A program made the position numbers and the translations under genes. 64,000 nt of DNA from an uncultured Lachnospiraceae bacterium (lineage in GTDB: Bacteria; Bacillota; Clostridia; Lachnospirales; Lachnospiraceae). The notes beneath the pieces were generated by a model. It searched no databases. It was given only the letters and a program-made list of their open reading frames with translations, and was not told the DNA's origin. Shown piece after piece: positions 1-64,000 of this stretch; positions within the stretch are counted from its first letter, which is position 1; every line of letters begins with the position of its first letter. Location: positions 62,001-126,000 of the forward strand of contig CANQSB010000004.1 in assembly GCA_947626435.1 (NCBI GenBank). Reading direction: 5' to 3'.

Positions 1-1
1 G

Positions 2-226
<225 letters not shown>

Positions 227-242
227 AAGGGAGAGAAAAAGT

Positions 243-635
243 ATGAGAATATTGATTGCTGAGGACGATTTTGCAAGCAGAAAGGTAATCTTAAAGTTCC
301 TTTCAGCATACGGCGACTGCGATGTGACTGTTGACGGCATGGAGGCGATAGACGCTTTTATGATGGCTCTTGAGGAGGGCAATCCGTATGACCTTATATG
401 CCTTGACGTCATGATGCCCATAATGGACGGCTATCAGGCGCTTAAAAACATAAGGGACATCGAGAAGGAGCAGAATGTTCCGGAGGACAAGGCGGTAAAA
501 GCCATTATGACTACCGCGCTGAATGAGGAGAAAAACGTCAAAAAAGCATTTGAGCTTGGCTGTACCGTATATTGCGGCAAGCCCATCGACATGGAAAAGC
601 TGAAAAGCACGTTGGAAACAATAGGGCTTATTTAG
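243..635 (+). CDS. CheY-like single-domain response regulator
   Basis: This is a 130-residue stand-alone receiver. The acidic pocket (E7, D8, D9), the phospho-acceptor D55 in LICLDVMMP, a T90/T91 pair and K113 followed by P are all present, so it should be phosphorylated. There is no output domain, which fits a CheY-type diffusible signal or a phosphate sink. It starts after a GGGAGAGAAAAAGT leader, lies between cheB and cheW, and probably belongs to the same operon. Compared with motility CheY proteins it has a longer segment after the acceptor (NIRDIEKEQNVPEDKAVK), so it may serve one of the nearby hybrid kinases rather than the flagellar switch. Confidence 0.85.
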   Translation: MRILIAEDDFASRKVILKFLSAYGDCDVTVDGMEAIDAFMMALEEGNPYDLICLDVMMPIMDGYQALKNIRDIEKEQNVPEDKAVKAIMTTALNEEKNVKKAFELGCTVYCGKPIDMEKLKSTLETIGLI

Positions 636-694
636 CGTGCGTAAGGCCTGCGTGGGATATAACGCCGCAAATGGCGGCAGAATGAGAGGAAACT

Positions 695-1225
695 ATGGAA
701 GAAAATATTCAGGAGTTAGAGCATGAGCTTGAGCTTGAAATGCAGGGGGACGTCAGGCGGGGCAAATATATGACTTTTCCCATCGGTCCGGACGTATTCG
801 GAGTGGAGCTCAAATATGTGAATGAGATTATACAGATGCAGCCAATTGCGCCATTTCCGGAGGTTGAGGAGTTTATCAAGGGACTTATAAACCTGAGAGG
901 AAAGATAATACCCGTTATTGACGTGGCGGAGCGCTTCGGCAAGGAAAAGTTTGAATACAATGACCGCACCTGCATTATCGTCATTGAGGTTCAGGGCGTG
1001 GAGGTAGGGCTTATCATACCGAGCATAGCGGAGGTCGTATCAATAGACGAGGAGAACATACTTCCGCCGCCTAATATCTCACATGCGCCGTCAGCGAGCA
1101 AATTTATTCATGGCATTGGCAAAGTGGGCGACAGCGTAAAGCTTCTGCTTGACCCCGTAAAGATTTTGAGTGATGACTCTCTTGATTTCACAAAGGAGCA
1201 GGAAAATGAGGAAGACGAGGCGTAA
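695..1225 (+). CDS. cheW: Chemotaxis coupling protein CheW
   Basis: The 176-residue protein is a CheW domain (roughly residues 20-160). It shows the typical pattern: TFPIGPDVFGVELKYV at the first strand, INLRGKIIPVIDV in the middle, and the late GIGKVGDSVKLLLDP segment. CheW bridges chemoreceptors and the CheA kinase in the membrane array. The N-terminus carries an acidic extension of about 20 residues and the C-terminus an acidic tail (FTKEQENEEDEA). The start ATG follows GAGAGGAAACT. The gene sits between the receiver and a PAS kinase, consistent with a signalling operon. The chemoreceptor at about 36 kb is a possible partner. Confidence 0.9.
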   Translation: MEENIQELEHELELEMQGDVRRGKYMTFPIGPDVFGVELKYVNEIIQMQPIAPFPEVEEFIKGLINLRGKIIPVIDVAERFGKEKFEYNDRTCIIVIEVQGVEVGLIIPSIAEVVSIDEENILPPPNISHAPSASKFIHGIGKVGDSVKLLLDPVKILSDDSLDFTKEQENEEDEA

Positions 1226-1278
1226 TAAGTGCATAGCTTTCGGGGTTATCCGGTTATAAATGTAGCATGGGGGATTAA

Positions 1279-2745
1279 ATGTTAAAAAATCGTGAAGAAC
1301 TTTTGTATTATGCTTTGAATAACAGTCAGGAATGTATTATAAGGTATGATGGACATGGGTGCATAAGCTTTTGCAATGAGAGGCTTCTCGGGCTTACAGG
1401 CTATGCGCCAAGCGAGCTCGTGGGCGCTTATGTGGGGGAGCTTTTTCAGGACACGTTTGAAATCGTTGACAACCATGTGCAGCTCAAAAAGGCATATTCC
1501 CACATGGAAATCATAGAGACTGATATATATAGAAAAAACAAAACCTGCTTTCCCGTAGAGATGAGGATACTCGCCGAGGAGTATGATGGGAGAGAGGTTT
1601 TTATATGTACGGCGGTAGACATGACGCGCTACAAGGAGAGCCTGCGCAAGGTAGAGGAGACTACCCTGAAGCTGCAGGATTCCATGAAAGCAAGGGACGC
1701 GTTTGTCGCAAATGTGACGCATGAGCTGCGCACGCCCGTAAACGGCATAAAGGGTCATACGGAGCTTTTGATGGAGCAGGAGACGGATTTTCAAAAAAGC
1801 AATTATTTAAAAATGATACTTGACTGCTGCAGCACGATGGAGGGCATAATAAACAATATCCTTGATTTCTCTAAGCTTGAGGCGGGCAAATTTCAACTTG
1901 ACGAGAAGCCGTTTTCATTTTATGATTTTATGTCAAAAATGGAAAAAATGTTTAGTATGCTTACTATGCGCAAAGGGCTCAGGTTTATGCTGAACGTCGA
2001 GCAAGGCATTCCCGACAGGCTGGTAGGCGACGAGCTGCGTCTTACGCAGATTTTGAACAATCTCGTGTCAAACGCGGTAAAATTTACCGAACAGGGTTAT
2101 GTCGGAGTGGAGGTAAGCCTTAATACGAGGATAAATGACGAAGTAGAGCTGTTTTTTATGATAGTGGACACCGGCATAGGACTTTCTACGGAGGATAAGG
2201 ATAAGCTGTTTAAGAGCTTCTCACAGGTGGATGCTTCCGTCACGCGCAAGTACGGCGGTACGGGACTGGGACTTTCTATCACCAAGGATCTCGTCAATAT
2301 GATGCATGGCAAAGTCTGGGCAGACGGCGAGAAAGGCAAGGGTTCAAGCTTTTCGTTTACGGTCAGGCTCAAACAGGAGACCTCTGCGGATGCGGCGGCA
2401 GAGCCGGCTCCGGTGCGTATCTGGAAGCCAGCAAGCCAGATAAACAATATTGCGGCTGAGCAGGATTTGATGTATGAATTTGGCAGCGAGCAGAACATCA
2501 GGGCGCTTAAAAAATATTTTGAAAAATTGAATATCAGCATGGATATGGACAACTGGCAGAAGGCGGAGAGCTTTTCTTCTATTATAAAGCAGCTTTTGGC
2601 AGGCGGTTCAAAGGAGCTGCAGCGGGCGATATTCCGCATGGAAATGGCAATCAGGAAATCAGACTGTGAAAAGGCAAGGGACTGTGCCGAAAAAGTAAAA
2701 GAGATGCTTGCTCAGGAGATGGAAGGGCAGGTGGATTGGCATTGA
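1279..2745 (+). CDS. PAS-domain sensor histidine kinase
   Basis: This is a 488-residue cytoplasmic kinase with no membrane segment. A PAS domain (about residues 8-118) is followed by a HisKA dimerisation domain with the phospho-acceptor H148 in NVTHELRTPVNG. A HATPase_c domain follows, with N-box NNLVSNAVKF, G1 DTGIGLS and G2 GGTGLGLS. The last 95 residues are helical and hold no histidine in an Hpt-like context, so their role is unknown. It overlaps the next gene by 10 bases, which suggests translational coupling with the REC-HD-GYP protein as its likely phosphorylation target. The PAS ligand cannot be predicted. Confidence 0.9.
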   Translation: MLKNREELLYYALNNSQECIIRYDGHGCISFCNERLLGLTGYAPSELVGAYVGELFQDTFEIVDNHVQLKKAYSHMEIIETDIYRKNKTCFPVEMRILAEEYDGREVFICTAVDMTRYKESLRKVEETTLKLQDSMKARDAFVANVTHELRTPVNGIKGHTELLMEQETDFQKSNYLKMILDCCSTMEGIINNILDFSKLEAGKFQLDEKPFSFYDFMSKMEKMFSMLTMRKGLRFMLNVEQGIPDRLVGDELRLTQILNNLVSNAVKFTEQGYVGVEVSLNTRINDEVELFFMIVDTGIGLSTEDKDKLFKSFSQVDASVTRKYGGTGLGLSITKDLVNMMHGKVWADGEKGKGSSFSFTVRLKQETSADAAAEPAPVRIWKPASQINNIAAEQDLMYEFGSEQNIRALKKYFEKLNISMDMDNWQKAESFSSIIKQLLAGGSKELQRAIFRMEMAIRKSDCEKARDCAEKVKEMLAQEMEGQVDWH

Positions 2746-3830
2746 GCAGACTTAATTCAAACGAGAATGTAAAGATACTAGTAGTCGATGATGTCGAAGT
2801 AAACCTCATCATTCTTGAGGAAATAATAAAAAATATGGGCTATCAGCCGCTTCTTGCGCAGAATGTCAAGGATGCGCTGAAGCTTATACAGGACAGCGAC
2901 GAGCTTCCGAGGGTCATTTTGTCGGATATATCGATGCCTGAGATAGACGGCTTCACTTTTTGCTCAATGCTGAAAAAAGACCCGTACACGAGAGATATTC
3001 CCGTTATTTTCATATCTGCGATGGATTCGGCGATTGATTTAAGCCAGGGATTTGCGCTGGGTGCGGTCGACTATGTGCCTAAGCCGTTTGACAAGACAGA
3101 GGTTGAGATGCGTATTTCCACGCATTTGAAGCTTTACACGATGCAGAAAGACCTGGAGGAGAACAACAAGCATCTTAGCGTAGTCGTGGCGCGGCAGATG
3201 GATAAGCTGCGCATAGAGCAGAAGAACATCATGACGGCGCTTGCGAGGCTTATCGAAAACAAAGAAAACGTCGGCAGCGCGCATTATGAAAATATACTGT
3301 ACAACAGCCGCGTGTTGGCGGAGGGCATGCAGCTTTCGCCCATGTTTGAGGATGTAATAACGGACGATTTTATAGATACGATAGAGTCGAGCGCGGGTCT
3401 TCACGATATAGGAAAGATAATGATACCTGACGAGATTTTGCTCAAAAAAGATCCGATTTCGCCGGAGGAACGAGCTATTATAAAAACTCACGCGGAAATC
3501 GGGGCAAAGACGCTGATTGACATATATGAAGGAATCGAAAAAAACGATTTTATAAATATGGCGATCGATATCGCGTGGGGACATCATGAAAACTGGGACG
3601 GTACGGGATATCCGAGAGGCTTGAAGGGAGAGGAGATACCGCTTTCAGCGCGCATAGTTAAGCTTGTAGACGTGTTTGACGCTATGATCAGCAGGCGCAG
3701 ATACAAGGAGCCTATACCGCTTGAACAGGTGCTTGAATACATAGGTGACAACGCGGGAAAAGTGTTTGACCCTGATATAGTGCGGGTTTTCCTTAAGATT
3801 TACCGCAATTTCAAGGGTGTGAAAAATTGA
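2736..3830 (+). CDS. Response regulator with HD-GYP output (cyclic-di-GMP phosphodiesterase-like)
   Basis: This 364-residue protein has an N-terminal receiver (acidic pair in ILVVDDVEVN, acceptor D in VILSDISMPE, conserved KPFD) and, after a coiled linker, an HD-GYP domain. The metal-binding motifs are intact: GLHDIGK, then THAEIG, then GHHENWDGTGYP, then DVFDAM. Intact HD-GYP domains hydrolyse cyclic-di-GMP. No ATG is available; a TTG at 2736 or TTG at 2742 lies inside the end of the kinase gene, preceded by GGGCAGGTGG. The coupling suggests the PAS kinase phosphorylates this protein. A weak hairpin follows the stop. Confidence 0.88.
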   Translation: MALSRLNSNENVKILVVDDVEVNLIILEEIIKNMGYQPLLAQNVKDALKLIQDSDELPRVILSDISMPEIDGFTFCSMLKKDPYTRDIPVIFISAMDSAIDLSQGFALGAVDYVPKPFDKTEVEMRISTHLKLYTMQKDLEENNKHLSVVVARQMDKLRIEQKNIMTALARLIENKENVGSAHYENILYNSRVLAEGMQLSPMFEDVITDDFIDTIESSAGLHDIGKIMIPDEILLKKDPISPEERAIIKTHAEIGAKTLIDIYEGIEKNDFINMAIDIAWGHHENWDGTGYPRGLKGEEIPLSARIVKLVDVFDAMISRRRYKEPIPLEQVLEYIGDNAGKVFDPDIVRVFLKIYRNFKGVKN

Positions 3831-3899
3831 CAGAAAAATGGTTATTTTATAGCAAAATATACCACTCATAAAAGAATCATCATCGTAAATAATAGGATT

Positions 3900-3925
3900 A
3901 AGATAAGCGGTAAAACGTTTATCTT
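3900..3925 (+). terminator. Weak hairpin after the signalling operon
   Basis: A 10-bp stem (AAGATAAGCG / CGTTTATCTT, one G-U pair) with a 6-base loop lies about 70 bases after the HD-GYP stop. There is no real T-run, so it may be a processing or weak termination site, or part of the spore-protein leader. Confidence 0.3.
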
Positions 3926-3968
3926 TGAAGATAGATATCAAAAAATATTATTTACGGAGGTGAGACTA

Positions 3969-4172
3969 ATGGCATCACAGAACAGATCAAACAGAGTAGA
4001 GGTTCCTGAGGCTAAGGCGGCAATGGATCGTTTTAAGACTGAGGTTGCGTCAGAGCTTGGCGTAAACTTAAAGGAAGGCTACAATGGCGACTTGACGTCT
4101 AAGGAAGCCGGAAGCATTGGCGGCGAGATGGTAAGGCGTATGGTTAAGAGCTATGAGGAGTCTATTAAATAA
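3969..4172 (+). CDS. Alpha/beta-type small acid-soluble spore protein (SASP)
   Basis: The 67-residue protein matches the alpha/beta SASP family. These proteins coat DNA in the dormant spore, shift it toward an A-like form and protect it from UV damage and depurination. They are degraded on germination by the GPR protease. Visible hallmarks are the FKTEVASELGV segment, which contains the GPR cleavage region, and the C-terminal LTSKEAGSIGGEMVRRMV block. The start at 3969 is chosen because GGAGGTGAG lies 5 bases before it; a GTG nine bases upstream overlaps that ribosome site. The gene stands alone between a weak hairpin and a strong terminator. I could not identify a convincing sigma-G promoter. 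It is direct evidence that the host forms spores. Confidence 0.95.
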   Translation: MASQNRSNRVEVPEAKAAMDRFKTEVASELGVNLKEGYNGDLTSKEAGSIGGEMVRRMVKSYEESIK

Positions 4173-4206
4173 ATGATGGGCTTCTAAAATAAAATTTGTA
4201 AAAAGG

Positions 4207-4250
4207 GAAGCTGCGGCTGATGCGTTATAATCGGCTGCGGCTTCTTTTTT
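4207..4250 (+). terminator. Rho-independent terminator after the SASP gene
   Basis: A 15-bp stem (4207-4221 with 4230-4244, three G-U pairs) with an 8-base loop is followed by six T residues. Confidence 0.9.
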
Positions 4251-4320
4251 GGTGTTGGCAATATTTAATAAAAAAATTATTATTTTAAAGGAAAATAGTC
4301 TTTTTTTTTTGTGTCTGTTA

Positions 4321-4329
4321 TGTTATAAT
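4321..4329 (+). promoter_or_regulatory. Extended -10 promoter of the tig-clpP-clpX operon
   Basis: TGTTATAAT is an extended -10 element (TGn plus TATAAT). The -35 position falls in a run of T residues without a good hexamer, as is common for extended -10 promoters. The trigger-factor ATG lies about 90 bases downstream. Confidence 0.5.
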
Positions 4330-4421
4330 CTTAAAATGACTGTATACAAAGGCGATACATAGGTTTTATTTTTGTGTCAGGAATTATCAGGCGTATTGGG
4401 AATGAGGAATGGAGGATAAGG

Positions 4422-5708
4422 ATGAATTTACAGGTAGAAAAATTAGAAGGCAATATGGCTAAGCTTACTATAGAGGTGGCTGTGGAGGATTTTGAAAATG
4501 CCGTAGAGGAGGCTTTCCAGAGGAGCAAGGGCAGGCTCAACGTGCCGGGCTTCCGCAAGGGAAAGGTGCCACGCAAGATGCTTGAGCAGATGTATGGCAA
4601 GGAGCTTTTCTATGAGGAGGCGGCTAATATTGCCATTCCGTCGGAGTATGCCAAGGCGGTTGACGAGTGTACTGAGGACATAGTGTCACAGCCTGAGATT
4701 GACGTGGTGCAGATTGAGGCGGGCAAACCTTTTATATTTACGGCTATGGTTGCCATAAAGCCTGAAGTGGAGCTTGGCAAATACAAGGGCGTAGAGGTCG
4801 AAAAGGCGGATTTGACGGTCAGCGATGAAGAGATTGACAAGGCTATAGATAGGGAAAGAGAGAGCAATGCAAGGACCATATCGGTAGAGGACAGGGCTGT
4901 AAAGTCGGGAGATATAGTGTCGCTTGATTTTGAAGGCTTTGTGGATGGCGTTGCCTTTGAGGGCGGCAAGGGAGAAAATTATCCGCTTACGATAGGCTCT
5001 AATACGTTTATTCCCGGTTTTGAGGATCAGCTTATCGGCGCTGAGATTGACAAGGAAACAGAGGTAAATGTTACATTCCCGGAGGACTATCAGGCAGAGG
5101 AGCTTGCGGGCAAGCCTGCTTTATTTAAGTGCACCGTAAAGGAAATCAAGGAGAAGGAGCTTCCGGAGCTTGACGATGAGTTCGCAAGCGAGGTATCGGA
5201 GTTTGACACGCTTGCCGAGTACAGGGAGGACATAAAGAAGAATCTGACGGAGAGAAAGACTGAGGAAGCTAAGTATGAGAAAGAGGAAAAGGTCATTGAC
5301 GCTATAATCGCGGAAGCGAAAATGGATATTCCGGAGCCGATGGTGACTACGCAGCAGCGCCAGATGCTCGATGAGTTCGCGCAGAGGATACAGTCACAGG
5401 GCATTTCAATTGACCAGTATTATCAGTTTACGGGTACTACCAGGGAAGCTATGCTTGAACAGATAAAGCCGCAGGCGGAAAAGCGAATCAAGTCAAGGCT
5501 TGTGCTTGGCGCGGTAGCCAAGGCGGAAGGCATAGATGTAAGCGATGATGAATACAATGATGAATTGAATAAGATGGCGGAGAACTACAGGATGAAGGTT
5601 GACGACCTTAAGGATATGATGGGCGACTATGAAGAGAAGGCTGTCAGGGAAGATATCTGCATAAGAAAGGCATTGGAATTTGCCGTTGAGCAGGCTGTAG
5701 AGAAATAA
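4422..5708 (+). CDS. tig: Trigger factor, ribosome-associated chaperone
   Basis: The 428-residue product has the length and order of trigger factor. The N-terminal ribosome-binding domain carries NVPGFRKGKVPRKMLEQMYG, the signature loop that docks on ribosomal protein L23. A central FKBP-type peptidyl-prolyl isomerase domain (GDIVSLDFEGFVDG to about residue 245) and a C-terminal helical chaperone domain follow. It binds nascent chains as they leave the ribosome. The ATG at 4422 is preceded by GGAGG at 4411-4415. In-frame codons upstream would add a non-family extension. The order tig-clpP-clpX is conserved in many bacteria, linking folding with degradation. Confidence 0.97.
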   Translation: MNLQVEKLEGNMAKLTIEVAVEDFENAVEEAFQRSKGRLNVPGFRKGKVPRKMLEQMYGKELFYEEAANIAIPSEYAKAVDECTEDIVSQPEIDVVQIEAGKPFIFTAMVAIKPEVELGKYKGVEVEKADLTVSDEEIDKAIDRERESNARTISVEDRAVKSGDIVSLDFEGFVDGVAFEGGKGENYPLTIGSNTFIPGFEDQLIGAEIDKETEVNVTFPEDYQAEELAGKPALFKCTVKEIKEKELPELDDEFASEVSEFDTLAEYREDIKKNLTERKTEEAKYEKEEKVIDAIIAEAKMDIPEPMVTTQQRQMLDEFAQRIQSQGISIDQYYQFTGTTREAMLEQIKPQAEKRIKSRLVLGAVAKAEGIDVSDDEYNDELNKMAENYRMKVDDLKDMMGDYEEKAVREDICIRKALEFAVEQAVEK

Positions 5709-5739
5709 TAAGTATTATAGATAAGCAGGAGGGAAAAAT

Positions 5740-6348
5740 ATGAGTTTAGTACCATATGTCATTGAACAGACGAGTCGCGGGGAGCGTTCTTATGATATTT
5801 ATTCAAGGCTTCTGAAAGAGCGCATTATTTTCCTTGGCGAAGAGGTTAATGAGGTAACGGCGAGCCTTGTGGTAGCGCAGCTCTTGTTTTTGGAGGCTGA
5901 GGATCCTGATAAGGACATTCAGCTATATATAAACAGTCCCGGAGGCTCTGTTACGGCGGGTATGGCTATTTATGACACGATGCGGTATATCAAATGCGAC
6001 GTGTCCACTATCTGCATAGGCATGGCGGCGAGCATGGGAGCTTTCCTGCTTGCGGGCGGTACTAAAGGCAAACGTCTTGCGCTTCCCAATGCTGAGATTA
6101 TGATACACCAGCCGCTTGGCGGGGCTCAGGGGCAGGCTACGGAGATTGAGATTGCGGCTAAGCATATTTTGCAGACCAAGGAAAAGCTCAACAAAATACT
6201 TGCGGAGAACTGTGGTCAGCCGTATGACGTAGTGGCGGCAGATACGGAGCGCGACAACTGGAAGACAGCGCAGGAAGCATGTGAGTATGGTTTGATAGAT
6301 CGTGTGATTGCTGAGAGAACTGAACAGAAAGAAGAAAAAGATAAATAA
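5740..6348 (+). CDS. clpP: ATP-dependent Clp protease proteolytic subunit
   Basis: The 202-residue serine protease forms the double-heptamer chamber that degrades substrates fed by ClpX. The catalytic triad is visible: S98 in [10 protein letters not shown]123 in IMIHQPLGG, and D172 in DTERDNW. The N-terminus ([10 protein letters not shown]) looks like a short propeptide region. It starts after GCAGGAGGGAAAAAT, 31 bases past trigger factor and 37 bases before the chosen ClpX start, so the three are very probably one transcript. Confidence 0.98.
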
Positions 6349-6385
6349 AAATAAGTGAAATATGAGTAAAAAAGGGAGAAGAATG

Positions 6386-7654
6386 ATGGCTGGAAAAAGC
6401 ACTGATGGAAAGGTAAGGTGTTCCTTCTGCAATAAGACTCAGGATCAGGTAAGGAAGCTTATTGCGGGGCCCGCGGGCGTTTATATTTGTGACGAGTGCG
6501 TGGATATTTGTGCTGATATTATTGATGAAGAATACGAAGACGAGCAGATGGACGGCGATATCGACATCAATCTGCTGAAGCCTGCCGAGATAAAGGAATT
6601 TCTTGACGATTATGTTATCGGTCAGGAGGAGGCAAAGAAGGTCTTGTCCGTAGCGGTGTATAATCATTACAAGCGCGTTATGTCGGATAAGGATTTAGAC
6701 GTAGAGCTTCAAAAGAGCAATATCATTATGATAGGACCTACAGGCTCGGGGAAAACTTACCTTGCGCAGACTCTTGCCAAGATTATCAATGTGCCGTTTG
6801 CGATAGCCGATGCGACTACTCTTACTGAGGCAGGCTATGTGGGCGAGGATGTGGAGAATATACTGTTAAAGCTCATACAGGCAGCAGATTATGATATTGA
6901 GCGTGCGCAGTATGGCATTATCTATATTGACGAGATTGACAAGATTACAAAGAAAAGCGATAACGTTTCGATTACCAGAGATGTATCGGGCGAAGGCGTG
7001 CAGCAGGCGCTTTTGAAGATTATCGAAGGCACAGTGGCAAGCGTTCCGCCTCAGGGCGGCAGGAAGCACCCGCATCAGGAGCTTATACAGATAGACACTA
7101 CCAACATTCTCTTTATATGCGGTGGAGCTTTTGACGGGCTTGACAAGATTGTCGAGGCAAGGCTTGATCGCAAATCAATAGGCTTTAACAAGGATATCGC
7201 AGACAAGACACAGAGAGACATAGGAGCTGTGTTTAAGGAGGTAACGCCGCAGGATTTGACGAAGTACGGATTAATTCCTGAGTTTGTCGGCAGAGTGCCT
7301 ATCAATGTTTCACTCGATGGACTTGACAAGGATGCGCTAGTGCGTATACTCAAGGAGCCAAAGAGTGCGCTAGTCAAGCAGTACCAAAAGCTGTTTGAGT
7401 TTGACAATGTCAAGCTGAGCTTTGAGCCTGACGCCATAGAAGCTATTGCCGAGAAGGCGCTTGAACGAAAGACGGGCGCAAGGGGCTTACGCTCTATTCT
7501 GGAAAAAATAATGATGGATGTAATGTATGAAATTCCCTCGGATGAGACTATCGAGAGCTGCGTGATTACAAAGGAAGCAGTGGAGGGAACGAGCCAGCCT
7601 TTTGTAGTGCACCGCGAGGCGGTACGCACTGAGCGCGAGAAAAAGGCAAGGTGA
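6386..7654 (+). CDS. clpX: Clp protease ATP-binding subunit ClpX
   Basis: ClpX is the AAA+ unfoldase that recognises tagged substrates and threads them into ClpP. The N-terminal zinc-binding domain has CSFC and CDEC pairs. The AAA+ core has Walker A GPTGSGKT and Walker [11 protein letters not shown], and the GYVGEDVE pore region is present. A C-terminal small domain follows. Three in-frame ATGs compete: 6362 (weak ribosome site), 6383 and 6386. GGGAG at 6374-6378 best fits 6386, which gives the usual MAGKSTDGK start and 422 residues. The gene ends just before a terminator. Confidence 0.97.
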
Positions 7655-7667
7655 AAGATTTTAGAGT

Positions 7668-7699
7668 AAAAACGCCGCCTCTTATGGGCGGTGTTTTTT
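7668..7699 (+). terminator. Terminator between clpX and lon
   Basis: A GC-rich stem (AAACGCCGCC / GGCGGTGTTT with one G-U pair) and six T residues lie 14 bases after the clpX stop. It ends 37 bases before the lon start, so some read-through into lon is possible. Confidence 0.75.
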
Positions 7700-7736
7700 G
7701 GAATTAATCGCAATAAAATGGGAAGTGGGATTTCTG

Positions 7737-10106
7737 ATGAACGAATTTGAATTACCGATGGTGGCGCTTAGAGGCTTGACGGTGCTTCCGCATATGATTA
7801 TACATTTTGACTTAAGCCGCGATATATCCAAGAAGGCTGTGGAGCGCGCGTTGAACTTAAACGGTGAAGTTTTTCTTGTGGTACAGAAAAATCAGGAGGC
7901 TGAACTGCCTGATAAAGAAGGACTTTACAGTATGGGCACCGTCGCTGTCGTGAAGCAGGTGACTTCAATTCCCAACAATATTGACAGGGTAATGGTTGAG
8001 GGCATTTCGCGGGCAAGGCTTTTGGAAGTAAGGGACAATGACGGCGAATATTTCAGCGCGAAGATAGAAAACGCCGATTTGGACGAGAGCGCGTTAGAGC
8101 CTGACGAGGAGGAGGCGCTCAGGCGTTCTCTACAGGATGTGTTTACGACATATGTGCGTTTTTATCCAAAGGTTGGGAAGAGCATCAACAAATATTTTAA
8201 TGACGACAGCAGCCTTTCGGTTTTAATAAACCAGATACTTATCAATACGCCGTTTTTGTATGAGCAGAAGCAGCAGGTTTTTGAGATAGAGGATATAAAG
8301 ACGCAGTGCGAGGAGCTTGTCGCGCTTATTATGAATGAGGCGCAGATAGCGGCGATACGCACGCAGCTTGCGGTAAAGCTCAAGGAAAAGATAGATAAAA
8401 ACCAGCGGGACTATATACTGCGCGAGCAGCTTGAATATATACGCGATGAGCTTGGCGGTGAGGACCAGTATTCGGATGTAGAGCATTTTGAAAAGGCGCT
8501 TGAAAAGCTGAAAGCGGACAGTGAGGTTAAGCAGAAGATTAAGAAAGAAATTGCGCGCTTTAAGACGGTGATGGGCGCAAGCTCGGAGAGCGCCGTTGAG
8601 CGCCTTTATATAGAAACGCTTTTGGAGCTGCCTTGGAACAAGGTTTCCAAGGATTTAAACGATATTGGCAGAGCCGAGGAAATTTTGGAGCGCGACCATT
8701 ACGGGCTGGAGAAGGTAAAGGAGAGAATTATAGAGTACCTCGCCGTCAGGAGCCTTACAAGCAAGGGCGAAGCGCCTATATTATGCCTTGTAGGACCGCC
8801 CGGTACGGGCAAGACTTCCATAGCGAAGTCAATCGCGGAGGCGCTCAATAAAAAATATGTGCGTATATGCCTTGGCGGAGTGAGGGACGAGGCGGAGATA
8901 CGCGGGCACAGGAAAACATACGTCGGAGCCATGCCGGGGCGCATTGCGGCGGGACTGAGGCAGGCGGGTGTGAGCAATCCGCTTATGCTGCTCGATGAGA
9001 TAGACAAGGTGAGCAGCGATTATAAAGGCGACACTTCGGCGGCGTTGCTGGAGGTGCTTGACCCTGAGCAGAACTGCCGCTTTAGGGATCATTATGTGGA
9101 GATACCGATTGACCTGTCGAGGGTGCTGTTTATCGCTACGGCAAATGACGCGGGAAATATACCGCGTCCGCTGCTTGACCGTATGGACATCATAGAGGTG
9201 GGCAGCTATACCGCAAATGAAAAATTTCATATCGCCAAGCGCCATTTGCTCGGCAAGCAGCTTGAAAAAAACGGTCTGACGCGCGAGCAGCTTGTGATAA
9301 GTGATAACGCGATTAAAGAGATTATCGCAAGCTACACGAGGGAGGCAGGCGTGCGAAACCTTGAAAGGCGCCTCGGCGCCGTATGCCGCAAGGCAGCGCT
9401 GGAAATACTCAGGGATAAGGACAAGGCAGGCGCCGCAAAGGCTGAAAAGCCTGCAAAGCGCATAAGGGTAACGGGGCAGAATATTGAAAAGTATCTTGGC
9501 AAGCCACGCTACAAGGTGGATATGGCGAACGAAACGGATGACGTGGGCATTGTCAGGGGCTTGGCGTGGACCAGCGTAGGCGGCGACACGCTGCAGATAG
9601 AGGTAAATATTATGCCCGGCAAGGGCGAGATTGAGCTTACGGGTCAGATGGGCGACGTCATGAAGGAGTCCGCCAAGACCGGCATAAGCTATATCCGTTC
9701 GATAGCGTCCAATTATGGGATAAAGCCGAAGTTTTTCAAGGAAAATGATTTCCATATACATATTCCCGAGGGAGCAGTGCCAAAGGACGGACCCTCCGCG
9801 GGCATAACGATGGCTACGGCGCTTTTGTCGGCTATCACAAATACGCCTGTGAAGGCAAAGGTGGCGATGACGGGCGAGATTACGCTCAGGGGCAGGGTGC
9901 TGCCGATAGGAGGCTTGAAGGAGAAGCTGATTGCCGCGAAGACGGCGGGCATTCTTATGGTACTCGTGCCAAAGGAAAATGAGAAGGATGTGGCGGAAAT
10001 TTCAAGCGAGATAAAATCGGGGCTTGAGATATGCTTCGTGGAAAGTATGGACGAGGTGACAAAGCTGGTATTCAGCCGCGAGCCGCAGACCGCCAAAAAA
10101 GAATAG
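7737..10106 (+). CDS. lon: ATP-dependent Lon protease (LonA type)
   Basis: The 789-residue product has the full LonA layout. A LON substrate-binding N-domain starts with PMVALRGLTVLPHM, followed by a coiled-coil region around residues 180-270. The AAA+ module has Walker A GPPGTGKTS, IRGHRKTYVGAMPG and LLDEIDKV. The protease domain has the catalytic serine in PKDGPSAGIT and the catalytic lysine in IGGLKEKLIAAK. It degrades misfolded and regulatory proteins. The ATG at 7737 follows GGAAGTGGGA; an upstream TTG would read through the preceding terminator. engB starts 39 bases downstream, the usual lon-engB order in Firmicutes. Confidence 0.97.
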   Translation: MNEFELPMVALRGLTVLPHMIIHFDLSRDISKKAVERALNLNGEVFLVVQKNQEAELPDKEGLYSMGTVAVVKQVTSIPNNIDRVMVEGISRARLLEVRDNDGEYFSAKIENADLDESALEPDEEEALRRSLQDVFTTYVRFYPKVGKSINKYFNDDSSLSVLINQILINTPFLYEQKQQVFEIEDIKTQCEELVALIMNEAQIAAIRTQLAVKLKEKIDKNQRDYILREQLEYIRDELGGEDQYSDVEHFEKALEKLKADSEVKQKIKKEIARFKTVMGASSESAVERLYIETLLELPWNKVSKDLNDIGRAEEILERDHYGLEKVKERIIEYLAVRSLTSKGEAPILCLVGPPGTGKTSIAKSIAEALNKKYVRICLGGVRDEAEIRGHRKTYVGAMPGRIAAGLRQAGVSNPLMLLDEIDKVSSDYKGDTSAALLEVLDPEQNCRFRDHYVEIPIDLSRVLFIATANDAGNIPRPLLDRMDIIEVGSYTANEKFHIAKRHLLGKQLEKNGLTREQLVISDNAIKEIIASYTREAGVRNLERRLGAVCRKAALEILRDKDKAGAAKAEKPAKRIRVTGQNIEKYLGKPRYKVDMANETDDVGIVRGLAWTSVGGDTLQIEVNIMPGKGEIELTGQMGDVMKESAKTGISYIRSIASNYGIKPKFFKENDFHIHIPEGAVPKDGPSAGITMATALLSAITNTPVKAKVAMTGEITLRGRVLPIGGLKEKLIAAKTAGILMVLVPKENEKDVAEISSEIKSGLEICFVESMDEVTKLVFSREPQTAKKE

Positions 10107-10145
10107 ACGCGGTTAATCAATAAATAGTGCGGAAATGAGGAAAAT

Positions 10146-10745
10146 ATGGTAATAAAGAACGTAAATCTTGAAACGGTTATCGGAGTGACGAGCAAAATCC
10201 CGCAGAACAATTTGCCGGAGGTGGCCTTTGCGGGAAAGAGCAATGTCGGCAAGTCGTCCCTGATAAACGCGCTCATGAACAGAAAATCGCTCGCGCGAAC
10301 CAGCGCGCAGCCCGGAAAGACGCAGACGATTAATTTTTACAACATAAACGGTGAGTTTTACCTTGTAGATTTACCGGGGTATGGCTATACGAAGGCCAGC
10401 GTGGAGGAAAAGGCTAAGTGGGGCAAAATGGTAGAAAAGTATCTGCGCCGGTCAAAGGCATTAAAGGCAGTATTCCTGCTTGTGGACATAAGGCATGAGC
10501 CGTCAGAAAATGACAGGATGATGTATGAGTGGATAAAGGCAAACGGCTATACGCCTATAGTGATTGCGACAAAAGCGGATAAAATCAAGCGAAGCCAATT
10601 GCAAAAGCACATAAGCATGGTGCGTCTTGGGCTTGGAATATCGGCTGACAACGCGCTTGTACCCTTTTCGGCTGAGACAAAGCAGGGACGCGGGGAAATT
10701 TACGAGCTTATAGAGGGAGTTATAGGGCGGCATGAAGAACAGTAA
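10146..10745 (+). CDS. engB: Ribosome biogenesis GTP-binding protein EngB/YsxC
   Basis: The 199-residue Ras-like GTPase carries G1 GKSNVGKSS, the G2 threonines in RTSAQPGKTQT, G3 DLPGYG and G4 TKADK. EngB takes part in late assembly of the 50S subunit and is essential in many Firmicutes. It follows lon with a short leader (ATGAGGAAAAT) and overlaps the start of the permease gene by 14 bases. That overlap implies translational coupling with an unrelated membrane protein. Confidence 0.97.
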   Translation: MVIKNVNLETVIGVTSKIPQNNLPEVAFAGKSNVGKSSLINALMNRKSLARTSAQPGKTQTINFYNINGEFYLVDLPGYGYTKASVEEKAKWGKMVEKYLRRSKALKAVFLLVDIRHEPSENDRMMYEWIKANGYTPIVIATKADKIKRSQLQKHISMVRLGLGISADNALVPFSAETKQGRGEIYELIEGVIGRHEEQ

Positions 10746-11907
10746 AAACAATATCAAGCTGATAGTGAATTTGCTGATTTCGCTTATTATATTGCTGTTT
10801 GTGATATTTGTAGTGCCGAGGCTTATCATCTTTTTTATGCCGTTTATAATAGGCTGGCTGATTTCGTGCATTGCCAATCCGCTTGTGCTGTTTTTGGAGC
10901 ATAGGATAAAGATTAAGCGAAAAATCGGGACGGTGCTTGTAATCGTCGGCAGTATTGCGGCGGTTATCGGAGTAGGATACTCGGTGATAATTATACTTTT
11001 CAGGCAGCTCTATGGCTTTATCGCTGATATGCCGCAGATGTGGAGGGCGCTGCTTACCGATTTGGAGCGTTTTGCGAATACGGCAAACCAATATGTCGGT
11101 AATGTGTCGCCAAAGATCACGCAGCTTCTTAACAATCTGGAAGACATTATAGGCGACATGATAAGCGAGCTTCCGAACAGCGTTGATTTTAGCGGCATGG
11201 GCTCGATGGTGGGCAGTATTGCGAATGTAATCATCGCGATTATAATGTGCGTGATGTCGGCATATTTTTTCATCGCGGACAGGGAGTGGTGCAACAGGTT
11301 TTTTGAGCGCCATATACCGCATACGGTCAAGAAAAAATGCGATGTGTTTTACGCGAGTATAAGGCAGGCTGTTGGGGGATATTTTAAGGCGCAGTTTAGG
11401 ATTGAGGTATGGATTTACATTTTGCTTTTGATTGGGCTGACTGTGCTGAATGTCAGGTATTCCGGTCTCATAGCGCTGCTCATAGCCGTATTGGACTTCC
11501 TGCCTGTGTTTGGCAGCGGCGCAGTGCTTGCGCCTTGGGCGGTGATATCGCTGCTTGGAGGCAATTATGTAAAGGCTGTGGGAATGGTGGTAATATGGGG
11601 CATAAGCCAACTGGTGCGCCAGCTCATACAGCCGAAGATAATGGGCGACTCTATTGGCATGGAGCCGATACCGACTTTATTTCTGCTTTTTGTGGGCTAT
11701 AAGCTTGCGGGAGTGGGCGGTATGCTTGTCGCTGTGCCGATAGGCATTATAGTAGTAAATATGAATGAAGCGGGATTTTTTGACACACCCAAGTACAGTT
11801 TGAGAATACTTATCGCGAATATCAACAGCTTCAGGAGGCTTAATGACGAGGACATGCTTGTGCTTGACGAGGAGAATGAAAATGATAAAGGCGGTATAGA
11901 AGATTAG
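10732..11907 (+). CDS. AI-2E family (PerM/YdbI-like) membrane transporter
   Basis: The 391-residue protein has about seven to eight hydrophobic segments. These include a pair near the N-terminus (LIVNLLISLIILLFVIFVV, then IIFFMPFIIGWLISCI) and the C-terminal DFLPVFGSG and GMLVAVPIGIIVV segments typical of the AI-2E/PerM family. Proposed substrates differ among members (autoinducer-2 export, sodium/proton exchange), so none is assigned here. The C-terminus ends in an acidic cytoplasmic tail (EDMLVLDEENENDKGGIED). The gene lies between engB (14-base overlap) and truA (2-base gap), so it is part of the same run. Confidence 0.85.
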   Translation: MKNSKNNIKLIVNLLISLIILLFVIFVVPRLIIFFMPFIIGWLISCIANPLVLFLEHRIKIKRKIGTVLVIVGSIAAVIGVGYSVIIILFRQLYGFIADMPQMWRALLTDLERFANTANQYVGNVSPKITQLLNNLEDIIGDMISELPNSVDFSGMGSMVGSIANVIIAIIMCVMSAYFFIADREWCNRFFERHIPHTVKKKCDVFYASIRQAVGGYFKAQFRIEVWIYILLLIGLTVLNVRYSGLIALLIAVLDFLPVFGSGAVLAPWAVISLLGGNYVKAVGMVVIWGISQLVRQLIQPKIMGDSIGMEPIPTLFLLFVGYKLAGVGGMLVAVPIGIIVVNMNEAGFFDTPKYSLRILIANINSFRRLNDEDMLVLDEENENDKGGIED

Positions 11908-11908
11908 T

Positions 11909-12649
11909 ATGCGCAATTTTAAGATAATTCTTCAATACGAGGGGACGCGGTATCAGGGCTGGCAGCGTCAGGACAGTACGGAAAATACCATACAGGGAAA
12001 GCTTGAGCGCCTGCTTGGCAAAATGACGGGGAAAGATTTTGTGCAGGTGGATGGCTCAGGGCGTACTGATGCGGGCGTGCACGCGCGTGGGCAGACGGCT
12101 AATTTTAAGCTTGATACGGCTATGACCGCCCGGGAGATTATGGATTATATCAACCAATATCTGCCGGAGGATATAGGAGTCATAGCTATAGAGGAGGTCG
12201 GAGAGCGCTTCCACAGCAGGTTGAACGCCAAGGGCAAAACCTATGTGTACCGTATCTGGGATTCGCCTGTTCCATGCGTGTTTGAGAGGCGGTATGTATA
12301 TGAGCTGTCCTCGCCGCTTGATGTGGAAAGGATGAGGTCGGCGGCGCGGTATTTCGTCGGGAGACATGACTTTAAGGCGTTTACTTCGACAAAGAAAAGC
12401 AGGAAGTCTACAGTGAGGACAATCGAGGCTGTTGACATAGAGAGAAAAGGGCAAGAGGTCGTGATTACTTATAAGGGCGACGGATTTTTGTACCATATGG
12501 TGAGGATTATTACGGGAACGCTTATTGAGGTTGGCTTGGGAGAGAGAAGAGCGGAAGATATGGCAGGGCTTATTGAAAGCGGTACGCGTGACGAGGCGGG
12601 CGCGCTTGCTCCGGCGAAGGGGCTGTGTCTTATGGAAGTGAGATATTGA
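11909..12649 (+). CDS. truA: tRNA pseudouridine(38-40) synthase TruA
   Basis: The 246-residue enzyme converts uridines 38-40 of the tRNA anticodon arm to pseudouridine. The catalytic aspartate (about D54) is in SGRTDAGVHA. The RWYRI-like region (KTYVYRIWD) and C-terminal GDGFLYHMVRIITGTLIEVG motif of the family are present. It starts 2 bases after the permease stop, so it is co-transcribed. The last codons and stop lie in an imperfect 12-base tandem duplication (GTGAGATATTGA / GTGAGATATTGG at about 12639-12662). Confidence 0.96.
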   Translation: MRNFKIILQYEGTRYQGWQRQDSTENTIQGKLERLLGKMTGKDFVQVDGSGRTDAGVHARGQTANFKLDTAMTAREIMDYINQYLPEDIGVIAIEEVGERFHSRLNAKGKTYVYRIWDSPVPCVFERRYVYELSSPLDVERMRSAARYFVGRHDFKAFTSTKKSRKSTVRTIEAVDIERKGQEVVITYKGDGFLYHMVRIITGTLIEVGLGERRAEDMAGLIESGTRDEAGALAPAKGLCLMEVRY

Positions 12650-12663
12650 GTGAGATATTGGGC

Positions 12664-12703
12664 AGTCAAATTAATTGACTTGAAGCGGCAGGAGCGGTAT
12701 AAT
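12664..12703 (+). promoter_or_regulatory. Promoter of the flavodoxin gene with overlapping dyad
   Basis: TTGACT (12675-12680), a 17-bp spacer and TATAAT (12698-12703) make a near-consensus sigma-A promoter. AGTCAA (12664-12669), 5 bases, then TTGACT form a perfect dyad whose right arm is the -35 box itself. This is the layout of a repressor site. Confidence 0.75.
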
Positions 12704-12745
12704 AACTAAAAATGGCGAACTAAAGTATGAGGAGGTAATGCTATT

Positions 12746-13225
12746 ATGGCAAAGACATTGGTGGCGTATTTTTCGGCGAGCGGGGTGACTGCTAAGCTTG
12801 CGAGGGAACTGGTTAAGACTATCAAGGCTGATTTGTATGAGATTATGCCGGCACAGAAATATACGAGTGAGGATTTGGATTGGAACAATAAAAACAGCCG
12901 CAGTTCAGTGGAAATGGCAAATCCTGATTCAAGACCTGAGCTTGGCGGAGAGCCGATTGACATATCACAGTATGATGCCGTATATTTGGGATTCCCGATA
13001 TGGTGGGGCGTCGCGCCGCATATCATAAATACATTTCTTGAAAAATATGATTTCAGCGGCAAGACGATAATTCCCTTTGCGACATCAGGCGGAAGCGGAA
13101 TGGGTGACGCGGCGGAGCGTTTGAAGCCGTCAGCGCCGGGCGCTAAGATAAAGGAAGGCAAGCGCCTTGGCGGAATGGAGGATATGGAAGCGCTAAAGGT
13201 CTGGACGGACGGAATAGAGATTTAA
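12746..13225 (+). CDS. Flavodoxin-like protein
   Basis: The 159-residue protein belongs to the flavodoxin_4-type family. The phosphate-binding loop is near the N-terminus (YFSASGVTAKLA, after the LVAYF strand). The flavin-stacking regions are YLGFPIWWGVAP and PFATSGGSGMG. It probably binds FMN and carries electrons or acts as a small flavin reductase; the exact partner is unknown. The ATG follows GAGGAGGTAATGCTATT. The gene has its own promoter with an operator-like dyad and is followed by a hairpin, so it appears monocistronic and regulated. Confidence 0.85.
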   Translation: MAKTLVAYFSASGVTAKLARELVKTIKADLYEIMPAQKYTSEDLDWNNKNSRSSVEMANPDSRPELGGEPIDISQYDAVYLGFPIWWGVAPHIINTFLEKYDFSGKTIIPFATSGGSGMGDAAERLKPSAPGAKIKEGKRLGGMEDMEALKVWTDGIEI

Positions 13226-13291
13226 GGGAGGACTCCTGCAGCTTTATTGAAGCTGCCAGGGTAGGCAAGCACTAAATAATACAGTAAAATC

Positions 13292-13336
13292 AAGGGCTTT
13301 CGTTGATATAAATTGTCAGCGGAAGCCTTAAATTTT
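13292..13336 (+). terminator. Probable terminator after the flavodoxin gene
   Basis: A 13-bp stem with one bulged G (13292-13305 with 13317-13329) is followed by AAATTTT. The T-run is short, so termination may be partial. Confidence 0.5.
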
Positions 13337-13495
13337 GCCGCGTAGCACACAGGAAGCACACAGATTATGCCGTTAAAAAAGGTATCTATGCTTAGCAGAC
13401 ATCTTTTTATTTTGTGAAATATAGTAAATATAGTATAGAAACGCTGTAGCTGCGTAAAATATTTGTAGACAGTATAAGCTTTGACTGCGTTTGTT

Positions 13496-13560
13496 TGTAC
13501 ATCAAAATGTACATCAAATGTACATCAAATATCAGAAAAAACATAAGAAATTTTGATGTA
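13496..13560. repeat. TGTACATCAAA direct repeats with an inverted copy
   Basis: TGTACATCAAA occurs back to back at 13496, 13508 and 13519. The reverse complement TTTTGATGTA is at 13551-13560. The cluster lies in AT-rich DNA with no gene. Such arrays can be arm-type sites of a tyrosine recombinase or a regulator's sites, but neither gene is adjacent. Confidence 0.7.
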
Positions 13561-13643
13561 TTTGAAAAACGATGGAGAAAGTAAGGTGTTAGAAAGCGCC
13601 TAAAATCAAGGTTTTTGAGCGTCAAAAAAATTTTTAAAAAAAA

Positions 13644-13670
13644 TTAGCACTCACCTATTGACAGTGCTAA
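13644..13670 (+). promoter_or_regulatory. CIRCE operator (HrcA binding site)
   Basis: TTAGCACTC, 9 bases, CAGTGCTAA matches the CIRCE consensus TTAGCACTC-N9-GAGTGCTAA with a single mismatch in the right arm. HrcA represses heat-shock genes through this element. Confidence 0.93.
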
Positions 13671-13686
13671 TAATAAGTGTTATATT
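13658..13686 (+). promoter_or_regulatory. Sigma-A promoter of hsp20
   Basis: TTGACA (13658-13663), a 17-bp spacer and TATATT (13681-13686). The -35 box lies inside the CIRCE element, so bound HrcA would block polymerase directly. Confidence 0.88.
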
Positions 13687-13763
13687 ACAACTAGAACAAA
13701 TAAAACAGGACAGACAAAAAAGAAAGCCTGTCCGCCCTATATCAATGGAAGGAGTAATGACTT

Positions 13764-14216
13764 ATGTTAAGACCTAGTATTTTTGGAGAAGATTTATTTG
13801 ACGAGATGATGAATTTCCCGTTTGACAATGACTTTTTCGGCAGACGCGGAGGGATGTTTGGCAAGAATGTTGATAATATAATGAAAACCGACATACGGGA
13901 AACAGACAACAGCTATGAACTGGATATAGACCTGCCGGGCTATAACAAGGAGGATATAAACGCTCAGCTAAAGAACGGCTACCTCACAATCTCAGCCTCA
14001 AGAAACGTGAACAACGACGAGAAGGACGACAAGACGGGGAAATATATTCGCCGCGAGAGATATGTCGGCAGCATGAGCAGAAGCTTTTATGTAGGCGAGG
14101 GCGTTACTCAGGAGGACATCCACGCGAAATTTGAAAGCGGCATTTTGAAGCTCATAGTGCCGAAGAAGGATGCTAAGACAATCGAGCAGAACAATTATAT
14201 AGCAATCGAAGGCTAA
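13764..14216 (+). CDS. Hsp20/alpha-crystallin family small heat-shock protein
   Basis: The 150-residue chaperone has an alpha-crystallin domain (about residues 35-135). It starts with TDIRETDNSYELDIDLPGY and ends with GILKLIVPKKD, the family's G-x-L motif. The N-terminal arm is rich in phenylalanine and aspartate. Small heat-shock proteins form oligomers that hold unfolding proteins without ATP. The ATG follows GAAGGAGTAATGACTT. A CIRCE element over the promoter predicts HrcA-controlled heat induction, and a strong terminator follows, so it is a single-gene unit. Confidence 0.95.
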   Translation: MLRPSIFGEDLFDEMMNFPFDNDFFGRRGGMFGKNVDNIMKTDIRETDNSYELDIDLPGYNKEDINAQLKNGYLTISASRNVNNDEKDDKTGKYIRRERYVGSMSRSFYVGEGVTQEDIHAKFESGILKLIVPKKDAKTIEQNNYIAIEG

Positions 14217-14244
14217 CGGAAGAATAAAAATCAAAAACCCCAAG

Positions 14245-14274
14245 ACCCGACGGCAGCAAAACCGTCGGGTTTTT
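14245..14274 (+). terminator. Terminator of hsp20
   Basis: A perfect 9-bp stem (ACCCGACGG / CCGTCGGGT) with an 8-base loop is followed by TTTTT. Confidence 0.92.
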
Positions 14275-14278
14275 AAGC

Positions 14279-14307
14279 TTGAAAAAGCTTTATGCATATG
14301 CTATAAT
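14279..14307 (+). promoter_or_regulatory. Promoter upstream of the DUF2156-GNAT gene
   Basis: TTGAAA (14279-14284), 17 bp and TATAAT (14302-14307), starting directly after the hsp20 terminator. The leader to the ATG would be about 130 bases. Confidence 0.7.
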
Positions 14308-14443
14308 TAACCCAATTCAAAATAAAACACACACAATAAAATTTTGCACAATATAAATATGCCTGCGCGGAAATTTCTAAAATTTATACTGAAATGTAAG
14401 GGCGGCGTTTTTTATCTGTTAAAGGCGATATGGGAGAATTGAA

Positions 14444-16240
14444 ATGGAGAATGATGAGCTTGTGTTTCACAAAATTTCACTGGCGGACAAGGGCTGGATT
14501 GATGAAAAATTAAAGTATGATGACTATGCTGCCTGCGAATACACCTTTGCGAACAATTTCATATGGCGCAAGGTTTATCAGGCGGAGGTCGGACAGGCAT
14601 ATGGGTGCGGGGTTTTCAGATATCAGAACAACGGCAGGCGCCAGTATTCATATCCGTTTGGCGGCGGCGACAAAAAGTCGGTCATAAAGCTGCTTATGCA
14701 AAAATGCGCGGACGAGGGCGTTCCGCTTAGCATATATCCAATTATGGAAAAAGAGCGTGACGAGCTGCTGAAAGATTTCCCGGGCGAATTTTTGCTGGAC
14801 ACGAACAGGGACAACTGGGACTATGTTTATACTGTGGAAAAGCTGACGAGCCTACAGGGGCATAAGCTGCATGGCAAGCGTAACCATATAGCGCGTTTTA
14901 TGGATGACGCTGACTGGAGCTATGACAAGCTTGGCGCGGATGACATAGATGAGTGCCGCAAAATGGCGCAGGAGTGGATAGGGCATCGCGAGGAAAAATG
15001 GAATTCCGCGATGGACAAGGAGATTGCTGTGTTGGGCGAGGCGCTCCAAAATTTCGATGCGCTTGGACTTATAGGAGGAGTGCTGCGCAAAAAAGGCGAG
15101 ATAGTGGCATTTACTGTGGGCGAGCGCTTAAACAGCGACACGCTGGTGGTGCATTTTGAGAAAGCCTTCCCGGAGCTGCAGGGCGCATATCCTATGATAA
15201 ACCAACAGTTCGTAATAAACGAGGGCGGACAATACACATATGTAAACCGCGAGGACGACACCGGTGATTTGGGGCTTAGAAAAGCAAAGCTTTCATATGT
15301 CCCTGACATTCTGCTGAAAAAATATGAAGCTGTGCAGAGCCGCGTCGTCTATGCAAACAAAGCGGATTCCGACAGCATACGCGAAATATGGCAGACCTGC
15401 TTTGGCGACAGCAGGGAGTATATTGACAATTATCTGCGGAAACGCTTTACCGACGAAAATATGCTTGTGATTTACGCTGACAAAAAGCCTGTGGCTATGG
15501 CAAGCTTTCTGCATGTATTGCTTACTGTAAAGGGCGAAAAGAGAAAGGCGAGGTATCTGTATGCCGTTGCGACGCTTCCTGAGTATAGAAGAAAAGGCTT
15601 CGCGACAAGCGTCATAAGGTTTGGCTCGGAGAAATACGGCGTGCCGCTTGTGCTGTGTCCTGCGAGCGAGGAGCTGAAGGAATATTATAGTGAAATCGGT
15701 TTTAGGGAGGCGTTTTTTAAATCAGGCCGCTGTAAAAATATGACACCTGTGTCGGAAAATATTGATGACATAAACATACGGGCGCGGGAAGAAAATGCGG
15801 TAAAAGAGGAACTTAGGGAAAATGCCGGCGAGCGCCTGGGAGAGTGGCAGGTAAGCGAGCCGTCTGCGGAAATCTACAAAAAACTTCGCGACAGTTATTT
15901 TGAACAGGAGTGCTATGTTGAGTGGGACGCGGCGGCAGTCGGCTACGCCATTGACGAGAACCGCGTATGCGGAGGCAGGACGCTTATGCTTTCAAGAATG
16001 ATGGACGAAGCTGTGCCTGAGCAGAAGCTTTTGATGTACAGGCGCGGTGCGGGGCAGGGAGAGCTTTGCATTGTCGAGATGACGCTTGAAAAGGCACAGC
16101 TTGACGAGATTGCCCCTGCGCTTTTGAAAAAAACAAATTGTGACAGGTATGTCATAAACCACGCGGACGGCATGATACTCTTTCCGCAAGGGGAAGAATG
16201 GGACTGCGAAAGCGGGTATCTTGGGCTGACGCTGGGATAG
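14444..16240 (+). CDS. DUF2156 (aminoacyl-lipid synthase-like) and GNAT acetyltransferase fusion
   Basis: This 598-residue protein appears to join three parts. Residues 1-290 match DUF2156, the soluble C-terminal domain of aminoacyl-phosphatidylglycerol synthases: YTFANNFIWR near the start, HGKRNHIARF, and LRKAKLSYVPD at the end. Residues about 300-435 are a GNAT acyltransferase with the acetyl-CoA loop in VATLPEYRRKGFAT. Residues about 440-598 look like a further degenerate acyltransferase-type or sterol-carrier-like domain, as in Eis-type proteins. DUF2156 and GNAT proteins are more often separate genes. No membrane segments are present, so lipid aminoacylation is uncertain; the substrate is unknown. 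The start follows GGGAGAATTGAA. Confidence 0.75.
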   Translation: MENDELVFHKISLADKGWIDEKLKYDDYAACEYTFANNFIWRKVYQAEVGQAYGCGVFRYQNNGRRQYSYPFGGGDKKSVIKLLMQKCADEGVPLSIYPIMEKERDELLKDFPGEFLLDTNRDNWDYVYTVEKLTSLQGHKLHGKRNHIARFMDDADWSYDKLGADDIDECRKMAQEWIGHREEKWNSAMDKEIAVLGEALQNFDALGLIGGVLRKKGEIVAFTVGERLNSDTLVVHFEKAFPELQGAYPMINQQFVINEGGQYTYVNREDDTGDLGLRKAKLSYVPDILLKKYEAVQSRVVYANKADSDSIREIWQTCFGDSREYIDNYLRKRFTDENMLVIYADKKPVAMASFLHVLLTVKGEKRKARYLYAVATLPEYRRKGFATSVIRFGSEKYGVPLVLCPASEELKEYYSEIGFREAFFKSGRCKNMTPVSENIDDINIRAREENAVKEELRENAGERLGEWQVSEPSAEIYKKLRDSYFEQECYVEWDAAAVGYAIDENRVCGGRTLMLSRMMDEAVPEQKLLMYRRGAGQGELCIVEMTLEKAQLDEIAPALLKKTNCDRYVINHADGMILFPQGEEWDCESGYLGLTLG

Positions 16241-16258
16241 CGCGGCGCAAAATTTCCA

Positions 16259-16287
16259 TTGCCAATAATCGGCATATATGCTATACT
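16259..16287 (+). promoter_or_regulatory. Promoter of the DHH phosphoesterase gene
   Basis: TTGCCA (16259-16264), 17 bp and TATACT (16282-16287), about 60 bases before the GTG start. Confidence 0.7.
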
Positions 16288-16348
16288 ATAAATGTTGGAA
16301 TGTATTTACCGATTGTTTCAAGTTAGAAATGATGAGGAGGGTATATAA

Positions 16349-17269
16349 GTGAGATTAGTTACACGTTCGGATTTTGACGGTTTGGCATGTGGAGCGCTTT
16401 TGCTGGAAGCAGGAATCATTGACAGTTGGAAGTTTGCGCATCCCAAGGACCTTCAGGACGGTTTGGTTGAGGTAAATGAGAATGATTGTCTGGCAAATGT
16501 GCCCTTCGTCGAGGGGTGCGGTTTATGGTTTGACCATCATTCAAGCGAGTTTGAGAGAAATCAGCTTGAAGGCAAATATAAAGGAGAGAGCCGTATCACG
16601 CCGTCATGCGCGCGCATTATTTATGAGTATTATGGCGGGCGCGAGCGTTTTCCGCAGTTTGATGACATGATGGAAGCGGTAGACAAGGTAGATTCGGGCA
16701 ACCTTACCATAGACGAGGTTATGAATCCACAGGGGTGGATTCTCGTGGGCTTCCTTATGGACCCTAGGACGGGGCTTGGGCGCTGGAGGCAGTTTTCTAT
16801 TTCCAATTATCAGCTTATGGAGAAGCTTATGCATTGCTGCCGCACTATGAGCACAGCGGAGATTTTGGAGCTGCCTGATGTCAAGGAGCGTATAGAAGTA
16901 TATAACGAGCAGACGGAGAAGTTCAAAAAGATGGTGACGGAGCACACGAGAGTGGAGGGCAATGTCATTATCAGCGATTTGAGGGGAGTGGATCCTATAT
17001 ATACGGGCAACCGCTTTATGATTTACAGCATGTACCCCGAGCAGAATATTTCCGCGTGGATAGTGAGCGGGCGCGGCGGCATGGGATGTTCGGCGGCAGT
17101 CGGCTACAGCATTTTGAATAAGACATCTGATGTAAATGTCGGGAGCCTGATGCTTAAGTATCATGGCGGCGGACACAAAAAGGTCGGCACATGCCAGTTT
17201 AATGACGAGCAGATGCCTACAGAGCTTCCCAAGATGCTTGCCGAGCTCTGCGAGCTGGCGAATAAATAA
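16349..17269 (+). CDS. DHH/DHHA1 family phosphoesterase
   Basis: The 306-residue protein has the first DHH-family motif in TRSDFDGLACG and the signature DHH in LWFDHHSSEF. A further metal-binding aspartate is in EAVDKVDSGN, and the DHHA1 substrate-binding motif is YHGGGHKKVGTCQ. This arrangement is found in exopolyphosphatase-like and oligonucleotide/cyclic-dinucleotide phosphodiesterases; I cannot choose between them from sequence. The start is a GTG preceded by GATGAGGAGGGTATATAA. The gene has its own promoter and terminator. Confidence 0.85.
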   Translation: MRLVTRSDFDGLACGALLLEAGIIDSWKFAHPKDLQDGLVEVNENDCLANVPFVEGCGLWFDHHSSEFERNQLEGKYKGESRITPSCARIIYEYYGGRERFPQFDDMMEAVDKVDSGNLTIDEVMNPQGWILVGFLMDPRTGLGRWRQFSISNYQLMEKLMHCCRTMSTAEILELPDVKERIEVYNEQTEKFKKMVTEHTRVEGNVIISDLRGVDPIYTGNRFMIYSMYPEQNISAWIVSGRGGMGCSAAVGYSILNKTSDVNVGSLMLKYHGGGHKKVGTCQFNDEQMPTELPKMLAELCELANK

Positions 17270-17291
17270 AACAGGAGAGAACTATACATAT

Positions 17292-17323
17292 AAAAAGCAC
17301 AGTGGTTTTCGCTGTGCTTTTTT
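17292..17323 (+). terminator. Terminator of the DHH phosphoesterase gene
   Basis: An 11-bp stem (AAAAAGCACAG / CTGTGCTTTTT) ends in TTTTTT. The A-rich left arm makes it usable on both strands. Confidence 0.88.
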
Positions 17324-17370
17324 GCGTAGTGAAAAAGTGTGCAGATACTGCTGTGCCGCCACTTTTTGCA

Positions 17371-17399
17371 TTGAAAATGTGATTATATTATGATAGAAT
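17371..17399 (+). promoter_or_regulatory. Promoter of the receiver/PocR-kinase operon
   Basis: TTGAAA (17371-17376), 17 bp and TAGAAT (17394-17399), about 110 bases before the first gene. Confidence 0.65.
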
Positions 17400-17509
17400 T
17401 AAAAATGATAAATTAAATAGGTAATTGAAAGGTCTGTACGGACATTTTATATGAGGGCGGCAGAAATATTTTAGTTGTGCTTAAGGAAAAGCGCAGAAAT
17501 GAGGTAGTT

Positions 17510-18394
17510 ATGAAATATAAGCTTTTGTTGGCAGGGAAAAATAATACGATTATAGATGATTTCTTTTCACATCTTAACGACGGCTTTGATGCCGTTTCGA
17601 CATCGCTGAGGTGGGATGACATTATGAACCATGTAAGGCTGATGAAGCCCGATGCCTTTTGCTATTGTGTTGGAAATGAGGTAAAGGAGAACGCGGAGCG
17701 CACATCGAATCTAAAGGCTAAGTTTGATACAAACAATATTCCTTTTATTGTTTTAGGTACGGAAGCCAACTGCAGCGCGTTTTTTAAGATGGCGGCGTGT
17801 TCGGTGGATTTTACATTGCGGTACCCCATGAAGGTGTCAGATGTAAAGGATAAGCTCACCAAGTTTCTTGATGACTGGTACAAGGAAGAGCGGGAGCGGC
17901 GTGAGGCTGAAGCGGCGGAGAAAGCCAAGGCAGCCGAAAAGACAATTGAAAATGCAAAGGCGCTGGATTTGGAGATAGAGCAGGCGCTTTCAGATATTGG
18001 AAAATTAAAAAGCAGCAATTTTGCGGCGCCCAAGCGTAAGCATATTATGATAGTGGATGACGATTCGGCGATGCTCAAAACAATCAAGGAGCAGTTGCAC
18101 GATAAGTATGATGTGGCTACGGCGCTGAGTGGCAAGATTGCGCTTAAATTTCTGGAGAAGAAAACTACAGACCTTATTCTGCTCGACTATGAGATGCCGG
18201 CGGAGAAAGGCCCCGAGGTTTTGGATAAGCTGCGGGCTAATCCCGCGACAAAGGATATACCTGTAGTTTTTCTTACGGGTGTTACCGAGAGGGAGAAGAT
18301 AACGCAGGTGTTGAGCATGCGCCCGCAGGGGTATCTTGTTAAGCCGGTGGAGCATGACAAGCTTATGTCAATTATAGAAAAAACAATAGGATAA
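17510..18394 (+). CDS. Response regulator with a degenerate and a canonical receiver domain
   Basis: This 294-residue protein carries an N-terminal Rossmann-like domain (residues 1-120) that folds like a receiver but lacks the acidic pair and a clear phospho-acceptor. A highly charged coiled coil (ERERREAEAAEKAKAAEK) follows. A canonical C-terminal receiver has the IVDDDSAM acidic pocket, acceptor D in LILLDYEMP, T in FLTGV, and KPVE. There is no DNA-binding output, so it probably relays phosphate or binds a partner. The ATG at 17510 follows GAGGT; an upstream GTG has no ribosome site. The next gene begins within 30 bases, so the PocR hybrid kinase is the likely cognate kinase. Confidence 0.82.
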   Translation: MKYKLLLAGKNNTIIDDFFSHLNDGFDAVSTSLRWDDIMNHVRLMKPDAFCYCVGNEVKENAERTSNLKAKFDTNNIPFIVLGTEANCSAFFKMAACSVDFTLRYPMKVSDVKDKLTKFLDDWYKEERERREAEAAEKAKAAEKTIENAKALDLEIEQALSDIGKLKSSNFAAPKRKHIMIVDDDSAMLKTIKEQLHDKYDVATALSGKIALKFLEKKTTDLILLDYEMPAEKGPEVLDKLRANPATKDIPVVFLTGVTEREKITQVLSMRPQGYLVKPVEHDKLMSIIEKTIG

Positions 18395-18422
18395 TGTGAG
18401 AAGATATTGTGGGGGCATGGGG

Positions 18423-21116
18423 ATGGATTTCGATAGGGGACTTACTCTTGTTGATTTTATTAGTCAGGAGAGGCTGGCGATTTTTGAGGAGGCGGTTGCC
18501 GAGTTTACGGGCATGGCGACGATTATAACCGATGCCGACGGCAGGCCTGTCACCAAGGGCTCGAATTTTACGGATTTTTGTATGAAATATACGCGTAACA
18601 CCGAACTTGGGGGAAAGCGCTGCGAATGGTGCGACAAATTCGGGGCGGAGCAGACGCGGGAAAATAATTATGCCACTACATACATATGCCATGCGGGGCT
18701 TACTGATTTTGCGGCGCCCATACTTGTAAACGACAACCATGTCGGCTGCATAATAGGCGGGCAGGTGCTTACAAAGGAGCCCGACTATGAAAGGATAAGG
18801 AATGTGGCTATGGAAATAGGCGTCAATCCTGACGAGTATGTCGAGGCCGTAAAAAAGGTCAAGATTCTGCCGAGACGCATAATAGTAAAGGCGTCGGAGT
18901 TCCTGTTTAAGATGTCGTATATACTTTCGGATATGGCATACGGAAATTACCAGATGATGATTGCGAATGAGGAGATTGAAAAGGCGAGCAAGACAAAGTC
19001 GGATTTCCTTGCGAATATGAGCCATGAGATACGCACGCCCATGAACGCTGTGATTGGCATGGCGGAAATGGCGCTGAGGGAGGATTTGCCGCCTGCGGCG
19101 CGTGACTATATTCACCAGATTAAATCGTCGGGGCGCGAGCTTCTGACCATTATAAATGATATTCTCGACTTTTCAAAGATAGAGTCGGGCAAGATGGACA
19201 TTATTCCTGTGGAATACGAGACAATGTCCATTATAAATGATGTGGTGAACATCATTATGACGCGCCTTAGAAAAAAGGATGTCGAGCTTATCCTTGACTT
19301 GAATCCCGCCATACCGAATAAGCTGTTTGGCGACAATATCCGCATTAAACAGGTGCTTATAAATATCGCGAACAATGCCGCTAAATTTACAAATGAGGGC
19401 AAGATTACCATACATTTCGATTATGAGTCAAAGTCTGAGGATGAGATAATCATGAACATAGCTGTGGAGGATACGGGTATCGGTATCAAGCCGCAGGATT
19501 TGGATAAGCTTTTTAAGTCGTTCCAACAGGTTGACAGCAAGAGAAACCGCAATGTCGAGGGTACGGGCTTAGGGCTTGCGATTTCAAAAAATCTGCTGTC
19601 GCTTATGGGCGGCGATATAAAGGTGGAAAGCGTGTACGGAAAGGGGAGCACATTTTCATTTTCATTCCCGCAGAAGGTAATGGACACAGTACCCAGCATT
19701 GAGGTGGAGGACGCGGACAAAAAGCTGGTGGCGGCGGTCTTTGAAAATGAGTTTGTGCGCACCCGAATTGCCGTTGACTGTGAAAAGCTGGGTGTAATGT
19801 ACGCCGAGGCGGCGACTCCCGATGAATTTTTGGAGCGCGCGGCGGAGTGTATTGAGAGGGAGCATTTTGTCCTTATAGAAAAGAGCCTGTTTAACGCTGA
19901 CTGGGAAAATTTCGTGAGGGGCAATAAAAATATCAGGGCTGTGGTGGTAGTTGACTTTTTTGACACTGACAAGTATGACATACCCAATCTTATGGTCATG
20001 AAAAAGCCGATTTACGCGCTTAATCTGGCGACGCTTTTGAAAGGAAAGGATTTGCATTACGGTCAGGATGAGGAGTCGGAAAGGGACTTTGATTTTATCG
20101 CGCCCGACGCGGAGGTGCTTGTCGTAGACGACAATGCTGTGAACCTGACGATTACCGAGGGGCTGCTCAAACCGCTGCAGATGAAAATACAGACGGCGCT
20201 CAGCGGCAAGGAGGCTATAGATAGGATAGAAACGCACCATTTTGACTTAATTTTTATGGACCATATGATGCCTGAGATGGACGGTGTGGAAACTACGCGC
20301 GTCATCAGGCGTTTCCATAAGGATTATAACGATGTGCCTATTATAGCGCTTACGGCGAATGCCGTTGACGGCACGAAGGATATGTTTTTGAGCGAGGGCA
20401 TGAATGATTTCGTGTCAAAGCCTATTGAACTGCGCACGATTATCTCCAAGGTAAAGCAGTGGCTTCCTGTGGAAAAAATCAAGCGCGTCGAGGGCAGCGT
20501 GATAAATACTGAGGAGGCTGACGAGGAGATTGTAATAGGCGATTTGGACACGAAGCTTGCCATCTCAATGCTTGGCAGCAAGGAGCTGTTCTGGTCTATT
20601 TTGGAGACTTATTACAAGGCTATCGAAAAGAGGGCGTCGCTTATAAAGGAGCTTTTGGAAAAGGAGGACTGGGCAAGGTACACTATCGAGGTACATTCAC
20701 TCAAAAGCTTTTCAAAGCAGGTGGGTGCCATGGAGCTTGCGGAGGCGGCGGCAAAGCTTGAACAGGCGGGAAACGCGCGCGATACTGTGACGATGCGCGG
20801 CGATACTGACGCTATGCTGGCGTATTACAGGGGGTATATTCCGATATTGGAGCCGTTCTTTAAGAAGGAGGACGAGGAGGAAACGGCGGATAAGCCTGAG
20901 ATAACGAACGATATTTTGAATGATTTCTTTGTGCGTATGAGCGAGGCTGTGGACAATCTTGATATGGACAGCATGGAGGAGATTGCGGGTGAGATGAGGA
21001 AGTATCGTTATGAAGGGACTAATAAGGAGATGTTTGGCAAGCTTATCGACGCGATAGACGGGATGGACACTGACGCGTGCGAGGAGTTGATTGTGGAGTG
21101 GGGGAGTATGCTGTAG
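18423..21116 (+). CDS. PocR-domain hybrid sensor histidine kinase (REC and Hpt)
   Basis: The 897-residue cytoplasmic kinase begins with a PocR-type sensory domain (residues about 8-165). This carries a CEWC pair and a further cysteine in YICHAGLTDF, consistent with a small-ligand or redox/metal sensor. Next are HisKA (NMSHEIRTPMNA), HATPase_c (NNAAKF, DTGIGIK, GTGLGLA), and a degenerate receiver-like segment without an acceptor (about residues 425-555). A true receiver (LVVDDNAVN, FMDHMMPEMDG, SKPIE) and a C-terminal Hpt domain with the phospho-histidine in VHSLKS follow. This is a complete His-Asp-His relay. The ATG at 18423 is favoured because GGGGG lies 7 bases upstream; GTG 18396 and ATG 18417 are alternatives. 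Confidence 0.85.
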   Translation: MDFDRGLTLVDFISQERLAIFEEAVAEFTGMATIITDADGRPVTKGSNFTDFCMKYTRNTELGGKRCEWCDKFGAEQTRENNYATTYICHAGLTDFAAPILVNDNHVGCIIGGQVLTKEPDYERIRNVAMEIGVNPDEYVEAVKKVKILPRRIIVKASEFLFKMSYILSDMAYGNYQMMIANEEIEKASKTKSDFLANMSHEIRTPMNAVIGMAEMALREDLPPAARDYIHQIKSSGRELLTIINDILDFSKIESGKMDIIPVEYETMSIINDVVNIIMTRLRKKDVELILDLNPAIPNKLFGDNIRIKQVLINIANNAAKFTNEGKITIHFDYESKSEDEIIMNIAVEDTGIGIKPQDLDKLFKSFQQVDSKRNRNVEGTGLGLAISKNLLSLMGGDIKVESVYGKGSTFSFSFPQKVMDTVPSIEVEDADKKLVAAVFENEFVRTRIAVDCEKLGVMYAEAATPDEFLERAAECIEREHFVLIEKSLFNADWENFVRGNKNIRAVVVVDFFDTDKYDIPNLMVMKKPIYALNLATLLKGKDLHYGQDEESERDFDFIAPDAEVLVVDDNAVNLTITEGLLKPLQMKIQTALSGKEAIDRIETHHFDLIFMDHMMPEMDGVETTRVIRRFHKDYNDVPIIALTANAVDGTKDMFLSEGMNDFVSKPIELRTIISKVKQWLPVEKIKRVEGSVINTEEADEEIVIGDLDTKLAISMLGSKELFWSILETYYKAIEKRASLIKELLEKEDWARYTIEVHSLKSFSKQVGAMELAEAAAKLEQAGNARDTVTMRGDTDAMLAYYRGYIPILEPFFKKEDEEETADKPEITNDILNDFFVRMSEAVDNLDMDSMEEIAGEMRKYRYEGTNKEMFGKLIDAIDGMDTDACEELIVEWGSML

Positions 21117-21166
21117 AGGTATAAGGACTTTGAATAAGGTTTAGGGTATTGAATATTGTATTAATA

Positions 21167-21194
21167 AAAGGTGTTCATTTTGAACGCCTTTTAT
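21167..21194 (+). terminator. Terminator after the PocR kinase gene
   Basis: An 11-bp stem (AAAGGTGTTCA / TGAACGCCTTT, one G-U pair) with a 3-base loop; the T-run is interrupted (TTTTATGTT). Confidence 0.7.
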
Positions 21195-21231
21195 GTTATC
21201 ATAGAAAAAAGCGCAAAAGGAGGGCAGGAAT

Positions 21232-22941
21232 GTGGCAAGGACGGTAGGGATAGGGATTCAGGATTTTGAGACGATTGTAACAAATGATTATTTTTATATA
21301 GATAAGACGCATTTTATAAAGGAATGGTGGGAGAGCGGCGACAGCGTGACGCTTATCACGCGCCCGCGCCGTTTCGGAAAGACGCTTACGATAAGTATGC
21401 TTGAAAAGTTTTTTTCGGTGAAGTATGCTGGCAGGGGGGATTTGTTTGAAAAGCTGTCCGTATGGCGGGAGGAGAAGTACCGCAAGTTGCAGGGGACATA
21501 TCCTGTGATAAGTTTGAGCTTTGCGAATATAAAGGAAACGGATTATCAGACAACTAGAGAGAAAATATGCCTGCTTTTGGAAAAGCTTTATTCGCAGTAT
21601 GAATTTTTGTTGGATGGTGACATTCTTACCGAGGGGGAAAAGAAATATTTTAAAAGCGTATCGCCTGATATGGACAATACTATAGCGACTATGGCGATTT
21701 ACCAGCTTTCGGATTTTTTGCATAGGTATTATGGAAAAAAAGTAATTGTGCTGCTTGATGAGTATGATACGCCTATGCAGGAGGCGTATGTCAGGGGATA
21801 TTGGGATGAGATGGCGGCGTTTACTAGAAGTTTGTTTAATTCAGCCTTTAAGACGAATCCATGGTTGGAGCGCGGCTTGATGACAGGTATAACGCGGGTT
21901 AGTAAAGAATCGATTTTTTCGGATTTGAACAATTTGAAGGTAGTCACGACGACTTCAAATGAATATGCGTCCTCATTTGGATTTACGCAGTCCGAGGTGT
22001 TTTTGGCTATGGACGAGTTTGGTTATGATAATAAGGATAAGGTAAAGGCATGGTATGACGGATTTAACTTCGGTAAGCTCAGCGACATTTATAATCCGTG
22101 GTCAATAATAAATTTTCTTGATACGGGCAAGGTGTCTGTATATTGGGCAAACACAAGCTCAAACAGCCTTATCAACAAGCTTATCCGCGAGGGTGGCTCG
22201 GACGTAAAGAAAAAATTTGAAGGTCTTCTGAATGGAGAGCCTGTCGTGAGCAATATTGATGAGCAGATTGTGTACAATCAGCTTGATGTAAGACCGAACG
22301 CGATATGGAGCCTGCTGCTTGCGAGCGGATATTTAAAGGTGCAGAGGCTAAAGACATATGACGATATAGACTGGCTGGGCGGGGCAAAGCCTGAGTATGA
22401 GCTGGTGCTGACGAATTTTGAAGTGCGCCTTATGTTTGAAGCGATGATTTTGGACTGGTTTGGCGTAGTCGAGTCGGATTACAATGATTTTGTCAAAGCG
22501 CTTCTGTCAGGCGACATAAAAGCAATGAATGAATACATGAACCGCGTATCGAGCGAGGTTTTCAGCTATTTTGACACAGGCAGGAGAAAGTCCGGCAAGG
22601 CTGAACCCGAGCGTTTTTACCATGGCTTTGTTTTGGGATTGTTGGTGGAGCTGAGGGGAAGATACCGCCTTACTTCAAACAGGGAGAGCGGTTTCGGCAG
22701 ATATGACGTAATGCTTGAACCTCTCAACAAGGATGACGACGCGATTATTTTGGAGTTTAAGGTGCGTGACACTGACGACGAGCAGACGCTTGCCGATACG
22801 GTAAACGCGGCATTAAAGCAGATAGATGAAAGGCAGTATTCGCAGACATTGATTGATAATGGCATAAGCATGGGGAAAATCAAAAAGTATGGTTTTGCAT
22901 TTGAGGGGAAAAAGGTACTAATCGGCGGAAGTGTAAAGTAA
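21232..22941 (+). CDS. AAA-ATPase-like protein with C-terminal PD-(D/E)XK nuclease-like domain
   Basis: The 569-residue protein matches the AAA-ATPase-like / PDDEXK_9 family that is multicopy in gut Clostridia and Bacteroidetes. The N-terminal half has a Walker A variant in TRPRRFGKTL and Walker B IVLLDEYDTPM. The C-terminal 120 residues have GFGRYDVML followed by AIILEFKVRD, a D...ExK nuclease-like pattern. The biochemical role is not established. It starts with GTG after AGGAGGGCAGGAAT. It stands alone after a terminator, consistent with a mobile or accessory gene. Confidence 0.82.
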   Translation: MARTVGIGIQDFETIVTNDYFYIDKTHFIKEWWESGDSVTLITRPRRFGKTLTISMLEKFFSVKYAGRGDLFEKLSVWREEKYRKLQGTYPVISLSFANIKETDYQTTREKICLLLEKLYSQYEFLLDGDILTEGEKKYFKSVSPDMDNTIATMAIYQLSDFLHRYYGKKVIVLLDEYDTPMQEAYVRGYWDEMAAFTRSLFNSAFKTNPWLERGLMTGITRVSKESIFSDLNNLKVVTTTSNEYASSFGFTQSEVFLAMDEFGYDNKDKVKAWYDGFNFGKLSDIYNPWSIINFLDTGKVSVYWANTSSNSLINKLIREGGSDVKKKFEGLLNGEPVVSNIDEQIVYNQLDVRPNAIWSLLLASGYLKVQRLKTYDDIDWLGGAKPEYELVLTNFEVRLMFEAMILDWFGVVESDYNDFVKALLSGDIKAMNEYMNRVSSEVFSYFDTGRRKSGKAEPERFYHGFVLGLLVELRGRYRLTSNRESGFGRYDVMLEPLNKDDDAIILEFKVRDTDDEQTLADTVNAALKQIDERQYSQTLIDNGISMGKIKKYGFAFEGKKVLIGGSVK

Positions 22942-22952
22942 GAGGGATCGAT

Positions 22953-23048
22953 ATGTTTTTAATCAAGGGAATCTTTAAGTCGGGTGGTTAAATGGTCGAG
23001 AGCCCGGATTGGGATTGAGATGTTTTTTATTCAAAGGGGGAATCTTAA
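22953..23048 (+). repeat. Imperfect direct repeat in the cysK leader region
   Basis: A segment of about 27 bases (ATGTTTTTAATCAAGGGAATC...) at 22953-22978 recurs imperfectly at 23020-23048, 67 bases downstream. A GC-rich CGGGT...GCCCG pairing lies between. The 261-base gap holds no gene. I see no known riboswitch. Confidence 0.35.
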
Positions 23049-23079
23049 TCTGAGGATGAAAATTTTATATAAATAATAG

Positions 23080-23108
23080 TTGACAATATCCTGTTATAGG
23101 AATATAAT
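23080..23108 (+). promoter_or_regulatory. Consensus promoter of cysK with overlapping dyads
   Basis: TTGACA (23080-23085), 17 bp and TATAAT (23103-23108) is a perfect sigma-A promoter. An imperfect dyad (ATATCCT, 5 bases, AGGAATAT) fills the spacer and -10. A second CCTA...TAGG dyad lies just downstream (about 23126-23142). This resembles the site layout of Rrf2-type cysteine repressors such as CymR, which is an inference. Confidence 0.8.
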
Positions 23109-23202
23109 CAAAAGCATACAAAACCTACTTAAATAATAGGAAATAAAGACTGGAACAACAATAAAAATATTTAGCTGTCCAAACGGCAAGGAGGAATTAA
23201 AA

Positions 23203-24141
23203 ATGGGAAAAATTAAGGAGAGCGCGCTTGAATTAATTGGAGGCACGCCGATATTAAAGCTTAACGGATACTCAAAGAAGGCTGGAATTACAAATGCTAC
23301 AATACTTGCAAAGCTTGAATATCTTAATCCCGCGGGGTCTGTAAAGGACAGGATTGCGCTGGCGATGATTGAAGACGCGGAGCAGAAGGGCTTGCTTAAA
23401 CCGGGGGCTACGATTATAGAGCCGACTTCAGGAAATACGGGAATCGGGCTTGCGTCTGTGGCTGCTGCAAAGGGCTATAAGGCGATTCTCACGCTTCCCG
23501 ACACCATGAGCGTAGAGCGCAGAAATCTCCTTAAAGCGTATGGCGCCGAGCTTGTGCTTACCGAGGGTGCAAAAGGCATGAAGGGCGCGATTGCAAAGGC
23601 GGAGGAGCTTAATAAGGAGATAGAGGGTTCTATCATTCTGGGGCAGTTTGTAAACCCTGCCAATCCCAAAATACATAAGGAAACGACAGGACCTGAGATT
23701 TGGGAGCAGACAGACGGAAAGGTCGATATCTTTGTCGCAGGCGTAGGCACGGGCGGTACGCTCACAGGCGTTGGCGAGTATTTGAAAGAGAAAAACCCTG
23801 ACATTAAGATAGTGGCAGTCGAGCCCGCCTCAAGCCCCGTATTGTCAAAGGGAACGGCAGGAGCCCACAAAATACAGGGAATCGGTGCAGGCTTTGTGCC
23901 TGATGTGCTAAATACAAAGATTTATGACGAAATCATTCCGATTGAAAATGATGACGCATTTACGGAGGGCAGGGCGTTTGCGGTAAGCGAAGGAATACTG
24001 GTAGGCATTTCATCAGGGGCAGCGCTTAAAGCCGCGTCAATCCTCGCCCAGAGACCTGAAAACGCTGGAAAGACGATAGTAGTGCTGCTTCCAGACTCTG
24101 GCGACAGATACCTGTCTACGCCGCTTTTTTCGGGGAATTAA
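23203..24141 (+). CDS. cysK: Cysteine synthase A (O-acetylserine sulfhydrylase)
   Basis: The 312-residue PLP enzyme forms cysteine from O-acetylserine and sulfide. The PLP lysine is K48 in NPAGSVKDR, the substrate loop is [11 protein letters not shown], and the PLP phosphate-binding loop is [12 protein letters not shown]. The C-terminal SSGAAL and [11 protein letters not shown] motifs are typical of CysK. The start follows AAGGAGGAATTAAAA. The gene has its own perfect promoter with operator-like dyads and a strong terminator, so it is a regulated single-gene unit. No cysE is in the window. Confidence 0.97.
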
Positions 24142-24167
24142 CAGTTAATAGCTTATAGCTGATAATG

Positions 24168-24218
24168 AGCTGCTGCTTTGCAAATGATTAATAATTTGCA
24201 AAGCAGCAGCTTGTTTTT
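24168..24218. terminator. Bidirectional terminator between cysK and the XRE gene
   Basis: An 18-bp perfect stem (24168-24185 with 24194-24211) with an 8-base loop and TTGTTTTT. It separates two convergent genes and can serve both. Confidence 0.9.
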
Positions 24219-24221
24219 GAA

Positions 24222-24722
24222 CTATTGCGAAAACCTAGCTCCAAAGATTGCCGCAATCAAAGCAAATGGCGCTACTCTAACGAATAACCACTCAAATGCG
24301 TGAAATAATACTCCCGCAACTGCCGTTTCGGGTTCATTATAATCCCAGTTCAGGTAAGGACTGTTTAGCATTATTAAAGCTGCAGATACAACCGTTATAC
24401 TCACACAAAATGAAATAAAAAGCCAACGGATTACTTTTCGCCTCGTTGCTTCCCGATGTGCAATTTGCAGATTTATGACCTCAAGTTTTTCGGAAATTGC
24501 CTTTAATTCATCAGCCTTTGGCTCTGCAACAGTTTCTCCAAGCAATGTGCTTACAGATGTTTCAAATACCTCTGATATGGAAATCAACATAGTGGCATCT
24601 GGAACAGATAAGCCTTGCTCCCATTTTGATATTGTTTGCCTTACCACATTCAGTTTGATTGCAAGTTCTTCTTGCGAAAGTCCTTTAGATTTTCTGATTG
24701 CTTTGATGTTTTCACTTAGCAT
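24222..24722 (-). CDS. XRE-family transcriptional regulator with C-terminal membrane segments
   Basis: The 166-residue protein begins with a classic Cro/C1 helix-turn-helix (KSKGLSQEELAIKLNVVRQTISKWEQG). A linker and two hydrophobic helices follow (WLFISFCVSITVVSAALIML; AFEWLFVRVAPFALIAAIFG). Membrane-tethered XRE proteins of this layout are common in Clostridia, but their signals are unknown. The start follows GAAAGGAGGTATCACTT on the minus strand. It is downstream of the VanZ-like gene by about 70 bases on the same strand, so both may form a small operon. Confidence 0.85.
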   Translation of the reverse strand: MLSENIKAIRKSKGLSQEELAIKLNVVRQTISKWEQGLSVPDATMLISISEVFETSVSTLLGETVAEPKADELKAISEKLEVINLQIAHREATRRKVIRWLFISFCVSITVVSAALIMLNSPYLNWDYNEPETAVAGVLFHAFEWLFVRVAPFALIAAIFGARFSQ

Positions 24723-24791
24723 AAGTGATACCTCCTTTCAACACCATTATGCAGAAAAAAGCCCATTGCGGCAAGCAACGTAAATTAACAT

Positions 24792-25415
24792 TTATCCGAC
24801 ATTAAGCAGATTATGGATTACCCAAGGTTGAATTGTAACCATGATTATAAATGTGTAAATGGCAAACAAGAACACTTCGACCATATAATTGGCATTATTA
24901 GACCGAAACTTTTTTCTCAAATTATTAGGTAAAATTTTGGATAGCATATAATAAACCCAATATCCTACGCATACCCCCGCCGTATTTGTAATGAGATCAT
25001 TTATATCTGTTGAACCCCATCCAAACATCTGAAATATTTCAACGGATAAAGAAAACAGAAATCCAGTTAATACGACGGTCTTTATATGGTAGTATTTCTT
25101 GTACAGCAATGGCAGGAAAAAACCTAACGGAACAAATAAAACAATATTCAGTATAGTATCTGTAGGTCCGCTTATCATACCGAAAAACGGAATCAGAGAG
25201 ATTTTGGGGCGGAATGACATTGTACTTGTATAACCAATTCCTGTTACGGTCAAAATCCCAAAAAGATAATAATAAAACAAAAATACGGCACAAATATGAA
25301 AAGGGCTTTGTTTTCCTTTCGATTTTTTAAGGTATAAGAAATAAAATATAAGAACTGGCACTATAAACACATACCCGCTTATTGAGCGGATAAGAATATC
25401 TGAAATTGGTAACAT
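24792..25415 (-). CDS. VanZ-like family membrane protein
   Basis: The 207-residue protein has about five membrane helices and VanZ-family motifs: NIVLFVPLGFFLPLLY, SLSVEIFQMF and STDINDLITNTAG. VanZ gives low-level teicoplanin resistance in enterococci, but most chromosomal VanZ-like proteins have no proven role. The ATG at 25415 follows AGGGAGGAAAAT; an upstream in-frame ATG lacks a ribosome site. The XRE gene just downstream on the same strand may regulate it. Confidence 0.85.
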   Translation of the reverse strand: MLPISDILIRSISGYVFIVPVLIFYFLYLKKSKGKQSPFHICAVFLFYYYLFGILTVTGIGYTSTMSFRPKISLIPFFGMISGPTDTILNIVLFVPLGFFLPLLYKKYYHIKTVVLTGFLFSLSVEIFQMFGWGSTDINDLITNTAGVCVGYWVYYMLSKILPNNLRKKFRSNNANYMVEVFLFAIYTFIIMVTIQPWVIHNLLNVG

Positions 25416-25628
25416 ATTTTCCTCCCTGTTTCTCTCAAAATTTTCTGTGAACATATTGTATATGAGTGACTGTTCAAAAGATTGCTGCAATCCCGATTGT
25501 TGAATTGTTCAGTGGTATTATCCTACCATAAATGCGCACACACCTCCATTAAAACTTGTTTAATATTTGTTTAAGATTTGATGTGATGTGGTATGATTGA
25601 TAGATAAAAATTTTCGCCGTACATAAAC

Positions 25629-25657
25629 TTGAAAAAAATTTTTTCTTAATGTAAAAT
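25629..25657 (+). promoter_or_regulatory. Probable promoter of the first ABC exporter pair
   Basis: TTGAAA (25629-25634), 17 bp and TAAAAT (25652-25657), 48 bases before the ATG. Confidence 0.55.
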
Positions 25658-25705
25658 TATAAATGGCAAAATTATGGAAACTGTATAGAAGAATGTGAGG
25701 AAGCT

Positions 25706-27429
25706 ATGCTTAAATATCTGAAAAAATACTGGCTGTTTTTTATATTGGCGCCAATTTTTATGGTGGGCGAGGTGAGCATGGACTTGCTGCAGCCGCGCCT
25801 TATGGGACAGATTGTGGACGAGGGCGTGCTGGGCTTGTCGCATGGCGGAGTGGGCGACTTGGGGCTTGTAATAAATACGGGGCTTAGGATGATTGGGCTT
25901 GTGCTCTTTGGCTGCTTTTGCGGGATAATGTCGGGAGTGTTCGCAAACCTGTGCAGCCAGAATTACGGCAACGATATCAGAAAGGACGCGTTCCGCAGAG
26001 TGATGTCGTTTTCGTTTGAGCAGACCGACAGATTTTCCACGGGCTCACTGATTACGCGCGTGACGAACGACATTACGCAGGTGCAGAACCTTGTGACACA
26101 GTGCATCAGGGGCTTTGTGCGGACATTTCTGCTGTTTGCGGGCGGTATCGTGTGCATGCTTACGCTTGATTTAAGCTTTGGCGTGGTGGTTGCGTGCGCG
26201 CTGCCGCTGATTGTAGCGTGCGTTATATTTTTCATCGCCAAGGCCAATCCTATGTTTACTGTCCTGCAGGAAAAGCTTGACAAGGTAAATAACGTTATGC
26301 AGGAAAATGTCGCGGGCGCGCGCGTCGTCAAGGCATATGTAAAGGAGGAGTATGAAAAAGGGCGTTTTGGCGCGGCAAACGGCGAGCTCGTCGGCACACA
26401 GCTTGACGTGCTTTTGCTGTTTTCATATATGACGCCGATTATGAATATAATACTCAATGTTTCCGTGGTAGCGGTGATAAAGGTCGGTGCCATAGAGGTC
26501 GGAAACGGGGGAGTCACGCCAGGCGATGTGATGGCGGCGATTACATACATATCGCAGATTTTAAACGCCGTGATGCGAATGACAATGATTTTCCAGACCG
26601 TGTCAAGGGGCGTGGCATCGGGAAAGCGCATAAAAGAGGTGCTTGACTGTGAGCCGTCGATTAAGGGTGGGAGCTTTGCGGGTGATACTGCCGTCAAGGG
26701 CAAGGTGGAGTTTAGGAATGTGTCCTTTTCATACCCGAATATGGGTGAAAAGAAGGTTATCTCTGATTTCAGCCTGACGATTAATCCGGGCGAGACATTT
26801 GGTATTTTAGGCGCGACAGGGTGTGGCAAGTCAAGCCTTGTCAATCTGATACCGAGGTTTTATGACGCGACGCAGGGCGAGGTGCTTGTTGATGATGTGA
26901 ATGTAAAGGATTATACATTGGGCGCGCTGCGTGGCAAAATAGCCGTGGCTTTGCAGAAAAGCGAGATTTCAGCACGTCGATACGTGAGAATATCGCGTGG
27001 GGAAAGCCTGACGCTGCAGAGGCAGAGATAAGGCGCGCGGCTGACGTGGCGCAGGCGTCTGAATTTATAGACAGCAAGGAGGACGGGCTTGACACGCAGG
27101 TGGCGCAGGGCGGTCACAGCCTTTCGGGCGGACAGAAGCAGAGGGTGGCGATAAGCCGTGCGGTTTTGAAAGACGCGGAAATACTGATTTTTGATGATAC
27201 GACGAGCGCGCTTGACTTAAAGACGGAGGCAAGGCTTTATGAGGAGCTTAAAAGAGAGTATGGCGGCACGACGAAGATTATCATAGCCCAGAGGATTGCG
27301 TCGGTGAAGGACGCGGACAGGATTGCGGTTATCGAGAATGGGCGGCTTGCGGCGTGTGGAAGCCATGATGAGCTGATGGAGAACAGCGCGATTTACAGGG
27401 ATATTTATGATTCACAGTTGAAACGGTAA
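25706..27429 (+). pseudogene. ABC exporter subunit (degenerate-site type), frameshifted
   Basis: The gene would encode about 574 residues: a six-helix ABC exporter membrane domain and an ATPase domain with Walker A GATGCGKSS and signature LSGGQKQR. The frame shifts after the Q-loop, where GAGATTTCAGC at 26963-26973 has one T fewer than needed to read SEIFSTSIREN. The first frame ends at 27031 and the second continues in register to 27429. The Walker B reads IFDDTTSALD (Asp instead of the catalytic Glu) and the switch reads IIAQRIAS (Gln instead of His). This marks the degenerate-site half of a TM287/288-type heterodimer. It is a recent lesion or a sequencing error, since both halves are otherwise intact. 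Confidence 0.85.
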
Positions 27430-27446
27430 GGTGTTCTAATGAGTCC

Positions 27447-27560
27447 GAATTTAATCAAAATATATAAAAATCGCGTCAATGTACTGTATCACAGATACAG
27501 TATATGGTGCAGTTAGTTTGCTGCAAGACGCTGCTTATTTTATATATTTTGACTAAATTC
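27447..27560. repeat. Cloverleaf-like inverted-repeat element between the ABC genes
   Basis: Outer arms of 23 bases (27447-27469 and 27538-27560) match at 22 positions. Inside them GCGTC (27473-27477) pairs with GACGC (27527-27531). Inside that lie two hairpins: TACTGTATC-ACA-GATACAGTA (27482-27502, a perfect 9-bp stem) and TGCAG-8 bases-CTGCA (27508-27525). The single outer mismatch becomes a G-U pair if the minus strand is transcribed. No target-site duplication or ORF was found. It could be a small non-autonomous element or a structured RNA. Confidence 0.75.
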
Positions 27561-27608
27561 TACATTGTTGGATGGGTTAAGGTCTACAGAATAGAATGGA
27601 GGCTTGAA

Positions 27609-29423
27609 ATGGCTGAAAACAGGGAACAGTCGATGAGCAATTACAGGGTGCCAGGTTCGCGAACGCCGCGCAACCGACAGGTGGAGAAGCCCAAGGAAGG
27701 CAGAAAAACTATGCGGCGGCTTGTGGGGTATTTTGCAAGCGAGATAAGAGTGGTTGTTTTTCTGCTTGCCGTGGTTTTTGTGGTGGTGATTGCGTCTGTG
27801 TATGCGCCGAGGCTGCAGAGCGACGCGATAGACTCGATTACGGCGCTTGACTTTGGGCGGCTGCCGAAAATTCTGGTGACTATGCTTATAGTTTATGCAA
27901 TCCAGAGCCTTGGCACTTTTCTGCAGAGCAGGAACAGCGCGGTTTTGAGCCAGCGTGTAGTGAGCAGAATGCGCGAGGATTTGTTTGACTGCGTGGTTAA
28001 TCTGCCCGTGAAATACATTGACAGCCATTCGCACGGCGACATTATGAGCCGCATGACGAACGATGTGGAAAATATTTCAAATACGGTATCACAGTCGCTC
28101 AGCTCGATGTTTTCGGGAATTTTGACGATTATCGGCACTGTTGCCATGATGTTGTACCTGTGTCCGCCGCTTGCGCTGCTGTCCTGCACTACAGTGCTGC
28201 TGATGCTTGCGGCGACTAAGCTGCTTTCAAAGGCGATGAGGACTTTTTACAGGAAACGGCAGGCGCTTTTGGGCGAGCTCAACGGCACTGTGGAGGAGAT
28301 GGTGACGGGGTATCGCACTGTCGTGGCGTATGAGCATCAGGGCGAGGTGATAGAGAAGTTTGACAGCGTTTCGGATGAGCTTACGTCGGCGGGGATTTTT
28401 GCCGAGATTTTGGGCGGTTCAATGGGACCCGTGATGAATGTTATAAACAATGTGGGATTTGTGATTATTGCCGCGTTTGGAGGGTATTTTGCGGTAAACG
28501 GCGTGATTTCGATAGGAATTATTTCGGCGTTTATTGTCTACGCGAAACAGTTCGGGCGACCCATTGACGAGCTTGCGCAGATTTACGGGCAGATTCAGAC
28601 GGCAATCGCGGGCGCGGAGAGGGTGTTTGCGATTATCGACCAACCAAGGGAGGACAAGTCGGGCAGCCAGAATATGGACAGCGCAAAGGGTGTAATCAAC
28701 TTTAAAAATGTTAATTTTTCGTATGTCGAGGGGCAGCAGGTGCTGCATGATTTCAACCTTGAAGTGCGCGCGGGACATAAGATTGCGCTTGTCGGCGCTA
28801 CGGGCAGCGGCAAGACTACCGTGGTAAATCTGCTGATGCGGTTCTACGACGTGGACAGCGGCGAGATACTGATTGACGGCGTAAACATCAAGGATATAGA
28901 TTGTCAAAACCTGCGCGACAATACGGCGATAGTGCTGCAGGACACTGTGCTCTTTGCGGATACCGTGAGAAACAATTTGAAATATTCAAATCAGGGCGCG
29001 TCAGACGAGGAAATGGAGCAGGCGGCGAAGATGAGCAACTGTCATGATATGATACTGCGCTTAAAGGAAGGTTATGACACTCAGCTTTCAGGCGAGGGCT
29101 ACAATCTGTCACAGGGACAGAGGCAGCTTTTGGCGATTGCGCGGGCGTTTCTGGCGCAGCCAAAGATCTTGATACTTGACGAGGCTACGTCGAGCGTGGA
29201 CACGCGCACGGAAAAGCGCATACAGGACGCGATGGTAAAGCTTATGGAAAACAGAACGAGCCTTATTATCGCGCACAGGCTTTCCACGATACAGGATGCG
29301 GATTTTATCGTTGTGATGGAACAGGGAAGGATTATCGAGAGCGGCAATCACGAGGAGCTGCTTGAAAAGCAGGGGAAATATTATGAGCTTTACATGACGC
29401 AGTTTGCGGGAAATGCGATATAG
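27609..29423 (+). CDS. ABC exporter subunit with canonical ATPase site (heterodimer partner)
   Basis: The 604-residue half-transporter has six membrane helices (about residues 45-330) and an ATPase domain. The ATPase domain has Walker A GATGSGKTT, LSQGQRQL, Walker B LILDEATSSVD and the switch IIAHRLST. These consensus residues make it the catalytic half of a heterodimeric multidrug-type exporter whose partner is the frameshifted gene upstream. The signature has Q in place of the second G (LSQGQ), the usual trait of this half. The ATG at 27609 follows GGAGG with 6 bases spacing; an upstream in-frame start has no ribosome site. Without its partner it may be non-functional or act as a homodimer. 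The substrate is unknown. Confidence 0.9.
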   Translation: MAENREQSMSNYRVPGSRTPRNRQVEKPKEGRKTMRRLVGYFASEIRVVVFLLAVVFVVVIASVYAPRLQSDAIDSITALDFGRLPKILVTMLIVYAIQSLGTFLQSRNSAVLSQRVVSRMREDLFDCVVNLPVKYIDSHSHGDIMSRMTNDVENISNTVSQSLSSMFSGILTIIGTVAMMLYLCPPLALLSCTTVLLMLAATKLLSKAMRTFYRKRQALLGELNGTVEEMVTGYRTVVAYEHQGEVIEKFDSVSDELTSAGIFAEILGGSMGPVMNVINNVGFVIIAAFGGYFAVNGVISIGIISAFIVYAKQFGRPIDELAQIYGQIQTAIAGAERVFAIIDQPREDKSGSQNMDSAKGVINFKNVNFSYVEGQQVLHDFNLEVRAGHKIALVGATGSGKTTVVNLLMRFYDVDSGEILIDGVNIKDIDCQNLRDNTAIVLQDTVLFADTVRNNLKYSNQGASDEEMEQAAKMSNCHDMILRLKEGYDTQLSGEGYNLSQGQRQLLAIARAFLAQPKILILDEATSSVDTRTEKRIQDAMVKLMENRTSLIIAHRLSTIQDADFIVVMEQGRIIESGNHEELLEKQGKYYELYMTQFAGNAI

Positions 29424-29435
29424 CGGCGCTGGGAT

Positions 29436-29494
29436 ATTCTCCTTTTTTGGCTATGTTCATATAATAAAGCATAGCAAAAAAGGAGAATTTTTTT
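29436..29494 (+). terminator. Terminator overlapping the ribosome site of the LysM gene
   Basis: A near-perfect stem (29436-29455 with 29470-29488, one bulged G) is followed by TTTTTTT. The right arm contains AAGGAG, the ribosome site of the next gene. The loop contains TATAAT (29460-29465), also readable as CATATAATA. The RBS could therefore be sequestered in read-through RNA but free in RNA started in the loop. Confidence 0.8.
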
Positions 29495-31312
29495 ATGGCA
29501 ATAGGTTATCTGAAAATTCAGGCGAGGCTTGCTGATGAGGCTGTGCCGCTTTCGGGCGTGCAGGTCAGCATAATGGACGACGACGGGCGTAAGATATATG
29601 AGGTGACTACCGATGAAAACGGCGAGGCGCCTGTGGTTTCACTGGAAACATTGGATATGGCGCTTTCGCTTGATCCAAACTATGCGGGCAATCCGTATGT
29701 CAGCTACAATGTGCTTGCGCGCAGGGAAGGCTTTCAGACGCGCTATGTGGAGGGCGTCGCGATATATGAGGGTGAAACGGCGGTGCTGCCGGTTACGCTT
29801 ATGCCGATGCAGGAGTTTGCCCGCGGCGGCGACATAATGAAAATCGAGCTTGAAAAGCCCGCCGCCGCAAGGAGTGAAATGCGTTTCCAGCAGGCGCCGC
29901 CTGATAACGCGCGCATACTGAGGCAGGCTGTTATCCCGCGAGTGATTACAGTGCATCTTGGCACGCCTGCGTCGTGGGCGGCGAATGTGCAGGTGCCGTT
30001 TACGGACTACATAAAAAACGTGGCGAGCAGCGAGATTTATCCTACGTGGCCTGACGCGGCGCTGCGGGCGAATATTTACGCGATTATCACGTTTGCGCTG
30101 AACCGTATTTTTACGGAGTGGTACAGGAGCCAAGGCTATAGCTTTGACATTACCAACAGCACGGCGTATGATATGGCGTATGTGTATGGCAGGCAGATTT
30201 ATGAGTCGATAAGCGTGATAGTGGATGAGATTTTTAACGAGTACGTGAGCAGACAGGGACAGAATATGCCATATTTTACATCCTTCTGCAATGGTACTAC
30301 GTCTATGTGCGATGGGCTTTCGCAGTGGGGAACTGTGACATTGGCGCAGAGGGGGATGACGCCGCTGCAGATTTTGCGCTCATATTATCCGAAGGATATT
30401 GAAATCGTGGAAACAAACGCGATTACTGATATCACGTCGTCTTACCCAGGTACAGCGCTGCGGCTTGGCAGCACAGGGCTTGATGTGCAGACGGTACAGA
30501 ATTATTTAAACAGAATACGCAGGAATTACCCCGCTATTCCTGAGATTACCGATGAGGCGGGGGTATTTGGAAACAGTACCTACAATGCTGTGCGCAAATT
30601 CCAGAGTATTTTTAATCTGGGCGATGACGGCGTGGTCGGGAAATCGACGTGGTATAAGCTTTCTCAGGTGTATGCGGCTGTGGCGCGGCTTGCCGAGCTT
30701 GACAGTGAGGGTATAGCTTCAGGGATAGGGACTGTTCCGCCAAGCTCCGTACTGCGTCAGGGCTCGCGCGGAAATGATGTGCTCACGCTGCAGTACCTTC
30801 TTGATTTTATTTCGGAATATTATCCGAACATACCGAGCGTCTCACAGGACGGCATTTTTGGCGGGGCGACGCGGCAGGCGGTGGAGGCGTTCCAGAAGAT
30901 GCTGCAGCTTAACCCCGACGGCATAGTAGGCGCGGCCACATGGAGAGCGCTTTATGATGTCTACTTGAATCTGCGGGGGAATGCCAATATTCCGTCAGGT
31001 CCAAGCGCAGGGTATTTTGAATATACTGTAAAGTCTGGCGATACGCTGTGGCTTTTGTCGCAGAGGTACGGGACGACTGTGGAGGCGATAAAGCGGCTGA
31101 ACGGTCTTAGCGGGAATGAACTGTCCATAGGGCAAACGCTTAAAATTCCAAGCTCTGAGCTGCCTCAGTATTTTGAGTATACCGTTAAATCCGGCGATAC
31201 GCTGTGGCTTTTGTCGCAGAGGTATGGGACGACTGTAGAGGCGATAAAACGGCTGAATGGTCTTAGCGGGAATGAACTGTATATCGGACAGGTGCTTTTG
31301 ATACCGAATTAA
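29495..31312 (+). CDS. SpoIID-like, peptidoglycan-binding and LysM protein without signal peptide
   Basis: The 605-residue protein has an N-terminal carboxypeptidase-regulatory-like beta domain (residues 1-110). A SpoIID-like region follows (about 145-290: VPFTDYIKNVASSEIYPTW). Two PG_binding_1 domains come next, about 322-395 and 417-490, each with DG..G..T...V..FQ and DG.VG..TW motifs. Two C-terminal LysM domains with YTVKSGDTLWLLSQRYGTT complete it. There is no signal peptide or membrane helix despite many wall-binding modules. In spore-formers this fits a mother-cell protein that binds forming spore peptidoglycan (compare SafA), which is an inference. The start lies 9 bases after AAGGAG. 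Confidence 0.82.
   Translation: MAIGYLKIQARLADEAVPLSGVQVSIMDDDGRKIYEVTTDENGEAPVVSLETLDMALSLDPNYAGNPYVSYNVLARREGFQTRYVEGVAIYEGETAVLPVTLMPMQEFARGGDIMKIELEKPAAARSEMRFQQAPPDNARILRQAVIPRVITVHLGTPASWAANVQVPFTDYIKNVASSEIYPTWPDAALRANIYAIITFALNRIFTEWYRSQGYSFDITNSTAYDMAYVYGRQIYESISVIVDEIFNEYVSRQGQNMPYFTSFCNGTTSMCDGLSQWGTVTLAQRGMTPLQILRSYYPKDIEIVETNAITDITSSYPGTALRLGSTGLDVQTVQNYLNRIRRNYPAIPEITDEAGVFGNSTYNAVRKFQSIFNLGDDGVVGKSTWYKLSQVYAAVARLAELDSEGIASGIGTVPPSSVLRQGSRGNDVLTLQYLLDFISEYYPNIPSVSQDGIFGGATRQAVEAFQKMLQLNPDGIVGAATWRALYDVYLNLRGNANIPSGPSAGYFEYTVKSGDTLWLLSQRYGTTVEAIKRLNGLSGNELSIGQTLKIPSSELPQYFEYTVKSGDTLWLLSQRYGTTVEAIKRLNGLSGNELYIGQVLLIPN
31013..31309 (+). repeat. Recent tandem duplication encoding the two LysM domains
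   Basis: The units at 31013-31153 and 31169-31309 are offset by 156 bases (52 codons) and nearly identical, with mainly third-position differences. The last LysM therefore arose by a recent in-gene duplication. Confidence 0.9.
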
Positions 31313-31329
31313 TAAGTGGATTGCGGAAA

Positions 31330-31371
31330 ATAAAAGCAGAAGGTCTGAATTTTCGGGCTTTCTGCTTTTAT
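31330..31371 (+). terminator. Terminator of the LysM gene
   Basis: A perfect 12-bp stem (ATAAAAGCAGAA / TTCTGCTTTTAT) with an 18-base loop, followed by ACTGTTTTG. Confidence 0.75.
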
Positions 31372-31487
31372 ACTGTTTTGAAATCATTTTCAGATTTTAG
31401 CCTGCTTGTGTTGAATGTTTGGTGGATTGCTGATAAAATAAGAGCAGTATACTTTAATCTAAGTAAAAAGGGGAACAAAGCAGCCAA

Positions 31488-34040
31488 ATGAAAGATAAAA
31501 CGACACGTTTTTTGATAATAAGCGGTATATTTACTGTGATTTTCTGCGTGGTGATATTCGCCGCGCAGGCGGTTCATATGAGCAGGCGGAGCGCGGAGGC
31601 AATCAGTGAGCTTGGCGACATTTACATATCGGGAATGAGCGAGCAGGCGGCAAGACATTTCGGCACGACTATCGAGCTGAGGATGTCGCAGGTGTCGGCG
31701 ATAGTGGATTCCGTGCCTGCAAACGGAAACGTCGAATCATCCATGCGCCTTACCCTTACATATAACGCGAGGGCGCGGGGGTTTGAGTATCTGGCGCTGT
31801 ATTCGGGTGACGGCGTGCTTGAAATGTTGTACGGCAGCCAGCTTGCGATTGACAATCCCGACAGCTTTCTGGCGTCGCTTACGCGCGGAGAGCAGAAAAT
31901 GTCGGTGGGGCGTGACGCGGACGGCAGGGAAGCTATTTTGATGGGAATCCCCGCCGTGTACCCTATGGCTGACGGAGGGGAAAGCATTGCGCTTGTCGCG
32001 GGACTTCCGACGGGCTATATCACTGATACGCTTTCGCTTGATATCGGCGATTCGCTTATTTATTATGTAATCATACGAAATGACGGCAGCTTTATTCTGC
32101 GCGACGAAAGCATTGAGGAGGCTGATTATTTTGAGCGCGTGCGCAGCCGCTACGACAGTGTGGGCGGCAAGAGCGCGGAGCAGTTTATATCAGAGCTTAC
32201 GGCGGCTATGCTGGAAAACAGGAACTACAGCAGTGAGTTTAGGATAGACGGCGAAAGGCGTTTTCTGTACTGTACAAGCCTTCCTTATTCTGACTGGTTT
32301 ATGATTATGTTTCTGCCGTATGGCAGGCTTGACAGGACTGTCGCTACGCTTGGCGCGCAGTGGACACGGACAGCCGTGGGCGGGTGCGTGATTATCCTGT
32401 TTGTGCTGCTGCTTGTGTTTATGAGGTATTTTTACCTGACGAGGAGGCAGATGCATGAGCTTGAAGCGGCAAAAAGGCTTGCGGAGCAGACAAGCAAGGC
32501 AAAGAGCGAATTTTTGTCAAATATGAGCCACGACATCAGGACACCGATGAACGGCATCGTGGGAATGACGGCGATTGCAAGCGCAAACATTGAAAATATC
32601 CCGCAGGTCAAGAACTGTCTTAAAAAGATTGAGCTTTCAAGCAAACATCTTCTTGGTCTTGTAAACGACATACTTGATATGTCAAAGATTGAGAGCGGCA
32701 AGCTTACGCTCAATTTTGAACAGGTGTCTTTGCAGGACACGATACAGAATATTGTGGATATGGTGCAGCCGCAGGTAAAGACGAAAAAGCAGTCGTTTGA
32801 CGTGTACGTGCGCGACAGCATAGTGGAAAACGTATATTGCGACAGCATACGCTTGAATCAGGTAATACTTAACCTTGTCGGAAACGCGATAAAATTCACG
32901 CCAGATGGGGGCGCGATACAGATTGTGCTGTATGAGGAGAACTCGCCGCGTGGCTCATCATACGTGAGGGTGAATCTGTGCGTCAAGGACAACGGTATCG
33001 GCATGTCGCCTGAGTTTAAGGAGAAAATATTTGAGTCCTTTATGCGCGAGGACAACGCGCGCGTGCAGAAGACCGAGGGCTCTGGGCTTGGCATGGCCAT
33101 CACGAAGTATATCGTTGACGCTATGAAGGGCACTATCGAGGTGGAAAGCGAGCTTGGCAAGGGCAGCGAGTTTCATGTGACGCTTGATTTGGAGAAAGCG
33201 TTTGCAAGCGAGGCTGAGATGCGTCTGCCTGAGTGGGAGGCGCTTGTGGCTGATGATGACGAGCTTTTGTGCGAGAGTACAGTCGCAGGGCTGAAGGCGC
33301 TCGGCGTAAAGGCGGCATGGGTGCTTAGCGGAGAGAGCGCGGTTGAAATGGTTAAAGAGCGCAAGGCGCAGGGCAAGGATTTTGACATAATAATACTGGA
33401 CTGGAAATTACCTAATATGAACGGCATCGAGACGGCAAGGGAAATCAGAAAGCAATGTGGCGAGGATACGCCGATAATACTCACGTCTTCCTACGAATGG
33501 AGTGAGTATGAGGAGGAGGCTAAGGCGGCTGGCATAAACGGCTTTATAGAAAAGCCGCTGTTCCGCTCAAATCTGTATTATTGTCTGAAACAGTATGATA
33601 AAAATGCAGGCGCGGCTGAACCGCAGTGCGGGGAAAAGACAATGGATTTTGGCGGAAAAAGATTTCTCGTCGCCGAGGACAATGATTTGAACTGGGAAAT
33701 TGCGCATGAGCTTATATCGGAGCTTGGGGCAGAGGTAGAAAGGGCGGAAAACGGAAAGGTGTGCGTTGAAAAGTTTGAACAGTCGGAAAAGGGCTATTAT
33801 GACGCTATCATAATGGACATCAGAATGCCTGTGATGACGGGGTATGAAGCAACGCGTGCGATAAGGGCTTTGGAGCGCTCCGACGCGGGCAAAATTCCTA
33901 TAATAGCTATGAGCGCCGATGCCTTTTCAGATGACGTGGAGCGCTCACTGGAGTGCGGAATGAATGCGCATGTGGCAAAGCCCATAGATATGGATGAGCT
34001 CACCAAAACATTAATAAAAACGCAAGGGCAGCGTTTTTAA
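31488..34040 (+). CDS. Membrane hybrid histidine kinase with two receiver domains
   Basis: The 850-residue kinase has an N-terminal membrane helix (residues 8-27), an extracytoplasmic sensor of about 250 residues and a second helix (about 288-308: [19 protein letters not shown]). HisKA ([12 protein letters not shown]) and HATPase_c ([23 protein letters not shown]) follow. The first receiver has the acceptor in [12 protein letters not shown] and the second in [11 protein letters not shown]. Kinases of this plan in Lachnospiraceae often lie beside a solute-binding lipoprotein, as here. The binding protein may present its ligand to the sensor domain, which is an inference from context. The ribosome site (AAGGGGA) is rather far from the ATG. 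Confidence 0.88.
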
Positions 34041-34121
34041 GAGGTAATGAAAAGCTGTAAAGGACAGCGTTTTCGGGGTGATTGAGGAACTTTGAGGGCG
34101 GAGAATGGAGGATATATAGTG

Positions 34122-35429
34122 ATGAAAAAAAATGTAATGGCGGCAATGATATTGGGGTTATCGATGGGGCTTACGGCGTGCGGGGGCGATGAGGCTGATG
34201 TGGTTGATGAGGTAGTGGAAAAGGAAGATGTGGAGATTTCACTTTGGACTTACCCTGTGGGCAATTGGAGCAATCCGAGCACTGTGGCGGGAATGCTCAC
34301 TGACTTCAACCAGAAATATCCGAATATTCATGTGTCCGTGGATTATCTGACGTATGAAGACGGGGATGCCAAGGTAAACGAGGCGATTGACAGGAAAGCG
34401 GCGCCTGATTTAGTCTTTGAAGGTCCTGAGCGCCTTGTGGCTGACTGGGGCAGCAGAGGGGTCATGGTCGATTTGACTGATGTATGGGAAACCGAGGGCA
34501 CGGCGGGTGAAATATATGACAATGTGCGCGCCGCATGCAGGCACAGCAACGGCGAATACTATGAATTTCCCGTGTGCATGACGGCGCACTGCATGGCTAT
34601 AAATTATGATATGTTTAAGGCGGCAGACGCGCTTCAGTACATAGATGAGGAGAACCGCACATGGACCACCGAGAATTTCAAAAAGGCTGTGGAGGCGCTT
34701 GTCGCATACGGTCAGGAGAATGTCGGTGTTGTATATTGCGGAGGACAGGGCGGCGACCAGGGGACAAGGGCGCTGATAACGAATCTCTATGGCGGCGCGT
34801 TTACAAATCCCGAGCATACGGAATACACTGTAAACAATCCTGAAAATGTAAAAGCGCTGGAATTTCTCCGCGATTTAGACGGCATTAGCTTTGCGCCTGA
34901 CATTGTCGGGGGCGATGAGGTGAAGCGATTTACAAACGGCGAGCTTGCGATGGCGTTTTGCTGGAATGCGTCTCTGGAGCTTACACAGACCTTGAACAAT
35001 CCGAATCTGAATTTTGAGATAATGCCGATGACATTTCCCACTGACAGCGGCGAGCCAAAGCTGCAGGGCGGCATATGGGGCTTTGGCATATTTGACAATG
35101 GCGACGAGGCAAAAATAGAGGCGGCGAAAACCTTTATAAAATTTATGACCGAGGATGAGACGGAGTACAGCAAGGCGGTAATCGCGGCGGCGCAGTTCCC
35201 CGCAAGAAGCGGCAGCGCGATATACGCGAATGATGAATTTATGAATGAGTACAGTATGTTTATGCGCTATATGGGCGATTATTATCAGGTCACGCCAAAC
35301 TGGGCAAACGCGCGCACAGCGTGGTGGAATATGCTGCAGAGCATAGGCAGTGGGAGCGACATCGAGGAGGCGCTTGGCAGTTTTGACGCCGAGGCAAACA
35401 AAGGCACAGGAGCGTCGGCGGAAAATTAA
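34122..35429 (+). CDS. Extracellular solute-binding lipoprotein (sugar-type), orphan
   Basis: The 435-residue protein has a lipoprotein signal (KKNVMAAMILGLSMGLTAC; lipobox LTAC) and an acidic linker. The bacterial type-1 sugar-binding fold follows: EISLWTYPVGNW near the start, and GGIWGFGIF and ARTAWWNML late. It should be anchored outside the cell and bind a carbohydrate-like ligand. No permease or ATPase gene is next to it. Its position between a hybrid kinase and a chemoreceptor suggests a sensory rather than a transport role. The ATG follows GGAGGATATATAGTG; a GTG three bases upstream is possible. Confidence 0.88.
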   Translation: MKKNVMAAMILGLSMGLTACGGDEADVVDEVVEKEDVEISLWTYPVGNWSNPSTVAGMLTDFNQKYPNIHVSVDYLTYEDGDAKVNEAIDRKAAPDLVFEGPERLVADWGSRGVMVDLTDVWETEGTAGEIYDNVRAACRHSNGEYYEFPVCMTAHCMAINYDMFKAADALQYIDEENRTWTTENFKKAVEALVAYGQENVGVVYCGGQGGDQGTRALITNLYGGAFTNPEHTEYTVNNPENVKALEFLRDLDGISFAPDIVGGDEVKRFTNGELAMAFCWNASLELTQTLNNPNLNFEIMPMTFPTDSGEPKLQGGIWGFGIFDNGDEAKIEAAKTFIKFMTEDETEYSKAVIAAAQFPARSGSAIYANDEFMNEYSMFMRYMGDYYQVTPNWANARTAWWNMLQSIGSGSDIEEALGSFDAEANKGTGASAEN

Positions 35430-35433
35430 TATC

Positions 35434-35826
35434 ATGGTGAAGAAAAATGATGTGTTTCTGCTGGCAGGCATCGCGCTGCTTTCAGGAGTTATTTTTGCGG
35501 TGATGGCTTTGACGGGAATTTCGCGCGGCAGCGGCGGAAAATTGTTGGCGGAGGTTACTATAGACGGCAGGCTGTACGGGGAATTTCCGATGTATGAAGA
35601 TACTGTGGTGGATATAGATGAACCGTTAGGGCATAATACGCTTGTTATTTCGGATGGTCAGGCATGCATTTCGGAGGCGGACTGCCCTGACCAATATTGC
35701 GTGCGGCATAGGGCGGTTTCCAAAACGGGTGAAACGATTATCTGCCTGCCGCATAAATTGGTTGTGGAAATTAAGGCGTATGGCAAGGTTTCCGTAGGCG
35801 CGGACATAGACGCCACAGCGCAATAG
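35434..35826 (+). CDS. NusG domain II-containing membrane-anchored protein
   Basis: The 130-residue protein has one N-terminal membrane helix (VFLLAGIALLSGVIFAVMAL) and an extracytoplasmic NusG_II domain (about residues 40-125). Conserved cysteines occur as C-x5-C-P-x3-C (ACISEADCPDQYC) with a later cysteine in ETIICLPHKLVVEI. NusG_II proteins of this type are common in Firmicutes, often near redox or FMN-transfer genes; their function is not established. It starts 4 bases after the binding-protein stop and is probably co-transcribed. Confidence 0.85.
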   Translation: MVKKNDVFLLAGIALLSGVIFAVMALTGISRGSGGKLLAEVTIDGRLYGEFPMYEDTVVDIDEPLGHNTLVISDGQACISEADCPDQYCVRHRAVSKTGETIICLPHKLVVEIKAYGKVSVGADIDATAQ

Positions 35827-35879
35827 TTTTGCAAATGTGGAATGATTTTCAGAATATGCGAAAACATTAGTGCAATATG

Positions 35880-35908
35880 TTGACCGCTGACAGTTTGTAA
35901 AGTATAAT
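35880..35908 (+). promoter_or_regulatory. Promoter of the chemoreceptor gene
   Basis: TTGACC (35880-35885), 17 bp and TATAAT (35903-35908), about 70 bases before the ATG. Confidence 0.85.
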
Positions 35909-35977
35909 TATAGTGATATTTACCAAAAATGTATAAATATCTATAAGAACATCTAATTTGAAAGGATATGTTGGGCG

Positions 35978-37684
35978 ATGGAAGGAGCAAATGAGACTGT
36001 AACGCGAAATACGCTGGGGGAAAACAGCCAGGTGGCGCGCCTTGGCAAAATCACGAAAAGGACAAAGCTTTCTCTTATCATAGGGGCGGTTCTATTGTTT
36101 TTCGTGTTTATATCAGGCGCAAGCTATGTGGCAAATACATATGAACAGCTTGAAATCACTATGTACCTCAATCAGTACAGGATAGGCTCGAAGACGCTTA
36201 CGGCGGCGGTTCAGTCGTATGCTGTGACGGGCGATATGCAATATTATGACGCATATATGAAGGAGCTTAACGAGGATAAAAACAGGGATATTGCATGGGC
36301 AGGTTTGGAGAAAAACAGCCTTAAAGATGAGGAGTGGACTAACCTCAACGAGATAGCGGATCTTTCCAACGGGCTTGTGCCGCTTGAGGAGGAGGCGATG
36401 GCGGCAGTGGCGGCGGGCGATACGCAGTCGGCTATGGACTTTGTCTTTGGCAGCGAGTACGGCACGGCGATACAGCGCATAAATGAGCTTACCGACACGA
36501 CCATCAATAAAATACTTGCGCGGCTTGAGGCTAAAAAGTCGGGCTTTCTTGCATTTATGATAATATGCGCCGCAGCATTTGTGGCGGGCTTTGTATGGCT
36601 TGCGATGTCAAGCTTTAAGGCGATAGCTTTTTCACGCAAGGAGCTTTTGACGCCGATTATCAAGGTTTCGGAGCAGATGAAGGAGCTTGCTGACGGCAAC
36701 CTGCATGCGCGGCTTGATTTGGAGGCGGACGACAGCGAGGTCGGCAGCATGGTCAAGGCGATAGAATTTATGAAGGATAACCTTGCGGGCATTATCGAGG
36801 AGATAAGCTTTGTGCTTGAACAGATGGGACAGGGCAACTACAGGGTTGATGTCGGGCATAATTATGTCGGCGAGTATGTGCAGATAAAGGAGTCGCTCAA
36901 CAAGATTATTGAGGAGATGAAAAATACCGTAGCAACGATCACGAGTGTTTCAAACGATATTGACGCGGGCTCGGGGCAGCTTGCATCAGCGGCTGAGGAT
37001 TTGGCAAACGCTTGTACAAGCCAGGCGGGCGAGGTTTCGGATTTAATGCTGCTTTTGGGAGAGCTTAGCGAGGCGATAGAGTATGATGAGAAGGAGGCGG
37101 AGGAGGCTGTCAAGATTTCCAATCTTTCAAGCTCGACGCTTGTCGCAAGCAGCCAGAAGATGGATGAGCTTAAGGTGGCGATGGACGAGATAAATGACTG
37201 TTCAAAGCAGATTATCGGTGTTATTTCAGCTATTGCGGATATTGGAGACGAGATTGACATGCTTTCGCTCAACGCTTCGATAGAGTCGGCGAGGGCGGGC
37301 GAAGCGGGCAGGGGCTTTGCGGTAGTGGCGGAGCAGGTTAAAAAGCTTGCGGAGGCGTCACAGAGCGCGGTCGGTGAGACGTCTGACCTGATACGCAGGA
37401 CTGTGGATGCAGTGGATGTCGGAGAGCGCATTGCGGCGGAGGCGGCTGTAAATATGGAAGAAATGCTTATGGGCGCTGAGGAGACGACGGGGCGCATAAA
37501 CGGCATTGTTGACAAGCTAAAGAGCGAGCTGGAGAGCATTTCGCAGATTAACGAGGGCATTGGAAATATGGCGGGAATTGTGGACAACAATTCGGCGACA
37601 TCCGAGGAGACGGCGGCGATAAGCGAGGAGCAGAAGCAGCAGGTTGAGGCGTTGGTGGAATTGATGAGTGGGTTCAAAGTATAA
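35978..37684 (+). CDS. Methyl-accepting chemotaxis protein
   Basis: The 568-residue receptor has membrane helices at about residues 31-50 and 190-212 flanking a small extracytoplasmic helical sensor of about 140 residues. A HAMP domain and a long coiled-coil signalling domain follow. The hairpin tip reads MLSLNASIESARAGEAGRGFA, the highly conserved CheA/CheW contact region. It should be methylated by CheR, demethylated by CheB and coupled through CheW. The ligand is unknown. It has its own promoter and follows the kinase/binding-protein group, so it may sample the same ligand. Confidence 0.93.
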   Translation: MEGANETVTRNTLGENSQVARLGKITKRTKLSLIIGAVLLFFVFISGASYVANTYEQLEITMYLNQYRIGSKTLTAAVQSYAVTGDMQYYDAYMKELNEDKNRDIAWAGLEKNSLKDEEWTNLNEIADLSNGLVPLEEEAMAAVAAGDTQSAMDFVFGSEYGTAIQRINELTDTTINKILARLEAKKSGFLAFMIICAAAFVAGFVWLAMSSFKAIAFSRKELLTPIIKVSEQMKELADGNLHARLDLEADDSEVGSMVKAIEFMKDNLAGIIEEISFVLEQMGQGNYRVDVGHNYVGEYVQIKESLNKIIEEMKNTVATITSVSNDIDAGSGQLASAAEDLANACTSQAGEVSDLMLLLGELSEAIEYDEKEAEEAVKISNLSSSTLVASSQKMDELKVAMDEINDCSKQIIGVISAIADIGDEIDMLSLNASIESARAGEAGRGFAVVAEQVKKLAEASQSAVGETSDLIRRTVDAVDVGERIAAEAAVNMEEMLMGAEETTGRINGIVDKLKSELESISQINEGIGNMAGIVDNNSATSEETAAISEEQKQQVEALVELMSGFKV

Positions 37685-37740
37685 AACATTAAGGAACTCT
37701 AAGGCAGCAAAGGACGCTGCCTAAGACTTCCTAAATGTTT
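37684..37740 (+). repeat. Large imperfect hairpin after the chemoreceptor gene
   Basis: Two 25-base arms (37684-37708 and 37716-37740) pair at all but three positions around a 7-base loop. There is no T-run. It stands directly before the repeated terminator hairpin at 37742. Confidence 0.85.
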
Positions 37741-37741
37741 A

Positions 37742-37769
37742 GAAAAATGCCATAGGGCGGGCATTTTTC
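37742..37769 (+). terminator. Terminator hairpin, member of a two-copy repeat
   Basis: GAAAAATGCC / GGCATTTTTC arms around a loop, ending in TTTTT. Nearly the same 27-28 bases recur at 57688-57714 on the other strand, after an unrelated gene. Confidence 0.88.
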
Positions 37770-37806
37770 GTGTAATTGCGTAATGTGTGAGAAATGTTAA
37801 AAAAAG

Positions 37807-37844
37807 GATTTGGTGTTATCATCAAATCTTTTTTTGCATATAAT
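37807..37844 (+). promoter_or_regulatory. Promoter of the ZIP transporter gene with an overlapping dyad
   Basis: TATAAT at 37839-37844 with a weak -35 TTATCA (37816-37821) 17 bp upstream. A 9-bp dyad (GATTTGGTG, 4 bases, CATCAAATC) spans 37807-37828 and covers the -35, as expected for a metal-responsive repressor (inference). Confidence 0.5.
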
Positions 37845-37882
37845 AGGTTGAAAAGATTTGTGTATGGGTTGGAGGAGTATGG

Positions 37883-38665
37883 ATGGAGATTGAGGTTTTT
37901 AAGGGGCTTTTGATTCCGTTTCTGGGTACTTCGCTGGGGGCGGCTTGTGTTTTTGTGATGAGGCATAAGATGAATATTGCGCTGCAGAGGGCGCTTACGG
38001 GATTTGCTGCGGGGGTGATGGTGGCGGCGTCTATCTGGAGTCTGCTTATTCCTGCGATGGAGCAGTCGGAGGATATGGGGAAGATGGCGTTTGTCCCTGC
38101 GGCTGTGGGGTTTTGGATTGGAATTTTTTTTCTGCTTATGCTTGACCACATTATTCCGCATTTGCATATGCATAGCCAAAATGCGGAGGGACCCAGGAGT
38201 AGGCTTAAAAAGACTACTATGCTGGTGCTTGCAGTGGCATTGCACAATATTCCCGAGGGGATGGCTGTCGGCGTGGTGTATGCGGGGCTTTTGGCGGGGA
38301 ATGAGCAGATTACGGTGATGGGGGCGTTTACGCTTGCCATTGGGATTGCGATTCAGAATTTCCCTGAGGGAGCGATTATTTCCATGCCGCTTAGGGCGGA
38401 GGGGATGAAGAAGTCGAGGGCGTTTGTGTATGGGGTGCTTTCGGGCGTGGTGGAGCCGATTGCGGCTGTGATTACGATTTTGGCGGCTGGGTTGATTGAG
38501 AGGGCGCTGCCGTATCTTTTGGCATTTGCGGCGGGGGCGATGATGTATGTGGTGGTGGAGGAGCTTATTCCTGAGATGTCGGAGGGGGAACATTCTGATG
38601 TGGGGACTGTGTTTTTTGCGATTGGGTTTACGGTGATGATGAGTTTGGATGTGGCGCTTGGGTAG
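37883..38665 (+). CDS. ZIP-family divalent metal transporter
   Basis: The 260-residue protein has about eight membrane helices. The ZIP metal site is visible in helix 4 (LHNIPEGMAVGV) and helix 5 (QNFPEGAII). A histidine-containing loop (HIIPHLHMHSQN) precedes them. ZIP proteins of the ZupT type bring zinc, iron or other divalent cations into the cytoplasm. Codon use differs from the neighbours: isoleucine is nearly always ATT and glycine mostly GGG/GGA, which hints at horizontal origin or strand bias. The start follows TTGGAGGAGTATGG. A terminator follows. Confidence 0.9.
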   Translation: MEIEVFKGLLIPFLGTSLGAACVFVMRHKMNIALQRALTGFAAGVMVAASIWSLLIPAMEQSEDMGKMAFVPAAVGFWIGIFFLLMLDHIIPHLHMHSQNAEGPRSRLKKTTMLVLAVALHNIPEGMAVGVVYAGLLAGNEQITVMGAFTLAIGIAIQNFPEGAIISMPLRAEGMKKSRAFVYGVLSGVVEPIAAVITILAAGLIERALPYLLAFAAGAMMYVVVEELIPEMSEGEHSDVGTVFFAIGFTVMMSLDVALG

Positions 38666-38695
38666 TTTGGAAGGGAATGTGTTCTTAGGCGGACG

Positions 38696-38732
38696 AAGGC
38701 AGCTAATATACTGTCTATATTAGCTGCCTTTT
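38696..38732 (+). terminator. Terminator of the ZIP transporter gene
   Basis: A perfect 15-bp stem (38696-38710 with 38716-38730) with a 5-base loop, ending in CCTTTT. Confidence 0.88.
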
Positions 38733-38909
38733 GGGTGTCGAAGCGCTTTTTTGTATGTTAATGGGCAGGCGGCCTGTCTTTAGTTTTGTTTTAGGCGAGA
38801 AAAGTTTCGGATTCACCGCATATTGCCGCCGAATGCCAAAAGACGTCGGCAGATATGGCTATAGTACATGTGCGCCTGAAATGCAAGCGGTAAATATGTC
38901 GGTCAACGT

Positions 38910-38973
38910 TTATGCCAGATAGCATTTATGCCAGATAGAAGTTATGCCAGACAGAAGTCATGCCAACTGGCTG
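38910..38973 (+). repeat. Four tandem 16-bp repeats (TTATGCCAGATAGAAG-like)
   Basis: Units start at 38910, 38926, 38942 and 38958, exactly 16 bases apart. The first three share TTATGCCAGAYAG; the fourth keeps CATGCCA. The array ends 26 bases before the -35 box, the usual place for activator sites. Confidence 0.88.
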
Positions 38974-38999
38974 ACAGTCCAGAATGTTTAATCAGGTTA

Positions 39000-39027
39000 T
39001 TGACAGACCTCAAGAGTGTGTTATATT
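39000..39027 (+). promoter_or_regulatory. Promoter of the GH35 beta-galactosidase gene
   Basis: TTGACA (39000-39005), 16 bp and TATATT (39022-39027). The tandem repeats lie directly upstream. Confidence 0.75.
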
Positions 39028-39163
39028 TAATTATAGAAGCGGCAAGACAAGGGCGTACTGATGCTTCATTGTGAAGTGCGGTATGCCCTTGGATTATATT
39101 GAAGCCGAGAATGACGGCTCATCAGTATTGATAAGCTGCCTATGGGCGGCATGGGGGATTGCA

Positions 39164-40984
39164 ATGGGAAAATTTGAGATCAAGGATAATTTTTATTTGG
39201 ACGGAAAGCCGTTTAAGCTGATATCGGGAAGCATACATTATTTCAGGGTAGTGCCTGAATACTGGCGCGACCGTCTTGAAAAGCTTAAGGCGATGGGGGC
39301 AAACACCGTGGAAACATACATACCGTGGAATGCCCATGAATCCAAGAAGGGACAGTTTAACTTTGAGGGCAGGCTTGACCTTGTGCGATTTGTAAAGACG
39401 GCGCAGGAACTGGGGCTTTATGTGATACTCCGCCCGTCGCCCTATATATGCGCTGAGTGGGAGTTTGGCGGTCTTCCCGCGTGGCTGCTCGCGGAGGACA
39501 ATATGAGGCTGCGCGCCAATTATGAGCCGTTTTTAAAGCATATAAGGGACTACTATGACACGCTCTTGCCGATAATCACTCCGCTGCAGATTACAGAGGG
39601 CGGTCCCGTGATACTTATGCAGGTTGAAAACGAGTATGGTTATTACGGCGACGACGGAAAATATATGGAGACTATGCGTGACCTTATGCTTGAAAGGGGC
39701 GTAGAAGTTCCGCTCATTACATCTGACGGACCTTTTGAGGAGTCGCTTTCCTGCGGAGTGCTTGCGGGAGCCCACCCGACAGGCAATTTTGGCTCCCGCA
39801 CGAAGGAGCGCTTTAAGGTGCTTGAACCGTACGCAAAGGGCGGTCCGCTTATGTGCGCCGAGTTTTGGGTAGGCTGGTTTGACCACTGGGGAAACGGCGG
39901 GCATATGACGGGTAATTTGGAGCAGAGCACGCAGGATTTGGACGATATGCTTGATTTAGGTCATGTGAATATCTATATGTTTGAGGGCGGCACGAATTTT
40001 GGCTTTATGAACGGCTCAAATTATTACGACGAACTTACCCCTGATGTGACCTCATATGACTACGATGCTGTGCTTACGGAGGCGGGCGATTTTACAAAGA
40101 AATATGAAAATTACAGGAGGGTTATATCAAAATACGCCGATATTCCCAATGTCGAGTTTTCGACCAAGATTGTAAAGAAAGCATACGGAAGGCTTGAAGT
40201 AAAGGAAAAAGTCGGACTGTTCAATGTACTTGAGGACATTTCCACTCCAATCGAGGACACTTTCCCAATCTGCATGGAAAAGTGCGGGCAGAGTTACGGC
40301 TATATTTTGTACCGCTCAAAGCTTGAAAAAGAGAAAAACATTGAAAAAATCCGCCTGTGGGGAGCAAACGACAGGGCGAATATTTTTGTGGACAATGCAA
40401 GGGCAGTGACGCTTTACGACAGGGAGCTTACGGGCGAGTACGACGTAATATCAGGCACAGTGAAAAAAGCGCAGGATGCGAACGCCGCCGCGCCTGATGA
40501 TGAGCCAAAGCAGCAGAATGAGCCGATAACCTTCCCGCAAGGCGCGACGATCGATATTCTCATGGAAAATATGGGGCGCGTAAACTTCGGCCCTATGATG
40601 GAGAGCCAGAGAAAGGGCATCGCAGGCTGTGTGCAGATAAACGGGCATATGCATTACAACTGGACAATGTATCCGCTGGAGCTTGACAATATTGACAAGG
40701 TTGATTTTTCAAAAGGATATGACGAGGGGCTGCCCGCATTTTACCGCTTTGAGCTCGACGTGGATGAGCTGGGAGATACATTTCTGGAGCTTGCAGGCTG
40801 GGGGAAAGGCTGCGTATTTCTGAATGGGTTTAACCTCGGGCGCTATTGGGAGATAGGACCGCAGAAGCGTCTTTATATTCCCGCGCCGCTTTTAAACAAG
40901 GGCTTGAATGAAATAATAGTTTTTGAGACTGAGGGAAAATCAAGCGGAATAATCGAATTAAAAGATGAGCCTGATATAGGCTGA
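39164..40984 (+). CDS. Glycoside hydrolase family 35 beta-galactosidase
   Basis: The 606-residue enzyme has the GH35 TIM barrel in its N-terminal half, starting with SGSIHYFRVVPEYW. The acid/base glutamate is in ILMQVENEYGYYG and the nucleophile in LMCAEFWVGWFDHWG. C-terminal beta-sandwich domains include GWGKGCVFLNGFNLGRYW. GH35 removes terminal beta-galactose from glycans or plant galactans. No signal peptide is present, so it acts on imported oligosaccharides. The ATG at 39164 follows GGGGG with 6 bases spacing. It is convergent with a GH2 gene. Confidence 0.93.
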   Translation: MGKFEIKDNFYLDGKPFKLISGSIHYFRVVPEYWRDRLEKLKAMGANTVETYIPWNAHESKKGQFNFEGRLDLVRFVKTAQELGLYVILRPSPYICAEWEFGGLPAWLLAEDNMRLRANYEPFLKHIRDYYDTLLPIITPLQITEGGPVILMQVENEYGYYGDDGKYMETMRDLMLERGVEVPLITSDGPFEESLSCGVLAGAHPTGNFGSRTKERFKVLEPYAKGGPLMCAEFWVGWFDHWGNGGHMTGNLEQSTQDLDDMLDLGHVNIYMFEGGTNFGFMNGSNYYDELTPDVTSYDYDAVLTEAGDFTKKYENYRRVISKYADIPNVEFSTKIVKKAYGRLEVKEKVGLFNVLEDISTPIEDTFPICMEKCGQSYGYILYRSKLEKEKNIEKIRLWGANDRANIFVDNARAVTLYDRELTGEYDVISGTVKKAQDANAAAPDDEPKQQNEPITFPQGATIDILMENMGRVNFGPMMESQRKGIAGCVQINGHMHYNWTMYPLELDNIDKVDFSKGYDEGLPAFYRFELDVDELGDTFLELAGWGKGCVFLNGFNLGRYWEIGPQKRLYIPAPLLNKGLNEIIVFETEGKSSGIIELKDEPDIG

Positions 40985-40985
40985 A

Positions 40986-41039
40986 AAAAGGAGCTGCCTG
41001 CTAATCAATCAATGACGGTTTAGCAATGCGGCTCCTTTT
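40986..41039. terminator. Bidirectional terminator between GH35 and GH2 genes
   Basis: A 12-bp outer stem (AAAAGGAGCTGC / GCGGCTCCTTTT) with an inner TGCTA/TAGCA pairing. It starts within a few bases of both convergent stops. Confidence 0.85.
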
Positions 41040-41047
41040 AAGTGGTT

Positions 41048-43483
41048 TTATACGGTTAATGAAAGACAGGCAGGTTTTACCTGTTCGCCAGTAACCTTGA
41101 CAAGCATTTCGCGCGCGTTGTCGCCATGAAAGGCGTATATCATAAGCTGTCCGCGGTATGCTCTCCTATAGCTTGCGCTGTATTCGGTAATGTCGCTCAA
41201 ATCCCCGTTTTCCAAGCCTAAGAGAGTGCCGTTTTCAACAGAGGCGTTAAGCATAGTTGAGTCATTGTATACGCGTCTGCCGTTTTCGTCAAGCATGGTG
41301 ACTTCGATTTGATGAAGCCCTGATACCGCGCTGTCATTGCACAAATATTCTTTGAGGGATATCTGGCAGGCGCTCATAGTGGTGTAAAGCGAGTGGCTTA
41401 CGCCGCAAAATTCGCCTGTTCCCTGCGCTTTAAGCTCTCCTGATTTAAAATTCGTGACGGCGCATATGCAGTCAGCATCCTTTTCTTTGCTGAAAATTCC
41501 TAAGCTTTCGCCGTTTAAGGACAGCTCTATACTTTCAAGATTTGTATAGCATTTTACTAACACAGGCTCGTCTTTGCAGTAATTCCAATATTCGCTTGCC
41601 GAAGAAAATTCACATGATACGGCGTCGTCAAATACCTCTCCCCATGGAGTGATGCGACTTTCGTCGAGCCGTACGGTGGCAAGGTGTACCATTGGAGTAT
41701 CGGACCAAAAGCTCTGCCTGCGGAAATACCCTGTTTTTTCAAAGCCCGCAAGCGTCAGAAGTCCCGCGCCTGAACCGTGGACAGGCCAGCCGCGCGCCTC
41801 GCCCAGATAGTCGATTCCCGTCCAGAGAAATTGTCCCGATATATATTCATTATCAGTCACAGCACGCCATGCTTTATATGTATGTCCGTTTTCGCTGCCA
41901 AGGAAAGGCTTGCCTGGGAAACGCAGGTGGTGCTCCGCGTACAGGTGCTCCTTGTAATTAAATCCGACGACGTCAAGCGGGTCGATAAATCCAAGCTTGG
42001 CTGAAAGCTCTGGAAATGCGGCAGCCAGAGTGACAGGGCGCGTGATGTCAGCCGATTTTGCTATGTCGCAAAGCTGTTTTGAAAGCACGGCAAGGCGTTC
42101 GGCATTGGGACGCTTTGGATTATACATACGCTCGTTTTCTGGTTTTTGGGCGTCATTATTTCCTGTCATGCTGTCAAAGGACGGATGGCAGTAGGGATCG
42201 TTCGGATAGTCGATTTCGTTGCCTATGCTCCACAATATCACGCTCGGATGATTGCGGTCGCGAAGTATCATGTCTTCTAAGTCGCGCTTGTGCCAGACAG
42301 GAAAATTTGTATAATAGCCCTGATTTCTGGGCGGATAGACGTTATGACCCTGCCACCACTTATTTTTTGGAAGCTCCCACTCGTCAAAAGCCTCGTCCAT
42401 GACGAAAAAGCCAAGCTCGTCGCACAGGCTGTATAGCTCAGGCATATGTGGATTGTGGCTTGTGCGGATTGCATTGCAGCCCATCTCTTTGAGTTTTATA
42501 AGGCGCCGCCTCCAAACAGGCGCATACACCGCCGCTCCGAGGCACCCCGCATCATGATGAACGCACACGCCCTTTAGCTTGTAGGGAGTGTCGTTTAGGA
42601 AAAAGCCCTTGTCGGCATCAAAGCGAATGCTGCGCATGCCTACGCGCGTTGTGTTTGCACAGTATTCCTGACAGTATTGCGTATCACTTTCGCCTTTGTA
42701 TCTGATAAAGGTTTTGAGTGTGTAGAGCGTCGGATTTTCAGGAGACCAGAGCATAGGGTTGTCGATGGCGCCTGTGTTTTTCACACATACGCTCTTGTTT
42801 GGCGGTATAGTGACGTCTGAGGATGTCTGGCTTACGCATTTTTCGCTTGAATTACTGAAGAGTAAATTTGATACTGTGGCATTGCAGGGGGCATCTGTAT
42901 GGTTTGCAATCATGCTTTCGACAGTATATTCGAAGTGATCGGCGCATACGTTTTGAGTGTGGAAAAATATGCCGTTTACCTCTGGACATATCGGTTCGCA
43001 GATGGTAAGCGTGACCTTGCGTGTTATGCCTGAGCCTGTAAACCATCTGGAATCCGAAAGTTCTCGCCTGTCGACATATACGCTTATAATATTTTCAGAC
43101 TCAAAATTAAAGCAGTCTGTAATATCATAACTGAATGATATATAACCGTTCGGACGCTCTCCGAGATATACGGAGTTGCACCATACGCGGCTGTTTTTGT
43201 AGATGCCGTCAAAATTTATTGTGATCCGCCTGCCGCGCCAGCCGTCTTGCGGATCGATATGTATTCTGTACCAGCCTATGCCGCCCGCAAGATATCCCGT
43301 CCCGCTGGAGTAATCCTTTGAAAATGCAAGCGATACCGACCAGTCATGCGGCAGCCGAACCTCACCCCATGCACTGTCGTCATACCATGCCTGCCATGCA
43401 TCGGGTTCATCACCGAGGTTAAAGCGGCTTTTTTCGATATTAACAGTAAGCGTGTCAATAGTTGTATCCATAGCGCAAATCAT
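41048..43483 (-). CDS. Glycoside hydrolase family 2 protein (beta-galactosidase-like)
   Basis: The 811-residue enzyme has the GH2 order: an N-terminal sugar-binding jelly roll (LPHDWSVSLAFSKDY, GIGWYRIHI), an immunoglobulin-like domain and a TIM barrel. RTSHNPHMPELYSLCDELGF precedes the acid/base glutamate in ILWSIGNEIDYP, and the nucleophile is in LGSENGHTYKAW. A further Ig-like domain with GVSHSLYTT follows. GH2 of this type can be beta-galactosidase or another exo-glycosidase; galactosidase is the best guess. There is no signal peptide. Two starts are possible: 43483 (AAGGAA directly adjacent) or 43471 (MDTTIDTL, ribosome site rather distant). Confidence 0.88.
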   Translation of the reverse strand: MICAMDTTIDTLTVNIEKSRFNLGDEPDAWQAWYDDSAWGEVRLPHDWSVSLAFSKDYSSGTGYLAGGIGWYRIHIDPQDGWRGRRITINFDGIYKNSRVWCNSVYLGERPNGYISFSYDITDCFNFESENIISVYVDRRELSDSRWFTGSGITRKVTLTICEPICPEVNGIFFHTQNVCADHFEYTVESMIANHTDAPCNATVSNLLFSNSSEKCVSQTSSDVTIPPNKSVCVKNTGAIDNPMLWSPENPTLYTLKTFIRYKGESDTQYCQEYCANTTRVGMRSIRFDADKGFFLNDTPYKLKGVCVHHDAGCLGAAVYAPVWRRRLIKLKEMGCNAIRTSHNPHMPELYSLCDELGFFVMDEAFDEWELPKNKWWQGHNVYPPRNQGYYTNFPVWHKRDLEDMILRDRNHPSVILWSIGNEIDYPNDPYCHPSFDSMTGNNDAQKPENERMYNPKRPNAERLAVLSKQLCDIAKSADITRPVTLAAAFPELSAKLGFIDPLDVVGFNYKEHLYAEHHLRFPGKPFLGSENGHTYKAWRAVTDNEYISGQFLWTGIDYLGEARGWPVHGSGAGLLTLAGFEKTGYFRRQSFWSDTPMVHLATVRLDESRITPWGEVFDDAVSCEFSSASEYWNYCKDEPVLVKCYTNLESIELSLNGESLGIFSKEKDADCICAVTNFKSGELKAQGTGEFCGVSHSLYTTMSACQISLKEYLCNDSAVSGLHQIEVTMLDENGRRVYNDSTMLNASVENGTLLGLENGDLSDITEYSASYRRAYRGQLMIYAFHGDNAREMLVKVTGEQVKPACLSLTV

Positions 43484-43560
43484 TTCCTTGATATATTAAA
43501 TGCGGGCTGCGGCGTAAGTCGAGGCAAAAATCGAAGATAAAGCAGCCGCGCCTTGCATAT

Positions 43561-43601
43561 ATCATACCGAGTTTGGGCGCGGAATGCAAGCGTTTGGGCG
43601 C
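43561..43601 (-). promoter_or_regulatory. Promoter of the GH2 gene with 21-bp-spaced direct repeats
   Basis: On the minus strand TTGCAT (43589-43584), 17 bp and TATGAT (43566-43561). GTTTGGGCGC occurs at 43571-43580 in the spacer and again at 43592-43601 just upstream of the -35. The two copies are exactly 21 bases (two helical turns) apart on the same strand, typical for AraC-type binding. Confidence 0.65.
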
Positions 43602-43657
43602 CTTTATAAAGCATATTTCGGTAGCTTGGCGCAGAAAATTTTATTATTATTTGGTTA

Positions 43658-43686
43658 TTGTAAATAAGGAATTTCTCAAGTATACT
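43658..43686 (+). promoter_or_regulatory. Promoter toward the DUF4238 gene
   Basis: TTGTAA (43658-43663), 17 bp and TATACT (43681-43686). Confidence 0.65.
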
Positions 43687-43910
43687 ATAGTAGAAAAATA
43701 AAAATACCAGATAGTTTTTGTTATACTATTCAGAGTGATCGTTATGTAGACAGAGAAGAAAAAGGAAAAAATAGGCACGCTATGTTTTTTTAAATTGGAA
43801 AATATCAGGGGTCAATCCGCTAAAAGATTTACAGTGCGGTAGAGGATGCGGTCAGTGTACTTGCGGAGACTGTGGACTTGAATGAAAAAGGCTGTTATGA
43901 GGATGCGTTC

Positions 43911-45053
43911 ATGAATACACATTACATACCACGTCTTCTGTTGAAACACTTTGCAGAAGAAAATAAAGTCTGCGTGTACGATTCTGCCACAGCATCATAC
44001 ACACGCAAAAAAATAAAGAATACCTTCACCATGGAAGACGCCTTTGACGAAGAACTGGAAAACGCCTTTGCGACAAAGCTGGAGGGACCGTTTGGCGATT
44101 TGTTGAACCATAAGTTGCTGTCAGGTGAAAAAATCACAATCGACCGCAGAGAAAATCTGCTGATGAGAAAATTTATGATGATCAATGCATTAAGGTCGCC
44201 TCTGACAAACCATTCATGGGAGGAAATAGTAGAAATAACAAAAACACAGAATCATCCTTCAGTGCACATGGCGGAGTTTATGCGTCGTTTCAGTCCTGAG
44301 TTTCGGGAGCTGTTTAACAGCGTATATTCAAAGAATACATATATTTCCGATTTGAAAAAGGCTATGGAGATAGAATCACTAGAGGACATATCGGGAGCAA
44401 AGGAGGACTCTGGAATATCGATTAAATTAAGTTTTGCGGCAAAATATGCAATGGCGGCGACTGTTGCCTTTTGGGACTGCACTGATTCGGGACAAGAGTT
44501 TATTCTTCCAAGGCTTCAAGGGATATCAGAGATGGACAATAAAGGCATAGTACATAAAAGCATTGTCCTTGCGGACAGAAAGGAGGGGCTCGAAAAGGAA
44601 TGGCTGCCGGAAGATATGAAGGCTGAAATTATGAGTATGCTTTATGGCAGTACAATATTCAGCGATAATTACGGCGTTTATCCGCTGTCCCCCACCAGAG
44701 CGTTGGTATGCTTTTCGCCTTATTTCAAAGCATTTTTCCCGATGAAGGCCGCCAATTCGAGGATTACTTATCCGCCACTGCTTGACGGCAAACAGTTTGC
44801 TATGCATTTTTATAAGCCGATGAGGCTGGAGCTCTTTAAGCCCTGCACCAATAACAACAACAGCATATACCATTATTCCGTAAAACAGCTCACAGCGGCT
44901 GAAACGCAGGGAATCAACGCATTAATGATGAATGCGGAAACAGAGGAGTTCGTATTCCACGATTATGAAAAAATCAGAGGTTCCTTTAAGTATTACGACA
45001 ACGAAGCTGTATTTGCAGGCGGTAAAAAATATGACTTTAGGCATTTGGAATAA
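43911..45053 (+). CDS. DUF4238 domain-containing protein
   Basis: The 380-residue protein begins with MNTHYIPRLLLKHFAEENKV, the hallmark of DUF4238 (H-Y-[IV]-P at the very N-terminus). The family motif continues with VYDSATASYTRKKIKNT and a central FMMINALRSP helix. The family has no established biochemical role; members are scattered in accessory regions. The ATG at 43911 follows TGAGGATGCGTTC and places the family motif at residue 1. The neighbours are an XRE regulator and an Hsp90-like ATPase/DUF3883 protein. Together they look like an accessory, possibly defensive, module. No membrane segment or signal peptide is seen. Confidence 0.8.
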   Translation: MNTHYIPRLLLKHFAEENKVCVYDSATASYTRKKIKNTFTMEDAFDEELENAFATKLEGPFGDLLNHKLLSGEKITIDRRENLLMRKFMMINALRSPLTNHSWEEIVEITKTQNHPSVHMAEFMRRFSPEFRELFNSVYSKNTYISDLKKAMEIESLEDISGAKEDSGISIKLSFAAKYAMAATVAFWDCTDSGQEFILPRLQGISEMDNKGIVHKSIVLADRKEGLEKEWLPEDMKAEIMSMLYGSTIFSDNYGVYPLSPTRALVCFSPYFKAFFPMKAANSRITYPPLLDGKQFAMHFYKPMRLELFKPCTNNNNSIYHYSVKQLTAAETQGINALMMNAETEEFVFHDYEKIRGSFKYYDNEAVFAGGKKYDFRHLE

Positions 45054-45088
45054 TCCGAATGTCAAAGTCATATTTTTTTGCCGTAATT

Positions 45089-45301
45089 TTATGAAGAAAA
45101 AAGTTCTAGGATGCTGACATCAAGCGCATCAGCAATTTTTGCTATCGTGTTGAGTGAAATATTCTCGCAATGTCCGTTGCGGTAACGGTTTACCTGGCGG
45201 GGCGATTTTTCGATAGCGTCAGCAAGCTTTTCAGTGCTGATGTTACGCTCCTTGCACAATCTGCATAAATTATCGGCAAAGCTGTAATGGTATTGATACA
45301 T
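45089..45301 (-). CDS. Small XRE-family helix-turn-helix regulator
   Basis: The 70-residue protein is a single helix-turn-helix domain (ISTEKLADAIEKSPRQVNRYRNG...NTIAKIADALDVSILELF). It starts after AAGGAGGTGGAATT on the minus strand. It is encoded opposite to the DUF4238 and Hsp90-like genes and has its own promoter. A dyad in the shared upstream region (45431-45453) is a candidate operator. Small divergent XRE proteins often repress accessory or defence operons, which is the suggested role here. Confidence 0.85.
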   Translation of the reverse strand: MYQYHYSFADNLCRLCKERNISTEKLADAIEKSPRQVNRYRNGHCENISLNTIAKIADALDVSILELFSS

Positions 45302-45368
45302 AATTCCACCTCCTTCGCCAAGTCGCCAAGGTTCCAAAGATTTCCTTGTGTATCTTTACGTATCTATT

Positions 45369-45397
45369 ATTATAACAGAAACGCCATCAAATGTCAT
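45369..45397 (-). promoter_or_regulatory. Promoter of the small XRE gene
   Basis: On the minus strand ATGACA (45397-45392), 17 bp and TATAAT (45374-45369), 68 bases before the ATG. Confidence 0.7.
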
Positions 45398-45430
45398 TCC
45401 CAAAATGTCGAAAATAAATACAATTATATA

Positions 45431-45453
45431 TTGAGAGCGTTTATCGCTTTCAA
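45431..45453. promoter_or_regulatory. Candidate operator dyad before the Hsp90-like gene
   Basis: TTGAGAGCG, 5 bases, CGCTTTCAA is a 9-bp dyad with one mismatch. It lies between the divergent XRE and Hsp90-like genes, adjoining a TATATT that could be a -10. Confidence 0.5.
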
Positions 45454-45520
45454 CAGGCTGTATTGTAAAAAGCAAATACAGCTTGAAATGAATTACAGGA
45501 AATTATTTTAAGGAGGAATT

Positions 45521-48500
45521 ATGTCATACAAGGAACTGATTGAACAAAGCATACAGGGAGTATACGAAAAAGGAATCGCAACAAAGATATTGCAGCACAT
45601 GGGGAAGATACGCAATGCCTCGGATATTACGCAGGCAAGAAGATGGCCTATGGAACTATTGCAGAATGCAGGAGATCTGGCTTATGAGGACAGGCAGGTA
45701 AGAGTACGGGTTCGCTTGGAAAGGGACCGGTTGGTATTCGAGCATACGGGAATGCCGTTTCGGGTAAGGGACATATTGTCTATTGTAAATCAGGTTTCAT
45801 CAAAAAATCCGGGGGAAACGGTAGGTCAGTTTGGAACAGGCTTTACTACCACCTACCAGCTTAGTGAAAAAGTGGAAATTCGTTCTGTCTTAAAGGAGGA
45901 AGGGCTTCCATATAAGCGTTTTTCTGTCATATTGGATCGCAGCGGCAAGACGCATGAGGAGTTGCACGAGGCTATTGAAAAAAACATGCGAGAGCTTAGC
46001 ATAGCCGATGAAGGTGAAGAGCTGCGCGATTATAATAAGGATGATTTCAATACGGCATTTGTGTATCATTTGGAGAGCAGTCACAGCAGGGAAATTGCGC
46101 TTACAGGTATGAGGGATTTGCGTGATACGATATTGTACATAATGCTTTTCTCGCAGTCAATTAAAAGTGTGGAGCTTGAATTTGCAGAGGGGTTGCTGCA
46201 GGAGGAAGGGCGGCATTTTGTGTATGAGCGCGGCAGTTCGGCAATCGTATCAGGCGGACGCATAACTGAAACAGTTATTATGGAATCCGGTAAACAGCAT
46301 ATTCTGAGGCATATGTCGGACAATGGAATTACGATTGCGGTGGAGTATGATGCCCAAAAGGGATACTTAAAGCTTTCAGAGCGCACTCCCAGGCTCTTTA
46401 TTGATTTTCCGCTAATCGGCGCGGAGGAATTTCCGTTCCCTATGGTGATAAATTCAAGGCGCTTGAATCCAAATGAGCCACGCAGCGGAATTTCTCTTGT
46501 CGACTTGGAGCAGTCAGAGGACTCACGAAAAAATAAGGTGGTAATGGATGAAGCAGTCAGTTTGTACGGAGTATTTTTGAAAGAGGCAGTGGGAATGGGG
46601 CTGTCGGGAATTGAAAATGTGCTTTATATCCCGAAATATCAGGACAATAAAGAATGGTCACGCTTATGGGTGGAAGCACACCTGTATAACAAAATATACG
46701 AGCACATAGCTGATGAAAAAATTTTTGACACTTCTGACGGCATGCAGAGCCTAAACTGCCAGAGCCTTAGTATTTTGCAGGCGGCAACCCCAGAAGAACA
46801 GCAGGGAATGATTAAAATATGCGCTGAGATTGACGGGCTGCTGGTGCCGGAGGGAGAGGTTGACTGGTATTCCGCGCTTGAAAATTACAGTGAGGCTTGC
46901 AGCAGGAGCATTTCGCTGGAAGGGCTTCTGGGAAAAGCCAGCGAATGGAGCGTGCTGGGCAAAATCAAATGTTCTCGGATAGAATGGTGTCAGAAGCTGT
47001 ATGAGCTTGGCATTTCCAATGAAGCAACAGCGACATTGATACGCACAAGCGCTGTGGCAATACTGCCAAACCAATGTGAGAATGACAGGCAGCTCTATAG
47101 AGTGTCAGAGCTGTATCGTGACAACGGGATTCCGGAGGTTTTGAAGGATGTGTCGGAAGAACTGGATAAGCTGAAAGCGTCGAGAGGCATGTGCGGTTCG
47201 GCGGCAAATGCGGTAGAAATAAGGAAAAGACTTCTTCACAGTGATATAAAGGCGGAAAATCTAACGGAGCTGCATGAATATCCGCTGTCAACGCTGATAG
47301 AGTATATTGTACAGCGCAGCAGGCGTGGATTTCCGGTGGAGCAATTTTCATATTATGGAAATACTTATATGCAAGCGTGGCGTAATGCGTGGACAAAGCT
47401 GCTGTGCTGCGGACCGGATAAACCCTTGTATGATATATTCAGGCAAGTTTACGCGGAGGAACTGCCGGATTATAAAAAGCTGGAGGATGAGAGAATATCG
47501 GATTCTTTGTGGAAAAATTCTTATATAGGGCTGTTAGATAACATTTTTGGCGATTTGGAAAAAGCTGGATGTATTGACTCGCTCAAAGCGGAATTGGATG
47601 CTGACTGGCTGAGCAGATTATTTAATGCGGCGCTTGGGTATTATGAAGCTTATAGTTTGAGCGTCAAAAAAATTTTTCCCAACCAGAAAGGAAAGTTTTG
47701 TACGCTTTTGGAGCTTTATGAGGATAAAATCGAGGCGAAGGAACTGAAAAAAATCGTATGCTGTTTCAGCCAGCGTGAGAAAGACTGTAATATATTGGAA
47801 GAGCTTTTATATGAACAGATTAAGCTGGATGGCGGCTGGAATCCACGCGTTATGGCGAATAAGGAGGTGACCTCACGCATATCAAGGGCGGTTAGCAGGC
47901 TTTTGTCGGAAGGCAACCTCAACGATGCGCCGGAGGAGCTTCAGGAGGCATGTACGCTTCTGCTCACATGGCTTCAGGAGCATCCCGGTGAGGCGAAGGA
48001 ATATTTCCCTGAATATTCTACTGAGGAGGAGCAGGCAAAGCTGGTTACATCAAAGGCTGTCGTCAATCTGCAGAAAAAATCGAGAGGGCTTGATAAGCTT
48101 ATGGAGATTGCGGGGACAGAGGATGTGGACGAACTTATTGAAATAATGGAAATGGGAGTGGGGGCAGCAGGAAAGACGGACAAAGACGAATCCGCAGGCG
48201 GCTATGATGAGGCTTCGGGAGTATTTTTCGGAAATGAAATTGGTTTAATGCCTCAAGCTGAGCGTGAAGACATACTTAGGGAAATAGGCAGAGGAGGAGA
48301 GCTTTATGTCATGGAACAAGTCAAGAAGCTGTTTGAAGAGCAGGGGTGGAGCGTTACAAGTGAAAGTCAGGGACTCATCAAATTGAAGAAGGACAGCCAA
48401 GCAGCGCTTTCGACGGAGGACGCTGCCGACAGGAATGACGGAGCGGACTGGATTGGCATTGCGGATGACACATACCAAATGGCAGAGCTTTACCAGCCGG

Positions 48501-48823
48501 ATACGGAAGAATATCATCAGGAAGGGTGGGATATCCGGATAAGGCTTTGGCACTCTGACGAAGAGCAGCCAAAAGAATTTTATATAGAGGTTAAGACGCA
48601 TACGACAGACAGTGAGGTGCATCGCGTACTTAGGCTGTCTGATAGCCAGATGCGTTTGGCTGCTTCTTACGGTGGAAGCTGTTTTGCTGTGATTATGGTA
48701 GACTATAACTGGAAAGCTCATGTGGCGATTGGAATGCGTTGGTTTCCAAATATATTGGAACAGATTTCCAAAGGCAGAATCCGCAGCGCACAGGGAAAGT
48801 ACTGGTTTTTTGTGATAGCATAA
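45521..48823 (+). CDS. Sacsin-like Hsp90-type ATPase fused to a DUF3883 domain
   Basis: The 1100-residue protein starts with a Bergerat-fold ATPase of the sacsin/Hsp90 type. ARRWPMELLQNAGDLA carries the E...N..D of motif I, VFEHTGMPF replaces the DxGxG region, and VGQFGTGFTTTYQLS is the glycine-rich lid. A long central region (about residues 330-930) has no recognisable domain. The C-terminus (about 935-1100) is a DUF3883 domain, often compared with Mrr-like nucleases: IGRGGELYVMEQVKKLFEEQ, a WDIRI region and FYIEVKTH. The start follows TAAGGAGGAATT. Large ATPase-nuclease-like proteins of this kind occur in defence islands; with DUF4238 and XRE neighbours this is a candidate anti-phage gene, unproven. 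Confidence 0.8.
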   Translation: MSYKELIEQSIQGVYEKGIATKILQHMGKIRNASDITQARRWPMELLQNAGDLAYEDRQVRVRVRLERDRLVFEHTGMPFRVRDILSIVNQVSSKNPGETVGQFGTGFTTTYQLSEKVEIRSVLKEEGLPYKRFSVILDRSGKTHEELHEAIEKNMRELSIADEGEELRDYNKDDFNTAFVYHLESSHSREIALTGMRDLRDTILYIMLFSQSIKSVELEFAEGLLQEEGRHFVYERGSSAIVSGGRITETVIMESGKQHILRHMSDNGITIAVEYDAQKGYLKLSERTPRLFIDFPLIGAEEFPFPMVINSRRLNPNEPRSGISLVDLEQSEDSRKNKVVMDEAVSLYGVFLKEAVGMGLSGIENVLYIPKYQDNKEWSRLWVEAHLYNKIYEHIADEKIFDTSDGMQSLNCQSLSILQAATPEEQQGMIKICAEIDGLLVPEGEVDWYSALENYSEACSRSISLEGLLGKASEWSVLGKIKCSRIEWCQKLYELGISNEATATLIRTSAVAILPNQCENDRQLYRVSELYRDNGIPEVLKDVSEELDKLKASRGMCGSAANAVEIRKRLLHSDIKAENLTELHEYPLSTLIEYIVQRSRRGFPVEQFSYYGNTYMQAWRNAWTKLLCCGPDKPLYDIFRQVYAEELPDYKKLEDERISDSLWKNSYIGLLDNIFGDLEKAGCIDSLKAELDADWLSRLFNAALGYYEAYSLSVKKIFPNQKGKFCTLLELYEDKIEAKELKKIVCCFSQREKDCNILEELLYEQIKLDGGWNPRVMANKEVTSRISRAVSRLLSEGNLNDAPEELQEACTLLLTWLQEHPGEAKEYFPEYSTEEEQAKLVTSKAVVNLQKKSRGLDKLMEIAGTEDVDELIEIMEMGVGAAGKTDKDESAGGYDEASGVFFGNEIGLMPQAEREDILREIGRGGELYVMEQVKKLFEEQGWSVTSESQGLIKLKKDSQAALSTEDAADRNDGADWIGIADDTYQMAELYQPDTEEYHQEGWDIRIRLWHSDEEQPKEFYIEVKTHTTDSEVHRVLRLSDSQMRLAASYGGSCFAVIMVDYNWKAHVAIGMRWFPNILEQISKGRIRSAQGKYWFFVIA

Positions 48824-48849
48824 AACAAATATTTTCTATTCCCGAATAA

Positions 48850-48878
48850 TTGACAGCCCTGAATATAAAAAGTATAAT
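48850..48878 (+). promoter_or_regulatory. Perfect promoter of the small Cys/His protein gene
   Basis: TTGACA (48850-48855), 17 bp and TATAAT (48873-48878), 58 bases before the ATG. It is one of the strongest promoters in the window. Confidence 0.9.
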
Positions 48879-48936
48879 TTCTCATATAGAGAACATAATA
48901 AATGTGTGTTGCTGAATACTGAAGGGAGGAATTTGT

Positions 48937-49188
48937 ATGTCATTTTATGGCGGATTAGAGGATATGGATGAGCTTGAAGAAAAAAAGCAGAAAATGCAGG
49001 AAAAGGAAATAGACGACATCATCAAAATGCTCGACAGCAAAACCACAGGCGGCGTAAGCCGTATAAAGGTCGAGGTTTCCGAGCAGCAGGCGCAAGGCAC
49101 AGTCAGCGCCAAGTACCACCATGGCCGTTGCGATGTGGGCAGTCCTTGGGCTACAGGCGAAGTGCGTAATTTTGGCGGCTGCGATTGA
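48937..49188 (+). CDS. Small orphan protein with Cys/His-rich C-terminus (paralogue 1)
   Basis: I do not recognise this 83-residue protein. Residues 1-23 are charged (DELEEKKQKMQEKE). Residues 24-45 (EIDDIIKMLDSKTTGG...) form a probable helix shared with the 70-residue protein at 56259-56471 (10 of 22 identical). The C-terminus holds KYHHGRCDVGSPW and ends NFGGCD, giving two cysteines and two histidines. It could be a metal-binding protein or a precursor peptide with leader and core, but no modification enzyme is in the window. It starts after GGGAGG, has its own perfect promoter and a strong terminator, and faces a heterodimeric ABC exporter. Confidence 0.8.
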   Translation: MSFYGGLEDMDELEEKKQKMQEKEIDDIIKMLDSKTTGGVSRIKVEVSEQQAQGTVSAKYHHGRCDVGSPWATGEVRNFGGCD

Positions 49189-49216
49189 CCTATGCATTAA
49201 ATGTGGTACATATATA

Positions 49217-49260
49217 AAAATGGCGGGAGTATCGATTATTGACCGATATCCCGCCATTTT
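49217..49260. terminator. Terminator between the small gene and the ABC exporter
   Basis: A long stem (49217-49234 with 49244-49260, one bulge) containing AAAATGGCGGGA / TCCCGCCATTTT. It suits both convergent genes. Confidence 0.9.
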
Positions 49261-49266
49261 CACATA

Positions 49267-51066
49267 TCAGTTTCCACCCTTTTCCAACAGAAAATCATAC
49301 TGCGACATAAAGAGGTTGTAATACTCGCCTTTTAAGGCAAGCAGTTCGTCATGAGTGCCTTTTTCAAGAATATTCCCATTGTCAACATACATGATACAGC
49401 TTGCATTTTTTATTGTAGAAAGCCTGTGCGCTATGATAAACGATGTCCTTCCCTCAAGCAGCCTGTTCAAGCCGTTTTGAAGCAAAATCTCCGTTTCGGT
49501 GTCAATGCTTGAGGTCGCCTCGTCGAGTACCAGTATGGCGGGGTTTTCGAGTAGCGCTCTCGCAAAGCTTATAAGCTGGCGCTGTCCTGCCGACAGTCTG
49601 TTGCCGCGCTCATTGACCTGCGTTTGATAGCCGTCCTCCATTTCCATGATAAAGTCGTGTGCGCATACCGTCTTTGCCGCTGCGATAACTTCCTCGTCTG
49701 TGGCGTTTTGGTTGCCATAGCGTATGTTATCCATAATCGTGCCTGAGAATATAAAGCTGTCCTGCATCATAATACCCATCTGTTTTCGCAGTGATTTAAG
49801 CGTTACCTTCGATATGTCAGTGCCGTCAATCAGTATCTCGCCTGAATTTACATTGTAAAAACGGCTGATAAGGTTTACTATAGTCGACTTGCCCGCGCCC
49901 GTAGGTCCGACAATGGCATATGTGTCGCCAGCGTTGGCGGTAAAGCTCACATTGTTTAAAATCTGTACGCCGTCCTCATAGCTGAAGCATACGTTTTTAA
50001 ATTCAACCTTTCCGCTAATCTGCGGCATTTCGCCGGCATCCGGAGCGTCCTTTACATTTACGGGTTCGTCGATAGTCTCAAAAATGCGCTCAAGATAGGC
50101 AATCGCGGTAAGCAGGGAGTTGTAAAATGACGCAAGCGTGTTTATAGGCTCCCAGAACCTTGAAATATACGAAGTAAACGCAATCAGTATGCCGATAGTG
50201 ACACCGTACAGTTCTCCCGAAATCCAGCCAATGCCGATAACGTAAATAAAAGCGGTGGTAACGGTTGAAATACCGTCAATACATGGCCACATGATAAAGT
50301 TGTACTTCACTGCGCGCATCCAGGCGCTTCTGTAGCTGTCGCTAAGACGGTTAAAAATAGAAGTATTTTCCTTTTCACGCACAAAGGACTGTGTGACGCG
50401 TATGCCGTTTATGCTCTCTGCTATGTACGCCGTAAGGTTTGACTGTTTGTTGCTTTGTATCTGCCATGCGTGCCTCTGGCGTTTCTTTACAAATACGATG
50501 ACGCCGATTAATACAGGCAGGCCGCACAGGCAGATTAGCGTAAGCCTTACATGAAGGGCAAACATAAAAATCATGATAAAGATAAGGTTGCACATGTCGG
50601 TAATCGTGTTGATGATACCATTTGAGAGCAAGTCGCTTAAACTGTTTACATAGTTTACGACTCTTACCTGAATTTTACCATGTGGGCGTTCATCATAATA
50701 AGAAAAAGGAAGCTCCTGCAGATGGCAGAATATATCGGAGCGGAGCTGATGCACGATTTCCTGTCCGATACGGCTCGTTATTCTTATCTTAAAATGTATG
50801 CAGACACAAGAATACAATACAATAACGAGTGATATTATTGATATAATAACTATCGCCCTTATATTCTTTGCAGGTATGTACTTATCCATAATTTCACTGA
50901 TAAACAACGGAAACAGCATAGTGAGCGCTGAGGACGACAGCATCAAAAACAGCGCGAGGGCAAGCTGACCCTTATAAGGCTTTACATAATGAAGGACACG
51001 CACAAGCTGATGCACGTCAAATTTGCTTTCCATTACCTCGTCCACGTCATATTTATTTCGTGCCAT
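49267..51066 (-). CDS. ABC exporter subunit with canonical ATPase site
   Basis: The 599-residue half-transporter has six membrane helices and an ATPase domain. The ATPase domain has Walker A GPTGAGKST, signature LSAGQRQL, Walker B LVLDEATSSID and switch IIAHRLST. All catalytic residues are consensus, so it is the active half of a heterodimeric exporter. The ATG at 51066 follows GGGAGGCAGGACTA and overlaps the upstream subunit gene by 14 bases. That overlap gives translational coupling of the two halves. The substrate is unknown; multidrug or peptide export are both plausible. The small Cys/His protein gene lies next to it on the other strand. Confidence 0.92.
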   Translation of the reverse strand: MARNKYDVDEVMESKFDVHQLVRVLHYVKPYKGQLALALFLMLSSSALTMLFPLFISEIMDKYIPAKNIRAIVIISIISLVIVLYSCVCIHFKIRITSRIGQEIVHQLRSDIFCHLQELPFSYYDERPHGKIQVRVVNYVNSLSDLLSNGIINTITDMCNLIFIMIFMFALHVRLTLICLCGLPVLIGVIVFVKKRQRHAWQIQSNKQSNLTAYIAESINGIRVTQSFVREKENTSIFNRLSDSYRSAWMRAVKYNFIMWPCIDGISTVTTAFIYVIGIGWISGELYGVTIGILIAFTSYISRFWEPINTLASFYNSLLTAIAYLERIFETIDEPVNVKDAPDAGEMPQISGKVEFKNVCFSYEDGVQILNNVSFTANAGDTYAIVGPTGAGKSTIVNLISRFYNVNSGEILIDGTDISKVTLKSLRKQMGIMMQDSFIFSGTIMDNIRYGNQNATDEEVIAAAKTVCAHDFIMEMEDGYQTQVNERGNRLSAGQRQLISFARALLENPAILVLDEATSSIDTETEILLQNGLNRLLEGRTSFIIAHRLSTIKNASCIMYVDNGNILEKGTHDELLALKGEYYNLFMSQYDFLLEKGGN

Positions 51067-52840
51067 TAGTCCTGCCTCCCTTCTCAAGCTGACGCGCGGC
51101 CTGTTCCGCCGCATACTTTTCAAATTCTCCGTACTGGTGGCGGAAAACGGTAGCATAATAGCCGTTATTTTTCAGCAGTTCATCATGAGTTCCCTGCTCG
51201 ACAATACGCCCGTCATTTAATACAAGTATCAAATCCGAGTCCTTGATTGACGAAATGCGGTAAGCCACTATAAAGATAGTGCATTTGTGCCCGATAGAAT
51301 TAAGCTGCTTTTGGATGTAGCTTTCCGTTTCCATATCTACGGCAGAGGTAGTGTCGTCGAGTATCAAAATCGAGGGTTCCTTTAAAAGCGCCCTTGCCAG
51401 CGAGATACGCTGTTTTTGCCCGCCGGAAAGCCCTACGCCGCGTTCGCCTACGATAGTGTCATAGCCGTCGGGCATCTGGCGGATAAATTCATCCGCGTCC
51501 GCCATCACAGCCGCGCGCTCGACCTCCTCAAACGGGCAGTCCGGCTTGCTGTAAGCGATGTTTCCTTCTACGGTGTCAGAGAAAAGGAAAACGTCCTGCA
51601 TAGCCATACCGATATTTTGGCGCAGGTTATACAAATCCAAGTCCTTTACGTTTTTGCCGTCAACAAGCACCTCGCCGTCCGTTACGTCATAAAAGCGGCA
51701 CAACAGATTCATGATAGTGGATTTGCCGGAACCGGTAGTGCCCAGTATTCCGACAGTCTGCCCGCTGCGTACCTTGAAGCTCACATTATGTATGATATCC
51801 TCGTCGTCCGCGCTGTAGGAAACGTTTTTAAATTCGACGTCGCCGTTTAAGCGAGGGCATTTGATAGCCTTTTCGGGACGCTTTACATTCGGCTCCTCGC
51901 TGTATGTGGCGTATATTTTTTCGACTGAAGTCGTAAAGCGCTGTATGTCGTTGATACGCCAGCCAATCTGTCGCAGGGGGTTCATAAGCATCCACAGGTA
52001 GCCGTTAATCGTGACATAATTTCCAAGCGTCATATAACCTTGGATGACCATGATGCTGCCTACCAGCATGAGGATAATGGTAAGCATATTTGAGAGAAAT
52101 TCAAACAACGGCACATATTTTGTCCAGATTTCAGCAGCGCCAAGCTCGGCATCGCGGTAAGCGTCGTTTTCCTTGTTGAATTTGCCAATCTCATAGTCCT
52201 CCTTTGAGAAAGCCTTGACTACGCGGTTGCCGCTGACGTTTTCCTGTACAAAGGTGTTGAGAGAGGAGAACTGCTCTCTTATTTTTTGAAAACGCGGACG
52301 CCCCTCCTTTGTCTGGCTGAGCGTGACAAGCAGCGCAAACGGCAGGACGACGCACATGCAAACGGCAAGGCGCCAGCTTACGGTAAAAATCATTATGAGC
52401 GCAAAGAAAAACAGGAAGACGTTTTCATACACTTGATAAATAACGAACGCTATGAAATGACGTATCGCATCCATATCGCCGGTCTGGCGGCTGAGCAAAT
52501 CGCCGGTACGCTTTTTGTTGTAAAAATTAAAGTCCTCCTGCAGGAGCTTTCTGTATACAGTATCACGCATGGCAAAAAGCACATCCTGCGAACATGTTTC
52601 AAAAATGACCTGCGACCAGTAACGCAGCAGACCGCGCAGCAGAGTGATGATAAGCAGCAGCGCGATGAGGCGCGGGAGCAGCTCATACCTTCCTGCCGTA
52701 ATCACGTCGTCAACGATTGAGCCCGACACAATAGGCTTTACAATGGCAAGCACAGAGATAACGGTAGTTATCAATATGCCCAGCGCCATCTTAAAATTGT
52801 ACTTTTTCAAGAATGAGTAAAACCATTTCATAGCAGTCAT
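51053..52840 (-). CDS. ABC exporter subunit with degenerate ATPase site
   Basis: The 595-residue half-transporter has the same six-helix plus ATPase plan with Walker A GTTGSGKST and signature LSGGQKQR. Its Walker B is LILDDTTSAVD (Asp for the catalytic Glu) and the switch is FIVAYRISS (Tyr for His). These are the marks of the non-hydrolysing site in TM287/288- or LmrCD-type heterodimers. It is the first gene of the pair, with a promoter at 52886-52914. It is the intact counterpart of the frameshifted subunit at 25.7-27.4 kb. An alternative ATG lies three codons downstream. Confidence 0.92.
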   Translation of the reverse strand: MTAMKWFYSFLKKYNFKMALGILITTVISVLAIVKPIVSGSIVDDVITAGRYELLPRLIALLLIITLLRGLLRYWSQVIFETCSQDVLFAMRDTVYRKLLQEDFNFYNKKRTGDLLSRQTGDMDAIRHFIAFVIYQVYENVFLFFFALIMIFTVSWRLAVCMCVVLPFALLVTLSQTKEGRPRFQKIREQFSSLNTFVQENVSGNRVVKAFSKEDYEIGKFNKENDAYRDAELGAAEIWTKYVPLFEFLSNMLTIILMLVGSIMVIQGYMTLGNYVTINGYLWMLMNPLRQIGWRINDIQRFTTSVEKIYATYSEEPNVKRPEKAIKCPRLNGDVEFKNVSYSADDEDIIHNVSFKVRSGQTVGILGTTGSGKSTIMNLLCRFYDVTDGEVLVDGKNVKDLDLYNLRQNIGMAMQDVFLFSDTVEGNIAYSKPDCPFEEVERAAVMADADEFIRQMPDGYDTIVGERGVGLSGGQKQRISLARALLKEPSILILDDTTSAVDMETESYIQKQLNSIGHKCTIFIVAYRISSIKDSDLILVLNDGRIVEQGTHDELLKNNGYYATVFRHQYGEFEKYAAEQAARQLEKGGRTNGTK

Positions 52841-52885
52841 AAGTCACACCAAAATCCTTTCATGTGTTTTAATTTTGAGGCTTGT

Positions 52886-52914
52886 TCAATAGAGTTTACT
52901 CCATATTTTGACAA
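52886..52914 (-). promoter_or_regulatory. Promoter of the second ABC exporter operon
   Basis: On the minus strand TTGTCA (52914-52909), 17 bp and TATTGA (52891-52886). The rest of the 290-base gap to the helicase gene is AT-rich. It has a weak plus-strand TTGACT...TAGACT pair near 52997-53025 and a GTCTGC/GCAGAC dyad (53056-53075). Confidence 0.55.
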
Positions 52915-53130
52915 TAGTAAAGAGAAAAAAAGCTTTTTTGAAGAAAATTTCCTTAAAAAATTGCCATGTTTTATTTTAGAAGTTTTTGAAAAGCTTTGAC
53001 TATCAGGAAAAGGTAGAGTAGACTATATAATAAAGAAGGATTAGGCTTGAAATTTGTCTGCGTGAGTGGGCAGACGGATAGTATAAATATCAGGACAGGC
53101 AGATTATCAATATAGTCGGGATAAGCAAAA

Positions 53131-55638
53131 ATGGAGATACGTGTTTCAGTCCGCCAGCTTGTGGAGTTCATTCTGCGGGAGGGCAGTATAGACAACAGGA
53201 AATCAGGCAGTGCGGATACGGCAATGCAGGAGGGCAGCCGCCTTCACAGAAGGATACAAAAAAGCGCGGCGGGCGAATATTATGCCGAGGTCGGGCTTAG
53301 ACATACTTACAAAACGCCTAAGTACGACATTATAATAGAAGGCCGCGCTGATGGGATAATTGATTATGACTGGGAAAAGCATCATAGCCTTAACCGCGGA
53401 GCGTCTAATGGCGATGAAAATACATTGCCCGCCGTACAGGCTGATGATAGGGTAATTATAGATGAGATAAAATGCACCTACAAAGAGCTGCGCCGAATTA
53501 TCAAGCCTGTCGGCGTACATCTTGCGCAGGCAAAATGCTATGCGTTCATTTATGCCGACGAATGTGGGCTTGACAATATAGGAATCCGCATGACCTATTG
53601 CCATATTGATACGGAAGAGATAAAATATTTTCATGAGGATTACACGTATGATGAGCTTGCGCGTTGGTTTGCAGAGCTCATGGACGAATACAAAAAGTGG
53701 GCTGATTTTCAGTTTGACTGGAATGAAAAACGCACGTTATCAATAAAGCAGCTCGCTTTTCCATATGCGTACCGCGAGGGTCAAAAGGAGCTCGCGTCAA
53801 ATGTCTACCGCACCATATATCACAGACGCATGTTATTTTTAGAGGCGCCTACGGGCGTGGGCAAAACAATATCGACTGTTTTTCCATCAGTGAAGGCAAT
53901 GGGGGAAGGGCTTGCCGAAAAGCTTTTTTATCTGACGGCAAAGACCATTACCCGCACAGTGGCTCAGGAATGTTTTGGGCTGTTGTCACAAAACGGCCTT
54001 CGATTAAAAACGGTTGTTATCATAGCGCGTGATAAGATATGCTTTTTGAAGGAAAACGCTGCTGACGCGTCTGCCGAGTGCAATCCTGATGTCTGTCCAT
54101 ATGCGGCAGGACACTACGACAGAATAAATAACGCCATGTATGATATGCTCACGAACGAGGAGCATTTCACGAGGGAGACCATACTTGACTATGCGGCAAA
54201 ACATAACGTGTGTCCTTTTGAGATGAGCCTTGATATGAGTCTTTTTGCCGACGCGGTAATATGCGATTACAATTATGTGTTTGACCCGCGCGTTTATTTG
54301 AAGCGTTTTTTTGCGGAAGGTGTGCAGCGCGATTACATCTTTCTCATTGACGAGGCACACAACCTTTTGGAGCGCGGGAGGGAAATGTACAGCGCGGCGC
54401 TTTTCAAAGAGGATTTTTTGAAAATAAGGAAGCTTTTGAAGGATACTGCACCGCGTGTGGCAAAGCTGATTGACAAGTGCAATAGGGAGCTTCTCATTAT
54501 GAAGCGCGGCTGTGAGGATTACTGCGTGGAGGAGGACATAGACGGCTTTGTCAACGCGCTTGTCCGCATGTATTCCGCGTTGGATGATTTTCTTGACGAC
54601 CACGACAGCTTTTCAGGCAGAAACGAGGTTCTGGAGTTCTTCTTTGAAGTATCGCATTTTTTGAACATGTATGAAATAATGGACGACAGCTATGTCACAT
54701 ACGGCAGGCTTTTGGACGATGGCGGCTTTATGCTGAAGCTTTTCAATGTAAATCCTGCGCGCAACCTGCGCCGGTGTATGCTGCGCGGGCGCAGCGCGAT
54801 ATTGTTTTCGGCGACGCTTCTGCCTATACAATACTACAAGAAGCTGCTCGGCGGAGAGCCAGAGGATTACGAGGTGTACGCCAAATCCACGTTTGATGAA
54901 AAAAAACGGGCGCTTTTTATAGCAAATGACGTGACAAGCAAATATACAAGGCGCGGCAGGGACGAGTTTATGCGTATTGCGGAGTATATAAAACGCATAG
55001 TGGACGGACGCTGCGGCAATTATATGGTTTTTCTGCCGTCGTACAGCTTTCTCGAGCAGGTACACGAGTGTTTTATGGAAAATTTTTTTGATTCAGGGAC
55101 TATGGAATGTATCGTCCAGGAGGAGAGAATGAGCGAGGCGAGCCGCGAAGAGTTTTTACTCAAATTTCAGGGCAATGAGGAGTGCGACTTGACCGCTGGC
55201 ATAGATTTTGAGATAGAGAAGGACGAGGACGGCACGAGCCTGATTGGGTTCTGTGTGATGGGCGGTATTTTTTCGGAGGGGATAGACTTAAAGCATGACA
55301 GCCTTATCGGGGCAATCATAGTCGGGACCGGCATACCGCAGGTGGGCTGCGAGCGTGAGCTTCTGAAAAAGTATTTTGACGCACATGGCAGCAGCGGCTT
55401 TGATTATGCGTACCGCTTTCCGGGCATGAATAAGGTGCTCCAATCGGCGGGGCGCGTGATTCGCACCAGTGAGGATGTGGGAGTGATTGCGCTTTTGGAC
55501 GAGCGCTTTCTCGAATCGCAGTATAGGAGGCTTTTTCCGCGTGAGTGGAGCGGCTTTGACATAGTGGACGCGGGCAGCGTGGCGGACAGCGTAAAGCTTT
55601 TTTGGGATAAGACGGGCGGAATTAATAATATGGAATGA
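53131..55638 (+). CDS. RecB-type nuclease fused to DinG/XPD-family helicase
   Basis: The 835-residue protein has an N-terminal PD-(D/E)XK nuclease domain (about residues 1-215). Its active-site pattern is EGRADGIID, then VIIDEIKCTY, then a Q...Y motif in HLAQAKCYAFIYA, as in RecB and Cas4. The superfamily 2 helicase that follows has Walker A EAPTGVGKT and DEAH box LIDEAHNLLE. Four cysteines in KICFL, ECNPDVC and NVCPF should bind an iron-sulfur cluster, and QSAGRVIRT forms motif VI. DinG/XPD helicases unwind 5'-3' and act on R-loops or damaged DNA; the nuclease fusion suggests coupled unwinding and cutting. The role (repair or defence) is open. Confidence 0.88.
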   Translation: MEIRVSVRQLVEFILREGSIDNRKSGSADTAMQEGSRLHRRIQKSAAGEYYAEVGLRHTYKTPKYDIIIEGRADGIIDYDWEKHHSLNRGASNGDENTLPAVQADDRVIIDEIKCTYKELRRIIKPVGVHLAQAKCYAFIYADECGLDNIGIRMTYCHIDTEEIKYFHEDYTYDELARWFAELMDEYKKWADFQFDWNEKRTLSIKQLAFPYAYREGQKELASNVYRTIYHRRMLFLEAPTGVGKTISTVFPSVKAMGEGLAEKLFYLTAKTITRTVAQECFGLLSQNGLRLKTVVIIARDKICFLKENAADASAECNPDVCPYAAGHYDRINNAMYDMLTNEEHFTRETILDYAAKHNVCPFEMSLDMSLFADAVICDYNYVFDPRVYLKRFFAEGVQRDYIFLIDEAHNLLERGREMYSAALFKEDFLKIRKLLKDTAPRVAKLIDKCNRELLIMKRGCEDYCVEEDIDGFVNALVRMYSALDDFLDDHDSFSGRNEVLEFFFEVSHFLNMYEIMDDSYVTYGRLLDDGGFMLKLFNVNPARNLRRCMLRGRSAILFSATLLPIQYYKKLLGGEPEDYEVYAKSTFDEKKRALFIANDVTSKYTRRGRDEFMRIAEYIKRIVDGRCGNYMVFLPSYSFLEQVHECFMENFFDSGTMECIVQEERMSEASREEFLLKFQGNEECDLTAGIDFEIEKDEDGTSLIGFCVMGGIFSEGIDLKHDSLIGAIIVGTGIPQVGCERELLKKYFDAHGSSGFDYAYRFPGMNKVLQSAGRVIRTSEDVGVIALLDERFLESQYRRLFPREWSGFDIVDAGSVADSVKLFWDKTGGINNME

Positions 55639-55642
55639 TAGG

Positions 55643-56242
55643 ATGACTGCAATGAAATTTAAGGGACTTACTAAAAGAGAAGAGGGAAAATTTATAACGA
55701 GATATGACGTTACTTATGAAACGGTTGACAATAAGGAAAAGGTATATGAAATCATAAGCAGACAGAAAAATTTGGACAGCTTTGAAGCGCTGCATGGCAA
55801 AAAGGCGGACGCAGTGGTCATTATCGCGACTGATGAAAGCGGCGGGAAGATACTTGTCAACAAAGAATTCAGGCTTGCAGTAGGCGACTGGGTCTATAAT
55901 TTTCCCGCGGGGCTTATCGACGACGGCGAGGAGCCGATAGAGAGCGCGAAGCGTGAGCTCATGGAGGAAACGGGGCTTGAACTGTACGAGATAGATGATT
56001 TCATCGGTCCGAGCTACAGCGCGGTAGGATTTAGCAATGAGATAAATGTGTGCGTTGTGGGAAAAGCGCGAGGGGAGTTTCACGAAAGCACTTCCACAGT
56101 GGAGGAAATAGAGCCGCACTGGTACACGAAGGAGCAGGTACGCGAACTGCTGAAGACCAGCCGCTTTGCCGCGAGGACGCAGGCGTACTGCTATATGTGG
56201 AGCAAAACGGACACAGCGGACTTTGCATTGGGAAAAATATAA
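55643..56242 (+). CDS. NUDIX hydrolase (ADP-ribose pyrophosphatase-like)
   Basis: The 199-residue protein carries a complete NUDIX box. Glycine in PAGLIDDGEE is followed by SAKRELMEETGLEL with the metal-binding REL..EE. An upstream NFPAG and the downstream PSYSAVGFSNE region resemble ADP-ribose/NDP-sugar pyrophosphatases. The enzyme would hydrolyse a nucleoside diphosphate derivative; the exact substrate is not certain. It starts 4 bases after the helicase stop, so it is co-transcribed with it. The second small orphan gene follows after 16 bases. A second in-frame ATG at 55652 is possible. Confidence 0.9.
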   Translation: MTAMKFKGLTKREEGKFITRYDVTYETVDNKEKVYEIISRQKNLDSFEALHGKKADAVVIIATDESGGKILVNKEFRLAVGDWVYNFPAGLIDDGEEPIESAKRELMEETGLELYEIDDFIGPSYSAVGFSNEINVCVVGKARGEFHESTSTVEEIEPHWYTKEQVRELLKTSRFAARTQAYCYMWSKTDTADFALGKI

Positions 56243-56258
56243 GAGCAGGGGGGAGAGT

Positions 56259-56471
56259 ATGGACGAAAAAATGATAGACGAGGTGCTTAAGCATCTCGAC
56301 AGCGAGACGGCGCTCGGCGCGGCGCGGATGAGCGTAAATTTTGATGAGAATGCCGATGAGGAGAAGGCTGTATCGCACAAGTGCTGTATGAGCTACGGCA
56401 GACCCGCTACAGAAACAGTCGGACTGCTTGATATGTATACGGATATCAGCGCAGGCAGTCCCGACCGCTAA
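56259..56471 (+). CDS. Small orphan protein with Cys pair (paralogue 2)
   Basis: This 70-residue protein has no recognised family. Residues 5-26 (MIDEVLKHLDSETALGAARM...) align with residues 24-45 of the 83-residue protein at 48937-49188. Both are followed after about 16 residues by a Cys/His patch, here SHKCCMSYGRP. The N-terminal charged extension of paralogue 1 is missing and the C-terminal tail differs. A GGGGGGAG ribosome site lies 3 bases before the ATG. It sits 16 bases after the NUDIX gene and is probably the last gene of the helicase-NUDIX operon. The repeat of the family within 7 kb is notable. Confidence 0.75.
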   Translation: MDEKMIDEVLKHLDSETALGAARMSVNFDENADEEKAVSHKCCMSYGRPATETVGLLDMYTDISAGSPDR

Positions 56472-56582
56472 AAGGCTGTGCGGCGTGTCAGCACCGGATT
56501 TCAGGTAATAATGTCAAAAACATCATAATAAAAAAGCTCTGTCTGCATATATATTTGCAGGCGGAAAAGAACGGAGGTTTTT

Positions 56583-57578
56583 ATGTATACTGCGGAAAAA
56601 ACAAGATACGACAATATGCAGTACAACCGTTGTGGCAGAAGCGGCCTGCTGCTGCCTGCGGTGTCGCTTGGACTATGGCACAACTTTGGCTCGGGCGCAA
56701 ACTTTGACAATATGCAGGCTATGTGCCATACGGCGTTTGACAACGGTATCACGCACTTTGACTTGGCAAACAATTACGGTCCCGTTGCAGGCTCGGCGGA
56801 AGAAAATTTCGGAAGAATCCTTGCCAAAGGACTTGGACGCTATCGCGACGAGCTTATTATATCGACTAAAGCCGGATATGATATGTGGGACGGACCTTAT
56901 GGCAACTGGGGAAGCAGAAAATACCTTATCGCAAGCCTTGACCAGAGCCTAAAGCGCATGGGAGTGGATTATGTCGACATATTTTATCATCACCGTCCCG
57001 ACCCCGAGACCCCGCTGGAGGAAACGGCGCGCGCTCTTGACGATATTGTGAGAAGCGGCAAGGCGCTCTACATCGGGATATCAAATTATAATAAGGAGCA
57101 GACCATCGAAATCGCAAAGCTTTTCAAGGATATGGGAACGCCGTTCATCATAAACCAGCGGAAATATTCGATGCTCGTGCGCGACATTGAAAAGGACGGA
57201 TTAAAGGCTTACGCGAAGGCAAACGGCATCGGTATCATTACCTTCTGCCCGCTTGCCCAGGGACTGCTCACCGACAGGTACCTGAACGGAATCCCACAGG
57301 ACAGCCGCATTCGTACAGACGGGCGCTTCCTTAAAGAAACGGCAGTCGACGAAAATACAATCGCCAAAATCAGCGCATTAAACAATATCGCGCATCAACG
57401 CGGTCAAAGCCTTGCCCAGATGGCTCTCGCATGGATACTGCGTGACAACGACATAACAAGCGTACTGATTGGCGCCTCAAGACCCTCACAAATCATTGAC
57501 AATGTCGGAATGCTGTCAAACCTCAATTTCAGCCCGGAAGAACGCGCCCAAATCGACGAAATACTAAAAACAAACTAA
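56583..57578 (+). CDS. Aldo/keto reductase (YghZ/GPR-type)
   Basis: The 331-residue TIM-barrel oxidoreductase has the family's catalytic set: D in HFDLAN, Y in NNYGPVAG, K in ISTKAGYD, and H in FYHHRPD. The NADPH-binding end is present in LIGASRPSQI. It is most like the L-glyceraldehyde-3-phosphate/methylglyoxal reductases of the YghZ group, which detoxify aldehydes with NADPH; the substrate is inferred. The start follows ACGGAGGTTTTT. Codon use (many ATC, AAC, CTC) is that of a well-expressed gene. A perfect terminator overlaps the stop codon. Confidence 0.93.
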   Translation: MYTAEKTRYDNMQYNRCGRSGLLLPAVSLGLWHNFGSGANFDNMQAMCHTAFDNGITHFDLANNYGPVAGSAEENFGRILAKGLGRYRDELIISTKAGYDMWDGPYGNWGSRKYLIASLDQSLKRMGVDYVDIFYHHRPDPETPLEETARALDDIVRSGKALYIGISNYNKEQTIEIAKLFKDMGTPFIINQRKYSMLVRDIEKDGLKAYAKANGIGIITFCPLAQGLLTDRYLNGIPQDSRIRTDGRFLKETAVDENTIAKISALNNIAHQRGQSLAQMALAWILRDNDITSVLIGASRPSQIIDNVGMLSNLNFSPEERAQIDEILKTN

Positions 57579-57612
57579 AAGTAGAGCTGCACTTTTGTGC
57601 AGCTCTACTTTT
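57577..57612 (+). terminator. Terminator of the aldo/keto reductase gene
   Basis: A perfect 16-bp stem (57577-57592 with 57597-57612) and 4-base loop, ending in TTTT. Confidence 0.95.
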
Positions 57613-57687
57613 AAATACAATCATCTATCCACTTTGATACAGAAAGCAACAAAATAGCATTTTTATAGTTCAGCAAGAAAACATAAC

Positions 57688-57714
57688 GAAAAATGCCCGC
57701 CCTTGGCATTTTTC
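57688..57714 (-). terminator. Terminator hairpin of the cellobiose phosphorylase gene, second copy of a repeat
   Basis: On the minus strand GAAAAATGCC / GGCATTTTTC with loop AAGGGCG, followed by GTTATGTTTTC. The sequence is nearly identical to 37742-37769 after the chemoreceptor gene. Confidence 0.85.
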
Positions 57715-57782
57715 AGCGCGAAATATAGAAATTCTTCACGAAACGCCCATTGGCGTGAGTGATTAGAATTTCTTTTCGCGCT
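57715..57782 (-). repeat. Large imperfect hairpin at the cellobiose phosphorylase stop
   Basis: AGCGCGAA...AGAAATTCT (57715-57735) pairs with AGAATTTCT...CGCGCT (57765-57782). An inner ACGCC/GGCGT stem is at 57743-57756. It directly precedes the repeated terminator hairpin, as the hairpin at 37684 does. Confidence 0.8.
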
Positions 57783-60217
57783 TAGCCCATTACAACTTCA
57801 ACATTAACTTCCTTCTTACCCGCTTCAAAAGGAATGATACAGCCGTCAACCTTAACTCCGTCAACAGTCATAGCCGCCACGCCCTTCTGCACCTTGTTTG
57901 GATTCTTGACATCAATATGGTACACCACATCCCTAAAGCGCCTTGTCAGCTTGAAGTCGCCAAAATCACCAGGTACGCAGGGATTAATCTGCAAGCCCTT
58001 GTGCGTAGGATATACGCCGAGAATATACTGGGAAATATTTGCAAACGTCCATGCAGCCGTACCGGTAAGCCAGCTGTTCTTAGCCTCGCCATGGTATTTG
58101 GCATCGCGTCCGGCAACCATCTGCGAGTAAACATATGGCTCAGTCCTGTGAATTTCGCTGATTTCCTCCACATAAGCAGGACAGGTCTTCTTGTAAATTT
58201 CAAATGCCCTGTCGCCGCGTCCTACAACGGTTTCAGCGATGGAAACCCAAGGATTGTTGTGGCAGAAGATACCGGCGTTCTCCTTATATCCGGGCGGATA
58301 AGAAGAAATCTCGCCAAGCTCCACGTGATACTTGGTATAGGCAGGCTGTAAAATCATGATGCCGTATTTTGTATCAAGCTTTTCCTTTACGGAGTCGAGC
58401 GCCTTGACGGCAAGCCCCTCCTTTACGCCGACGCCCGCAAGTACGCAGAAGCCCTGCGGCTCTATGTAAATCTGGCCTTCCTCACATTCCTTGGAGCCGA
58501 CCTTGTGGCTGTAGGCATCATACGCCCTCACGAACCATTCGCCGTCCCAGCCGTCCTTCAGAATAGCGTCATACATAATGGCAACCTCGTCTCTTGCGCG
58601 CTTCGCCTCGGCTTCATCTCCGAGCAGTTCTGCGAGCTGGGCATATTCCTCGCCATATTTTACAAACATACCCGCAATAAATACCGACTCGGCGACAGGT
58701 CCCTCGCTTGGTCCGAAAGTCTGGAAGGATTCGCCCGGATGCTCGGAGAAGCAGTTGAGGTTGAGGCAGTCATTCCAGTCCGCACGCCCGATAAGCGGAA
58801 GCTTGTGTGGACCCTTGTGGTTCACGATGTAGTCAAATGAGCGTTTTAAATGCTCCATAAGCGAAGTGGCGACGCTCATATCGTTATCATAAGGAACCTG
58901 TTCATTTAATATAGAAACATCTCCCGTTTCACGCACATATGCGCTAGTGCCTGCGATAAGCCACAGCGGGTCGTCATTGAAACCGCTGCCTATATCGGAA
59001 TTGCCCTTCTTCGTCAAAGGCTGGTACTGGTGGTATGCGCTGCCGTCCTGGAACTGGGTAGAAGCGATGTCGATAATACGTTCTCTTGCTCTGTCGGGAA
59101 TAAGGTGCACGAAACCGAGCAAATCCTGACACGAATCCCTAAAGCCCATGCCACGCCCGATACCTGATTCATAGTAGGAAGCCGAGCGGCTCATATTGAA
59201 TGTAACCATACACTGGTACTGGTTCCAGATGTTCACCATTCTGTTTACCTTGTCATTTGAGGATTCCACAGTGTAGCGGCTGAGCAAATCCGCCCAGTAG
59301 TCATTGAGCTCCTTAAACGCCTTCTCCACGTCGGCGTCAGAGCCATACTTGGCAATCATGGCATTAGCGGGCTTTTTGTTCACTACATTTGGAGCTTCAA
59401 ATTTCTCGTCTACAGGATTTTCTACATATCCAAGCATAAATACGAAGGATTTCTCCTCGCCCGGCGCAAGAGTAACGTCAATCTGGTGAGCAGCGATAGG
59501 GAACCATCCGCTTGCCATAGAGTTTGTGCACTTGCCGGCAAGCACCGCGTCAGGCTTGTCAGCGCCGTTGTATGTACCGATAAAGCTGTCGCGGCTGGTA
59601 TCAAAGCCGTCAACCTTGGTATTGACCGTATAAATCGCATAGTGGTTTCTTCTCTCGCGGTATTCCGTCTTGTGGAAAATCGTAGAGCCGACAACCTCAA
59701 CCTCGCCGGTGCTTAAATTCCTCTGGAAATTCCTTGAATCATCGTCAGCATTCCACAGGCACCATTCAACATATGAAAAAAGGGAAATGGTCTTTGAAGC
59801 GTTTCCACTGTTTTTAAGCTTGACCTGCGAAAGCTCGCAGTTGTCATTCATCGGCACAAAGGTAAGCACTGATGCCTGCACGTCATTTTTAGAAGCAGTA
59901 AAACGGCTGTAGCCGATGCCATGGCGGCACTCATAGGAATCAAGTTCAGTCTTCGTGGGCTGCCATCCGGGATTCCATACGGTATCGCCGTCCTTTATAT
60001 AGAAGTATTTGCCGTTTGTGTCATAAGGCACGTCATTGTAGCGGTAGCGCGTCAGGCGCAGAAGCTTCGCGTCCTTATAAAAAGTATATCCGCCGCACGT
60101 ATTGGATATAAGCGTAAAAAAATCCTTGCAGCCAAGGTAGTTAATCCATGGAAGCGGAGTTTTGGGGGTAGTAATGACGTACTCGCGGTTTGCGTCGTCA
60201 AAATAGCCGAATTTCAT
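57782..60217 (-). CDS. Cellobiose phosphorylase (glycoside hydrolase family 94)
   Basis: The 811-residue enzyme has the exact length and sequence pattern of clostridial cellobiose phosphorylases. It starts [16 protein letters not shown] and has [34 protein letters not shown] and the catalytic aspartate D483 in [13 protein letters not shown]. It splits cellobiose with phosphate into glucose-1-phosphate and glucose, saving ATP. There is no signal peptide, so it is cytoplasmic. The importer transcribed in the opposite direction probably supplies cellobiose or short cellodextrins. LacI-type operators in the shared upstream region suggest repression in the absence of the sugar. Confidence 0.96.
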
Positions 60218-60336
60218 ATAATTTTATCCTCCATTCCGGAACGCCTGCATGCGCAGCGCTCCTTTAAATTAAATAAATAATAAATGACATGGCGCGACCG
60301 CCCTGAAGTTAAGACAAAGCGGCAAAGCCTGAAAAG

Positions 60337-60348
60337 AAAACGATTAAG
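60337..60348. promoter_or_regulatory. LacI-type operator 1
   Basis: AAAACGATTAAG with a central CG, located about 35 bases downstream of the cellobiose phosphorylase start of transcription. Confidence 0.65.
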
Positions 60349-60385
60349 TCTGAGTTAACCTTAGATAATAACTCTATGCAATTAA

Positions 60386-60414
60386 ATTATACATAAGGAA
60401 ATAAATAAAAGCAA
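60386..60414 (-). promoter_or_regulatory. Promoter of the cellobiose phosphorylase gene
   Basis: On the minus strand TTGCTT (60414-60409), 17 bp and TATAAT (60391-60386). The leader is about 160 bases. Confidence 0.75.
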
Positions 60415-60439
60415 GGCTAATATTTGACATAGATGATAA

Positions 60440-60453
60440 CTTAAACGATTAAG
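60440..60453. promoter_or_regulatory. LacI-type operator 2
   Basis: CTTAAACGATTAAG is a near-perfect palindrome around a central CG (two mismatched positions). It lies between the two divergent promoters. Confidence 0.75.
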
Positions 60454-60539
60454 CAAGCTAAAAACCTTAAAAATACTGATAATTATGGTGGAAAATGCAT
60501 AATAAACAACCTAAAAAGATAGAAAATGTAAAAAAAGTA

Positions 60540-60568
60540 TTGATATATCAATAAAAATTTAGTATTAT
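60540..60568 (+). promoter_or_regulatory. Promoter of the sugar importer operon
   Basis: TTGATA (60540-60545), 17 bp and TATTAT (60563-60568), followed at once by operator 3. Confidence 0.75.
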
Positions 60569-60574
60569 AAATAG

Positions 60575-60588
60575 CGTAAACGATTAAG
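60575..60588. promoter_or_regulatory. LacI-type operator 3
   Basis: CGTAAACGATTAAG lies over the expected transcription start of the importer operon, the classic repressor position. Confidence 0.75.
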
Positions 60589-60643
60589 TAAAACAAAATG
60601 GCATGACCTGAAATAAAAAAGAAAAAGATAGGAGTGTGGCAAA

Positions 60644-61549
60644 ATGAAGGCTTTTCTTCAAAACACATGGAAACACAGGGCGCATGTGGTAATGGCTTTA
60701 CCGGTATTTCTGGTTTTGTTTTTCATTATGTATGTGCCTATGGCCGGTCTTACGATGGCGTTTAAGGATTACGACTTTACAAAGGGCATCTGGGGAAGCC
60801 CATGGTGCGAACTTGATAACTTTAAGTTCCTTGTGGCATCCAAGAGTATCTTCCTGAATATGACGAAGAACACGATCATGTATTACGTAATATTTACTGC
60901 GGTCGGCACGTTTTTGAATATTGTGCTGGCGATAGCGATCGACCAGTTTGTATTTAAAAGGCTGGCCAAAGCAATGCAGACGATCATGATTATCCCGGTG
61001 TTTATTTCTTATGCGGCTGTACAGTTTATAGTGTATGCGTTTATCAGTACCGATACGGGTATTTTAAACAATACGTTCGGCATATCGACAAGATTTTATT
61101 CAACGGCTTCACTTTGGCCTCTCATTCTGACGATAGTAAAGATATGGAACAGCGTAGGCTACGGTTCAGTGCTGTATATGTCGGTTCTTGCAGGTATTGA
61201 TACTGAGCTCTATGAAGCGGCTCAGATAGACGGAGCCAACAAGTGGAAACAGATATGGCACATCACATTGCCGGCGCTGATACCGATGATTACCGTTATG
61301 CTGCTGCTTTCTGTCGGAAACATTATGAGATCCGATACAGGCTTGTTTTATCAGGTAACGAGGAACAGCGGGCAGTTGTATTCTACCACGCAGGTTATCG
61401 ACTCATATGTGCTGAACGCGATCTTTAAGAGCTCTAATTTCGGATTTACTGCGGCTACCAGCTTTTTCCAGTCGGTTGTCGGCTTACTGCTGATGCTGTT
61501 ATCTAACGGCTTGGTGCGCAAAATAGCGCCTGAAAACGCACTGTTCTGA
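60644..61549 (+). CDS. CUT1 ABC sugar importer permease (LplB/UgpA type)
   Basis: The 301-residue protein has six membrane helices and the permease signature EAAQIDGANKWKQIWHITLP, which contacts the ATPase. It forms a heterodimeric channel with the next gene. The start follows GATAGGAGTGTGGCAAA. It is the first gene of the importer operon, under a promoter with a LacI-type operator. No ATPase gene is present in the window, so a shared MsmK-type ATPase elsewhere is likely. The neighbouring cellobiose phosphorylase suggests cello-oligosaccharides as substrate. Confidence 0.92.
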   Translation: MKAFLQNTWKHRAHVVMALPVFLVLFFIMYVPMAGLTMAFKDYDFTKGIWGSPWCELDNFKFLVASKSIFLNMTKNTIMYYVIFTAVGTFLNIVLAIAIDQFVFKRLAKAMQTIMIIPVFISYAAVQFIVYAFISTDTGILNNTFGISTRFYSTASLWPLILTIVKIWNSVGYGSVLYMSVLAGIDTELYEAAQIDGANKWKQIWHITLPALIPMITVMLLLSVGNIMRSDTGLFYQVTRNSGQLYSTTQVIDSYVLNAIFKSSNFGFTAATSFFQSVVGLLLMLLSNGLVRKIAPENALF

Positions 61550-61564
61550 TAGGGAGGAAAAAAC

Positions 61565-62497
61565 ATGGGTAAGAAAAAAGGAAACGCGGCGGATCTTTTG
61601 CCGTCAAAGAAAGAGAAAAAAGGGTTCGGACAATATGTTTTAGGCTTTTTCCTCCTGCTCTACACACTGTTTTGCGGACTGCCGATTTTGCTTGTATTCA
61701 TAGCGGCGTTTACGGACGAAAAAGCGATAAGTCAGAACGGATTCAGCTTTTTTCCCGAGAAATGGTCGATGGCAGGCATCAATTCCGTCCTCAGATATGG
61801 CAGGCAGCTGCTTACATCTTACGGGGTGACGATTTTTGTGACTGTAGTGGGAACATTGATAGGTCTGTTGATTATGAGTATGTTCGCGTACGCGATCAGC
61901 CGTCCGGAATTTAAGCTGGCAAAATTTTTATCAGTTTTCTTGCTGATACCGATGCTGTTTAACGGCGGACAATTGTCAGGATACATTATTTTTACATCAT
62001 ATTATCATTTGAAGGACAGCCTGCTGCTATTAATACTGCCGCTGTGCGTGTCCACCATGAATGTCATAATACTAAGGACATACATAGTCAACAGCATTCC
62101 GAGCGAGCTGATGGAGGCAGCCAAGATAGACGGCGCGGGGGAGTACCGCACTTTCTTTCAGATAACGCTTCCGCTTATGAAACCTTCGCTTGCGGCTGTA
62201 GGCTTTATGATGGCTACGGCATACTGGAATGACTGGCAGAACGCAATGCTCTATATCACGAGCGACAACAAGAAGCCGCTGCAGCTTTTGCTTGTAAATA
62301 TACAGAAGAGCATTGAATTCCTGCTCAATAACTCAAATGTTCCCGCGTCTGCGAGGGCAGCGATGGGAGGAACAATCCCGCAGTATTCATCGACGATGGC
62401 GACGGTGCTTGTGGTTATCGGACCTATAATGATCGTTTATCCGTTCTTCCAAAAGTATTTTGTCAAGGGACTTACGGTGGGTTCTGTAAAGGGATGA
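61565..62497 (+). CDS. CUT1 ABC sugar importer permease (YtcP/AraQ type)
   Basis: The 310-residue second permease has a charged N-terminus, six membrane helices and the signature EAAKIDGAGEYRTFFQITLP. It follows the first permease by 15 bases after GGGAGGAAAAAAC. Together they form the membrane channel of the importer. The C-terminus ends KYFVKGLTVGSVKG, as usual in the YtcP group. Confidence 0.92.
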   Translation: MGKKKGNAADLLPSKKEKKGFGQYVLGFFLLLYTLFCGLPILLVFIAAFTDEKAISQNGFSFFPEKWSMAGINSVLRYGRQLLTSYGVTIFVTVVGTLIGLLIMSMFAYAISRPEFKLAKFLSVFLLIPMLFNGGQLSGYIIFTSYYHLKDSLLLLILPLCVSTMNVIILRTYIVNSIPSELMEAAKIDGAGEYRTFFQITLPLMKPSLAAVGFMMATAYWNDWQNAMLYITSDNKKPLQLLLVNIQKSIEFLLNNSNVPASARAAMGGTIPQYSSTMATVLVVIGPIMIVYPFFQKYFVKGLTVGSVKG

Positions 62498-62578
62498 TTT
62501 AATAACATATGGTTTCAATCCGATGCAATAGTGCGGCGGATTAGAAATAAATAAAATAATACAGGGAGGATTTTTGAT

Positions 62579-64000
62579 ATGAAAATCAAAAAACTTATGG
62601 CTCTCGCATTGGCAGGCGCTATGACGACAACGGCGCTTACAGGATGCGGCGGCGGCAATTCGGCGCCGGCAAATGATGCGTCAACAGACAATGCGGCAGC
62701 AGCTGACAACACAGCATCGACAGCTGAAAACAACACAGCATCGACAGCTGAAAACAACACAGGATCAACAGATCAGGCATCAGGAGATGCGGTAACTATC
62801 AATCTTACAAGAGCGTCATTCAATGTGGCTACTCCTGATTCGGAACAGGTTAAGAAGGTACAGGATGCTATCAACGAGTACATCAAGGACAAGATCAATG
62901 TCCAGATTGTTTTGACGGATATTGGTTCCGGCGAGTATGGCGACAAGGTAAATCTTTCACTGGCAAACAACGAGATCAACCTTCTTTGGACGGCTTCTTG
63001 GCAGAGCGCGGTAGGAACTAACGATCTGTATGCCAACAATGCTGTGTACGATATTACAGATCTTCTTCCGGACACGCCGCTTTACAAATCGATGGACGAG
63101 GGGCAGTGGGAGGCTTCAAAGTATGACGGCAAGAACTACTTTGTTCCGGTATATAAGGACAATGTGGAAGGCTACGACATCATGGCGCGCAAAGAGCTTG
63201 TTGACAAGTATGGATGGGATCTGTCAACAGTCAAGACTCTGGCTGACATCGAGCCCATGCTTGCAGACTGCAAGGAGGAAGGACTTAAATACCCTTATCT
63301 GACGCAGAAGACGGCTATGTTCTACAGATGGTACATTGACAAGTTCGATTTCTTTACGGCTGACGCTACGGCTAACTGGGTTGCGGTTGACAGGGACAGC
63401 AATTCCGTAGTAGAGACGATACTTACAGACGAGTACAAAGAGTTCTGCACGCTTATGGCTAAATGGGCTGACGCGGGTTACATCTCAGAGGATGACGCTA
63501 CCAAGACGACAACAGATACCACAACGCAGTCACAGGACTGGGGCTTCTCATGGTGGACGGATATTCCGGTCAATGACGAGGCTAATTCCCGTTACAATCA
63601 GGATGTAGTTATGCAGCCCCTTACAGGCAGATATGCGCACTCCACATCCGCGCTTGGTTCATGCTATGCGATAACGGCTAACAGCACGCCCGAGCAGGCA
63701 AAGGCATGCATCGACTTCCTTGGGCTTCTGTATACAGATTCAAAGCTTGCCGATCTCTATACATTTGGTATCGAAGGCGAGGACTTCAACTATGATGAGA
63801 ACGGTCATGTAAAGCAGACGGATGCAGGCAAGTACAACCATTCTATGTGGGAGTCAGCTTCCGCTACTATCGTTACGCCTCTGTACAACGAGCCTGACAA
63901 CAAGGCGGATCTGTACATTGACTTCAACGGAAGCGCAAATACTTCATGCGCAGCGGGCTTCCGCTTTGACAAAGAGCCTGTAGCCGCACAGTTCAGCGCA
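62579..64000 (+). CDS. Sugar-binding lipoprotein of the importer, 3' truncated by the window end
   Basis: The first 474 residues are visible and the frame is open at the right edge. A lipoprotein signal (KKLMALALAGAMTTTALTGC; lipobox LTGC) is followed by a low-complexity linker rich in Asn, Thr, Ala and Ser. A large family 1-type binding domain begins at about residue 64 (TINLTRASFNVATPDSEQV). The length and the pairing with LplB/YtcP-type permeases fit the long binding proteins of this transporter class. The ATG at 62579 follows AGGGAGGATTTTTGAT. It should capture cello-oligosaccharides or related sugars outside the cell; the ligand is inferred from the phosphorylase. Confidence 0.92.
   Translation, partial: MKIKKLMALALAGAMTTTALTGCGGGNSAPANDASTDNAAAADNTASTAENNTASTAENNTGSTDQASGDAVTINLTRASFNVATPDSEQVKKVQDAINEYIKDKINVQIVLTDIGSGEYGDKVNLSLANNEINLLWTASWQSAVGTNDLYANNAVYDITDLLPDTPLYKSMDEGQWEASKYDGKNYFVPVYKDNVEGYDIMARKELVDKYGWDLSTVKTLADIEPMLADCKEEGLKYPYLTQKTAMFYRWYIDKFDFFTADATANWVAVDRDSNSVVETILTDEYKEFCTLMAKWADAGYISEDDATKTTTDTTTQSQDWGFSWWTDIPVNDEANSRYNQDVVMQPLTGRYAHSTSALGSCYAITANSTPEQAKACIDFLGLLYTDSKLADLYTFGIEGEDFNYDENGHVKQTDAGKYNHSMWESASATIVTPLYNEPDNKADLYIDFNGSANTSCAAGFRFDKEPVAAQFSA
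62711..62758 (+). repeat. Two exact 24-bp tandem copies in the lipoprotein linker
   Basis: ACAGCATCGACAGCTGAAAA plus CAAC is repeated twice back to back and encodes TASTAENN repeats of the flexible linker between lipid anchor and binding domain. Confidence 0.9.

Follow-up and report, generated by a model that had tools for sequence, protein, structure and literature searches.

Organization of the three-gene locus

The DNA analysed here (the window) is a 64-kb stretch, C4:62001-126000; the draft genome to which it belongs comprises 3.7 Mb in 98 contigs. It contains three adjacent genes with intact reading frames: one for a DUF4238 protein of 380 amino acids (43911..45053, + strand), one for a small XRE-type repressor (45089..45301, - strand) and one for a giant protein of 1100 amino acids (45521..48823, + strand), the last preceded by a good ribosome-binding site. 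The repressor gene is convergent to the DUF4238 gene and divergent to that of the giant. A preliminary description of this DNA had proposed the same three genes. A PADLOC profile matched the giant, and Pfam and NCBIfam profiles matched the products above the respective cut-offs (PF14022, 67.6 bits against 27, for the DUF4238 protein; HTH_26, 50.5 bits against 22, for the divergent regulator beside the giant).

The giant: ATPase core and nuclease-type end

The giant joins a TmtA-like (Tiamat-type) ATPase to a NOV_C nuclease-type domain. TmtA, for which PADLOC gives the short name only, we take to be the Tiamat protein. The PADLOC TmtA model PDLC03967 matches in three stretches (376 bits, E 1e-112), best over residues 1-550; this is a hit at the level of the profile, as distinct from a PADLOC call of the Tiamat system. 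A sacsin-type ATPase is also recognized by NCBIfam (P_loop_sacsin, 69.9 bits, cut-off 50). The Bergerat motifs noted earlier are present as ELLQNAGD (residues 45-52) and GQFGTGF (residues 102-108). Residues 16-403 (45566..46729, + strand) fold as a GHKL ATPase with its transducer, and this N-terminal region matches the folds of Hsp90 and sacsin; the same residues dominate the PDB fold listing, which barely probes the rest of the protein. The roughly 600 residues originally left unassigned are thereby reduced to about 500, and the middle of the giant is poorly modelled.

At the other end (48233..48820, + strand) the Pfam scan places NOV_C (PF13020; DUF3883) at residues 991-1051 with 24.1 bits against a cut-off of 22.1, a match that is weak alone but is supported by relatives (27.3 bits in L043); the DUF3883 assignment of the preliminary description holds. 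The PD-(D/E)xK set E927, D1004, E1023 and K1025 is kept in all five NOV-type giants aligned. DUF3883 is termed a REase domain in an earlier paper (PMC3710099). From the motifs and the weak Pfam match we infer that the giant ends in a putative PD-(D/E)xK-type nuclease; a sequence comparison of this end with the PDB gave chance-level matches only. Phages gave no match for the giant, and the plasmid scan returned two related giants, both cyanobacterial. An initial genome scan with the window giant alone found no relative.

The DUF4238 protein

The window's DUF4238 protein is 55-56% identical to those of two similar loci described below (L103 and L104) and about 20% identical to two other DUF4238 proteins of the family. 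Its structure model is poor (pLDDT 42.6), and no match was found in the PDB by sequence. Phages yielded a single match, at 25.6% identity, and plasmids none. In the family sample PF14022 was matched in 19 of 299 genomes; the window's own DUF4238 subtype (E 1e-20) occurred in one of 397 family genomes, its own, and by this measure the trio is rare. No TmtA-type ATPase lay near the other DUF4238 genes in any of the 15 stretches examined. As a separate observation, made by eye, DUF4238 genes sit inside type I RM operons at L119:2588-11679 (two genes), L123:4937-9681 and L129:4930-11841.

The XRE regulator and its promoter

The likely start of the XRE gene is the ATG at 45301, with a ribosome-binding site upstream, giving a 70-amino acid HTH_26 protein that is 65-68% identical to its L103 and L104 counterparts. 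A predicted promoter block for this gene (45365..45402, - strand, edges approximate) contains -35/-10-like hexamers with an 11/12 consensus match; it could be aligned, and is kept, in the window, L103 and L104. The stretch upstream of the giant is without similarity in L103 and L104. The operator-like dyad of the preliminary description finds no support: upstream of the giant, the strongest dyad (45454-45485) is at chance level, 16 of 200 dinucleotide shuffles reaching it. At L107 a divergent 537-amino acid protein with a weak HTH_26 match occupies the place of the XRE gene.

Genomic setting

Comparison with genome G711 reveals chromosomal backbone at 95-96% identity up to window position 38716 and at 86% identity over 48925-49189, with other genes between. 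In G710 conservation starts at 48850, which is 26 bases after the stop codon of the giant and coincides with a perfect sigma-70-type hexamer pair. The right edge (48850..49188, + strand; 84% identity to G710) is thus backbone outside the system, carrying a promoter and an 83-amino acid ORF. This ORF (48937-49188), tried as a further member of the system, was rejected since it is backbone beside a DinG-type helicase in both G710 and G711. On the left, sugar-hydrolase genes (39071-43483; GH35, GH2) share the variable interval 38717-48849, so the left edge of the interval is not that of the trio, and the interval may be a wider variable site. The G+C content is 42% for the DUF4238 gene, 46% for the giant and 48-50% for the genes to the left; between the stretches compared, no flanking repeats longer than 9 nt were found. 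In the window itself, genes for metabolism and transport adjoin the trio, which is neither for nor strongly against a defence role. About 22 kb from the trio, at 21232-22941, lies a gene for an AAA-ATPase_like plus PDDEXK_9 protein.

Conservation and distribution of the trio

A contig scan with two peptide queries, the window and L043 giants, which is no census, returned five further NOV-type giants (L103-L107; L043 and L105, being the same record, count as one locus). At L103 and L104, both in Eubacterium MAGs, the DUF4238 gene (+), the XRE gene (-) and the giant (+) have the order and orientation seen in the window, and the other flanking genes differ from those of the window. The window giant shares 39.5-39.8% identity with these two, which show 70% identity between themselves and come from related genomes; the trio therefore represents two lineages rather than three independent cases. 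On this recurrence the trio is a real unit. The trio copy is the sole PF14022 match in the genomes of L103 and L104. The giant stands without the trio at L105, L106 (where it is broken in frame) and L107, that is, in three of the six loci with a fused nuclease, and PF14022 is unmatched in the genomes of both L106 and L107. Since L107 nests with L103 and L104 in a tree of the shared core, DUF4238 is either dispensable or was gained twice.

Counting its own genome, the giant had matches in 12 of 299 family-sample genomes, 3 of 391 class-sample genomes and 6 of 38 genomes of the genus, some of these matches being distant TmtA types. Among the 299 family genomes the 12 with the giant and the 19 with PF14022 overlap in the source genome only. 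The conclusion that the trio genes do not co-occur, drawn at one stage from this overlap, was overturned by L103 and L104. Co-occurrence elsewhere, which the preliminary description had named as a check, is therefore partial: it holds in two related MAGs, against the three giants without DUF4238 and the single overlap in the family sample. At L140:295-4337 (G817), a locus left out of the counts since it holds a remnant only, a short piece of a NOV-type end is followed or preceded directly by an intact gene for an ATPase that, by eye, resembles the neighbour of the L103 trio; it looks like a deletion footprint and fits loss of the cassette.

Relationship to known systems

The preliminary description knew of no named system with this trio. 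For the parts this does not stand: the giant belongs to the PADLOC TmtA (Tiamat) family, and a lone DUF4238 protein has been published as an anti-phage system that conferred strong resistance to T7 (Rousset et al. 2022, PMC9122126). The likeness to the latter is at the level of the domain; the published protein acts alone, whereas the window protein is linked to an XRE regulator and a TmtA-type ATPase.

Tiamat reportedly consists of one gene, whose product carries an Hsp90-like ATPase. The window giant shares its sacsin/Hsp90-type ATPase, as judged by the PDLC03967 match, but differs in its fused NOV_C end and in the linked DUF4238 and XRE genes; this likeness runs through the PADLOC models only, which are diverse for TmtA. 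A 2026 review lists the mechanism of Tiamat as unknown (PMC12926258). From sacsin and plant NO VEIN the giant is set apart as a bacterial protein with one ATPase unit, encoded by a patchy accessory gene, and the Pfam scan matched neither HEPN nor DnaJ in it. Unlike the GHKL clamps MORC, GyrB and Topo VI-B, it had no match to a topoisomerase cleavage or CW domain in the same scan.

The neighbours of the giant's relatives include type I RM, AbiLi with RloB, Gabija GajA, a CBASS-type cyclase (SMODS, AGS_C) and a Mokosh-like helicase; L104 has a second large TmtA-type protein nearby. The resemblance to anti-phage systems suggested at the outset is thus upheld by homology and by the surroundings of the relatives, but not by the window's own neighbours.

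Proposed function and alternatives

We give about an even chance to the trio being an anti-phage cassette of Tiamat kin, in which a clamp-like sensor with a fused nuclease works under XRE control with DUF4238 as companion; the defence role is predicted from homology and context. The giant would act as an ATP-gated GHKL clamp whose dimer closes as in Hsp90, GyrB and MORC. Its variable middle may sense infection, and closure might then activate the fused NOV_C PD-(D/E)xK domain, which would cut phage or cell nucleic acid, the latter case amounting to abortive infection. The XRE protein would repress its own conserved promoter, and probably that of the giant, holding the system low, and DUF4238 could form a second arm as companion effector or sensor. 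This cassette reading draws on the TmtA match, the GHKL and transducer fold, the catalytic set kept in five of five giants and the recurrence of the trio in L103 and L104, as well as on the kept XRE promoter, the sole PF14022 copy in the genomes with the trio and the anti-T7 activity of a lone DUF4238 protein (PMC9122126). The patchy occurrence of the locus, its position in an interval variable in G711 and the defence genes beside its relatives argue in the same direction. Against it count the three of six NOV-type giants that lack DUF4238, the restriction of the trio to two lineages, the metabolic neighbours, the weak Pfam match behind the nuclease and the poor models of DUF4238 and of the giant's middle.

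A serious rival, which we regard as possible though clearly less probable than the cassette, is that two systems lie side by side, joined only by linkage in a mobile defence cassette: DUF4238 would work by itself, and so would the Tiamat-like ATPase-nuclease, which would have XRE as its own regulator. That DUF4238 is effective alone (PMC9122126) agrees with such independence, as do the NOV-type giants without it and the 0/15 other DUF4238 loci with a TmtA-type ATPase nearby. Mere linkage accords less well with an order and orientation kept in two lineages whose giants are 40% identical and whose other flanks differ, or with a DUF4238 subtype seen only beside the giant.

Two further readings take the locus away from phage defence as such. 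A toxin-antitoxin-like or stress module, with DUF4238 or the giant as an XRE-repressed toxin stabilising a mobile element, would explain the small XRE gene that adjoins, and is convergent to, the DUF4238 gene, and would be in keeping with the HicB-like antitoxin gene after the trio in L104; it is improbable, given that XRE is divergent from the giant, that no partner-type toxin fold was found and that both large genes fall in defence-listed families. Very improbable indeed is an Hsp90-type chaperone that serves housekeeping or stress functions and takes no part in defence. It would suit the N-terminal fold, which is matched by Hsp90 and sacsin, but the patchy distribution (12 of 299 family and 6 of 38 genus genomes, the source genome included) contradicts near-universal presence, G711 has other genes in the same interval, the giant bears a nuclease-type end and defence genes adjoin its relatives.

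For work on Tiamat, the comparison offers several testable points of entry: a nuclease-type end whose key residues can be mutated, a regulator whose promoter is conserved, the linkage to DUF4238, and related loci with TIR effectors recognisable in their partner genes.

Giants with another C-terminus and AlbA_2 partners

C-terminal profiles divide the giants with zero overlap into a NOV type at six loci (the window and L103-L107) and another type at 15 (14 plus L139), for L100, L101 and L106 on the C-terminal pieces only; the distant TmtA types of L051-L053, L056 and L102 fall outside both groups. The window giant is unmatched by the profile of the other C-terminus (RPSD...IPL). The two types have the ATPase and middle region in common at 21-28% identity to the window giant, and differ in that their C-termini are unrelated in the profile comparison and that the effector of the other type would lie in a separate gene.

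At 13 of these 15 loci the next downstream gene starts with an AlbA_2/Schlafen domain, a count made without L044 and L045, whose giants are cut by contig ends. Ten were assigned by Pfam or a Pfam-built alignment (L046 and L098 below the Pfam cut-off) and L108, L109 and L139 by a custom profile only. In 12 loci the two genes overlap by at most 10 bases or lie at most 24 bases apart; in L139 they are separated by 20 bases. No AlbA_2 partner was found at the cyanobacterial plasmid loci L110 and L111 and, with the partner profile, none beside the NOV-type giants (0/6 loci, window ORFs included). For 12 of 14 against none of six, Fisher's test gives 0.0007, a value that overstates independence; L047, L099 and L108 are close kin.

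The partners end variously. TIR_2 was found in L047, L048, L049, L099 and L101 and a CAP12/PCTIR-type TIR in L050 and L100; PD-(D/E)xK-like ends in L046 and L098 and a HEPN-like end in L054 were seen by eye only, with no library support. Four partners were scanned against PADLOC, three of them without a match and one with weak TIR matches. In the literature searched, from which subscription papers were mostly absent, no description of an AlbA_2/Schlafen-TIR plus Hsp90/sacsin system was recognised.

The five NOV-type rows group as a single clade (100/100) in a tree built on the shared core, and the other-C-terminus group lies on one side of a branch supported at only 75/91, so the NOV type may have arisen inside the other group. 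The change of C-terminus was probably one event. New here are the single clade of fused-nuclease giants and the AlbA_2 gene adjoining giants of the other type; the defence families to which the two large genes belong (TmtA, DUF4238) already had names.

Tentatively, and with somewhat less than even confidence, we suggest that the TmtA core is an effector-agnostic immune sensor, joined in one clade to NOV_C in cis with DUF4238 and XRE and in others signalling to an AlbA_2 adaptor whose end can be exchanged between TIR, nuclease and HEPN; under the name "Tiamat" there would be several modular two- and three-gene immune systems. If so, one Hsp90-like sensor would be wired to lethal responses of differing chemistry, and software that scores TmtA by itself would overlook the partners.

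Several individual loci deserve mention. Two-gene cassettes of ATPase and AlbA_2-TIR protein are found at L047:5902-9994, L048:14172-18766, L050:2348-5642 and L099:5232-9808, and GAF-like ends also occur on the AlbA_2 partners of L048, L099 and L101. The giants of L100 and L101 are split and their pieces were viewed apart; that of L101 (7555-11564) is interrupted by an insertion that is transposable-element-like by eye. L108 and L109 derive from a viral collection, and at L109:7644-11309 the TmtA-type ATPase and its AlbA_2 partner follow genes that appear, by eye, to be phage-structural. Lastly, the distant sacsin/TmtA-type ATPases at L051:5734-13190 and L053:5655-12806 adjoin an SNF2 helicase of about 1190 amino acids, an arrangement that in L051 has a Swt1-like HEPN end and is a different two-gene layout from the AlbA_2 cassettes.
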